A DNA stretch of 42,274 nucleotides from an uncultured Planctomyces sp. (lineage in GTDB: Bacteria > Planctomycetota > Planctomycetia > Planctomycetales > Planctomycetaceae). Below, piece by piece: positions 1 to 42,274 of the stretch (position 1 is its first letter; each line of letters starts with the position of its first letter). The position numbers were made by a program, and so were the translations under genes. The notes below the pieces were generated by a model. That model was not told the origin of the DNA. It saw nothing but the letters and a program-made list of their open reading frames with translations, and did no database searches. The stretch is from positions 1-42,274 of the forward strand of contig CALGTK010000063.1 of the NCBI GenBank assembly GCA_937904325.1, in the 5' to 3' direction.

Positions 1-1550
1 ACCGAAAAGTCGGTCAGCACAAAATTGCCACTGTCACTACGAGCAAAACCGCCCTTCGTGAACTCAGAATGAGGAACGGCTTCGATTCGAATTCCGGTGA
101 TGCTCGACAAACTGGATTCAAATCCAATTTCATAGTTGTCGTTTTCTGGATTTTTCCCGGTCAGCAACATTGAACCATCGGCTTGCAGAGTCATCGTCTG
201 CCCCTGCTCCGAAACAAACCGATCAGGTTTCAGCAACTCCCAGACAGACTCCTTGTCACCCTTCGACAGTTCAGCAAGCTTTGCTGTTTCCCATGACCGT
301 TGTAACTCTGCAGTCGTGACGGATCGAAGCTGCTTCTGCAGGTCAGCCAGTTTCTGAACCAGTTCTACCTTTCTGGCTGACTGCGTCTTCGTTGGCGCTG
401 GCAAAACTGGATTCGCATTCCCGCCGGCATCGACCCGTCCAGATTCATCAATCGAATTGAAATACGAATAGAACTGATAAAATTCCCGCTGTGAAATCGG
501 GTCGTACTTATGGTCATGGCACCGGGCGCAGCCGAGCGTCAGGCCAAGCCACACGGCGCCCGTCGTTTCCACTCGATTCATCACGTACTCAACACGCGAC
601 TCCTCTGCGATGCGCCCGCCTTCGCCGTTCAGCATGTGGTTCCGATGAAAGCCTGTCGCAACCTGCTGATCGAGTGACGCATTTTCAAGCTGATCACCGG
701 CCAGTTGCTCAATCGAAAACTGATTAAATGGCATGTTGTCGTTAAACGCCCGAATCACCCAGTCCCGCCACGGCCAGAGCGTTCGAGTACGGTCCTGCTG
801 ATAACCATTTGAGTCTGCGTACCGGGCGGCGTCGAGCCACGCAGTCGCAAAGTGCTCGCCGAACCGATCGGATCCGAGCAGCCGATCGACCACCTTCTCG
901 AAAGCTTGCGGAGAGTCGTCCACCAGGAATCCATCAACTTCATCCAGAGTCGGCGGTAACCCGATTAAATCCAGAGTGATTCGCCGCATGAGTGTTTCTT
1001 TCGAAGCTCGCTCGGATGGGGACAACTTTCGCTCCGTCATACGACTCAGGACAAAATGATCAATGCCGTTGCGGGGCCAGTCGGCCTGATCCACTTTCGG
1101 AAGCTGAGGACGTACCACGGGTTGAAACGACCAGTGTCCCGTGTATTGAGCCCCCTGCTCCACCCAACGTTTCAGTAGATCAATCTGTTGTTCACTGAGT
1201 TGCTGTTTTTCGTCAATCGGGGGCATGCGGTAATCCGGATCACCGCTCGTGATGCGGGCAATTAATGCGCTCGCGTCTGGTTTACCACGGACTACGACTG
1301 GCTCTTCATGATCACCGAACAGGCTCATCTCGACGTCAAATCGAAGCTCGGTTACGCGTTTATTAGCATCTGGCCCGTGGCACGTGTAGCAGGTGTTGGA
1401 CAGAATCGGACGGACGTCTCGATCGAAATCTACAGTGCCGGAAGACTGCGCATGCACTGACGTTGCCACCGTACTCAGCAGCACGGTCAACACAGACAAA
1501 AAAGCGGAACGCAGCCTCAGATAATTCTTCAAGGCATCTCCAGGCGTCAT
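1..1550 (-). CDS. Planctomycete cytochrome c / DUF1549 protein (partial, C-terminus outside window)
   Basis: The frame is open from an ATG at 1550 down to the left edge, giving about 516 residues. A hydrophobic signal peptide covers roughly residues 10-34 and ends at an AHAQ-like site (VHAQ). A haem-type CYTCH motif follows at residues 54-58 in the context CYTCHGPDA, the planctomycete cytochrome c (PSCyt1) domain. The middle is a DUF1549 domain with the strings WLDAARYADSNGY and GCARCHDHKYDPIS. The usual C-terminal DUF1553 domain lies beyond the edge. Members are exported proteins of unknown biochemical role, often found near sulfatases and glycan-degradation genes. The ATG at 1550 has no clear ribosome binding site, and a TTG seven codons later (1529) would also give a signal peptide. 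The family call is firm; the start is less so. Confidence 0.9.
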   Translation of the reverse strand, partial: MTPGDALKNYLRLRSAFLSVLTVLLSTVATSVHAQSSGTVDFDRDVRPILSNTCYTCHGPDANKRVTELRFDVEMSLFGDHEEPVVVRGKPDASALIARITSGDPDYRMPPIDEKQQLSEQQIDLLKRWVEQGAQYTGHWSFQPVVRPQLPKVDQADWPRNGIDHFVLSRMTERKLSPSERASKETLMRRITLDLIGLPPTLDEVDGFLVDDSPQAFEKVVDRLLGSDRFGEHFATAWLDAARYADSNGYQQDRTRTLWPWRDWVIRAFNDNMPFNQFSIEQLAGDQLENASLDQQVATGFHRNHMLNGEGGRIAEESRVEYVMNRVETTGAVWLGLTLGCARCHDHKYDPISQREFYQFYSYFNSIDESGRVDAGGNANPVLPAPTKTQSARKVELVQKLADLQKQLRSVTTAELQRSWETAKLAELSKGDKESVWELLKPDRFVSEQGQTMTLQADGSMLLTGKNPENDNYEIGFESSLSSITGIRIEAVPHSEFTKGGFARSDSGNFVLTDFS

Positions 1551-1612
1551 TTGTGAGTTCTCACTAAAACGGGAACTGAATCAACTTATTATCGTACTGA
1601 ATCGCATTGTTC

Positions 1613-1630
1613 GGCGTGAGTGTTCACGCC
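1613..1630. repeat. Short intergenic hairpin
   Basis: GGCGTGA (1613-1619) and TCACGCC (1624-1630) form a perfect 7-bp stem with a 4-base loop. It lies between the start of the cytochrome c/DUF1549 gene and the pseudogene. No T-run follows on either strand, so it is more likely a repeat or a protein site than a terminator. Confidence 0.4.
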
Positions 1631-1671
1631 CTTCCAAAGAACAACGTCGGTAACGATGAAATTCCGGCCGA

Positions 1672-2296
1672 CTGCTCGCTAACATTCGGTACTCTTCCCG
1701 CGGGAATCAACAATCGCATGAAATCACTGCGGCTGCCAAGCAAACGGAAAAGGCTTCGCAGCTTAAATTCAATCCAGAACTCAACACCTGGGAAGTGACA
1801 TTGCCAGACGACATACCAGCAGATGCCCAGTCGGTCATCATTTTTCAAACAATCGAACCGGCAACGAAACCACTCGTCGTCAAACAATCAAAAGAATTCA
1901 GTCTGTTATACTGGGGGCTCACTATGTGATCACTCACGGAAAACTGCTGCGGTACGATCCGCAGCCTCACAAAAACAAATATGCCCACAGGGCAAACGTC
2001 GAAGACAGGACCGAGTGGCGCGTCAAAATTGCTCACCCCACGGAATTCAAAGTGGAGATTCTTCAAGTCTGCGGCAAAGGTCAGTGGGAAACACCATCGA
2101 GCTCCAACTTTCCGGAAGCAAGTGCCAGTTCGTAATCAAAGACACCGGCCACTTCCAGAATTTCAAAGCAAAACAAGTTGGCACAGTCCAGGTTGCAAGA
2201 GCCGGCGAGTGTCCACTGAAAATCCGGACGATCATGCAGGCAAAGGGTGCCGCCTGCGACATCCGACAGATCCGCCTGTTGCCAGTAAAGAAGTAA
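1672..2296 (+). pseudogene. Decayed C-terminal fragment of a glycan-degrading enzyme (alpha-L-fucosidase-like)
   Basis: Three consecutive pieces in three frames read as one protein tail. Frame 1 (about 1672-1929) contains FNPELNTWEVTLPDDIPAD. Frame 3 (about 1914-2135) contains THGKLLRYDPQPHKN and HPTEFKVEILQVCGKGQ. Frame 2 (about 2090-2296) contains ELQLSGSKCQF and VIKDTGHFQNFKAKQVGT and ends at a TAA. This order (RYDPQPHKN, then EVLQGCGKG, then DTGHFQ) is what I remember from the C-terminal domain of planctomycete alpha-L-fucosidases and some sulfatases. The catalytic N-terminal part is absent, so this is a truncated copy with at least two frameshifts. Its position directly before a fuconolactonase gene fits a former fucose-utilisation cluster. 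The exact parent family is uncertain. Confidence 0.65.
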
Positions 2297-2360
2297 CGCG
2301 ACAATTCCGTCTGTCACCGCTTCCCATAAAACAAAAAGAACAGAGCACGAAGATCGCCAG

Positions 2361-2434
2361 GGTCTCGCAGAAAAAACGCAGAGCACTCTCCCGTCCTCTG
2401 CGTTTTTATCCTCTGCGACCTCTACGTTCAAAAC
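2361..2434. repeat. Palindromic intergenic repeat, family A copy 1
   Basis: The core is a perfect 12-bp stem, AAAAACGCAGAG (2372-2383) with CTCTGCGTTTTT (2396-2407). It is followed by a CTCTGCGACCTCTACGTTC-type tail. A second diverged copy lies at 4807-4884. The T-rich right arm means it could also terminate transcripts on the plus strand. It lies 20-90 bases before the fuconolactonase start. Confidence 0.65.
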
Positions 2435-2455
2435 TTATAGAAAGGGGCCTTAACA

Positions 2456-3298
2456 ATGCTCATCGACGCTCACCAGCATTTCTGGCAGTTCAGTCAGCCG
2501 TTCGACTATTCATGGATGGACGCTCCGGAACTCGCCAAGATAAAACGCGATTTTCTCCCGAACGATCTGGCCGCACAAATTGAAAAGGTTGGTGTCGACA
2601 AGACGGTCTTCGTGCAGACTCAGCACGACGTCCAGGAAAACCGTTGGGTGCTGGGACTCGCGGAAGAACACGAATTCATCGCCGGCGTGGTCGGGTGGGT
2701 CGACCTTGCCAGCGAACAGTGCGAAGAACAACTGTCCGAGTTCAAAGACAACCCCAAATTCGTCGGAATTCGCCACATTACTCAAGACGAAGCTGATGAC
2801 GACTTTGCCATTCGACCGAAAATCATCCGCGGCATGAAGGTCCTGCAGAAGTACCAGATGCCGTTCGACCTGCTGTTCTTTGTCAAGCATCTTAAGCACG
2901 CCGCGACGCTGGCCAGAGAGCTGCCGGACCTGCCAATGGTAATTGACCATCTGGCCAAGCCACGAATCAAAGACCAGGTCCTCGACGACTGGGTAGACGA
3001 TTTCAAAGCCGCAGCAAAGTTTCCGAATGTCTACTGTAAACTGTCCGGGATGGTCACTGAGGCGGACTGGGTCAACTGGAAACCGTACGATCTGAAACGG
3101 TACGTCGAAACTGCCCTGGAAGCGTTCGGCCCCGAACGGCTGATGTTCGGTTCAGACTGGCCGGTCTGCGAACTCGCCGCAACTTACGCGCAGGTTCATT
3201 CAGCTCTCGTCCAGACAGTCGGGCCGCTCAGTAAAGCTGAAAATGCTCGAATTTTCGGCGAGACGGCAACCCAGTTCTACAACCTGCAACTTCACTGA
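2456..3298 (+). CDS. Amidohydrolase family 2, L-fuconolactonase/rhamnonolactonase type
   Basis: This 280-residue protein begins with IDAHQHFW, giving the HxH metal ligands at residues 6 and 8. A further histidine lies in VIDHLAKP near residue 165, and the metal/catalytic aspartate (D234) in MFGSDWPV. This layout is typical of the metal-dependent lactonases that open L-fucono-, L-rhamnono- or related sugar lactones to aldonic acids. There is no signal peptide, so it is cytoplasmic. The start is supported by an AAAGG ribosome binding site about 10 bases before the ATG. The neighbouring fucosidase-like remnant and the oxidoreductase and isomerase genes fit deoxy-sugar catabolism. The exact lactone substrate is inferred and not visible in the sequence. 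Confidence 0.85.
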   Translation: MLIDAHQHFWQFSQPFDYSWMDAPELAKIKRDFLPNDLAAQIEKVGVDKTVFVQTQHDVQENRWVLGLAEEHEFIAGVVGWVDLASEQCEEQLSEFKDNPKFVGIRHITQDEADDDFAIRPKIIRGMKVLQKYQMPFDLLFFVKHLKHAATLARELPDLPMVIDHLAKPRIKDQVLDDWVDDFKAAAKFPNVYCKLSGMVTEADWVNWKPYDLKRYVETALEAFGPERLMFGSDWPVCELAATYAQVHSALVQTVGPLSKAENARIFGETATQFYNLQLH

Positions 3299-3364
3299 TA
3301 TTTGAAAAACTGCAGCGTAGCAGTATTCAGCATCAACCATCTCGAACGACTCGATCAACGTCAG

Positions 3365-3416
3365 GAACCACGAATTAACACGACCCCAAACCTGCATTCG
3401 TGTCAATTGGTGGTTC
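3365..3416. repeat. Palindromic intergenic repeat, family B
   Basis: Left arm 3365-3383 and right arm 3398-3416 are 19-base imperfect inverted repeats matching at 17 of 19 positions, separated by 14 bases. The arms read GAACCACGAATTAACACGA and its near complement. The element sits in the 178-bp spacer between the lactonase and Gfo/Idh genes. Confidence 0.65.
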
Positions 3417-3476
3417 TTCAGTCTGTAACTCTCCGCAGCCTCAAATCGTTGACACTCAGACAACAAGGAATAGTTC

Positions 3477-4778
3477 ATGGCACGATTATCAGACCATTCA
3501 CGACGTGCGTTCCTGAAAACATCTTCGGCAGCAATTGCAGCTGGATTATTCGTTACCCCTGCCTCGGCTCAAAACAAACCGAAGTCACCGAATGAACGGC
3601 TTCGAGTCGGGGCAATTGGGCTGCGGTATCAAGGTTCGGTGATCGCTCACAAGGCGAAGATGTACGGAGACATCACAGCCGTCTGCGATGTCGACTACCA
3701 CGTTCGCAAACAGGCAAAGGCCGCGTTCGGCAGTACTCCTCGCGATTTTGAAAACTACCAGGACCTCATCAAACGCAACGACATCGACGTCGTCCTGATC
3801 GGCACACCGGATCACTGGCACACAAAAATGATCATCGACGCCTGTCGAGCCGGCAAAGATGTCTACTGTGAAAAGCCACTAACCCTGACGATCGACGAAG
3901 GCAAACTTATTCGAGACGTCGTCAAAGAAACCGGTCGAGTCGTCCAGGTCGGATCGTGGCAGCGCAGCGATCATCGATTCAGGCAAGCTGTCGAAATGGT
4001 CCACAAGGGAAGGATTGGCGACTTGAAAAGTGTCGAAGTCGTACTGGGCAAAAATCTGATCGGTGGACCATTTCGCAAAGTTCCCGTGCCGACTAACCTG
4101 AACTGGGATCTGTGGCAGGGACAGACCCCGGACACGCCCTACATCCAGGAGCGTTGCCATTACACATTCCGCTGGTGGTACGCCTACTCCGGCGGCCAGA
4201 TGACCGACTGGGGCGCCCATCACCTGGATATCGCTCAATGGGCGATCAACTCTTATCCGGTCGAAATATCGGCGACAGCGAAGTACCCCGAAACACCAGG
4301 TGGCTACGACGTCGCCATCAATTTTGAAGCCAACTATCGCTACGCCAACGGCGTCACGATGAAGGTACTCGATACTGGCCGGAACGGCATTCTACTGACC
4401 GGAACACATGGCCGAATTTTTGTGAACCGAGGTACGATCTCCGGCAAGCCTGTCGAAGAGTTGACAACCAACCCACTGCGTCGAGAAGACTTTGGAGCCT
4501 ACGACTTCGACAATCTCGACCGCCCGGCTCGCATGGGAAAACTCGACGCCATCATCAACCACATGGGCAACTTCTTCGACTGCGTTCAGGCTCGAAAAAT
4601 TCCGGTATCCAGCGTCGAAAGCCAGCACCGCAGCGTATCCACCTGCCACCTCGGCAACATCGCCATGAAGGTCGGTCATCCTGTTTTGTGGGACCCGAAA
4701 AGCGAAACATTCCCTGGCGATGCCGCCGCCAGCAAGTTGCTCAACCGTGAACAACGAAAGGGCTTCGAAGTCGCCTGA
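3477..4778 (+). CDS. Tat-exported Gfo/Idh/MocA family oxidoreductase
   Basis: This 433-residue protein opens with a twin-arginine signal (SRRAFLKTSSAAIAAG, Arg 9-10) that ends near the PASAQ site at about residue 32. The NAD(P)-binding Rossmann fold follows, with VGAIGLRYQG at about residues 44-53. The conserved VYCEKPLTL motif of the family lies near residue 130. The C-terminal half is the Gfo/Idh/MocA substrate domain, with WWYAYSGGQMTDWGAHHLD. Family members oxidise sugars or sugar acids, or work by a redox-neutral oxidation mechanism, with bound NAD(P). Tat export of a folded, cofactor-loaded enzyme is common in planctomycetes. The start has an AAGGA ribosome binding site. It follows the lactonase on the same strand and is likely part of the same catabolic unit. 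The substrate is unknown. Confidence 0.9.
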   Translation: MARLSDHSRRAFLKTSSAAIAAGLFVTPASAQNKPKSPNERLRVGAIGLRYQGSVIAHKAKMYGDITAVCDVDYHVRKQAKAAFGSTPRDFENYQDLIKRNDIDVVLIGTPDHWHTKMIIDACRAGKDVYCEKPLTLTIDEGKLIRDVVKETGRVVQVGSWQRSDHRFRQAVEMVHKGRIGDLKSVEVVLGKNLIGGPFRKVPVPTNLNWDLWQGQTPDTPYIQERCHYTFRWWYAYSGGQMTDWGAHHLDIAQWAINSYPVEISATAKYPETPGGYDVAINFEANYRYANGVTMKVLDTGRNGILLTGTHGRIFVNRGTISGKPVEELTTNPLRREDFGAYDFDNLDRPARMGKLDAIINHMGNFFDCVQARKIPVSSVESQHRSVSTCHLGNIAMKVGHPVLWDPKSETFPGDAAASKLLNREQRKGFEVA

Positions 4779-4806
4779 TTTAAATTTTAAGTTTTTGAAT
4801 CAGAGA

Positions 4807-4884
4807 GGACTCGCAGAGAAGCGGAGACCTCATTTCCTTTGACTCTGCGGTTTAAACTCTGCAACCTCTGCGTTCAAAAAAACG
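4807..4884. repeat. Palindromic intergenic repeat, family A copy 2
   Basis: This copy resembles the element at 2361-2434. It has CTCGCAGAG near its left end, CTCTGCGGTTT in the middle and CTCTGCAACCTCTGCGTTC at its right end, followed by an A-run. It lies in the 133-bp spacer between the Gfo/Idh and PhyH genes. The arms are less perfect than in copy 1. Confidence 0.6.
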
Positions 4885-4911
4885 TTTCCGTATCGACCAC
4901 AGATTTCACTA

Positions 4912-5655
4912 ATGATCACCAATCAGCAAAAGCAACAATACGCCGACGAGGGTTACTTCATCCTCGAACGTGTGATCCCCAACGAGCATCTGCAAATCCT
5001 GCGTGCCTCGTGCGATCATTTGATCGAGCTGATGCATCAGAAGATGGATCGGCTGGGCACGGACCACATTCACATCAGCCATCGCGGCAAGCGTTATCAC
5101 ATAGCGAAAAAGTACGAACAGGCTCCGCGACTTTCGGAATACGTATTCAGTGATCTTATGGCTGAAGTCTGCCGGGCAACCATCGGCGACACCGCGTTCC
5201 TCTTTTACGACCAGTACGTCGCCAAGGCCGCCGAGCAGGGCATTCAGTTTTCGTGGCATCAGGATAGCGGCTATCTCGGATTTCCGCACCGGCCCTACGT
5301 CACCGTTTGGGCCGCCGTTGACGACATGAGTCTCGAAAACGGAACGGCCTTCGTCATGCCGTATTCAACGATTGGTGTGAAGACTCTGGTCGAGCACATT
5401 CGCGATCCGGAGACCGGCGACAAAACCGGCTACTTCGGCAAAGAGTCTGGTATCCCCGCCGTTGTCCCGGCAGGCAGCCTGGTCGTCTTCAGCTCGTTGA
5501 CGTTCCATCGAAGCGGAGCCAACACCACCGATAAGATGCGTCGAGCATACGTGACGCAGTATTCTCCCGAGTTGATTCACGCGAAGAATTCGGAAGAACT
5601 CATGCACCTCGGCGTCCCTTTTCTAAACGATGGGCTGAAACTAAGAAACAAATAA
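4912..5655 (+). CDS. Phytanoyl-CoA dioxygenase (PhyH) family protein
   Basis: This 247-residue protein is predicted to be cytoplasmic. Fe(II) ligands of the 2-oxoglutarate oxygenase fold are visible: FSWHQDSGY supplies H116 and D118, and [10 protein letters not shown] supplies H199. The arginines at about 210-211 are placed to bind 2-oxoglutarate. The N-terminal [12 protein letters not shown] segment is also typical of PhyH. The family hydroxylates diverse small molecules with O2 and 2-oxoglutarate, and bacterial members rarely act on phytanoyl-CoA. The start ATG has no convincing ribosome binding site. Only 56 bases separate it from the next gene on the same strand, so co-transcription is likely. 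The substrate is unknown, and a role in the sugar pathway is inference from context. Confidence 0.88.
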
Positions 5656-5711
5656 AAACGCTCAACACTGGCAATGACAGTGACCCTTTCACCAGAGACA
5701 AGGAACCAACA

Positions 5712-6644
5712 GTGTCTGACAACAGTCTTCTGATCGGTCGTCGTGATTTTCTCGCTGCATCTGCGGTCACAGCTGCCACATTGACGACACCGACCCTCGC
5801 ACTTGCCGCACCGAAGTTCAAGCCGAAATACATCCTCGGGTCGTGCATGTACGGTTACACCAGGGTCAACGATATCGTCCCGGAAGTTGCCAAGGTTGGC
5901 GCAACAGCACTCGACATCTGGCCGAAGGTGCATGGCAACCAGCGAGAACAGCTCGACGCGATGGGCGAAGAGAAATTCGCCGCCCTGCTTAAGCAGTACG
6001 ACGTCACACTGGGCAGCATTACCCAGTACAAGCTTGGCCCGTTTGGACTGCAGGAGGAAATGCAGCTCGCTCAACGACTGGGCTGCAAAATGATCATCTG
6101 CGGAGGCTCCGGCCCGAAGAATCTGAAGGGCAAGGAACTGAAAGCGGCAGTCGGGGCGTTCGTGGAGAAGCTGCAACCGCACCTGGCGGTAGCCGAAGAA
6201 ACCGGAGTAACGCTCGCCATCGAAAACCACGGCAATAACCTGATTGACTCGCCAGACTCGCTGAAGTGGCTGGCCGAACTTCGAACCTCGAACAATCTGG
6301 GCATCGCCTTTGCCCCCTACCATCTAAAGCAGGACGAGGAACTTCAGTCCGATCTAATTCGCACACTCGGCGACAGCATCAAGATGTTCTACGCCTGGCA
6401 GCACGGAATGGGTTGTCACGTCAAACTTCCAAAAGAGCAGGAACTGCTGCAGATGCCGGGCCGAGGCGACCTGGACTTCGTTCCACTCTTCGCCGCTCTG
6501 CAGAACATCAAGTACGAAGGCTGGACGGAAATCTTCATGCACCCTGTTCCTCGCGGCATCCCGATTCTTGATACCACCGCCGAAGTCACTGCCGAAATCA
6601 ACAGGTCTCGCAAATATATCACGAAATGCCTCAACACCATTTGA
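5712..6644 (+). CDS. Tat-exported sugar phosphate isomerase/epimerase-like TIM-barrel protein
   Basis: This 310-residue protein starts at GTG, with AAGGA seven bases upstream. The twin-arginine signal IGRRDFLAASAVTAATL is followed by a hydrophobic stretch and an ALAAP cleavage region near residue 35. The rest fits the xylose-isomerase-like TIM barrel (AP-endonuclease 2 superfamily). LAIENHGNN carries a likely metal-ligand glutamate, WQHGMGCHVK the histidine region and WTEIFMHPVPRG the last glutamate. Such proteins interconvert keto- and aldo-sugars or epimers with a divalent metal. It sits 29 bases before the DJ-1 gene and after the PhyH gene, in one apparent transcription unit. Export suggests a periplasmic step. 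The exact substrate is unknown. Confidence 0.85.
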   Translation: MSDNSLLIGRRDFLAASAVTAATLTTPTLALAAPKFKPKYILGSCMYGYTRVNDIVPEVAKVGATALDIWPKVHGNQREQLDAMGEEKFAALLKQYDVTLGSITQYKLGPFGLQEEMQLAQRLGCKMIICGGSGPKNLKGKELKAAVGAFVEKLQPHLAVAEETGVTLAIENHGNNLIDSPDSLKWLAELRTSNNLGIAFAPYHLKQDEELQSDLIRTLGDSIKMFYAWQHGMGCHVKLPKEQELLQMPGRGDLDFVPLFAALQNIKYEGWTEIFMHPVPRGIPILDTTAEVTAEINRSRKYITKCLNTI

Positions 6645-6673
6645 TCAACTGCACTCTTTGAAAAGGCTGCCCG

Positions 6674-7246
6674 ATGCCCAGCAACAAAGTTCTCATCATC
6701 GTCGGCGACGCAACGGAAACGCTCGACACGATGTACCCGTACTACCGTCTGATCGAAGCCGGCTTCCAACCAGTCGTCGCCGCTCCTGAAAAACGCAAGT
6801 ACCAGATGGTTCTCCACGAGGTGAAGCCCGGATGGACGATCACCAAAGAGTGGGAGGGCTACACGATCGACGCGGACGTCGCTTTCTCCGATATCAAAGA
6901 AGAAGAATACGCCGGCATCTTCTTCTCCGGCGGCCGTGCCCCCGAGTACATCCGCTACGATGAAGACCTCATGCGAGTGACGAAATACTTCTTCGCCGAG
7001 AACATGCCAGTCGCCAGCGTCTGTCACGGTGTCGAGATCCCCGCCGCCGCCGATTGCGTCAAAGGCCGCAAAATGGCGACAGTCCCGAAGTGCAGGTTCG
7101 ACCTCGAAATCTGCGGCGGGACCTTCGTCAACGAAGCCTGCGTCATCGACGGAAACATGGTCAGCGGCCGCACCTTCCACGACAACGGCCAGTACATCGG
7201 CCCGTGGATTAAAATGCTCGAAGAAGCCCGCGACGCGTCAGACTGA
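6674..7246 (+). CDS. DJ-1/PfpI family protein
   Basis: This 190-residue protein matches the class I glutamine amidotransferase-like DJ-1/PfpI fold. The nucleophile elbow is VASVCHGVEIP, with Cys 117 followed by His 118. An early acidic residue lies in GDATETLD, and the GIFFSGGRAPEYIRYDEDL loop is typical. Family members act as peptidases, glyoxalase/deglycase-like enzymes or hydratases; which activity applies here cannot be read from the sequence. An AAAGG site precedes the ATG. It closes a tightly spaced PhyH-isomerase-DJ-1 run and ends 162 bases before the PhoD gene, with a palindromic element in between. A role in handling a reactive carbonyl intermediate would fit the context but is speculative. 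Confidence 0.88.
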   Translation: MPSNKVLIIVGDATETLDTMYPYYRLIEAGFQPVVAAPEKRKYQMVLHEVKPGWTITKEWEGYTIDADVAFSDIKEEEYAGIFFSGGRAPEYIRYDEDLMRVTKYFFAENMPVASVCHGVEIPAAADCVKGRKMATVPKCRFDLEICGGTFVNEACVIDGNMVSGRTFHDNGQYIGPWIKMLEEARDASD

Positions 7247-7300
7247 ATATCTGTACGTCAGGCCGAGCCTGCCAGTTCTTAACTATTGGCCGCACGAGTG

Positions 7301-7359
7301 CACAAGAGGCGCAAGAACGAAGCACCCTGTTGATCCTGTGTCTCTTGCGCACTTTTGTG
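7301..7359. repeat. Palindromic intergenic repeat, family C
   Basis: Left arm CACAAGAGGCGCAAGA (7301-7316) pairs with TCTTGCGCACTTTTGTG (7343-7359), with one gap and one mismatch. The loop is 26 bases. The element lies in the spacer between the DJ-1 and PhoD genes and has no terminator-type T-run directly after the stem. Confidence 0.6.
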
Positions 7360-7408
7360 ACTACATCGGAATCCGCTTCTTCCGAATTCCAACCTGGAAA
7401 CATTCCCG

Positions 7409-9319
7409 ATGCAACTACCAAAGCTTCCATTTCTGACGCGACTTATACTTCTTATCCCTAACGCTTTTCTGGCGGTATACCCGTCAGCATCATTAGCGGA
7501 CTGGCCAGACCCGGTCGCGCATGACGTAATGCCTTATCACACAAGTGGGCTGACTCATGGGCCGATGCTTGGCAAACCGATGCCGACATCGATGCGAGTC
7601 TGGGTTCGGACCGCAGACCCTGCCCAATTTCGAATTGTTTACGACACGAAAAAACCGCTTACTTTGAAAAGTGAATCAGTCACCGGTGAGACCGTCGCCG
7701 GAAAAGACAACACCGGATTTGTCAATCTGACCGATCTGAAACCGAACACTCGTTACTACTACGGAGTTGTGACGATGATCGGTCTCGTTGACACGCGCAT
7801 AGAATTCGACCGGCCATGGCCCTCGTTCCGGACGCTTCCGGATGCAAACAGTTTTGTCGACTCGATGAACAACAAGGATGGGCAGTTCAATCTGTCGTTC
7901 TCGATTGGCTGTTGCTCACGGCAGTTTCTGCCGAATGCTCCGCTTGGGATTTATGCCAATCCACCATCATTCCTGAACCTGTTCAAGAACCATCGTGACG
8001 AAATCGCTTTCCACATTGTGAATGGTGATTTCACTTATGAAGAAGTTCTGGACGGAACGCGAACCGGCTACGCCGCCAACTACAAGCTCTACCTGGAACG
8101 CGGCCGGAACATGTCCAACCTGTTTCGATATGTCCCCTACTTGACGATGTACGACGACCACGAGGTAAATTCAAACCTCGACGGCAGCGGAGAAGTTGGA
8201 TTAGGCAATGGCGATTATCTCAAACGCGACGACGCTCTTTCCGTATGGCAGAACTACGCCGCGTGGGCGAACGACGAGACGCCTCGCAAGGCTCCCCTGC
8301 GATTCGGAAGCGGGCTAGCCAAAGCCGGATCAGACATCCTGATCGATCTGGATGCCGACTTCAGCACGCTCAAGCCGGAGCAGGTCAGCACGATCCATAT
8401 TGGGCCATTCATGAAAGGCGACGGTCGATCACTGAAAGATCGCGGCGGAAAGAACATCGGCGTCTATGGTTTGAAAGAGATCGTTGACAGGAATCACCTG
8501 CGAGTCACGCCTCCATTCAAATCTGACGGTGACATCCCCTATAGCATCGGCACGCACCACTATTACGACCGTTTGATGGGCAACTGCCACTTCTTTTTTC
8601 TCGACACTCGCGGCGAACGGTCAAAATTCAAAGGCGAAAAACACGCTCACGACAAAGACCGCTTCATCCTGGGAGAAACTCAGCGAAGCTGGTTCCTTGA
8701 CGGCGTTAAGAAAACGACCGCTGATTTCATCTTCGTCATCTCGCCCGACCCATGGGTGATTTACCACTCAGGTTACCATGTAAAACCGGAAGGCGGCACT
8801 GGCTCGAAAGGTGACGGTTTCTGCGGCTACGTCCACGAACGCGAGATGCTCATCCCCGAACTCGACGCCATTGAAAAGCCAGTCCTCATTTTTACAGGTG
8901 ATGTGCACAACTCATTAGCCGTTCAGATAACCGACAACGTCTGGGAATTCATGTGCGGACCGATGAACTCTGCCGGCCACCCAATCGGCACCGCTGGTCT
9001 GCCACCGTTTGGAGGCTGGTTCGACAGCGAAGGTCGCACAGTCAAAATCAAATGGGTCGCCGGGTTCCCCGACAACGTTCACTACAGCCGACAACGAAAC
9101 ACATTCTACGCCGTCGTCAAAGTGAACAACGTGATGAAAGCCGCAAAACCCGAGGGCGTCGGTTATCAATACGTTTCCTACGACGAGCCACAAGTCATCG
9201 TGCAGTTTTATGACGGCTACACCGGCAAGCTGGTTTACGCCGAAGGAATCTCAACACTCGATGCAAAGAGCGAACGCAAAGTCGCACCGAAAGTCAGTCG
9301 CTGGCCGAACAAAAACTGA
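7409..9319 (+). CDS. PhoD-like alkaline phosphatase / metallophosphoesterase
   Basis: This 636-residue protein has an N-terminal signal peptide (hydrophobic residues about 10-30, ending at SLADW). A fibronectin-like N-terminal domain typical of PhoD proteins (SMRVWVRTADP) precedes the catalytic part. SFSIGCCSRQF leads into the metal motifs: VNGDFTY carries an aspartate near 207, MYDDHEVNSN covers about 248-254, and FFLDTRGER, VISPDPW and IFTGDVHNS follow. PhoD enzymes hydrolyse phosphodiesters and monoesters outside the cytoplasm, using Fe/Ca. The ATG has no strong ribosome binding site. A minus-strand gene converges on it, with 40 bases between the stops. Confidence 0.88.
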   Translation: MQLPKLPFLTRLILLIPNAFLAVYPSASLADWPDPVAHDVMPYHTSGLTHGPMLGKPMPTSMRVWVRTADPAQFRIVYDTKKPLTLKSESVTGETVAGKDNTGFVNLTDLKPNTRYYYGVVTMIGLVDTRIEFDRPWPSFRTLPDANSFVDSMNNKDGQFNLSFSIGCCSRQFLPNAPLGIYANPPSFLNLFKNHRDEIAFHIVNGDFTYEEVLDGTRTGYAANYKLYLERGRNMSNLFRYVPYLTMYDDHEVNSNLDGSGEVGLGNGDYLKRDDALSVWQNYAAWANDETPRKAPLRFGSGLAKAGSDILIDLDADFSTLKPEQVSTIHIGPFMKGDGRSLKDRGGKNIGVYGLKEIVDRNHLRVTPPFKSDGDIPYSIGTHHYYDRLMGNCHFFFLDTRGERSKFKGEKHAHDKDRFILGETQRSWFLDGVKKTTADFIFVISPDPWVIYHSGYHVKPEGGTGSKGDGFCGYVHEREMLIPELDAIEKPVLIFTGDVHNSLAVQITDNVWEFMCGPMNSAGHPIGTAGLPPFGGWFDSEGRTVKIKWVAGFPDNVHYSRQRNTFYAVVKVNNVMKAAKPEGVGYQYVSYDEPQVIVQFYDGYTGKLVYAEGISTLDAKSERKVAPKVSRWPNKN

Positions 9320-9359
9320 CGATTCTCACTTGATGATTCATCAAACGGGAAAGATTCGA

Positions 9360-10709
9360 TCATCGAGGTATCGTATTCAGCCAGAATTGCTTTGCCAGCT
9401 TGCTGACCTCCGCTTCACTGACCAAATCAGTCAAATCTCGCTCTCCGGTCCAACGGTCGGATTCGCCTTCGTGAATGATACGTACTTGGTCGTCCATGCC
9501 AGACTCTGAAACAACAGAGCAAGCGACGGCCAGTTGAAAACGATCTTCCGGGTAAATCGGAGTTCCGGTCGCAGTAAGTGACCACAAGTCGATTCTCAAC
9601 CATGACCATCCATCGTTGGTTCGGCGACGCTCAACATACTGCTGCATCGTTTCCGGTAGGCGCTCAACATTGTCATGTCGCACCTGCACGAGAATTCGAG
9701 CCGGCGAGGACGCGTAGACTGCCCACGCGGGCCAAGCGTCACAGTAGCCAGCTGACCGGGTTACAGGAAACAGGATGGTCCCGGCCAATACCACAAGAAC
9801 GTCCAACTGCAGAGTGCCCCTGCTGAACCATCTGGCAGGGGACGATCCAACCATCAATTCGTTGCTGGGCTGGCCCGACCTGGCACCCGATCGGCACTCC
9901 GCTACAAACAGAATTACGTTCTGCATGATAAAATAGCCGTTCCAAAGCAGCACTCCCGCTTCGTGATCCAGTCCCCACGGTCCAACCGCGACCATTAGCA
10001 GCAGATGCATCGCCAGGCTCGCCGCCAAACCATAAGCTCGACTCCTGCGAAACAGTAAGGCAACTCCAACGAGCAATTCACCAACCGGCAACAGCGCCGC
10101 GGCGATCATCCAGGTATCATCAGACCAGAAGTGAGTTGAGAGACCTGTCGCCTCGCAAATAGCACTAACCAATTTCGGGCCGTGTGAGTGCAGAAAGCTG
10201 GCATCGAGTTTCCACCAGGCAGACCACATGTAGATTGAGGCTGTCAACCAGATGATCGCCCTTCGTGAAAAGCCGCTTGCGTCGAAGGAAGGACAATGTC
10301 CCTTCTCAGAATGATCCAAATCAGAAGCGAGATCTAACCGCCGGGCGTCGATCGAGAGCAACGGTGTGAGAATCAGAAAATGATACATCCACGGTTGGAG
10401 GCAATGCTGATTCAACAGAATCAACGTCAAAGCGGACAGGACAAATACCAGGTCACATGTACGTCCAAGCTGAATGAGCGTTACCGAATCGCAGCGGCGA
10501 AAAATCCGCAGGGCAGTCACGACGGAATCAATCAGCAGCGAAGTAACAATAAGACCACTGAGCATACGATCAACAAGCCGAGGCACGTCGGTCAGAAAAC
10601 TGAAGAACGGGACCGCTGGAAAATCCGACGCAGCGAACCAGAGTCGCAAAGTGACCGCGATCAGTGCGAGCGCTGAGACGTCACGGAGAAGATGCAGTTG
10701 CTTCAGCAT
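9360..10709 (-). CDS. Multipass membrane protein, DoxX/MauE/HTTM-like, function unknown
   Basis: This 449-residue protein has about eight hydrophobic segments spread over residues 10-320 and a soluble C-terminal tail of roughly 120 residues. The stretch around ALLPVGELLVGVALLF resembles the core of DoxX/MauE/HTTM-type membrane proteins, but the resemblance is weak. The C-terminal tail (WSWLRIDLWSLTATG and beyond) is reminiscent of proteins that follow vitamin K-dependent carboxylase-like membrane domains. I chose the ATG at 10709; a TTG three codons upstream is also open. It is divergent from the ABC exporter ATPase, with about 160 bases between the starts, so the two may share a regulatory region. 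I do not recognise a specific function. Confidence 0.75.
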   Translation of the reverse strand: MLKQLHLLRDVSALALIAVTLRLWFAASDFPAVPFFSFLTDVPRLVDRMLSGLIVTSLLIDSVVTALRIFRRCDSVTLIQLGRTCDLVFVLSALTLILLNQHCLQPWMYHFLILTPLLSIDARRLDLASDLDHSEKGHCPSFDASGFSRRAIIWLTASIYMWSAWWKLDASFLHSHGPKLVSAICEATGLSTHFWSDDTWMIAAALLPVGELLVGVALLFRRSRAYGLAASLAMHLLLMVAVGPWGLDHEAGVLLWNGYFIMQNVILFVAECRSGARSGQPSNELMVGSSPARWFSRGTLQLDVLVVLAGTILFPVTRSAGYCDAWPAWAVYASSPARILVQVRHDNVERLPETMQQYVERRRTNDGWSWLRIDLWSLTATGTPIYPEDRFQLAVACSVVSESGMDDQVRIIHEGESDRWTGERDLTDLVSEAEVSKLAKQFWLNTIPR

Positions 10710-10869
10710 GTGTCGCAAACTCGGTCTATAGTTGAGGCGGTTGTCCAGGCAGACGTTTCCCTACATGCCGGTCGGATCAATTCGTCACGTTACGCATGCA
10801 CGCCCCTGGTGGGGTCAGCAATGCTCACTCTCGCGAAGAAAGCGGCGATCTTCCACGCCGAACGACCAG

Positions 10870-11730
10870 ATGTCAGCCCCAGCCATCGAAATCGACAATC
10901 TGGTTGTCAAGTTTGGTCGCTTCACAGCGGTCAACAGGCTTTCGTTGACGGTTAATGAAGGCGAACTATTCGGCTTCCTCGGACCAAATGGCGCCGGAAA
11001 AACAACGACTATAAAAGTACTGATCGGCAGCCTGCGACCATCTGAAGGAGATATTCGAGTCGCCGGATTCAAGATTCCATCCGAATTCGAAAGCGTCAAA
11101 CAGCAGTTCGGCTACGTGCCCGATACAGAAAACCACATTGAAGAATTCACCGGTCGCGAGAATCTCGAACTCTTCGCAAGGCTTTACGACATGCCCCTTT
11201 CGACGGTTAAAGAATCGCTCGCGCGACTGGAATTGTCAGAAGCCGCGGACGTCGTTGTAAGTGCCTATTCGAAAGGCATGCGTCGCAAACTGCTGATCGC
11301 TCGCGAGATCATGCACCGACCAAAGATTCTGTACTTTGACGAACCAACCGCGAACCTGGACGCTCACTCGACTGAACTGGTACGAGAACTGCTGCGTGAT
11401 CTTGCATCGGAAGGTACAACGATCTTCCTGACGACCCACAACATGGAGGAGGTCGAACAAATCTGCGACCGGGTCGCGATTCTCTGCCGCGGCAAACTCG
11501 TCGACTGCGATACACCGACGAACTTTGTAACTCGCCACGCAATCCGAATCGTGAAAGCTCAGTTCGAACAGGAAGGCAAAGTCGTTCGAGAGGCACTCAA
11601 TCTGGACCTTGATGATCAACGGGAGCGACTGGCTGAAATCATTCGCACCGAAATGTGCGTCCGAGTTCACTCACAGGAGTTCGACTTCCAGGACGTCTTT
11701 CTCAAAATCACGGGGCAGACCTACACATGA
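10870..11730 (+). CDS. ABC-2 type exporter, ATP-binding subunit
   Basis: This 286-residue protein has a Walker A at residues 38-46 (GPNGAGKTT) and the signature-like SKGMRRKLLIAREI in place of LSGGQ. The Walker B is ILYFDEPTANLD and the switch histidine is in LTTHNMEEVE. The variant signature and the C-terminal extension are typical of exporter ATPases of the CcmA/NatA/drug-exporter group. The frame is open further upstream, but the ATG at 10870 gives the normal domain start (SAPAIEIDNLVVKFG). Its stop overlaps the start of the permease gene in an ATGA arrangement, so the two proteins are almost certainly made together. The substrate is unknown. Confidence 0.92.
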   Translation: MSAPAIEIDNLVVKFGRFTAVNRLSLTVNEGELFGFLGPNGAGKTTTIKVLIGSLRPSEGDIRVAGFKIPSEFESVKQQFGYVPDTENHIEEFTGRENLELFARLYDMPLSTVKESLARLELSEAADVVVSAYSKGMRRKLLIAREIMHRPKILYFDEPTANLDAHSTELVRELLRDLASEGTTIFLTTHNMEEVEQICDRVAILCRGKLVDCDTPTNFVTRHAIRIVKAQFEQEGKVVREALNLDLDDQRERLAEIIRTEMCVRVHSQEFDFQDVFLKITGQTYT

Positions 11731-12872
11731 TTCGCTCCGAAATGATCAAGATCCTACTCGCTCGCGAGTTCCGCCGACTAAGAAAGAATCCGTCAGCACT
11801 AATGCTGCTTGGTCTGCTGTCGGCAGTCGCTCTGCTGATGGCAACCAGTCGCCCGGTTTCGAACAAAAGTGATCCGCAGGGTTCTGGCGGAGCGGCACAA
11901 GCAGCAATCGACGTGTGGATAATCTATGACCAGCCATCTGTGTGGCTGGATCATCTTGCGAAAAACCTGCCAGATACACCAACGATTCGAATGGTACAGC
12001 GTGACCGGGTTCCCATCGTAAACGGAACGTGGAATCTGCCTCCGCAAGACGCCGCCGTAGAAGTTGTGTATGGCGAAAAATTCGAAACAAGAAAGGGCTC
12101 AGCCTTCGGCAAAGTAATTCTGAATGGCAGATATCCGGGTCAAGACGCCGAAGTACTCGCACCATTCTGGAACTGGTTCTGGCCGGCACTGACCGAATAT
12201 CACACACAGGGATTGCGTTTCGAACAATCGACAGAGCCGCTCGACGCGAGTGCTTCCGACACACCTGCTTCGCTCAAGGACACTTCCGTCGCAGACCTCA
12301 TCACGAACGAGTTGATCGCAACGATGCTGTTACTGATCGTAATGTTCTTCGCCTGCTGCCACCTGCTGGTTTCATTCACGGCTCAGGACCGTGAACGTGG
12401 AACGCTGGCAGCGCTTGTTCTGAGCCCAGCGAACACTTCCGAGATTCTGCTGGCGAAGTTCATATTCCACCTGCTGATTTCTCTGAGTGGCTGTCTGGGC
12501 ATTGTTGCGATTCTGAAACCAATCGTTCTGACGCAGCCGGTGCTGTGGCTGGTCATTCTGCTAACGAGCGTTGGCCTCATGTGCGTCGGCACCTGCATCG
12601 CAACGCTGGCAAAAACTCAGGCATCGGCGGCGCTGCTGGCTTTATGCTACATGCTGGGTGGAACGGTGCTGTTCTATCTGTCAACCAAATTCACAGCGTT
12701 CGCCTTTATCAAGCAGCTCGCGTTTGAGAACTACACCTTCCCCATTCTCTTTGCGACGATGAATCGACCCGTCACAATTTCCCACACACCAGAGCTGATC
12801 ATGATGTTGGCACTGGTCGGAATCTGGATTGGTATCGCCCGATCATGCTTCTTCCGCTACGGCTGGCGATAA
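11727..12872 (+). CDS. ABC-2 type exporter, membrane subunit
   Basis: This 381-residue protein has one transmembrane segment near residues 27-43 (ALMLLGLLSAVALLMA) and a large extracytoplasmic domain of about 150 residues. A cluster of five to six membrane helices fills the C-terminal half, including LIATMLLLIVMFFACCHLLVSF and an RERGTLAALVLSP loop. One N-terminal helix, an external domain and a block of C-terminal helices is the usual ABC-2 permease plan. The RERGTL loop is the conserved cytoplasmic segment that contacts the ATPase. The ATG at 11727 overlaps the ATPase stop, indicating translational coupling. The cargo is unknown. Confidence 0.88.
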   Translation: MIRSEMIKILLAREFRRLRKNPSALMLLGLLSAVALLMATSRPVSNKSDPQGSGGAAQAAIDVWIIYDQPSVWLDHLAKNLPDTPTIRMVQRDRVPIVNGTWNLPPQDAAVEVVYGEKFETRKGSAFGKVILNGRYPGQDAEVLAPFWNWFWPALTEYHTQGLRFEQSTEPLDASASDTPASLKDTSVADLITNELIATMLLLIVMFFACCHLLVSFTAQDRERGTLAALVLSPANTSEILLAKFIFHLLISLSGCLGIVAILKPIVLTQPVLWLVILLTSVGLMCVGTCIATLAKTQASAALLALCYMLGGTVLFYLSTKFTAFAFIKQLAFENYTFPILFATMNRPVTISHTPELIMMLALVGIWIGIARSCFFRYGWR

Positions 12873-12878
12873 TCTGAC

Positions 12879-13226
12879 TTACGGCTTCTCGCTGTCGTCG
12901 CAGTCGCAGATAATCTTTCCGCAGCCGGGGCAGCCGCCGCCGTATTTCTTCAGGAATGCTGCCTGAAGATCGACGCCCGCAACGTTAGCAATGGTCGCCA
13001 GCCATGCCAGAACATCGGCGAACTCGAACGCCAGCGCTTCCGTCGCCGGTCCGCCGGCAGCTTCGTTCTCACGGAGTGCGGAAGACAGCTCGCCAACTTC
13101 TTCCATTAGCCACATAAACGTGCCGGGAATTCCGCGAGCCTCGTCTTTGTCTCCGTACATTCCCTGAATCAACGACTGCATTCTCGCGAGGCTTAGTTCC
13201 TGCTGCGCTCCGTCTGAATTACTCAC
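12879..13226 (-). CDS. MazG-like nucleotide pyrophosphohydrolase with Cys-rich tail
   Basis: This 115-residue protein has the all-alpha NTP pyrophosphatase core. The metal-binding motifs are MEEVGELSSAL (E42, E43, E46) and EFADVLAWL (E68, D71). This EExxE...ExxD pattern is diagnostic of MazG/iMazG proteins, which hydrolyse NTPs or dNTPs to monophosphates and pyrophosphate. The last 17 residues add CPGCGKIICDCD, four cysteines (99, 102, 107, 109) that could form a small metal knuckle not usually part of the MazG core. The start is GTG, with GAGGAG eight bases upstream. It converges with the exporter operon, with only six bases between the stops, and is divergent from the SMP-30 gene. Confidence 0.9.
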   Translation of the reverse strand: MSNSDGAQQELSLARMQSLIQGMYGDKDEARGIPGTFMWLMEEVGELSSALRENEAAGGPATEALAFEFADVLAWLATIANVAGVDLQAAFLKKYGGGCPGCGKIICDCDDSEKP

Positions 13227-13288
13227 TCCGGTAGCTCCTCTGGCTGAATCAATGGCTCTGTTTCGTTCGGATCAGTGCGAATGTGGAA

Positions 13289-13302
13289 GCTAACGAGTTA
13301 GC
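13289..13302. repeat. Short palindrome in the MazG/SMP-30 intergenic region
   Basis: GCTAACGAGTTAGC is a perfect 6-bp inverted repeat around a GA centre. It lies between two divergent genes, so it could be an operator. The string also resembles short words repeated between genes in planctomycete genomes. One copy gives no way to choose. Confidence 0.35.
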
Positions 13303-13421
13303 CCTGTTTCTGGAACACGTGCGTTGTGTTGCGATCTTCGATCTGTGTTCACTACGCTCGACATCTCGCAAACAGAGAGAAGCCTTAACTCAAACGAATA
13401 TGCCAACAGGAGCATTCCGCG

Positions 13422-14588
13422 ATGCAGGAACAATCAACTCAGAAACTCAGCGACGATCAATCCGAAAACAATCAATCCACAAACAACGTCGTTGGCCGCC
13501 GGTCCTTCCTCAGTGCTACGGTCGGAGTGGCTGCCAGCGCAGCCGCAGCCCTTGCTGGATCGGCATCCGCCCGCGACTACGGCCCGAACGCCCAGCCGGC
13601 CGGTTACCCAGACCCGGATATCGTCGTGCTGGACGATCGGTTTAAGAAGTACGCACTCGGTAATACCCCAATCCAACGGCTCTTCCACAGCAAAGACATG
13701 CTTTGGGCAGAGGGCCCAGCGTGGAACGGATCGGGTAAGTACCTTGTCTGGAGCGACATTCCGAACAACGTACAGTATCGATGGCTCGAAGAAGACGGAC
13801 ACGTCAGCAAGTTTCGACACCCGTCGAACAACAGCAACGGCAATACGTTCGACTTTCAGGGTCGGCAGATTTCCTTCGAGCATGGCACTCGCCGAGTCGT
13901 CCGCTACGAATACGACGGTACGATCACCGTGCTCGCCGACAAGTTCGAGGGAAAAGGGCTGAATGCTCCAAACGACGGAGCCGTCCATCCCAATGGCGAC
14001 ATCTGGTTCACCGATCCCGGTTACGGCAGCCTGATGAACTACGAAGGCCACCGAGCACCGAAAGATGCCGACTGGCCTCGCCCTTACATCAAGGAAGCCA
14101 TCTACCGCATCGACGCCAAAACCGGCAAGGTGTACAAAGTCGCCGACGACATATTCAAACCGAACGGCCTGTGCTTCTCACCTGACTACAAAAAACTGTA
14201 CGCCGCCGACACCGGTTCTTCACACTACGAAGAAGCGACAAAAAATATCCGAGTCTGGGATATCGTCGGTGAAAAGACTCTCCAGAACGGTCGGCAGTTC
14301 ACCTCGATGGCGCTTGAGCTGAATGGAGAAATCGTCGCCGGCCAGGCCGACGGAATCCGAGCAGATGAAGACGGCAACATCTGGTCCAGCGCCGGTTGGG
14401 TCGGAGAAGGCTACGACGGCTGCCACATCTTCGCCGCCGAAGACGGAGCGAGAATCGGGCAGATTCGTCTGCCGGAAATCTGTTCCAACGTCTGCTTCGG
14501 TGGAACAAAACGAAACCGACTCTTCATGACCGGCAGTCAGTCACTCTATGCGGTCTACACCGAAACCAAAGGCGCTCATATCACATAG
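13422..14588 (+). CDS. Tat-exported SMP-30/gluconolactonase family protein
   Basis: This 388-residue protein has a twin-arginine signal (GRRSFLSATVGVAASAAAAL, about residues 26-45) ending near GSASARD. The beta-propeller motifs of the SMP-30/gluconolactonase/LRE-like family follow: MLWAEGPAWNGSG with the metal-ligand glutamate, NGNTFDFQGR, LNAPNDGAVHPNGDIWFTDPGYG and NGLCFSPDYKKLYAADTGS. These enzymes hydrolyse sugar lactones with a bound divalent metal. AGGAG lies nine bases before the ATG. A strong terminator follows within 25 bases of the stop, so the gene is probably monocistronic. A periplasmic lactonase would complement the cytoplasmic lactonase in the first region, but a shared pathway is inference. 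Confidence 0.9.
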   Translation: MQEQSTQKLSDDQSENNQSTNNVVGRRSFLSATVGVAASAAAALAGSASARDYGPNAQPAGYPDPDIVVLDDRFKKYALGNTPIQRLFHSKDMLWAEGPAWNGSGKYLVWSDIPNNVQYRWLEEDGHVSKFRHPSNNSNGNTFDFQGRQISFEHGTRRVVRYEYDGTITVLADKFEGKGLNAPNDGAVHPNGDIWFTDPGYGSLMNYEGHRAPKDADWPRPYIKEAIYRIDAKTGKVYKVADDIFKPNGLCFSPDYKKLYAADTGSSHYEEATKNIRVWDIVGEKTLQNGRQFTSMALELNGEIVAGQADGIRADEDGNIWSSAGWVGEGYDGCHIFAAEDGARIGQIRLPEICSNVCFGGTKRNRLFMTGSQSLYAVYTETKGAHIT

Positions 14589-14611
14589 GATGATCGCCAC
14601 ATATCGATACG

Positions 14612-14645
14612 AAAAAAGCCCGTCACTACTCAGTGCCGGGCTTTT
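14612..14645 (+). terminator. Rho-independent terminator after the SMP-30 gene
   Basis: AAAAGCCCG (ending 14622) pairs with CGGGCTTTT (14637-14645) around a 14-base loop, giving a 9-bp stem that ends in a T-run. It begins 23 bases after the SMP-30 stop. Confidence 0.88.
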
Positions 14646-15007
14646 CTCATTGCGAAAGATTATTCGACGGCGGCAGATACCACGCTTTTCGATACTGATA
14701 AAGACCTGCCCAAACGTACCAATTCATGAATTGTCAAGAATTCCAACCAGTCATGAAATAAGCCAAAGCAGCGGCAAATCGTTTCGCGTGAGAAACGTTG
14801 GCACGGCGATAATAAATGATGTACCCGCCCCAGAACCTGCAATGGGCATACAGCAGATTACTTTCTCGTCGGAATAGAAGTCGGATGCGACGATTAGAGC
14901 CTCGGGAACGTGCCCGTCAAACAAGCACAACTACTGCACAGCTTGCCGTTGCTGACCACGCTTTGAGAACAGTACCGTCAATAAACCATAACAAAACGCA
15001 TGATGGC
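14646..15007. other. Intergenic region without a recognisable gene
   Basis: About 360 bases lie between the SMP-30 terminator and the end of the convergent DUF1080 gene. The open frames are short and show no family motif, ribosome binding site or signal peptide. I see no RNA gene and no strong hairpin. Confidence 0.5.
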
Positions 15008-15796
15008 TCATTTCTTCAACACAAGCAGTTCGACTTTTCGGAACTCGCAGGGATGGCTTTCTGACTGCAACGAAATTGTGCCGCCGCTAAGCATTACGCC
15101 GCCGTTGGACTTGATCAGCTTCTTACCAACGTCTGCTGAGTCGTCGAGCTGAGGCTTGTTGTATTCCAGAACGACTTCGCCTTCGTACGAGCAACGCATG
15201 ACGTCGTTGCCTCGCACTTCGACCTCGCAAGTCACCCACTGGTCGCCGTGGTAAGTTTTGGATTTTGCCCTGGTGCAATGACGTTTCACCAGTTTGTCGT
15301 CCATCACAACATGCGTGTAGGGCGTGCAGAGGTTTCCGGTTGTGCGATCATCCTTACCATTGCCACCGAGAATCTGCACTTCGATCGATGCAGGAAAATC
15401 CTGATCGATCGACATGGTTTCCGGTTTCTGACCATGCAGCATCAGGCCACTGTTTCGAAACGCCCAACCCGGACCGCCGTTTGCCTGTTCGCCGATGAAG
15501 CGATACTCGACTCTCAGTCGGTAATGCGAGAACGACTCTTTATAGAACAGGTGGCCAAAGCGTTCACCGAATTCGTCGTACTTGTCGTAGCCGACCTTCA
15601 TCACACCGTCTTCAACTCGGAATGTGTTGCCGAAGTTTTCACCAGCTTTGTGATACCTGATTTTCGGAATCCAGCCGTCGAGATTCCTGCCGTTAAACAA
15701 CTGAATCCACTCGCCCGACTTTGAATCTTCCGCCTTTGAGATCGTTGAAGCAAACATCAGTAAAAAAGCGATAAGAAACACTCGTGAAACATTCAT
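15008..15796 (-). CDS. Secreted DUF1080 (3-keto-disaccharide hydrolase-type) protein
   Basis: This 262-residue protein has a clear signal peptide (VSRVFLIAFLLMFASTISKAE). The DUF1080 fold starts at WIQLFNGRNLDGWIPK and continues with YRLRVEYRFIGEQANGG, RNSGLMLHG and SIEVQILGG. DUF1080 proteins are lectin-like jelly rolls, abundant in planctomycetes. Characterised members cleave 3-keto-glycosides, and many others may only bind glycans. I chose the ATG at 15796, preceded by a GAAGG ribosome binding site; a longer open frame to 15871 lacks a plausible start. It is the last of four same-strand genes, 38 bases after the rhomboid gene. The ESHPCEFRKVELL ending is typical and indicates a full-length protein. 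Confidence 0.9.
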   Translation of the reverse strand: MNVSRVFLIAFLLMFASTISKAEDSKSGEWIQLFNGRNLDGWIPKIRYHKAGENFGNTFRVEDGVMKVGYDKYDEFGERFGHLFYKESFSHYRLRVEYRFIGEQANGGPGWAFRNSGLMLHGQKPETMSIDQDFPASIEVQILGGNGKDDRTTGNLCTPYTHVVMDDKLVKRHCTRAKSKTYHGDQWVTCEVEVRGNDVMRCSYEGEVVLEYNKPQLDDSADVGKKLIKSNGGVMLSGGTISLQSESHPCEFRKVELLVLKK

Positions 15797-15833
15797 GGTG
15801 ACCTTCTTGACAATTGAATAAGACAAGCCTGAT

Positions 15834-16526
15834 TTATGCCCGTTTAGGGTTCCAGGATTCCATCGAACCATACACGCTGGTTAGCAGCAGAGCGAATAAC
15901 AGCCCGGATGCGAATCCACCAATATGAGCTCCGTAAGCGATGCCTGCTGCCGTTTCCGTAGCGACCGAATAAATGTCAAATCCGATCCCAACCAAAGCGT
16001 AGAGCACCAACTGGGCCGGCGGTATCGGATGGGCAAGCGGAAATACATCCGGCCAGGGCATCGCCCATCGCAAAGCCAATCCGAAGTAGACACCTTCCAG
16101 ACCCGCGACGCTGCCTGACGCGCCAATGATTGGAATTATCGAATTCGGCGACATGTAAATTTGCGTAAGATTTCCAATCGCGCCGCACAAGAGACACAGC
16201 CCCAAGGCCCACCAGTTACCGAGTTGCCGCGAGACTAACGAACCGAAAGCCCACAAGAAAACCATGTTGCCGACAACGTGCCCAGGACCACCGTGTAGAA
16301 AGATTGGCGTAAAAAGTCGCGCCACCGTTGCCAGAAAATCTGCCGTCACTCCATTGATGGAGGCAGCGGCCAGGCCGTTCCGAAATTCAAGCGGCACGGC
16401 ACCCAACGACGGCGCGAACCGAGCGTTGCAAATGTCCTGAATCAGAAAGATGAGCAAGCACGCGGCGATCACGGAAATAATCGGGAGGTGCGGCACCAGT
16501 CGCAGCTGATTGAGGTAACTCTTCAT
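15834..16526 (-). CDS. Rhomboid family intramembrane serine protease
   Basis: This 230-residue protein has about six hydrophobic helices. The rhomboid hallmarks are intact: GHVVGNMVFLWAFG supplies H83 and N87 of the HxxxN motif, IIGASGSVAGLEGVYFG supplies the catalytic serine S137 in GASG, and YGAHIGGFASGLLFALL supplies the catalytic histidine H201. The long loop between the first and second helices, containing LGAVPLEFRNG, is also typical. These proteases cut single-span membrane proteins within the bilayer; the substrate is unknown. The ATG at 16526 is the natural start, since the open frame upstream is not hydrophobic. It follows the RNase III gene by 92 bases on the same strand. Confidence 0.92.
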   Translation of the reverse strand: MKSYLNQLRLVPHLPIISVIAACLLIFLIQDICNARFAPSLGAVPLEFRNGLAAASINGVTADFLATVARLFTPIFLHGGPGHVVGNMVFLWAFGSLVSRQLGNWWALGLCLLCGAIGNLTQIYMSPNSIIPIIGASGSVAGLEGVYFGLALRWAMPWPDVFPLAHPIPPAQLVLYALVGIGFDIYSVATETAAGIAYGAHIGGFASGLLFALLLTSVYGSMESWNPKRA

Positions 16527-16618
16527 GCGAGCACTTTGTTGAAACAATTCCGTGAATGATCGATTCGGCGATCGACAAGAGAATATCGAACAACCGGGCA
16601 TTTCTCAGGTCGACTGAC

Positions 16619-17395
16619 TCAGTCAACGACTTCTTCAATCGATTCCAAAGCATTCTGGGCAGCGTTCTGTTCCGCCTCTTTTTTGCTCGGTCCCCACGCT
16701 GCCGGAAACCTTTGGGAACCGATCGCCGCAGCAATTTGAAAGCACTTGGCGTGGTCCGGACCTTTTTCGTCGAGCATTTTGTAGGCCGGAGTTTCGCCGA
16801 AGTTCTTCTGAGCGATCTGCTGAAGCTGACTCTTGTAATTCTGCCCGTGGGTTAAATTTCCGACCCTCGTGACTTCATCACTCAGTGTTTCGACAACGAA
16901 ATTCTTCGCAGCTCCCCACCCGCCGTCGAGATAAATCGCGGCAATAATCGCTTCGAAGACTGCCGCGAGGACTGAACTCGGGATTCGTTCGTGAATTGCC
17001 AGACCTTTACCGAGCAGAAGAAAGCGATCGAAATTCAGCAGATTGCTCATCATTGCGCACGTTTGCCGACTCACCACTGCAGATTTGATCCGAGTCAGTT
17101 CACCTTCCGAATACTCGGGGTATTTCTCGAAGAGGTACTCGCAAACGGCAGCTCCCATGATCGCGTCACCGAGAAATTCGAGACGCTCGTTCGACTGCCC
17201 TCTCGTTGGAGCAATGGAAGAATGCGTCAGCGAGTGCTTCAGAATATTTCGATCGGAAAATGAATACCCGATCGCTGCTTCGCACGCGGCCAGCTTTTCG
17301 TCCGGAATAAAGACACCAGGAAGCGACGGCAAGTCTTCAGAGAGATCGCTCGCCGAGCGGCCAGATTCATCTGGCACTTCAGCCTCAACAGACAT
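16619..17395 (-). CDS. rnc: Ribonuclease III
   Basis: This 258-residue protein has a non-conserved N-terminus of about 30 residues. The RNase III domain carries the signature NERLEFLGDAIMG (catalytic E73 and D77), and a C-terminal double-stranded RNA-binding domain ends in GPSKKEAEQNAAQNALESI. RNase III processes rRNA precursors and other double-stranded RNA. The third catalytic segment reads LAAVFEAIIAAIYLDGG: the glutamate (E148) is present, but the preceding position that is normally Asp (LADxxEA, E. coli D114) is Ala 145. I checked the codon, which is GCA. The ATG at 17395 was chosen over an upstream in-frame codon at 17428. It lies downstream of the ROK gene, with 177 bases between. Confidence 0.93.
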   Translation of the reverse strand: MSVEAEVPDESGRSASDLSEDLPSLPGVFIPDEKLAACEAAIGYSFSDRNILKHSLTHSSIAPTRGQSNERLEFLGDAIMGAAVCEYLFEKYPEYSEGELTRIKSAVVSRQTCAMMSNLLNFDRFLLLGKGLAIHERIPSSVLAAVFEAIIAAIYLDGGWGAAKNFVVETLSDEVTRVGNLTHGQNYKSQLQQIAQKNFGETPAYKMLDEKGPDHAKCFQIAAAIGSQRFPAAWGPSKKEAEQNAAQNALESIEEVVD

Positions 17396-17572
17396 CAGAC
17401 CTCCACAACGGAAATTTTGGACAAGCAAGAAACGCCGGTCTGTTTTCCGTTGAAGAAGGGGTTAGCCCCATTGCCGACCGAGTCACTCTGCGTGCTCAGC
17501 GCTCGATGGAACAAGCCCCTTTTTCAACGACTGAAAAATTGTTATTCGGGCCAGTAAAAATCAACAATGCAT

Positions 17573-18634
17573 CTATGACGCATGACACTGAGACCGCGCG
17601 ACCGCTTCGACACCAAACTGACTCCAGGCACAACCCGCTGCCCCAATGAACCCGGCACTGCCACCCAGGCTCGCATAGTCGATTCGAATATTCGACGACG
17701 GAACCGGGAATGAAAGCTCCTTGATCTCGTCACGAATCCCGCCAACGAATCGGCGGCCAAGCTCTGTTTCGTTTCGGCCGAACGTCACGTTGCCGCCAAA
17801 CAACACAACATCGGGATCGATCGTGTGCATCAGGTTAGCCGTTCCATAGGCCATGAACTTCGCTGAATCGTCAATCAACTGCAGAGCCAATGGGTCACCG
17901 GTCGTGGCAGCATCAGCAATCAGGAGCGGTGTCAGCTCAGAACCTGAATTCACCAGGTCTCGCAGCAAAGTTGAATCAGCTCCCGAGTCCAAAGCATCCT
18001 GAGCACGCTGCACAAATCCGGCTGCTCCGGCATAGGCTTCCAGCGTCCCTTTCATGCCTGTCGCACAAGGTCGACCATTTTCAATCTGGACGTAGAGGAA
18101 ACCGCACTCACCGCCGTGCGAATGGGCACCTTCCACGATCTTTCCGTCAACGATTAGCCCACACCCAACGCCAGTCCCGAGAGTCCACAAAGCGAGAGTA
18201 TGTGCTCCCTGCCCTGCTCCGCCCCAGAATTCACCATACGCCGCTGCATTCGCGTCGTTCTGCAATAAAGCTGGCTTCTCGAAATGATCGCTGATGATCT
18301 GCCTGATCGGGATGTGTCTCCATTTTGGAAGATTCGCCGGCTCCATCAGGATCCCTTTTGGGATATCGAGCGTGCCGGGCGTGGCGAGACCAATCGCGGT
18401 GATATTCCGCATTCGGATCGGACTCTGCTCAATCGCTTCCTCAACCGCATGCTGAATAGTCTTCAGACCGTGCTCCGGTCCTTTGTCAGCTTCGGTTGGT
18501 AGAACAATGCTGGAAAGCGGTTTACCGTTGCTCGTCACAACACCCGCTTTGATATTTGTGCCGCCGACGTCGACACCGATGAAAAACTCCTGCACGCCCT
18601 TGTTCCGATCCTTCGGACTGATTATTCCGGACAT
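17573..18634 (-). CDS. ROK family sugar kinase (glucokinase-type)
   Basis: This 353-residue protein begins the ATP/sugar fold with FFIGVDVGGTNIKAGVV, the phosphate-1 motif. ATPGTLDIPKG, the catalytic-base region LQNDANAAAYGEFWGGAG and the phosphate-2 loop LWTLGTGVGCGLIVDGKI follow. These are typical of ROK glucokinases, which phosphorylate glucose or related sugars with ATP. The usual ROK zinc-binding segment (His plus CxCGxxGC) is altered: here it reads ECGFLYVQ and then GRPCATGMKGTLEAY, so only one cysteine of the set remains. The ATG at 18634 has a clear AAGGA site. There is no helix-turn-helix domain at the N-terminus, so it is a kinase and not a NagC-type repressor. Confidence 0.9.
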   Translation of the reverse strand: MSGIISPKDRNKGVQEFFIGVDVGGTNIKAGVVTSNGKPLSSIVLPTEADKGPEHGLKTIQHAVEEAIEQSPIRMRNITAIGLATPGTLDIPKGILMEPANLPKWRHIPIRQIISDHFEKPALLQNDANAAAYGEFWGGAGQGAHTLALWTLGTGVGCGLIVDGKIVEGAHSHGGECGFLYVQIENGRPCATGMKGTLEAYAGAAGFVQRAQDALDSGADSTLLRDLVNSGSELTPLLIADAATTGDPLALQLIDDSAKFMAYGTANLMHTIDPDVVLFGGNVTFGRNETELGRRFVGGIRDEIKELSFPVPSSNIRIDYASLGGSAGFIGAAGCAWSQFGVEAVARSQCHAS

Positions 18635-18961
18635 GAAATTTCCTTGAGAGTTCGCAACTATGCCGGTGTCCATGCCGGAGACGAAAGTCGCGGGATATTC
18701 AGAAAATACGAATAATTAGACATTGTTTGGCCGTTGAGTATAGGCTCGTTTTGGAACGAGAATCAACGTGCGTTCCGGCCACAACGCCTTAGTGTGTCAG
18801 AATCTGCTTTTTCTGGCCTGCTCGGATCACCCCGGCGGTCGGTCGAAAGCGGTCGCCGCGAGTACTGTGAAAAGTGTCCGAAATAACTTTCCCGCTGTGG
18901 CACGACACTTCGTGTCGGCAGCCCGGGTCAGCGTGACGCGACGGAGTCGTGCCACAGAAAA
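18635..18961. other. Upstream region of the ROK gene
   Basis: About 330 bases lie between the ROK start and the insertion-sequence remnant. The region holds the left arm of a long inverted repeat (18873-18906) and the start of its right arm (from 18946). I see no gene. Confidence 0.5.
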
Positions 18962-18977
18962 TCACTTCCGACACACT
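18873..18977. repeat. Long imperfect inverted repeat next to the IS remnant
   Basis: The left arm 18873-18906 begins AGTGTCCGAAATAAC and ends CTGTGGCACGAC. The right arm 18946-18977 is its near inverse complement, beginning GTCGTGCCACAG and ending TCCGACACACT. The arms differ by short gaps and substitutions. The roughly 39-base centre holds a further CACGACACTTCGTGTCG self-complementary segment. The structure could be a small non-autonomous element or a repeat hairpin. Confidence 0.6.
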
Positions 18978-20304
18978 CCTGGCCTCGACTTTTGCTGGCA
19001 GGCCGGAAGTGCGACAGCATTGAGTATTGCCTTCTTTCTGCGTGCAGTGAGTTTCTCGACAGTGGTCCGTTACGTCGCCTGTGGGAAAAGGATTTTATCC
19101 CGGGCGTTGTATCGGACGGTTGGCTGGACGCCAGAGAAAGTGATCGACGTATTGCCTGCCCAGTTGACGTGAATCGTGTCTCTATTTCGCGAGAGCAGAT
19201 GGCCGAACCAGTAAACGATCAGTGTATAGAGACAGAACAGACACGGCTTAACGCGAAGTACTGGGTTGTGGCAGCGTCCGCGAGTGGTTTCCAGCACCCC
19301 GGAGTTCTCGTATTTCGGCACAAATTGACTTCGATCATCCCGGCGGCCGACGAACGCTTCGACAAGGCGTGTGACGCTCATTCAAATCCGGGTGCTGGAA
19401 ACCACTCGTGTCGATGACTATCCGTCAGATTACACACGTTAATCCAACGTATCAGGACGAACCGCTGTCGACACCAGTACCCCGTGCCGCTCTCGATTCT
19501 TCTCATCCCTCCGCCGTAGCACTTCACCGTCAGTCGCTGACGATTGCTGCTTGAGTCCACCGTTGCATCCTGGGAACTGGGCAGTCGAGTCCCTGCAACA
19601 CGCGGTCGTCCATTCTGACCGGTCTGCCTAACCGGCGGTCGGCCGGGCAACACCGCATCTGGTGGAAAGTTACTGGCCAGCGTCAGGCGGTTCTGATGGC
19701 GTGAAGCGAAGCCGGCCAACTCATGAGTGGCGAAGCCGCCAGCGTCTGGAAATATCGTTTTCGCTGAGGAAACGACCGCAGCCAGACTGCCAATAGCCCA
19801 CGCATCAGTTTTGGATGAGTTTTACGAATCACGCCTGCTTTGCAGCTTTCTTCGGGAGTTCGATACAAAGCAATCAACATCGGAAGTGCCCAGGTCCGCG
19901 CGGCATCGATCACCTGGACGCGCAATGCCACTACAACCCACTTGTGTCCCCAGCGATAGACCAGATGCTGATGACTCGACCAAACGGAATCACGGTGACA
20001 GCCCTTGCCCTGAACGTTGTCGCCGCGGTGCTGGCTGACCGTACCATCGCCGATCAGCTCCAGAACACCCTGGGCAGCAAAACGTTCTACCAACACGAAA
20101 GCCAGCCGTTTCGCCAACGCATGACTCGACCAGCGGCGATGAGAAAACACGCAATGACCAGAACTGAAATAGTCCAGGGATCGGCCAGCTAACCAGAGAA
20201 TCAGCCGCAGTCAGGAGACCCGCAAAACGCTGCCACACAGAGGACGTAAAGCCTTTTGAAAAACAATCCAGCAACTCCTGCACCGCATCTGGCACACTTG
20301 CCAT
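18962..20304 (-). pseudogene. Frameshifted DDE transposase (IS701/IS4-like)
   Basis: Pieces in different minus-strand frames join into one transposase. The N-terminus is MASVPDAVQELLDCFSKGF at 20304. ALAKRLAFVLVERFAAQGV, ELIGDGTVSQHRGDN and GKGCHRDSVWSSH follow, then YRWGHKWVVVALRV and RTWALPMLIALYRTPEES. Further on come GGFATHELAGFASRH, RQTGQNGRPRVAGTRLPS, LETTRGRCHNPVLRVKPC and VEKLTARRKKAILNAVA. I remember this order from DDE-superfamily (DDE_5-type) transposases of planctomycetes. At least three frameshifts break it, so no functional protein can be made. The IS family label is tentative. Confidence 0.8.
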
Positions 20305-20333
20305 CGGAGCATCCTTGCTCGGGAAGTGTGTCG
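18969..20333 (-). mobile_element. Decayed insertion sequence, about 1.36 kb
   Basis: These limits are tentative. CGACACACT (18969-18977) and AGTGTGTCG (20325-20333) are 9-base inverted copies flanking almost the whole transposase remnant, and 1.36 kb is a normal length for one-gene elements of this kind. The transposase reading frame runs a few bases past the left limit, which counts against the exact boundary. I could not recognise a target-site duplication. Confidence 0.45.
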
Positions 20334-20413
20334 TCGTCACAACACTCAATCTACCGAACTGGATGCACTCTTTGCTTCACTGCTTTCCCACCACAACATG
20401 GCAACAGTCGAGG

Positions 20414-22282
20414 CTAGGCAGCAGCCGATTTCCGAGGCCCCACGACATACCAGTCGACAAATGCAAGGACCATGATCAGCGCGAGTCCTGTCAAAATGGC
20501 CCAGGTAAACGGGTTGTCGATGGTGTAGGCGGTCCCCTGATCGTCGACCGGGGGCAGGCGATTTCCTGGTCGAAGTTTGGTCAGATTCGACTCGGCAGAA
20601 TCGAAAAAGTTGGCGGCAAATTCACCAATAACGTTCGAACCGTCTTTGATCTGAAAGAAACCCGCCTGATCGAGCGGTGGTATCTCAACGACGGCTGCTC
20701 GTACGAGGTTCCGTGTACGGGATTCCTCAACCGAATCAGTTTGTATGGCATCGTGAATCTGCTGAAATGTCAATGTCTGGCCTGCTGATCCAGGCGGTTC
20801 CACCAGCCCTTCGAACAATCGAAACTGAATGTCTTCGTTCAGTCGGTAATTCCAACGTCGAAGTCCTGGCAGGCTGTTACGACGCTGCTCGACCAGGTTG
20901 TTGATCAGGATTGGCCAGTCAGGACTCTCAGGCAGATTGGAACGTCCCAGGTCCACATTCAAAAGCAGGGCTGTCGACCGGGTTCCGCTTAACCGCGAAA
21001 GTAATAATTGCTGACCGGCACTGATGACTGGCGTCATGGCGATGTCGACAGGCTGAACGCCGCCCCAGATCACACCACCGAGAGAAACTCCCTCAAGCAA
21101 CGGGTCGCGTTTTTCTTTAAGGTAAGGCCCAAGCAGGTCTCTCGCCGATTTCACCGCGGCCTCCGACGAGTCAATCGGCCCGACGCCCAGCCACCAGAGA
21201 TCCCTTCTCGATTCCGGCAGCGTTCCGCCTTCTGTAATCAAAAGATGCGCCGCTTCAGCATCGGACACCTCGATGTCAGTCGCGATTTCCAGAACACGAC
21301 GAACGGGCCGAAGCGCTGAATGGCCATCTGGCAGATTGACCGCAACCCGAACAGTTCGCACCTTGGGCTCAACGAGCGAAACAATGCTGTCAGTCGCCAA
21401 CCCGTCCCGGTCAGCCTTGACAGTCACGACCAGACGGGCGAGGCCCCCCGGGACCTCGGTCTCCAGTGGTAGTTCCTGCTCAGGCGACAGCTCCAGCTTT
21501 GACTGAAAGACAACTTGATTTCCGGATCGTCCTTCAACTGTCACAGATGACGGACGAGGCCCTTCGTTTCTCACTCGCAAGAACACCCGCCCAACCAGCG
21601 TCGCGGAATCAATCGTCCAGCGTGCTGCCGTGATCGCGACGTTGCTGAGCGACTCCCCCACTGCGAAAATCTCGGCGCCCGTCGGAAATGGCTGATCATC
21701 TTCCGGCAGAGCATCCGTCATAAAGACGACCTCGCCACCGTTCTCCGCAAGCTGGACTGCCATATCAAGAGCGGAAAGAATGTCGTGCCTCGGCTGCGTC
21801 GGGTTCCATTTCGAAAGGGCCGTTTCGGCGACGTCCCACTCGACCGCCGGCCCGGCGAGCATAACTGGCCGGCGCCCGGTAAGAATCAGCGTAGTCCGGC
21901 TTCCCCGAGGAGCGTCTTGCATTCGCCGAGCCACTTCGGCCACTGCCCGATCACGAGAAGAAGTCTCGGCCGCCCCAACGGCCGACATCGATGCTGAATC
22001 GTCCAGCACAGCAATCAGATGCCGAACTTTCCCGGAATCACTCACTCGCGGCTGAGCAAGAACCATTGCCAGTAACAGTGCAGCAAGCAACTCCAGGATC
22101 AACGAAGACGAAATCGGAAGTCGCTCACGCTTGCGTCCGGCAGTGGGAACTCGAACTTCCGCTCCCCAAAAATGAAGCCCCGCCACAAGCAACGGCGGGA
22201 ACCGTCGATGAAAGAGATGAATCGCCACGATTGCCGGCAGGGTTAACAGGCCCAACAGTCCCAGAGGATTCGCAAACTCCAT
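20414..22282 (-). CDS. BatA-like membrane protein with VWA domain
   Basis: This 622-residue protein begins with the aerotolerance-regulator N-terminal (BatA) segment: NPLGLLGLLTLPAIVAIHLFH, then a second helix (LILELLAALLLAMVLAQP). A von Willebrand A domain follows, with the metal-ion site DDSAS at residues 94-98. The long middle part is extracytoplasmic, and a final helix (AILTGLALIMVLAFVDWYVV) anchors the C-terminus. The ATG at 22282 has GGAGGG ten bases upstream and is preferred to the TTG at 22291. It is 18 bases after the DUF58 gene, the usual partner. Such pairs normally work with a MoxR AAA+ ATPase in envelope-related complex assembly or stress functions. No MoxR gene is visible here. 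Confidence 0.88.
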   Translation of the reverse strand: MEFANPLGLLGLLTLPAIVAIHLFHRRFPPLLVAGLHFWGAEVRVPTAGRKRERLPISSSLILELLAALLLAMVLAQPRVSDSGKVRHLIAVLDDSASMSAVGAAETSSRDRAVAEVARRMQDAPRGSRTTLILTGRRPVMLAGPAVEWDVAETALSKWNPTQPRHDILSALDMAVQLAENGGEVVFMTDALPEDDQPFPTGAEIFAVGESLSNVAITAARWTIDSATLVGRVFLRVRNEGPRPSSVTVEGRSGNQVVFQSKLELSPEQELPLETEVPGGLARLVVTVKADRDGLATDSIVSLVEPKVRTVRVAVNLPDGHSALRPVRRVLEIATDIEVSDAEAAHLLITEGGTLPESRRDLWWLGVGPIDSSEAAVKSARDLLGPYLKEKRDPLLEGVSLGGVIWGGVQPVDIAMTPVISAGQQLLLSRLSGTRSTALLLNVDLGRSNLPESPDWPILINNLVEQRRNSLPGLRRWNYRLNEDIQFRLFEGLVEPPGSAGQTLTFQQIHDAIQTDSVEESRTRNLVRAAVVEIPPLDQAGFFQIKDGSNVIGEFAANFFDSAESNLTKLRPGNRLPPVDDQGTAYTIDNPFTWAILTGLALIMVLAFVDWYVVGPRKSAAA

Positions 22283-22300
22283 CACTTTCAAACCCTCCGT

Positions 22301-23158
22301 TCAGGATGCTCGCAGGATTTCGGCACGTGACAATTCTTCTCGACACGCAACCGTCAGCCCCTGATCGGCGATCAACGTTACAGGCACTGCATGGTGGCGG
22401 CGGCAGTGCAACGCAATCTCTTCCTGCAAATTCTGCAGCCGCTGCTTGTACTCAGTAATCGTTTGCTGATTGAGATAAACGTCGATCTCATTTCCTGATT
22501 CGATATCGATCAACCTCGTCCCGCCGGACGCGGCCGGATTGGCTTCCCAACCGGTCAGTACTTGAACGAGCCAAAGGACACTGGCTTCTCCAGCCAGCCT
22601 GCGGACCAACTGACTGGGCTGGTGAGGAAACAGAAAGTCGCTGATGACAACTCGAATGGCCTGACGCTTGAACGGGACAGCATGATCGGCCAGCAGGTCA
22701 TCCATCGTACCCAGGGCCTGAAACGGAACGTCGTCGAGCGTCGCGAGATTCTCAAGACGCAACGAAGGAGACGGGACCTCGTCGCCCACTAGCCAGATCG
22801 ACGGCTGGCTGCCTGTTTTGCCTGCCATCATCGAAAACATGGCCGACAACTGCCGGGCCATCTGCATCTTAGCAGGCGAAGTCGACATCGACCGGGAAAC
22901 GTCCAGCAGCACGTCCATCCGTGGGCTGATCTCCTCGCGATAAAGTCGGACCATCAACGAATCGGATCGAGCGTACGCCGACCAATCCAGATGACGGATG
23001 TCGTCTCCCGGCATGTACTCGCGGTACTCCTGGAATTCGAGCGACGTTCCAGTCCCGCGTCCAAGCAGCTCGCCAGACCGACCGGACGCCGGCATCCGCG
23101 GCAGCCCGAGCTGGTACATGCTGACGGCCCGAAGGACCTCTGGATCTTGGCGTGGCAA
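22301..23158 (-). CDS. DUF58 domain protein (MoxR-associated)
   Basis: This 285-residue protein carries the DUF58 signature FQEYREYMPGDDIRHLDW followed by SAYARSDSLMVRLYREE. A VWA-like fold follows, with VLLDVSRSMSTS supplying a DxSxS metal site. There are no membrane segments. DUF58 proteins are encoded beside MoxR ATPases and BatA-type proteins and are thought to be adaptor partners in that system. The start is uncertain: I used a TTG at 23158, because no ATG or GTG with a good ribosome binding site precedes the conserved DPEVLRAV segment. The BatA-like gene follows after 18 bases. Confidence 0.86.
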   Translation of the reverse strand: MPRQDPEVLRAVSMYQLGLPRMPASGRSGELLGRGTGTSLEFQEYREYMPGDDIRHLDWSAYARSDSLMVRLYREEISPRMDVLLDVSRSMSTSPAKMQMARQLSAMFSMMAGKTGSQPSIWLVGDEVPSPSLRLENLATLDDVPFQALGTMDDLLADHAVPFKRQAIRVVISDFLFPHQPSQLVRRLAGEASVLWLVQVLTGWEANPAASGGTRLIDIESGNEIDVYLNQQTITEYKQRLQNLQEEIALHCRRHHAVPVTLIADQGLTVACREELSRAEILRAS

Positions 23159-23592
23159 GGCGACTGTTCCGGATCGACGAATCTCTGGATGAGAGCTGGC
23201 GGCGAAGCCCCAACACTAGCAGATCAACACAGCAGGCAACACCGGCTCACTTACCTCGATTTCCGCAAGCAGCTCGCAAATCATCAGATAAACCTATTGA
23301 CAGTTTTGAACGCACAGAACCCCACAAGGCGAACTGACATCACATCGACAACACCGAAGCGACGTAAGAATCATTCTATAGACACAACCATAACCTATGG
23401 ACGGTGTACCAACACACAACCAAACAATCAAAAATAAACTCTTAAAAACTCATTTCCACAACTCCGAACAGCCTAACACCAATAATCACTCAACAACTGG
23501 CACGCCGCTTGCCTTATTAAAAACTCAACGCCCAACCAAATCGCATACGGAAAACGACCAGGGCACTACCCGAAACTGGAAGGAATACGGAT
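23159..23592. other. A/C-rich spacer carrying the sigma-54 promoter
   Basis: About 430 bases lie between the DUF58 start and the secreted His/Ser-rich protein. From about 23210 to 23580 the plus strand is visibly rich in A and C and poor in G. I see no gene here. The open frames are low-complexity and lack motifs. The sigma-54 site at 23498-23512 is the only clear signal. Confidence 0.55.
23498..23512 (+). promoter_or_regulatory. Predicted sigma-54 (RpoN) promoter
   Basis: TGGCAC, five bases (GCCGC), then TTGC is an exact match to the -24/-12 core TGGCAC-N5-TTGC. It lies 81 bases before the ATG of the downstream gene, leaving a leader of about 70 bases with an AAGGA ribosome binding site. 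Sigma-54 promoters need an AAA+ activator, so this gene is probably switched on by a specific signal. Confidence 0.75.
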
Positions 23593-24426
23593 ATGAAAAC
23601 TGCAACTGCAAAACTCGCTCACGGATTGATTCTCGGACTTGCAGTCACTTTGCATGGAGCAACCGCCCAGGCTGGCCTCTACGAACACATCGATGACCAT
23701 TCGCATGATATCGAGCGTCAAGCCGAACGTGCTGACGCCATCGTCAAATACAACTTTCGACACGCTCCACCGTCGATCGTCCAATACCTCAGGGAAGGAC
23801 TCTGCGAAATTGCAAAGTCGGCTCATGAACTTCACGAATTGACCAGGTGTAGCGGCAACGTCCTGGCGATTGACGCCGTGGCCTCGCAGCTCGACGTTCA
23901 GTTTCATGAAGTTGAAGAGGGAGTTCTGGTGCTTCAGGAATGGGCTACCCAAAGCAACTGCTCCGTCCGCCGATTCAGTAGTTGCTTTGCTTCGTGCAAA
24001 CCACGAAGTGTCGACCGAGCAAATCTGACTAGCCTGGACCGACGCATCCGTGACATCGACGAAGAACTTCACGACATGAGGAAGGATCTACAGAAAGTAC
24101 TGGCCACACACCACCACAGCCGACACAGCTCGCACGGACACATTTCGTCATTCGGCCGTGCTCCGGCCCCCGCTTCAAACGGCCGATTCCAGTCATCTCA
24201 CCAGATCATCCCGCTGGAATCGTACGAACGACCGGGACACGACTTCTCACGGAATCGAATGTCGTCACGCAACTTCATCTCATCATTCGGCCGTAGTAGC
24301 TGTGATAGTCGAAGCAGTTCACGCAACCGCAACAGTGCCAATTCTGGCGGACACAGCCGGCACTCTGACAGCTCTTACATCCACACTCGCATCGGTGGAT
24401 TCGGACTGTCATTCCGACTGAGGTAA
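23593..24426 (+). CDS. Secreted His/Ser-rich protein, function unknown
   Basis: This 277-residue protein has a signal peptide ending near residue 27 (ATAQAGLYEH). Residues 30-170 are mostly helical and rich in His, Glu and Arg, with five or more cysteines (C71, C86, C123, C131, C135). From about 172 the protein becomes low-complexity, with the His cluster THHHSRHSSHGH followed by Ser/Arg/Gly-rich sequence. ISSFGR occurs at 184-189 and again at 229-234, and a related GGFGLSF lies near the end. I recognise no family. The start has an AAGGA site. A sigma-54 promoter match lies upstream and a strong terminator downstream, so it forms its own transcription unit. Metal binding by the His-rich part is possible but not shown. 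Confidence 0.8.
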   Translation: MKTATAKLAHGLILGLAVTLHGATAQAGLYEHIDDHSHDIERQAERADAIVKYNFRHAPPSIVQYLREGLCEIAKSAHELHELTRCSGNVLAIDAVASQLDVQFHEVEEGVLVLQEWATQSNCSVRRFSSCFASCKPRSVDRANLTSLDRRIRDIDEELHDMRKDLQKVLATHHHSRHSSHGHISSFGRAPAPASNGRFQSSHQIIPLESYERPGHDFSRNRMSSRNFISSFGRSSCDSRSSSRNRNSANSGGHSRHSDSSYIHTRIGGFGLSFRLR

Positions 24427-24464
24427 TACATCGGGACCGCAACTTCCTGATCACTCAATACCTG

Positions 24465-24502
24465 AAACGCCCGGACAGCCAATGGCCGCCCGGGCGTTTT
24501 TC
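24465..24502 (+). terminator. Rho-independent terminator after the secreted His/Ser-rich protein
   Basis: AACGCCCGG (24466-24474) pairs with CCGGGCGTT (24490-24498) and is followed by a T-run. The stem is 9 bp with a GGC/GCC-containing loop. It lies about 40 bases after the stop and could also serve the convergent DUF1598 gene. Confidence 0.88.
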
Positions 24503-24532
24503 CTTGCTGCGACCGGCGACATCAAAGATAAG

Positions 24533-25936
24533 TTAATCCCACCACCATGTTTTCAAATCGTCTGTCGGCACAGAATCGCGAACGCAGCTTTCCAGTTCAC
24601 GATTGCCTTCGCGTTTAAACTCAACCTGCCGCAGCAATCGGTTGGGAGAAATGGTGACTCCACCTCCAACCAGACCAACCATTCGGCTTCCAGCCTTTCG
24701 GTAGTTGCAGACCGAAGCGACCTTCATCGGCACGTTCCCCTTAGCTAAGGGAGTTTGGGCCTCGTCCAGAAACAGATCCATCGACCAGTCAACACGTTGC
24801 GGAAGTTGCTCCTTCTCAAATAACGCTGCAAGAATCGCCAGATCGATGATGTTCTGCAATTCCGCAAAGATTGGTGACACCTCAGCCACATCTTCGTAGC
24901 GTTCGGTAAACTGTTTGGCAAATTTCTCAATCGACTGAGCCGTCAACGCCGCCGCAGTTCGCTTGCCCGAGGCACTGACCTGTTCCGATTGCGACATCAA
25001 CTGGACTCGCTGCCCTGAAATCTGAAATGCGTTGCCATCCTGCGACTTCCTGAAAGCGTCATACAAAGGCGTGAACCACCAGCGTTGCAGAGTGTTTCCT
25101 CCCGAACCGATCAGTTGAAGATGGCTCTTCCATTTTGAAACCTTCGGCCGCTCCAGGCCAACCGACATCAGCTTCATTCGGTAGTCAGCCTCGACGAGCA
25201 CGCTCGCGTAATGAGAATTCGCAGGCACACCGAATACCGAAACATCCTGGAGCCCCATGGCCTGAGCCATTTCACGAAACCGTCGCTGAATGACCGCGGT
25301 CGTCGCCGCGAAACCGTTTCGATTCAAGTAGTCGTTGAACCGGACGAGCCCCTGCTGAGTCGGGTCGATCGAACAACCAATTAACGACGTCTGCGGGACG
25401 GTTCGCAAGGCAACAATCAAATCATCAAGCCGCAACGGCGGCCGCCCCGTCGACGTCCCCAGGACGCGGCCAATCACATTGGGAGCAAATCCTTCCGCCG
25501 GACCGGCAATCACCAGGTCACCCGTCTCCGGATAAACGAACACGTAGTCGATTCGTTGAAGCCCCGCCAGAAACTGCATTTCGATTGGCACGTGCTTGTT
25601 CTGCCCGGCAAATTCGCGGCTCGCTTGCTCGAGCCTGACGAGCGAGACCTTTCGCATCAGACTAACCGTATTGACGTCTGACGAAAGATGCTCGGCGGCC
25701 AAGGCTTCCTGTCGCCTCTGATTCAGCCGGGCCGTCGTTTCTTTCGCGAACGCCGGCGAAACAACTCCAGCGGCATCAATCGCAATGCCTCCAAGATTAT
25801 TCCCCTGATTTCCACCTCCCTGACCTCCGCCAGCAAACTGGGCGAGTGCCGCCGATTCACCAACGGTTAGCCCCAAAACAGTAACGATCAAGATTCTGAC
25901 AGTCAGGCCACAGTTGAAGACCACAGAGTCAGTCAT
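24533..25936 (-). CDS. Secreted DUF1598 family protein
   Basis: This 467-residue protein has a signal peptide (LTVRILIVTVLGLTVGESAALAQ) and then a Gly/Gln-rich stretch (FAGGGQGGGNQGNNLGG). The body matches my memory of the planctomycete DUF1598 family: LAGLQRIDYVFVYPETGDLVIAGPAEGF, TGRPPLRLDDLIVALR, YRMKLMSVGLE and a near-terminal DLKTWWWD. The function of the family is unknown, and its members are exported. I chose the ATG at 25936, preceded by GGAG, over two in-frame ATG codons further upstream (25966, 25999) that would place extra residues before the signal peptide. It is divergent from the 1069-residue membrane protein. Confidence 0.85.
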   Translation of the reverse strand: MTDSVVFNCGLTVRILIVTVLGLTVGESAALAQFAGGGQGGGNQGNNLGGIAIDAAGVVSPAFAKETTARLNQRRQEALAAEHLSSDVNTVSLMRKVSLVRLEQASREFAGQNKHVPIEMQFLAGLQRIDYVFVYPETGDLVIAGPAEGFAPNVIGRVLGTSTGRPPLRLDDLIVALRTVPQTSLIGCSIDPTQQGLVRFNDYLNRNGFAATTAVIQRRFREMAQAMGLQDVSVFGVPANSHYASVLVEADYRMKLMSVGLERPKVSKWKSHLQLIGSGGNTLQRWWFTPLYDAFRKSQDGNAFQISGQRVQLMSQSEQVSASGKRTAAALTAQSIEKFAKQFTERYEDVAEVSPIFAELQNIIDLAILAALFEKEQLPQRVDWSMDLFLDEAQTPLAKGNVPMKVASVCNYRKAGSRMVGLVGGGVTISPNRLLRQVEFKREGNRELESCVRDSVPTDDLKTWWWD

Positions 25937-26167
25937 CACAGTCAGCTCCAAACAAAACCCGGTCATTTCGACTCTCGAAACGTCGTACTTTCGTCTCATA
26001 TTGAATCGTTAAAACGAAAACCAAGGCGGACGTTCAACTCCCAAAACCGTAAGACTATCACTGCCCACCCCCGCTCACCATGAGTTCTCTTGCCGAAAAT
26101 CGGCAGATTCCGCTACAAGTCTTTCGTTCTGAATGAGTTTCAGACACCTCATTTTCCCGTATAAAGC

Positions 26168-29100
26168 ATGGATGCTATGCCGCTCGAATCTATTCGGAGT
26201 CGAATTGCTGCGCGGTTCACAAATGCCCGAACCGCTTCCGCCCTGACAAGTTCCGCCCTGACAAGTTCCGCCTGTGGCATTCTAGCCATGTGCTGGACTC
26301 AGCAGGCTCTCGCTGGTTTTGGAACGTCGCTGATCAGTCAAACAGCCCTGGCCATCGTCAGCCTTCTGGGCATTGGGCTCGGCCTGGTCGCTTCAAACTG
26401 TTTGACTTCGATCAAGGCCGGTAACCCTGTAAAAAATCAATTGGGGCTACTGTTTTTTCTCCAATCAGTAATTGCTCTCACGGTACTGCTACCAGACGTT
26501 TTCTACGCTGCTGGCTGGGCGACCATCGACGTGGTCACTGGAGAATCGCTACCCGCTTCGACGAACGGGCAAATTGCTGCCCTTTGTTGTGGCCTCTGTG
26601 TTTCATGGCTCTTGCCATTTGCAGCCATCGTGACGCTGTTCTGTCACCAAAGTAACAGCCATGGTTCGACACATTTTGAGTTCTCAGGTTCCAGCCGACT
26701 GGTAATTGCGGCAGCGGCAGCGACAGTCACGATAACAACACTGTCGGGTACGCTCGGACTATCAGAAATTGCCCTTATTGTGTTGCCTGTCAGCATTGCA
26801 GGATCGGTCATCAAATCGTTGCTTGCTCTTCGAGCCCAAAACGCCACAGCCACGAATGGCGACGTCGTACCGCGCCCGTCGCCAACGATGTCTCAAGCGG
26901 CTTCTGACACATCGCTCCAGGCGATATTCCCTCTAGTTGCCTTCGCAGTTCTAAGCGGCGTCCTCTTTGCGACGCTTAGCCGAGTCAGCGGGCAACTATT
27001 CTTCGCCTCATCATGGCTGTCGATTCTTAAGTGTTCGTCGATCATCATCGGTGCGATTGCCTCTCGGTGGCTGATTAAGAGCGGGACGACGTCAGTTGCT
27101 CACCTCATGCCGATTGCCGCGGCGTGGGCCATCGCAAATCTCGCTGCCTGGCCTGCCGTCGTAAGCTTGTGCCTGAATATCAACTCTGGAATATCCAGCG
27201 TCGTGATTGCCGCAACCGCTCGAGCGTTCGTCGCAACGGCGTGCGTCTTGCCCGCAGGCCTGGTGATCGGAGCGTCCACCGCCTGGCGAACTAACAAAGA
27301 ACATCAGCCAGAATCGACCAAATTCAGCAGCCTCGCCTCGTTCGTGACCATCGCCTCGATACTCGCAGGATGGCTTTGCAGCCAATGGTGGCTTGCTGGC
27401 CAATTCAGTACTCAAGCTATCGTCATAGCGATCTCGACCATCTTCGCTATCAGTGCTGTCCGAAGGATAATCCGCATCGAGCCCCGACAAACACTTCTCC
27501 GCCCGACGTTCGCCGTCTGCTCGATCGTTTTAGTTGTCAGCTCCATTTTCTCGCATCACTATGCCCCGACGACTTCTGCCAAGCTGCTGTTCGACACCGC
27601 CGTCTTCGTTGCCCATCAGCACGAAGCAAGAAGCGACATCCTCCCCCACCTGGATGAAGGCCGCTGTGTCGCGACTGCCGAAACAGATCACGGCACCCTG
27701 ACTTTCTGGCGTTATCGCGGCCAGCAGTTACAGGTCCGGTCGTCAGGTTTGCCAGTCTCGTCGGTAAGTTGCGATACGAATATCTGCACACAACCTTCTG
27801 CTGAATCGCTGCAGACAATCTTACCGATGGTCATGCACGAAGGACCGACTCACCTGATGCTACTCGGAGCCCGTTCCGGAGCCGTCCTGCAAACAAGTAT
27901 CGCGTTCCCACTCGAATCAATCGTCTGTGTCGAGCCCGACGAAAACGTCGTCGCCGCCGTTTCAAACAATGTCTTCACGCAAATTACTCCCAATCCACTT
28001 AACGATTCACGAGTCTCACTACAAATTGCTGAGCCACTTTTGAAGCTGCGAACGGCAAGAAAACAGGCCGACATCATCATCGCCTCAGCCGACCAGCAGG
28101 GTGTACCTCAAGCCGCTTCGTCAATTACGACAGAATTTCTTGAATCAGCATCTGGAGCGCTGCGTGAAGACGGCCTCTTTTGTCAGCCTCTCGACTATGC
28201 CGATTTCGGACCAGACGCTTTGCAGGTGATCTTCGAAACGTGGCAGTCGGTCTTCTCAGAGATTGCCGCAATCGAGATCGCTCCCGGAAAGCTGCTGCTC
28301 ATTGCAACCAACAGCCCCGCAGGAATCATTCGTAAAGGAATCGTTGAACGTCTGCAACGGCCGAATGTGCGATTTGCCCTGGCGCAAACAGGCTGGGACT
28401 GGAGCACTCCCCTTCAACTTTCCACCTACACAGACCAGGGCCTGACAACGGCATTCGGAGAACCTCGCGGCAGAGTTTCAGACGTTTCGAGTAACCGTCT
28501 GACATGCCTTCTGCCTTGGGAAGTAATGCGCTGGGGAGACAAGTACACGGCAATCATGGATCGGCTTGGGCCGATTACACAGACGCTTCAATTCACGATT
28601 GGCGAAGAAGCCTACTCTCCGAAAGTCAGCAACCGCCTGGCTGAACTGACCGAGCAACAAAAACTCATCCACGATCATCCAGATGAATACTGGTTCTACC
28701 GCCGTACGGTCAAAAACCGTCTGAAAGATACTCCACAGTCAGAACTCGTTCAGGTCAAAGGCGAAGAACCACTGCACCAACTGCATGAAGATGAGAAACG
28801 ACGAGTTGACTACTTCACAGCACTCGGCGCTGCAGCCAGGCAGAAAGTACCAACGCCCGACGACCTATTGGCAGTTGAAGAATTTGCCAGCCCGCATGAC
28901 CCGCTGATCAGCCTGTTCCTTCATCAGGAAGTCGCCGAACTTGCCACGCGTAACCGTGCAGAAAACTTTCAGATCGAACTACAGAATCGGCTTCACAGAA
29001 TTTACTTCTCGGCCAGCAACGACCAGGCAGTCCGCAACGTCATTGCTTCCATCGAACTTCTCTGCGAGCACCCGGAGGCAATTCCCAACGACGCAGACAG

Positions 29101-29377
29101 GGGCGATCAACTGGATGCCTTATTGCAGACTCTCCACGATCGCTGGCACAACCGAGGCGAAACGCCACCCGGTTCTTCGAAAATCGTTCTTAACGATATC
29201 GAGCAAAGTGTTTCCGCAATCGACAACGCATTCACCGAACTGGCAAGCCTCAACGATTCTCGCGGCTACTCACCACACCAATGGCAGGCACGAAAACTGG
29301 CACTCGAAAAATCACTGCGACGACCACTGCAGGCCTATCGTTCAAGCCTGATGCCGCATCACGCCAGGGCTCGATAG
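26168..29377 (+). CDS. Large membrane protein with spermidine-synthase-like domain
   Basis: This 1069-residue protein has three parts. Residues about 25-465 hold roughly ten to twelve hydrophobic segments. Residues about 480-730 resemble the Rossmann-type aminopropyltransferase/spermidine-synthase domain, with HLMLLGARSGAVLQTSIAFP then SIVCVEPDENVVAAV. The nucleotide loop is unusual, and the expected catalytic Asp-containing motif is replaced by QIAEPLLKL, so polyamine synthesis is unlikely. Residues about 780-1069 are soluble and helical. Membrane-fused spermidine-synthase-like proteins occur in several bacteria, and their role is mostly unknown. The gene starts at ATG 26168 or at a second ATG three codons later. 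A 15-base direct repeat lies near its 5' end. Confidence 0.75.
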   Translation: MDAMPLESIRSRIAARFTNARTASALTSSALTSSACGILAMCWTQQALAGFGTSLISQTALAIVSLLGIGLGLVASNCLTSIKAGNPVKNQLGLLFFLQSVIALTVLLPDVFYAAGWATIDVVTGESLPASTNGQIAALCCGLCVSWLLPFAAIVTLFCHQSNSHGSTHFEFSGSSRLVIAAAAATVTITTLSGTLGLSEIALIVLPVSIAGSVIKSLLALRAQNATATNGDVVPRPSPTMSQAASDTSLQAIFPLVAFAVLSGVLFATLSRVSGQLFFASSWLSILKCSSIIIGAIASRWLIKSGTTSVAHLMPIAAAWAIANLAAWPAVVSLCLNINSGISSVVIAATARAFVATACVLPAGLVIGASTAWRTNKEHQPESTKFSSLASFVTIASILAGWLCSQWWLAGQFSTQAIVIAISTIFAISAVRRIIRIEPRQTLLRPTFAVCSIVLVVSSIFSHHYAPTTSAKLLFDTAVFVAHQHEARSDILPHLDEGRCVATAETDHGTLTFWRYRGQQLQVRSSGLPVSSVSCDTNICTQPSAESLQTILPMVMHEGPTHLMLLGARSGAVLQTSIAFPLESIVCVEPDENVVAAVSNNVFTQITPNPLNDSRVSLQIAEPLLKLRTARKQADIIIASADQQGVPQAASSITTEFLESASGALREDGLFCQPLDYADFGPDALQVIFETWQSVFSEIAAIEIAPGKLLLIATNSPAGIIRKGIVERLQRPNVRFALAQTGWDWSTPLQLSTYTDQGLTTAFGEPRGRVSDVSSNRLTCLLPWEVMRWGDKYTAIMDRLGPITQTLQFTIGEEAYSPKVSNRLAELTEQQKLIHDHPDEYWFYRRTVKNRLKDTPQSELVQVKGEEPLHQLHEDEKRRVDYFTALGAAARQKVPTPDDLLAVEEFASPHDPLISLFLHQEVAELATRNRAENFQIELQNRLHRIYFSASNDQAVRNVIASIELLCEHPEAIPNDADRGDQLDALLQTLHDRWHNRGETPPGSSKIVLNDIEQSVSAIDNAFTELASLNDSRGYSPHQWQARKLALEKSLRRPLQAYRSSLMPHHARAR
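26236..26273 (+). repeat. 15-base tandem repeat inside the large membrane protein gene
   Basis: The unit TTCCGCCCTGACAAG occurs at 26236-26250 and 26251-26265, with a partial third copy following. It encodes SALTS repeated in frame at residues 24-33, ahead of the first membrane helix. In-frame copy-number change would alter the length of the N-terminus without breaking the gene. Confidence 0.85.
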
Positions 29378-29415
29378 GAATGACTGCGATTCTTTGCCAG
29401 ATTCCGTCCCCAACT

Positions 29416-30387
29416 TCAGTGCAAGACCGGATCAACCACGAAGCGAACTGAGTCGCCGGTGGCCACGTCGTCGCAACGTTGGCTAAGAAAAACAGTGAGC
29501 CGCCGTTCTGATTCCCGTTCGCGAAGCTTTACTTCGGTTACAACCGCAGCATTCAAAACTGACTCCACAACGAAGCGCGCGTTGGAGTCCTGCACCAAGG
29601 TCAGATTTGACGGCCGGACACAGACGTCAGGACGACATATTCCGGCACATGCTTCCACTCCATCGACATCATCATGGCCGAGCCAGTTGCATGGGCCGAG
29701 CAACCAGGCAAGCTCTTTCGACGGGGGATCAAAGTAAAGCTCGTTCACCGCACCCGCAAATACGATGATTCCTTTCTCCAGACATACAACGTTTTGAGCA
29801 AACTTTAGAACTGCGTCTGGATCGTGCGTTGAGAAGACAACCGTCGTACCACACCGATCGATATGTTCCGCGATAATTTGCCAGCATCGATGAGCGTGCA
29901 GTGGGTCCACGTGTACCAGCGGTTCGTCGAGCACCAGTACGGCAGCTTCGGACGCGAGGGACCGAGCAATCGCCAGGCGAGACCGCTCTCCCTGCGAGAG
30001 CGAATCAGGAAGTACGTGCTGCAACTCCTCAAGACTGAACAACTCCAGCCATTCGACTGATGACCGGTCCAGCTGCGACTGAGACGGCAACACAAACTCA
30101 ATATGATGCTGAACGGTGAGATGCGGCCACAGACCGTCATCCTGAGGACTCCAGAACAGAGGCAGGTCGGTCGCGGTTTCAGGAGCAGCGAATTCAACAC
30201 TGCCTGCATCCGACTTCTCGAAATCAGTCAGAAGTCCGAGCAGTGAGGACTTACCTGCGCCGGAACTTCCCATCACAGCCGTCACTCCGTCGGAGATCGC
30301 CAGCGTCAAGTTATGCACACGCGGCCGATCGCGGCCCGCAAGCGTAACACGTCGCAAATCCCAAACAGGGTTCGACATATCTCCCAT
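29416..30387 (-). CDS. Iron(III)-type ABC importer, ATP-binding subunit
   Basis: This 323-residue protein has a Walker A at residues 40-47 (GSSGAGKS), a Q-loop at WSPQDDGLW, the signature LSQGERSRLAIARSL near 130, a Walker B at VLVLDEPL (about 150-157) and a switch histidine in FSTHDPDAV. A C-terminal OB-like extension of about 100 residues resembles the TOBE-type domain of FbpC/PotA importers. It follows the permease gene, with 31 bases between, in a binding protein-permease-ATPase order. Start choice is uncertain: ATG codons at 30387 and 30378 and a TTG at 30393 are all open. The substrate, iron(III), is inferred from the binding protein. Confidence 0.88.
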   Translation of the reverse strand: MGDMSNPVWDLRRVTLAGRDRPRVHNLTLAISDGVTAVMGSSGAGKSSLLGLLTDFEKSDAGSVEFAAPETATDLPLFWSPQDDGLWPHLTVQHHIEFVLPSQSQLDRSSVEWLELFSLEELQHVLPDSLSQGERSRLAIARSLASEAAVLVLDEPLVHVDPLHAHRCWQIIAEHIDRCGTTVVFSTHDPDAVLKFAQNVVCLEKGIIVFAGAVNELYFDPPSKELAWLLGPCNWLGHDDVDGVEACAGICRPDVCVRPSNLTLVQDSNARFVVESVLNAAVVTEVKLRERESERRLTVFLSQRCDDVATGDSVRFVVDPVLH

Positions 30388-30418
30388 CGTCAATCAATCC
30401 AACGGTAAAGCAGCACAT

Positions 30419-31921
30419 TTAGTTTGGTCGCGTATGACGCGTCATTCGTAAATAAACCTGCGGGGCAACTTGCGAGGTCAGAACAAGCAACACGAATGGG
30501 ACGAGCACCGACAGCACGGCCATCACGGACAAGGCCGCAGTTCTGCCCTGATGAATAAATTTGTAAAGACGAACAGGAAGCGGAACGACATTCCCGTTGA
30601 AGCTGAACAGTGGAATCGTTGGAGGACACAGTATCGCGGCAGCTGTCAGATTTGCCAGACACCAGTAGAACAGCACTGCCGTCACAAGAAACATCGGCCG
30701 GCACTCACACCACCACTTCAGATCTGCGGCATTCTTGAGCCGAGTCCGACCTCGCGACTTACCAAGGAGCGTCGCAAGAAACGCTGACTCCGAACTGCGA
30801 AAAACCGGCAAAAACGCCACCAGAATAGTCGCTCGCGGAACCAGACAGATCACCAGTGCCGCTGCCATCGGCCAGGCAGTCGTTCTCAAATCAAGCAGCG
30901 GTGCGTGCTGCGTTGCCACAAGAATAGCGATACTTACGACAAGTGATCCGAACAGCCCCGGTACTACGGTAAGCAGCAGTGGTACCGACGATACCGCTTT
31001 CGCAAAATCACTTTGAGTCGCGTCATAACCGTGAAAGATCTGAATTACCTTACGAGCCAGAACGAGCGACAAAATTGCACATGGAATTGTCAATGCGATC
31101 GCTGTGGCAAGGTCAAGGAACGTTGACCGCAGCAGCACCTGGTTCTCCAAAACTCCGCCAATTCCAGACAAGCCGGACCGCGTGACAAATGCCAGCGGAA
31201 TCACCCATGTCAGTAACGCGGCGAGAGAGGCGACAATCACTCCGAGCCAACGACTTGAACCGGACGCACAATCTACCGACCGCCACCGCGGTACGATCAC
31301 AGCAGAATTCGCAAGTCCCCACCAAAGCAGAGGCACCAGAATGACCGCCTGCAGAAGCACCGGCCCGAACAGCAACTTCAAAGTCGCGGCCATATTCAGA
31401 CCGCTGGCCTGAGCGTCGAACACGTGCACGGTCCAGGCGGGAATCTGCAGCAGGGACGCAATCTCAAATTCCTGCATGCTTAGCAAAAAGACTATACCAC
31501 ACACGGGAATGTGCCTTAGCAACTCAACATTCAACCGCATTGGTCGATGCTGACGTTTTTCGGCCACTCCGCATTCAATCAGGCGAGCACAGTGGAGCGC
31601 CGCCTTTGATACCGGAGCGGGCGGAGAGCAGATCCTGATTACAGCAGCGGCTGGCAGGATTTTCAGAAGAATCAGAACAAAATAGAAGCAGTGATTCAGC
31701 ACCGGGCGATGCAACAGCGACAACTCAAAAGAACGATAGCCATATCCAATAATCAAGTCCGGTGCGACAAGCGGGCAAAGCACAAAAAGCATCCACCAGA
31801 ATCGTGAACGCCCCGTGGCCTGTTGAACCAACTGCGAAAGACAAATGGACATCGGCACAGCAAGTGTGGTCGCGGCGACCGACCTTAAAATCGTCCACAC
31901 AAACGCTTCGTGGAAGCTCAT
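30419..31921 (-). CDS. Iron(III)-type ABC importer, permease subunit
   Basis: This 500-residue protein has about twelve hydrophobic segments arranged as two halves, the fused-permease plan of FbpB-type iron transporters. Each half should carry an EAA loop contacting the ATPase. I see candidate segments around QEFEIASLLQIP and LGKSRGRTRLKNAA, but the EAA motif is weak. The ATG at 31921 overlaps the stop codon of the binding-protein gene (ATGA), so translation is coupled. A longer frame to 31954 exists but is unlikely. The protein is diverged from textbook members, and the family is assigned mainly from topology and gene order. Confidence 0.82.
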   Translation of the reverse strand: MSFHEAFVWTILRSVAATTLAVPMSICLSQLVQQATGRSRFWWMLFVLCPLVAPDLIIGYGYRSFELSLLHRPVLNHCFYFVLILLKILPAAAVIRICSPPAPVSKAALHCARLIECGVAEKRQHRPMRLNVELLRHIPVCGIVFLLSMQEFEIASLLQIPAWTVHVFDAQASGLNMAATLKLLFGPVLLQAVILVPLLWWGLANSAVIVPRWRSVDCASGSSRWLGVIVASLAALLTWVIPLAFVTRSGLSGIGGVLENQVLLRSTFLDLATAIALTIPCAILSLVLARKVIQIFHGYDATQSDFAKAVSSVPLLLTVVPGLFGSLVVSIAILVATQHAPLLDLRTTAWPMAAALVICLVPRATILVAFLPVFRSSESAFLATLLGKSRGRTRLKNAADLKWWCECRPMFLVTAVLFYWCLANLTAAAILCPPTIPLFSFNGNVVPLPVRLYKFIHQGRTAALSVMAVLSVLVPFVLLVLTSQVAPQVYLRMTRHTRPN

Positions 31922-32961
31922 TGCAGATACTCGCTCTTCAACCACGACAGACAATCAGCGTGAGCATCAGCAAGCAACTTCAGGTCGACGCTTCTTTCAG
32001 ACCACAGCTTCAAATCCTGTACTTCTTCCGGCAATCCCGTGAAGTCAACTTGACCGAGCGGAATCTGACGGGACGGCGAACAAGCCAGTCGAGTTTCAAC
32101 GTCCTGCGACAGTAGAAAATCCACGAGCTTCTGAGCCGCGCCGAGACGCCGCGTCCCGCGGATAATTGACACCGAATTCGGAATGCAAATTGCATGTTCG
32201 CACGTCATAATAACGGGCACCATCTCGACAGGTTGCCCCTCGTCGACAGCCAGAAAGAAGTCGTCAGTATCAGTCCAGCCAAAGTCGCAGCGGCCACTTG
32301 CCACCAGATCTTTTACGACAGAGTTTCCGTTTACTTCAAGTAATCCGCGATCGCGCAGGCTCTTGTGCTGACGTTTAAGTTCTTCTCCGCCGACTTCGTC
32401 CCACAAAGCGACATACTGAGTCAACGTCGTTCCGAACATCGGCTTCGCAACAGCGACTCGCGCAAGTCCACCCTTTCCAAAAGCGTTCAATCGTTGAAAG
32501 ATGGCCTCGTGCGTTGCGGCCATGCTATCCGTATTCACAATGAAGACTCTGAGACGGGCGGCAAATCCGGTCCAGCTCCCATCGTCGGCCTTATACTGAG
32601 CCGGAATTCGAGCAAAGCCTTTTCCCTTGTACGACTGAAGCAGGCCGAGCTTCTGCAAATTCATCGTGCCCAGCACTTCGTTATTCCAGAAGACGTCGCA
32701 CTGGGGATTTTCACGTTCGGCGATCAACAGGTTCATCAAGCCAATCGACTTCGTCGCTTCCGTGTCAAAACGAATAATCAACCGAATACCGAACTCTCGT
32801 TCAAAGTCACGGAGAATTTCTTCGGAGTACGTCGAATCGTGCGAGCAGTAGACAACCAGTGCATCCTGCTGAGCCCCACCGCCCCACGACAACAGCGCAA
32901 TCATGCCCAGACAGAGGAACGTCGCCACGGTCGCAAACCTGGAACCTTCACCGGACGTCAT
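31918..32961 (-). CDS. Iron(III)-type ABC importer, substrate-binding protein
   Basis: This 347-residue protein has a hydrophobic signal segment at about residues 11-29. A periplasmic binding protein of the FutA/FbpA type follows: LVVYCSHDSTYSEEILRDFE, FDTEATKSIGLMNLLIAE, NPQCDVFWNNEVLGTMNL and SGRCDFGWTDTDDFFLAV. These are close to the iron(III)-binding cluster D proteins. There is no lipobox cysteine. The ATG at 32961 has a GAGG ribosome binding site and lies inside the end of the upstream coiled-coil gene. The stop overlaps the permease start. The binding and release of ferric iron in the periplasm is the expected role, though other metals or anions remain possible. Confidence 0.87.
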   Translation of the reverse strand: MTSGEGSRFATVATFLCLGMIALLSWGGGAQQDALVVYCSHDSTYSEEILRDFEREFGIRLIIRFDTEATKSIGLMNLLIAERENPQCDVFWNNEVLGTMNLQKLGLLQSYKGKGFARIPAQYKADDGSWTGFAARLRVFIVNTDSMAATHEAIFQRLNAFGKGGLARVAVAKPMFGTTLTQYVALWDEVGGEELKRQHKSLRDRGLLEVNGNSVVKDLVASGRCDFGWTDTDDFFLAVDEGQPVEMVPVIMTCEHAICIPNSVSIIRGTRRLGAAQKLVDFLLSQDVETRLACSPSRQIPLGQVDFTGLPEEVQDLKLWSERSVDLKLLADAHADCLSWLKSEYLQ

Positions 32962-34813
32962 TAATAGCCTCGCCAGCGCCAGCTGCATCAGAACTGTCTA
33001 CAGATTCCACAGTCGGCCTGCCATTGAGACTGTCTTGCTGGCTAGTCTGCTCGAGCGAATCGAAATAGCGACGAATGCCCGATACGTAACCAGGTGGAAT
33101 CTCTTCAACCTCAATCACTGTGAGGACTCGTCTCTGAAGACTTCGGACAAGCTCTCGGTACTCATCAGAAACCTCACCCACTTCTGAAAGTCCCTGGCGA
33201 CGCATCGCCAGTAAACGACGGGTTTCTTCAAGCCTCAAGCTTTCCCTCGCATCCCGAAATACAGTTTCTGCGCGGTCGTTTTCCCCGGTAGTTGCTTGCC
33301 CGGATGAACTATTTGTCGACCTGCCTGCTGACTTTCCCTCACTCGCGACCCCCGACTTACCTTCACCTTTTGATTCTGACTGACCATCAGTCGAAGCAAG
33401 CTGCTGCCCTGGCGAATTGGGCATGCCTTCGTTTTCGCGGCGTTGATCGTTTCCGGCATCCGCATCCCCATTCTCGTCTTCCAACTTCGCGTACTTGTCA
33501 ACGAATTTCTGAATCCTCGACCCGTCGCTCTGAGAAGTTTTTCCAGAGTCAGACTGCACCAACTGCTTTGCTGACTGGATGGCGTTCAAGGCATCTTCCA
33601 GCAATGCGACGTCCTTAGCATTCTGAGCAATCTGGTGCATCTCCTGCTGGGCCAATTCGATTGATTCTCGTGCCGCAGTTGCTGCTTCCGATTTCAGTCC
33701 CGAATCAAGCCGCATCGAATCAAGCTGACTCATCGCTCGCTGCATCGCCGTTTCCGCAAACTTTGACTCGAGCTGATTTCCACTAAATCGCTGCAACTCG
33801 GCAACCTGCTGGCGAACATGCCTTTCGAGTCCCTGGCGATCAACTTCGTCAGCGGAAGACGCCAACTCCGAAAACTCATCCTGCAAAGTAGCAAACGCTT
33901 CATCGAGCGAATCCATCTGCCCTTCTGCCATATCTTCAACCCACTTCCGGCTGCCGTTGTCGGTCGGCCCCAGAAACTGATTGACCTGAGCATACTCAAG
34001 CAGCCGCGCAACGCCCTGATCATTTCTCGCCTCACGCCAGCGTGCCTCAACCAAACGTTGACGACTCTCAAGTTCCTGCAAACTTACAGCGGATCGGTAA
34101 TCCGTAAGCCGCCGCAATTCAACAGCAAGTTCTGTCAAGAATTCATCGGAGCCATCTACCAAAGCAGTCGACTCTCGACGAGCCGATAATTCAGCTGCGC
34201 GAATGGAAGTCGCACGACGCGACTCTTCCAAATCCCGCCGCACAGCAACAAATGTATCTGCAGACTTCACCATACCGAACGGGTCAAACTGAGGAACAAA
34301 CTGCACCGCAAGGACAAGTACAACAGCTCCGCCAGCAAGACGAACTGCTGATCGTCGCCAATTCCACGGCACGATCTGCGACGATCGAATTCCAACGGAA
34401 AGCTTCTCGGCCTGATTAGAAACGACGACCTGATACGCACCACCGCAAGACCGAAGCTGAACGAGCGTCAAAAACAAATCATTCGCTCCACAAGTTGTGT
34501 CGATCTTTCGAGCCGCTTCCACAATCGTCGGTTTATGACCAGCTCGAAATGCGATCAACACGGCGAACACCGGCAGCACAGCGAGTGCATCCGCAGTAAA
34601 CCAATCCGAACCAACACCGCACAATCGCCGAATCAGCAAGGCAACCAGACAGGCAGCGACGAGCCAGCACATCGTCGAGCTGAAAGTAAAACAATATTCT
34701 GCAATTCGAAGGCGCGCGACCACTCGCTGAGTAAGTCGCTCAGCGGAAGTCCACTGTGATTTTCCCCTGGAAACATCCACCCGGTCCATCTCCGAATTCG
34801 AAACCTGCCACAT
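32948..34813 (-). CDS. Membrane-anchored coiled-coil protein, function unknown
   Basis: This protein of about 621 residues has two adjacent hydrophobic segments near the N-terminus (MCWLVAACLVALLIRRL, then ADALAVLPVFAVLIAF) and a third near residues 145-165 (LAGGAVVLVLAVQFVP). Long charged helices with coiled-coil character follow (LRRLTDYRSAVSLQELE; ESIELAQQEMHQIAQ). A low-complexity Ser/Gly/Gln/Lys-rich linker lies near residues 465-515, with a final helical segment after it. I recognise no defined family; some planctomycete DUF4175-like proteins have a similar plan. The start is uncertain, since the frame is open to a TTG at 34909. The 3' end overlaps the binding-protein gene by 14 bases, placing it in the importer operon. 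Confidence 0.75.
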   Translation of the reverse strand: MWQVSNSEMDRVDVSRGKSQWTSAERLTQRVVARLRIAEYCFTFSSTMCWLVAACLVALLIRRLCGVGSDWFTADALAVLPVFAVLIAFRAGHKPTIVEAARKIDTTCGANDLFLTLVQLRSCGGAYQVVVSNQAEKLSVGIRSSQIVPWNWRRSAVRLAGGAVVLVLAVQFVPQFDPFGMVKSADTFVAVRRDLEESRRATSIRAAELSARRESTALVDGSDEFLTELAVELRRLTDYRSAVSLQELESRQRLVEARWREARNDQGVARLLEYAQVNQFLGPTDNGSRKWVEDMAEGQMDSLDEAFATLQDEFSELASSADEVDRQGLERHVRQQVAELQRFSGNQLESKFAETAMQRAMSQLDSMRLDSGLKSEAATAARESIELAQQEMHQIAQNAKDVALLEDALNAIQSAKQLVQSDSGKTSQSDGSRIQKFVDKYAKLEDENGDADAGNDQRRENEGMPNSPGQQLASTDGQSESKGEGKSGVASEGKSAGRSTNSSSGQATTGENDRAETVFRDARESLRLEETRRLLAMRRQGLSEVGEVSDEYRELVRSLQRRVLTVIEVEEIPPGYVSGIRRYFDSLEQTSQQDSLNGRPTVESVDSSDAAGAGEAINDVR

Positions 34814-34976
34814 TGCAATCCGTGAGTCTACAGTCGGCCCAGGCCGACTCGCAATCTGCTGAACCAACGCGTCGCATCGTGGCTTCGAAATTCGGCGACC
34901 ACCGGGCAACTTGGAAAGACGATTAAGGACCCGCTACCGACAAACAAGGGGCAGCCGCACATCCTCAAGGCAGTCG

Positions 34977-36158
34977 TTAACGACGCACGGTCAGACGGAG
35001 GACGAAGATCGCTCCGATCAGCAGGATGGCGTTGCCAGTCCACATGGCCCAGGCAGGGTTGACGGAGCCAGACTTTGCGAGGCTCATCATCAGCAAAACG
35101 ACAGGGTAATAGACCAACAGGATCGGCAGAAAGCAGAGAAAGAAGGTCGTCAGAAACTGGCGGCGTGCCTGCAGGATCGAAAACGGACCGCCTACCAGTG
35201 AGAAGAAGAAGCAACTGCAGCTTAGTGCAAATCGGTTATGCAGCTCGGTATTGTGTTTTCGCGACTGACTGGTGCTCGCGATGATCTTGTTCGACTGTTC
35301 GGCCATCGGCGTTTCGGCCAATGCATCGAACTCGCCCATCGCCAAAGCAAACGCTGTCCTGATTGCCCGTGCGTCTTCGGCCTCCTGGCAGTTGTCGCTG
35401 AAGTCGTCAAGCTTCTCACGGATCGTTGAAATACTCAGATGACGTGGCTTTACTTTCTGACCACTCATCGGCAGAGGCAGCTCGATGTCACCCTCCTTGA
35501 GGCGGACCGAAATTCGCCCCGGACCTGCAAACCGAGCATCGACTGGCTGCAGGATGACGCGTTCTTTCTCGAGGTCAATTCGCAGGACGGCTTCACGAAC
35601 CTGTGCAACGTACTGCTCGCCACCGACCATGTATCGCAGATTTGGTCGGTAAAGCCGTCGTTCTTCTTTGTCGACACCTGAAACAGTGATCGCCCAGCCC
35701 TTGTCCGGGTACTCAACCATATGCTGAGCCGAAAGTACATCGAAGAAAATGTCTTCCATCGCCAGCGTGACAACGCGTTGAATGTTGGCCATCGACCAGG
35801 GGATCACCTGATCGTTCAGCAGCAACGAGCACACAGTCAGAGTTCCCCCCAGGAAAAACGCTGGAGCCAACAGCGACAGCACGTTAACACCCGCCGCTTT
35901 AGCCGCCGTGATTTCGTAGTCAGCGGCCAATCGCCCATAAACGACACACACAGAAAGCAACAAAGTTGCTGGAATTGTGAATGGCAGCAGGCTCGGAACG
36001 ACGTACGGAAGGATCTGCAGAACCTGGAGCGGACCGAGACCTCGCTCGGTGACTTCGCGGAAAACGCCGACAAACACCAGCAGCACGGTCATGATCGTGA
36101 TCACAAGCAGCAGCACCTTGATCAGGTCGATCAGGATATATCGCTGCAGAATTCTCAT
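34977..36158 (-). CDS. LptF/LptG (YjgP/YjgQ) family permease
   Basis: This 393-residue protein begins with MRILQRYILIDLIKVLLLVITI, the typical N-terminus of the lipopolysaccharide export permeases. The following helices contain LLPFTIPATLLLSVCVVYGRLAADYEITAAKAAG, the cytoplasmic coupling region that contacts the LptB ATPase. A periplasmic beta-rich domain covers about residues 135-270, and three C-terminal helices end the protein. It works with an LptB-type ATPase, not seen in this window, in moving lipid-linked material to the outer membrane. The ATG at 36158 was chosen by homology with the family N-terminus. It is followed by the coiled-coil gene after 163 bases and preceded by an inverted repeat at 36220-36267. 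Confidence 0.9.
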   Translation of the reverse strand: MRILQRYILIDLIKVLLLVITIMTVLLVFVGVFREVTERGLGPLQVLQILPYVVPSLLPFTIPATLLLSVCVVYGRLAADYEITAAKAAGVNVLSLLAPAFFLGGTLTVCSLLLNDQVIPWSMANIQRVVTLAMEDIFFDVLSAQHMVEYPDKGWAITVSGVDKEERRLYRPNLRYMVGGEQYVAQVREAVLRIDLEKERVILQPVDARFAGPGRISVRLKEGDIELPLPMSGQKVKPRHLSISTIREKLDDFSDNCQEAEDARAIRTAFALAMGEFDALAETPMAEQSNKIIASTSQSRKHNTELHNRFALSCSCFFFSLVGGPFSILQARRQFLTTFFLCFLPILLVYYPVVLLMMSLAKSGSVNPAWAMWTGNAILLIGAIFVLRLTVRR

Positions 36159-36672
36159 GCCGGCATAAATCCATCGGCGGAACCGCCGAATTTGCGAAAT
36201 CTGATAAAACAAGGGAAGTGTCTTGACGCAACAAAAGCTCAGCGCAGAGTTAAAGCTGCGTCAAGACGCACACTGCAGCGCCGGCCGCCAAGTAGAGCCA
36301 CTAATTACGGAAAACAGCGTTTCAGGGTCAAGACGAGATGCTGGACATGCCGCCTTGGATCAATCCGTAAGCTGTTTTGCAAGTATCAGATACAGCAAGA
36401 CAACCAGCTCCAGCCCAGCCAATTCGACACAGCGATACCGGCATTGCCCGAAAAGTCAGCCAAAGACACCGGGACCGGCACCAAGAGACCAGACCGTGGC
36501 GGAGTCGTCCTGGCTGACTGATTCTGTCGGGCTTCGTTGAAGTGAAACCAGTGATCTGTCCGAAACCACTACCGTTGGAGTCGCTCCCCGCACTCCTTCC
36601 AATCGAGCAGATATCGCTCGCGTGGAAAGTGTGACTCAACACACCACTCGACACATTTCAGCGAGTTTTCAC
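36159..36672. other. Intergenic region between two divergent genes
   Basis: About 510 bases contain no gene that I can support. The only clear structure is the 11-base inverted repeat at 36220-36267. A TTGCGT, 16 bases, TTTTAT pair on the minus strand (about 36204-36231) is a weak sigma-70-like candidate for the LptF/LptG-type gene. Confidence 0.45.
36220..36267. promoter_or_regulatory. Inverted repeat upstream of the LptF/LptG-type gene
   Basis: GTCTTGACGCA (36220-36230) and TGCGTCAAGAC (36257-36267) are perfect 11-base inverted copies with a 26-base gap. They lie 62-109 bases before the start of the permease gene. The spacing suits binding of a dimeric regulator to two half-sites, or a hairpin in the leader transcript. 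Confidence 0.45.
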
Positions 36673-36873
36673 ATGGAATTATTCACAAACGCCGCTGACG
36701 ACCAGATCGCTCTCATGGGCTGTGCCGCTGCACTTCTCTTTTCGGGCGGGTTGATGTACATCAGCTTTTTCGTTGGTCGCCACGGGCAGAATGAAGAAAC
36801 AACAAGCCGTTCCATTCCGCTGGCACCGGTCCAGAAGACGGATCCCGATTCGTCTGAACGGAAAGCTGCCTGA
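36673..36873 (+). CDS. Small single-span membrane protein (66 residues)
   Basis: The protein starts with a short polar segment (MELFTNAADDQ), followed by one hydrophobic helix (ALMGCAAALLFSGGLMYISFFV, about residues 13-34) and a charged, Ser-rich cytoplasmic tail. There is a cysteine in the helix. I recognise no family. The ribosome binding site is weak, but a perfect terminator-type hairpin begins 23 bases after the stop, which supports a real transcript. A GTG at 36622 would extend the N-terminus by 17 residues. Confidence 0.55.
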   Translation: MELFTNAADDQIALMGCAAALLFSGGLMYISFFVGRHGQNEETTSRSIPLAPVQKTDPDSSERKAA

Positions 36874-36895
36874 TTCGTCAGGAACGGTATGACCG

Positions 36896-36932
36896 CAGAG
36901 TCCACTCGGCCAACTGGGTTGAGTGGACTCTG
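36896..36932 (+). terminator. Hairpin terminator after the small membrane protein
   Basis: CAGAGTCCACTC (36896-36907) and GAGTGGACTCTG (36921-36932) form a perfect 12-bp stem around a 13-base loop, followed by TTCTTG. The T-run is short, but the stem is very strong. Confidence 0.75.
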
Positions 36933-37221
36933 TTCTTGCGCTGTCAGCCGCTTGCGAAGATGCCCCAGAACTCAAACCGGGACGACCGAGTCAGACGCTC
37001 CTAATCAGACTTTTCACTGAGATCTGACTCGTACTCATAAATCGACACAGACGCTCCAGACTGACACTCCAGAACTGCGCCGTCCTGCCACTCCCTCAAA
37101 TATGCATTGCTTCTTGAAACCGCACAGCCGTGCGTACACCATATCACCACTGCTGAATCCGCTCACTATTCTGAAGTCCCCTCTGTTCACGAGTGGTCTG
37201 TCAATCTGCAGGAAGAATGCC

Positions 37222-37707
37222 ATGCGAGCTATCTGGAAAACAGTTTCAGTCTTAAGCATCTTTGGGCTCGGATTCCTTGGAGGCACGATGCAGTGGTCCG
37301 CTCAATCGACCGCCATCGCTCAGAATGACGACGCAGGAGCCAGCGAAGAGGTCACCAAGTCGATCACGGCTGCCTATTCTGCCCTGCAGACCGTGAAGAG
37401 CAATCTGAACCAGGAAGGCCGGTACACGCCGGCAGCCAGAATGCTGAACGTCACAGGCGTGATGGCAGGCGGCATCGATGCGATGGCCGATCTCGAATCT
37501 GGCCAGGGCGTCGACCCGGAAACATTCGGAGCCCTGTACGCAAACATGGCTTCTGATGAGGTATCCATCAACTTGAACACCGACGAAAATGGCCGACTGA
37601 CCTACAAAGGCAAGGTCATTCGCATGTACTCGATCGAGCGTCTCAAGGTCTTCTACAAAAAACGCCTGAAGTTTGCTGGCGATGACGAGGAAACTGCCGG
37701 CTTCTGA
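37222..37707 (+). CDS. Small exported protein, function unknown
   Basis: This 161-residue protein has an N-terminal signal or anchor (AIWKTVSVLSIFGLGFLGG) and then a mostly helical domain: EEVTKSITAAYSALQTVKSNL, ARMLNVTGVMAGGIDAM and a C-terminal YSIERLKVFYKKRLKF. I recognise no domain. A strong AGGAAG ribosome binding site precedes the ATG at 37222; the frame is open further upstream, but without signal character. It ends 29 bases before the ABC-F gene on the same strand, so the two may be co-transcribed. Confidence 0.75.
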   Translation: MRAIWKTVSVLSIFGLGFLGGTMQWSAQSTAIAQNDDAGASEEVTKSITAAYSALQTVKSNLNQEGRYTPAARMLNVTGVMAGGIDAMADLESGQGVDPETFGALYANMASDEVSINLNTDENGRLTYKGKVIRMYSIERLKVFYKKRLKFAGDDEETAGF

Positions 37708-37736
37708 TCCTGATCTAAGCCGCTAAACTCCCGCGC

Positions 37737-39683
37737 ATGGCACTCCTCAGCATAAAAGACGTCACCTTTACGTTCACACATCCAGTTCTTCTGGACGGCG
37801 TGACGGTCAACATCGAACGTGGCGAACGCGTCGGGCTTGTCGGTCGAAACGGCGCCGGCAAGTCGACACTTCTCAAACTGATCGGCGGCGAACTGAAGCC
37901 CGACGACGGAGGCGTCACGCTCGAAGCCGGCGCATGCCTGGCGTCGCTGATGCAGCATGTGCCCGACGCCAAAGGCGGATCGATCTTCGCACAGGTTTCC
38001 GACGGGATTCCGAACATTGGCGGAGACATCGCCGAATTCCGAACACTCGACCTGAAGTCTCATACGGAAACGCTTACAGCGGACGAGCAATTGCGAATGG
38101 ATTCGGCCATCGAGCGAATCGGGGCCGAAGAAAAAGGTTGGGATGCTCTCCACAGTGTCGAACGCACGCTGCGGGAAATGTCACTCGATCCAGACCAGAC
38201 ATTTGACTCGCTGTCGGCCGGCAAGAAACGCCGAGTACTACTTGCACGAGCTCTCGTGACGGAGCCCGACGTCCTGCTGCTCGACGAACCGACAAACCAT
38301 CTGGACATCGACTCGATCCTGTGGCTGCAGGACTTCCTTTCGAGATACTCCGGCACGCTGATTTTCGTGACTCACGACCGAGCGTTCCTGCAGGCTTTGG
38401 CCAATCGGATCATCGAAGTCGACCGAGGCCGCCTCTTCGACTGGACCTGCGATTACGCCACGTTTCTCACTCGGCGCGACGCGATGCTCGAAGCGGAAGA
38501 GCAGCAGCAGGCGCTCTTCGACAAAAAGTTAGCAGAAGAAGAACGCTGGATCCGACAGGGAATCAAAGCTCGGCGAACACGCAACGAAGGCCGGGTACGA
38601 GCGTTGAAAGACCTCCGCGAAGTCCGCAAGCAGCGACGTGACAAAGTCGGCAAAGCAAAGATGCAGCTACAGGAAGCCGAACGGTCTGGAATGCTGGTCA
38701 GCAAGGCGGACAACGTTTCTTTCGCCTACGACGACCAGCAAATTATTCGCAACCTGTCGACAACCATCTTCCGAGGAGACCGCATTGGTCTGATCGGTCC
38801 AAACGGCGTCGGCAAGACAACGCTGCTGAAAGTTCTGCTGAACGATCTGAAACCAAACAGTGGAACGATCCGTGTCGGTACGAACACGTCGGTGGCCTAC
38901 TTTGATCAGTTAAGAGCACAGCTCGAAGAGGATAAGTCCGTCCGCGAGAATATTGGTGACGGCTCCGACTATGTCCTGATCAACGGCCAGCGCAAACACG
39001 TTGTCGGATATTTGCAGGACTTTCTGTTCTCGCCCGACCGTGTGCAAACCCGCGTCAGCTTTCTGTCCGGCGGAGAACGAAATCGACTGCTGCTCGCCCG
39101 ACTATTCACCAAACCTGCCAATATTCTGGTGCTCGACGAACCGACGAACGACCTCGACGCAGAAACTCTGGAACTGCTCGAAGAACTGCTCGCGCAATTC
39201 TCAGGAACGCTCCTGCTGGTCAGCCATGACCGAGCATTCCTCAACAACGTTGCCACCAGCACGTTTGTCTTCGAAGGCGACGGCGTCATCCGAGAATTCG
39301 ACGGCGGCTATGATGACTGGCTGAGACAGAAGTCCGACAGCAACTACCAGGCTGCCGCGCTGGCCAAATCTGAGAAGAAGTATCAGGAATCCGGCAGCAG
39401 GACAGTGCCTGCCTCCGACAACTCGCCGCCTTCAACTCCCAACTCGACGGCTAAGCCACGTAAGCTTAGCTTCAAAGAACAACGAGAATTAGAAACACTC
39501 CCCAGGCGGATCGAAGAAATCGAGAACCGCCAGCAGAAGCTGCACGCCCTGATGGCAGACCCATCTTTCTATCAGAAGCCTCGCGAAGACATCGCAGCCG
39601 CCACCGAAGAACTCGAACAACTCGAAGAAGAGCTCATGGAAAAGTTTGACCGCTGGGAATCGCTCGAATCACAAACCTCTTAA
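37737..39683 (+). CDS. ABC-F family ATPase (Uup-like)
   Basis: This 648-residue protein has two ABC domains and no membrane segments, the ABC-F plan. Domain 1 has Walker A GRNGAGKSTLLKL, the variant signature LSAGKKRRVLLARALV and Walker B VLLLDEPTNHLD. Domain 2 has GPNGVGKTTLLKV, LSGGERNRLLLARLF and ILVLDEPTNDLD. A basic interdomain linker (RRTRNEGRVRALKDLREV) and a C-terminal coiled coil (RELETLPRRIEEIENRQQKL) match Uup-type proteins. ABC-F proteins bind ribosomes at the E site and help translation or DNA-related processes. No clear ribosome binding site precedes the ATG. The C-terminal coiled coil indicates a full-length copy. Confidence 0.92.
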   Translation: MALLSIKDVTFTFTHPVLLDGVTVNIERGERVGLVGRNGAGKSTLLKLIGGELKPDDGGVTLEAGACLASLMQHVPDAKGGSIFAQVSDGIPNIGGDIAEFRTLDLKSHTETLTADEQLRMDSAIERIGAEEKGWDALHSVERTLREMSLDPDQTFDSLSAGKKRRVLLARALVTEPDVLLLDEPTNHLDIDSILWLQDFLSRYSGTLIFVTHDRAFLQALANRIIEVDRGRLFDWTCDYATFLTRRDAMLEAEEQQQALFDKKLAEEERWIRQGIKARRTRNEGRVRALKDLREVRKQRRDKVGKAKMQLQEAERSGMLVSKADNVSFAYDDQQIIRNLSTTIFRGDRIGLIGPNGVGKTTLLKVLLNDLKPNSGTIRVGTNTSVAYFDQLRAQLEEDKSVRENIGDGSDYVLINGQRKHVVGYLQDFLFSPDRVQTRVSFLSGGERNRLLLARLFTKPANILVLDEPTNDLDAETLELLEELLAQFSGTLLLVSHDRAFLNNVATSTFVFEGDGVIREFDGGYDDWLRQKSDSNYQAAALAKSEKKYQESGSRTVPASDNSPPSTPNSTAKPRKLSFKEQRELETLPRRIEEIENRQQKLHALMADPSFYQKPREDIAAATEELEQLEEELMEKFDRWESLESQTS

Positions 39684-40158
39684 AACGCTGCCCGGGCGAC
39701 TGAAGCAACCACCAAGCCGCCCAGTCGCCACTCTCCGGGCAAGCCTCCCACCGGATTCTTCACCAAAGCCTGATAGTCAAAACATGACCGCACAGCCAGT
39801 TGCCCCCGCGACGTCTCCGGATGCCCAGCACAATGCGGCATTCACATTCCACAGCTGTAAGACCAGCCGGCGACATTTAAAAGTATCTGCAGTTTGAATA
39901 GCGATTCACTGGTCAATCAGACTGATCCCGATGCGCCCGCAGGTTCGGATAATCAAGCCATACACAACGGCATACGACGGTCGTACCTCTAAGCAAGACG
40001 CTGCCGATCAGCAAGTCAATAAGACCACTCAATGATGAACGCGTGCCCACACATTCCACTTTAAATCCGGAAATTGCTCATCTTGCCGGGTTTTGAGGCA
40101 TCTGATAAAAGCTCATTCGAACACAAATTCACTCTGGTTTCAGCGAAAGGGATGTCGC
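39684..40158. other. Intergenic region with a nested hairpin and a short palindrome
   Basis: About 475 bases lie between the ABC-F and DUF1573 genes. The region holds the nested inverted repeat at 39689-39741 and a 13-base perfect palindrome TACGACGGTCGTA at 39973-39985. No convincing gene is present. Confidence 0.5.
39689..39741. repeat. Nested inverted repeat after the ABC-F gene
   Basis: TGCCCGG (39689-39695) and GCGACTG (39696-39702) are matched by CAGTCGC (39722-39728) and CCGGGCA (39735-39741). This gives a 14-bp stem interrupted by a 6-base bulge. It starts six bases after the ABC-F stop, but no T-run follows. Confidence 0.6.
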
Positions 40159-41046
40159 GTGAGCCAGCACTCGGCCGACACGGCTACGCACAATAAGAAC
40201 AAGCAACCTGGCAGAGTTCAGCAGCTTTTACCGCTGTTTGCAGCGATGTTCCCGGTGCTTTTCGGGCTGGGCTTCCAGGCTGCTGGACCGCGACCTCAGC
40301 AACTGAAAGACAGACCTGAACGGCCGCCGCTGGCCTTTCATCATTACATGGTGAACCTGGGCGATGTTCCCGTTGAGCGCTCACACGCCGCTTCATTCTC
40401 GTTCACAAATCGCGGTGAACAGGCCATTGAATTGCGACGTCTGGAAACAAGCTGCGGCTGCCTGACTCAGCAGTTTGAACAGGAAGTCATCGCACCAGGC
40501 GAAGACGGACGCTTCAGGCTGTGGATCCAGACGGCCAGCCAGTCCGCAGGAGACAAACAGTACACCTGTAAGGCGATCTATGGACCCGTCAACGATCCCA
40601 ACATTGAATACAAAACCGATCTGGTGTTTCGGATCACGCTACCCGAGCAATCTGTTGTCGTGACTCCAAAGGCGATGATCTTCCACCAACCCAACAACCA
40701 GGTCACCGAGCGAACTGTGGCTGTGACTGACCTGCGATCAAAGCGGTTGCGAGTTCTTGAAGCAACCACCAAGTCGAAACTGCTTCAGGTCAACGTACTG
40801 GAACCATCGGTCCTAACAAGGACAGAGCGTGATGAGGGCGTCGTCGGTCGACTTAACGTGGCTGTTGGAGCAGTGCCGCAAGGAATTCATAATGCAGTCA
40901 TCCTGATTAAGACTGACGACGAAGAATTCGATCAACTCGCTGTCCCTGTCCGAATTTACGGCCCGAAAGCGACTACCGACGCTGGCTTCGACCACACAGA
41001 CAACGACATCGGCAAGTCTCGAGACGTACCGAAGTTCGAAGACTGA
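40159..41046 (+). CDS. DUF1573 domain protein, membrane-anchored or secreted
   Basis: This 295-residue protein starts at GTG 40159, chosen because AAGGG lies eight bases upstream; the frame is open to a TTG at 40093. A hydrophobic segment (LLPLFAAMFPVLFGLGF) near residues 25-41 is a signal or anchor. The DUF1573 immunoglobulin-like domain follows: VNLGDVPVERSHAASFSFTNRG, then the hallmark TSCGCLTQQF, then VIAPGEDGRFRLWI. A second beta-rich domain makes up the rest. The family is very common in planctomycetes and Bacteroidetes as an exported protein of unknown role. It precedes another exported protein on the same strand by 66 bases. Confidence 0.87.
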   Translation: MSQHSADTATHNKNKQPGRVQQLLPLFAAMFPVLFGLGFQAAGPRPQQLKDRPERPPLAFHHYMVNLGDVPVERSHAASFSFTNRGEQAIELRRLETSCGCLTQQFEQEVIAPGEDGRFRLWIQTASQSAGDKQYTCKAIYGPVNDPNIEYKTDLVFRITLPEQSVVVTPKAMIFHQPNNQVTERTVAVTDLRSKRLRVLEATTKSKLLQVNVLEPSVLTRTERDEGVVGRLNVAVGAVPQGIHNAVILIKTDDEEFDQLAVPVRIYGPKATTDAGFDHTDNDIGKSRDVPKFED

Positions 41047-41112
41047 AACTCAACGCCGCCTCAAAACTCATCCCAGATACAACCCGCAACTCTCATTCAG
41101 CACGGATGCTCG

Positions 41113-42189
41113 ATGATCACCTCTTGCCTTAAATGTCCCCTGCTCTCACTGACCGTCATTAGCTCTGTTTTGCTCGGCACAGCGACGACCCGTTCGTCGC
41201 ACGCCGCTGACGAAACAACCACAGCCAAAGCCAAACCGACCGAGACACAGAAGGTTGCTGGCGAATCCACAAATGCGGAAACGACAGACCCGGAAGTAAC
41301 AACCAGGCCGGCAGGTATCCTGTTGAGATATCACTTCAAAAAGGGCCAGTACGTCCATTACGAAGAGGACTCGCAGTCCAAAATGACATTAATGGCCCGC
41401 GAGCAGACACAGGAGACGTCTGAGAAGCGACGAACCAATAAACACTTCAGAGTTGTCTCAGTCGACGAAGATGGATCGGCTGTCGTCGAACCCATCATTG
41501 ACCGAGTTCAGATGGAAGTCCGTAATGACAACGGCCACCCTGTCGCCTACGACTCAGCCAATAAAGGGTCCGCTCCGAAAGACTTCAAAAAAGTCGAAGA
41601 GACTATTGGAAAGCCGTCACTTCGGATTCGCTACGCAGCCAATGGCAGGATTGAACAGTTATTACCTCTGAATGTGCAAAGCCACAAAGAGATCGAAGCC
41701 ACCGAGCAGAAAAAGCAAAACTTCCTGATCGCGTTCCCGGAAGACGTTATCGCCATCGGCGAAGCCTGGTCCGACAACTACATGATTGACGTTTCCGTAG
41801 ACGGCAAGCTTCGTAATCCATTGAAAAAAAGAGTCAAGATTCGACGTACTTACACACTGAAAGAAATCAAAGATGGAATTGCCAGCATCGGATTTCGGAT
41901 CTTCCCGCTCGCTGTTGAGCGAGACCCACGAATCAAAGGCGAGCTCATTCACCACTCGCGATTCGGGAGCGTTCAATTCGACATTGAACGCGGCATCATC
42001 CTCAAATGGCAGAGCAGCGGCAAAGGCCAGGTATTCGAAGCTTTTGGTCCATCGTCAATGATGAAAGCGCTGTCGAACACCACCGAACGGTATGTTCCGT
42101 CGCCGTCCGCTGCGAAACGCCAGCCGCCAGCTCCAAAGAAACCTGCGGGGCCGGCTGGACCACAACTGCCAGGCATCTCCAGTCTGTAA
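41113..42189 (+). CDS. Secreted protein, DUF6263-like, function unknown
   Basis: This 358-residue protein has a signal peptide (CPLLSLTVISSVLLGTA, cut near HAADE). A Thr/Lys-rich linker follows, then a beta-rich domain with LRYHFKKGQYVHYEEDSQSK, VDEDGSAVVEPIIDRVQMEV, FPEDVIAIGEAWSDNY and FDIERGIILKWQSSG. This pattern resembles the DUF6263-type proteins of planctomycetes, though I am not certain of the family. The tail is Pro/Ala-rich (RQPPAPKKPAGPAGPQ). No strong ribosome binding site precedes the ATG. The gene ends about 40 bases before the repeat at the window edge. Confidence 0.75.
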   Translation: MITSCLKCPLLSLTVISSVLLGTATTRSSHAADETTTAKAKPTETQKVAGESTNAETTDPEVTTRPAGILLRYHFKKGQYVHYEEDSQSKMTLMAREQTQETSEKRRTNKHFRVVSVDEDGSAVVEPIIDRVQMEVRNDNGHPVAYDSANKGSAPKDFKKVEETIGKPSLRIRYAANGRIEQLLPLNVQSHKEIEATEQKKQNFLIAFPEDVIAIGEAWSDNYMIDVSVDGKLRNPLKKRVKIRRTYTLKEIKDGIASIGFRIFPLAVERDPRIKGELIHHSRFGSVQFDIERGIILKWQSSGKGQVFEAFGPSSMMKALSNTTERYVPSPSAAKRQPPAPKKPAGPAGPQLPGISSL

Positions 42190-42232
42190 CAGGAATAGTC
42201 TGCGGCCGTTCGAAAAACCGTGCAGCTCGACT

Positions 42233-42274
42233 GCTCTTCATGAAAAACTGCGGCTCTTCATGAAAAACTGCGGC
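42233..42274 (+). repeat. 20-bp direct repeat at the right edge
   Basis: The 20-base unit GCTCTTCATGAAAAACTGCG occurs at 42233-42252 and again, identically, at 42253-42272. The first two bases of a possible third copy end the window. The array cannot be sized from here. Confidence 0.85.

Follow-up and report, generated by a model that had tools for sequence, protein, structure and literature searches.

The window analysed here is the whole 42,274-nucleotide stretch of a contig from an uncultured Planctomyces sp., whose draft genome (G000) comprises 7.97 Mb in 488 contigs. Positions 26168-29377 of its forward strand hold a single uninterrupted open reading frame of 1069 amino acids, preceded by genes for DUF1598, DUF58 and BatA/VWA proteins and followed by an ABC transporter. 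At least 1000 amino acids are encoded by 57 of the 64 ortholog reading frames collected and dN/dS relative to G003 is 0.16 over the whole protein, so the gene can be taken as real. Constraint is established and is uneven along the protein, with values relative to G003 of 0.26 in the membrane domain, 0.03 in residues 471-550, 0.09 in the Rossmann domain and 0.08 in the C-terminal domain; relative to G004, a comparison in which silent sites are near saturation, the corresponding values are 0.15 for the whole protein and 0.22, 0.07, 0.08 and 0.10 for its parts. The start favoured by the relatives is the second ATG, at 26177 (Met4 of the listed frame), and the first ATG, at 26168, sits within the loop of a conserved hairpin (Table 1). 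A preliminary description of the locus as encoding a 1069-residue membrane protein with a degenerate spermidine-synthase-like domain is borne out by the intact frame, hydropathy, a match to Pfam PF01564 and the loss of catalytic Asp residues.

Table 1. Features of the locus, in coordinates of the window.
Feature	Coordinates	Strand	Basis
CsrA-type mini-hairpin AGC-ATGGAT-GCT; 3-bp stem, ANGGAN hexaloop 26168-26173, GGA 26170-26172; abuts ATG 26177	26165..26176	+	Ortholog start comparison
Coding sequence, counted from the start that relatives favour	26177..29377	+	Ortholog start comparison; listed ORF begins at 26168, in the hairpin loop
Membrane domain at the N terminus, of a divergent fused-MFS type; some 11 helices, approximately residues 40-465	26285..27562	+	Hydropathy, profile-profile comparison
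Strongly constrained segment ahead of the Rossmann domain, residues 471-550	27578..27817	+	dN/dS 0.03 to G003, 0.07 to G004
Degenerate spermidine-synthase-like Rossmann domain, residues 551-790	27818..28537	+	Pfam, profile search, alignment
GARSG replacing GGGDG, residues 567-571, acidic residue lost	27866..27880	+	Alignment with SpeE chain, ortholog scoring
SADQ replacing DxxD, residues 640-643, both catalytic Asp lost	28085..28096	+	Alignment with SpeE chain, ortholog scoring
New C-terminal domain, residues 795-1060, in this bacterial family only	28550..29347	+	Profiles, phylum search, ortholog alignment

Hydropathy analysis finds 11 segments between residues 51 and 461 of the window protein and 8-13 in each of 16 orthologs, in keeping with the ten or more helices first proposed. 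When a profile of the ortholog membrane domains was compared by hhalign with seven fused MFS/spermidine synthase proteins of related genomes, all of which match NCBIfam NF037959 with E values no higher than 0.1 (4e-34 for the best), it aligned over 367 columns with a probability of 98.0% (E 1.6e-13), against 0.2% for a control, an unrelated hydrophobic protein of 511 amino acids from the same locus. The Rossmann profile aligned with the same seven proteins at 99.9% (E 1.9e-31) and the C-terminal profile at 0.3%, the C-terminal domain being absent from all seven. Five of 17 orthologs match NF037959 itself (best E 1.3e-5), and the window protein has no match to it at E 0.1. It is clear from these comparisons that the membrane and Rossmann parts descend from the "fused MFS/spermidine synthase" architecture, and we regard this homology as established. 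Because the profiles of the first two parts match the fused-MFS set and that of the third does not, the layout is of a known kind with a new third part. The architecture had initially been described as not matching classic polyamine synthases, an account that is incomplete, since a membrane domain joined to a spermidine-synthase domain is already known from NF037959 and from the fungal protein NHMT (in the part of PMC10349129 available to us), and the membrane part aligns with the fused-MFS type. Like the fused proteins (NF037959, MFS_SpdSyn), the window protein has a membrane domain followed by a spermidine-synthase-like domain; it differs from them in its eroded pocket residues and its extra C-terminal domain.

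Residues 552-697 score 35 bits with Pfam PF01564, for which the cut-off is 22.9 (E 1.4e-8), and a profile of 17 orthologs retrieves spermidine synthases among solved structures at E 1.6e-17, with chain 3o4f_A ("Spermidine synthase"), which we take to be the E. coli protein. The window protein shares its Rossmann core with SpeE (PF01564, TIGR00417), and is set apart from it by the absence of the catalytic Asp residues and the GGGDG acid and by the added membrane and C-terminal domains. In the alignment, "SDCTDP" of SpeE faces "ASADQQ" of the window protein, which places S640 and Q643 at the Asp positions. The second Asp of DxxDP, at position 643, is present in only 2 of 63 orthologs, and position 640, the first Asp, is D or E in 4 of 63; at position 570, the acid of GxG(D/E)G, where the window protein has S, one ortholog of 62 has D and none has E. 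As a positive control, ten SpeE-type loci were scanned, nine of which matched, and both Asp residues were kept in eight of those nine. The loss of the active site is thus established, and the Rossmann domain, which had been described as lacking the usual catalytic Asp motif, is degenerate across the family. The seven fused-MFS paralogs already carry V or H at the second Asp, with D or Q at the first, so part of the Asp loss may predate the family of the window protein.

Conservation at the cofactor site is patchy. The window protein keeps G567, G571, E589 and E622, and the combination of the two glycines with an acid at 589 and at 622 recurs in 19 of 62 orthologs, the window protein included, which leaves room for ligand binding or methyl transfer; a SAM pocket conserved family-wide was not found, the four pocket residues occurring together in those 19 only. 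Conservation of two segments had been proposed as a check: the LGARSG loop varies among orthologs, and VEPDE is kept in part, 48 of 62 having an acidic residue (E or D) at 589 and seven orthologs of one clade having Arg there. On a family tree built without the cofactor-site columns (16 of its 60 inner branches are weak), the minimum number of state changes is 10 for the glycine loop, with gaps scored as loss, 6 for position 589 and 13 for position 622.

The soluble C-terminal third, which had been proposed to follow the Rossmann domain, gave no significant match in Pfam or among solved structures (PDB). That this domain is new did not figure in the preliminary description. It was found in 28 of 392 genomes of the phylum, all of the same family as the window's host. 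Nine positions are identical in every sequence scored (G527, P581, F696, Y844, R845, E921, R992, R996 and R1042), and the last six of these, each invariant in 63 of 63 sequences, lie in the C-terminal domain. AlphaFold2 models, for which the input was three near-identical rows, were of too low a quality to be used (pLDDT 51 and 35), and in the C-terminal model only about the last 120 residues lie mostly at pLDDT 58-84; a PDB fold search with this poor model gave no match at E 0.001, the best, at 0.29, being mostly helical repeat and 14-3-3 folds, and we assign no fold on this basis. Internal repeats were sought with hhalign and none was shown, the six best scores all coming from overlapping slices.

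What, then, might such a protein do? From sequence, aminopropyl transfer appears to be excluded, and the earlier opinion that this is no classic polyamine synthase holds, given the lost Asp pair, the lost GGGDG acid and scores below the SpeE equivalog cut-offs (43.8 against 260 bits and 39.6 against 249.55 bits). Despite the lost active site, the soluble domains have dN/dS values of 0.08-0.09, which points to a maintained protein that is not an aminopropyltransferase. A membrane aminopropyltransferase with a relocated active site would accommodate the Pfam and NCBIfam profiles that label the protein spermidine synthase-like, and is nonetheless very improbable: besides the missing Asp residues and the low equivalog scores, SpeD (PF02675), though present in G000, has no match in 5 of 13 same-family genomes searched, all five of which carry the window gene and two of which (G009 and G012) are single-contig assemblies, and related genomes encode additional SpeE-like proteins whose motifs are intact, with a fragment in G000.

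The main rival for the function of the protein is an active membrane-anchored SAM-dependent methyltransferase that, like fungal NHMT, would act on a secreted or membrane substrate. As described in the portion of PMC10349129 at hand, NHMT (AN4663) has a multi-helix membrane domain fused to a spermidine-synthase-like domain without the GxG(D/E)G acid, Ile at the same loop position marks it as a non-spermidine synthase, and its methyl transfer is proven; like the window gene, it is also mostly single copy (about 97% for NHMT) and confined to a lineage. The same replacement of the acid, together with the four cofactor-site residues kept in the window protein, speaks for this reading. NHMT differs in having 7 helices, 558 amino acids, a shown activity and no third domain, and its 7TM domain, found almost only in filamentous fungi, is a different domain (same partial source). 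The rarity of the full set of four residues, the Arg clade, the repeated changes in the loop and the invariance of six C-terminal residues while the cofactor site varies all count against methyl transfer, and on balance we consider it unlikely; the uneven loss of the cofactor site weakens the case more for the family at large than for the clade to which the window protein belongs. A membrane sensor and a membrane transferase, the two options named at the outset, may both be readings of the window protein.

The gene is fixed in the family and is, as a rule, single copy. In one set of same-family genomes it was found in 24 of 25, the single miss being a genome 59% complete. In a sample of the class, 69 of 248 genomes match, namely 68 of the same family and one partial match elsewhere, and no same-family genome stands among the non-matching genomes listed by name; a further 159 without a match are not named there, so that universality in the family rests, for this sample, on the order of the listing. 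This distribution is established; a conserved gene neighbourhood beyond close relatives was not found, and no partner is shared among the ortholog loci examined. The gene order of the window is kept in the genus and in L034, and partly in L083 (DUF1598 and the next gene). In three loci (L039, L048 and L049) ispD and an unknown gene directly follow the ortholog; in L041 the same two genes lie farther away, and in L110 the unknown gene alone was seen. Inspection of the neighbourhood in relatives, suggested earlier as a route to function, therefore yielded no functional clue, the order being common to close relatives only. A defence system was considered and rejected, there being no PADLOC match. 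The family of the window protein is absent from the titles or opening lines of abstracts that we found.

When the ortholog starts were listed, a repeated string became visible before the ATG, a feature unmentioned in the preliminary description. Among orthologs the 12-nt element reads RGC-ANGGAN-GCY, as GGC-ANGGAN-GCC or, in the window's genus, AGC-ATGGAT-GCT. Under a looser rule, which asks for A-N-G-G-A and for an ATG in frame no more than 3 nt from the 12-mer, with no stem required, it is present in 47 of the 58 orthologs with closed 5′ ends, and these come from 28 genera. All three stem pairs are possible in 45 of the 47: 37 have G-C/G-C/C-G, five have A-U outside and three have G-U in the middle, the remaining two showing a G-G outer mismatch. 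Under a strict criterion the element is found in 46 of the 58 orthologs and, among 557 other ORFs from these loci, in 12 (Fisher p 1e-46, relatedness ignored), or in 42 and 9 when G-U is disallowed; the control ORFs, non-overlapping and at least 150 amino acids long, may include some that are not genes, which could make the control rate a slight underestimate. The RGCANGGANGCY-form 12-mer occurs near ortholog starts 48 times in sense and never in antisense orientation, with 12 further copies in about 1 Mb. The element is conserved and sharply bounded: of the columns not required by the search, three (6, 7 and 14) do not vary and three more (5, 15 and 16) reach 1.3-1.7 bits, and the four flanking columns on either side, ahead of the element and beyond the ATG, hold 0.02-0.30 bits. 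The 11 exceptions to the looser rule comprise longer spacing (L077, L088 and L092), a start inside the loop (L094, L100 and L102), a shorter loop (L047), a weak variant (L087) and no element (L048, L072 and L110). A coding explanation (G-K-D-A-M) was rejected, since in many orthologs the element precedes the ORF or lies in a different frame, and no known RNA family was matched in the window at Rfam gathering thresholds. Because the element has stayed next to the start codon across proteins that have diverged to 24-29% identity, selected post-transcriptional control is indicated.

Pairing of the stem is possible in 98.5% of cells, against 28-62% with the partner slid, and the covariation score (0.147) is above those of all shuffles, with a slid control (-3) higher still at 0.162. 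There is one compensatory change only, from G-C to A-U, in one clade, and shuffles yield at least as great a variety of pair types. Folding predictions lend the hairpin little support: for six leader stretches, taken from five loci, the computed energies do not improve on those of shuffled sequences; the expected stem appears in the lowest-energy fold for L037 and L039 and is absent for the window, L050 and L075.

The element resembles a binding site for the lifestyle regulator CsrA. In the part of PMC7652899 available to us, the CsrA SELEX consensus is given as RUACARGGAUGU, with loops mostly of six bases and stems of four or fewer pairs; CsrA/RsmE is said to contact the ANGGAN hexaloop at A and GGA, CsrA to repress through sites over the Shine-Dalgarno sequence, and known sites also to avoid very stable stems. 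Judged by its sequence, the 12-nt element matches this published site in its hexaloop, its short stem and its position over the Shine-Dalgarno. With CsrA/RsmA-repressed mRNAs such as E. coli hfq and glgC it shares a short-stemmed ANGGAN loop at the Shine-Dalgarno (same partial source), and it differs from them in that CsrA binding is here a prediction. CsrA (PF02599) was found in all 40 genomes searched, with 2-16 matches each and six in G000. The copies of GGCANGGATGCC in G000 number 12, against one for the reversed control; most lie away from evident gene starts, and one is at flhA, the gene of the flagellar gate. Of 16 same-family genomes, one of them represented by a contig-edge fragment, 10 have GGCAyGGATGCC near the flhA start; none of nine others has it, one of these having a near variant. 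Two of the seven fused-MFS paralogs tested, both from the same genus, begin with AGCATGGATGCT, the G000 copy with an outer mismatch.

The element could instead be a DNA operator or merely a strong ribosome-binding site. It is an inverted repeat with a Shine-Dalgarno-like GGA, the predicted folds contain the stem in two of five loci only, and CsrA binding is itself predicted, all of which such an explanation would suit. Against this stand the restriction to the sense strand, the placement 0-3 nt from the ATG in 47 of 58 orthologs, and an asymmetric A-N-GG-A-N loop that follows the CsrA consensus. Rarity counts against a general ribosome site: few of the 557 other ORFs have the element and perfect GGCANGGANGCCATG copies number 0-3 per genome in 25 genomes; the form directly before an ATG occurs 20 times in all in these genomes, and four of these 20 are at the window gene. 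We therefore think it quite unlikely that the element is an operator or a plain ribosome site.

The reading that we prefer, and to which we would give an even chance of being right, is that the window protein is a family-wide membrane pseudoenzyme under CsrA control that acts as a scaffold or sensor. An ancestral fused MFS/spermidine synthase would have become a membrane-bound pseudoenzyme in the ancestor of the host's planctomycete family, and would then have gained the C-terminal domain and become fixed. Most likely, the C-terminal addition and what remains of the Rossmann domain would engage a small ligand or a partner at the membrane. At the level of the mRNA, CsrA would most likely repress translation by covering the hairpin loop with its Shine-Dalgarno GGA next to the AUG; since CsrA on the leader would block the ribosome, the protein would be made when CsrA activity falls, and a link to the switch between motile and sessile states can be envisioned.

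A bolder version of the scaffold or sensor reading is possible, though we hold it to be doubtful: the window protein would be a family-defining membrane pseudoenzyme whose gene ranks, among direct CsrA targets of planctomycetes, with the most deeply conserved and shares its element with flhA and one fused-MFS paralog, and the protein would be an effector of the swarmer-to-sessile switch whose C-terminal domain reads the state of membrane machinery. The accessible part of PMC10729762 states that CsrA is conserved in the planctomycete phylum, without more on CsrA, that of PMC9029176 holds nothing of use on planctomycete CsrA targets, and no such target appears in the titles and opening lines of abstracts found. 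If the proposed explanation is true, the locus would offer a testable handle both on the role of widespread fused MFS/spermidine-synthase proteins after loss of the enzyme site and on what CsrA controls in planctomycetes, with their many CsrA copies. The number of CsrA matches in these bacteria reaches 16 in a single genome.

CsrA, the presumed ligand of the 12-nt hairpin (RGC-ANGGAN-GCY) beside the ATG of the membrane protein gene, is encoded in multiple copies, with six PF02599 matches in the window genome and between 2 and 16 per genome across 40 planctomycete genomes. Related elements are found at other gene starts (table). Near the start of flhA, the flagellar gate gene, GGCAyGGATGCC is present in 10 of the 16 genomes from the same planctomycete family, and the flhA ATG apparently lies inside the element. 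The fused MFS/spermidine synthase paralogs L054 and L055 both begin with AGCATGGATGCT, which places the ATG in the loop; the start of a third (L056, C430 in the window genome) resembles it but carries an outer mismatch, and the AGCATGGATGCT start was not found in four other such paralogs tested. The L125 gene downstream of GGCAAGGATGCC looks like a lipoprotein gene.

Candidate hairpins and genes 3' of the membrane protein gene
Feature	Location	Strand	Start codon
AGCACGGATGCT, predicted CsrA-type hairpin	window 41099-41110		ATG of gene 41113-42189, 2 nt downstream
GGCAAGGATGCC	L125 (window genome, contig 200)		ATG 3 nt downstream
GGCAyGGATGCC	L165, L173, L174, L175, L176, L178, L179, L182, L184, L187		near flhA start
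ABC ATPase gene	within window 29416-34909	minus
511-aa protein gene	within window 29416-34909	minus
PhnS-like binding protein gene	within window 29416-34909	minus
653-aa unknown protein gene	within window 29416-34909	minus

The order of the four minus-strand genes is kept in L031, L032, L034 and L051; the 511-aa protein, for which a Pfam search gave no match, is likely a permease. At three loci from other genera (L039, L048 and L049), two genes in the same orientation come after the membrane protein gene: ispD and one whose product, 600-740 aa long, is of unknown family. At L041 this pair lies more distant from the membrane protein gene.

Besides the membrane protein gene, one further window gene is preceded by a predicted CsrA-type hairpin (AGCACGGATGCT), and its protein matches PF19777 (DUF6263).
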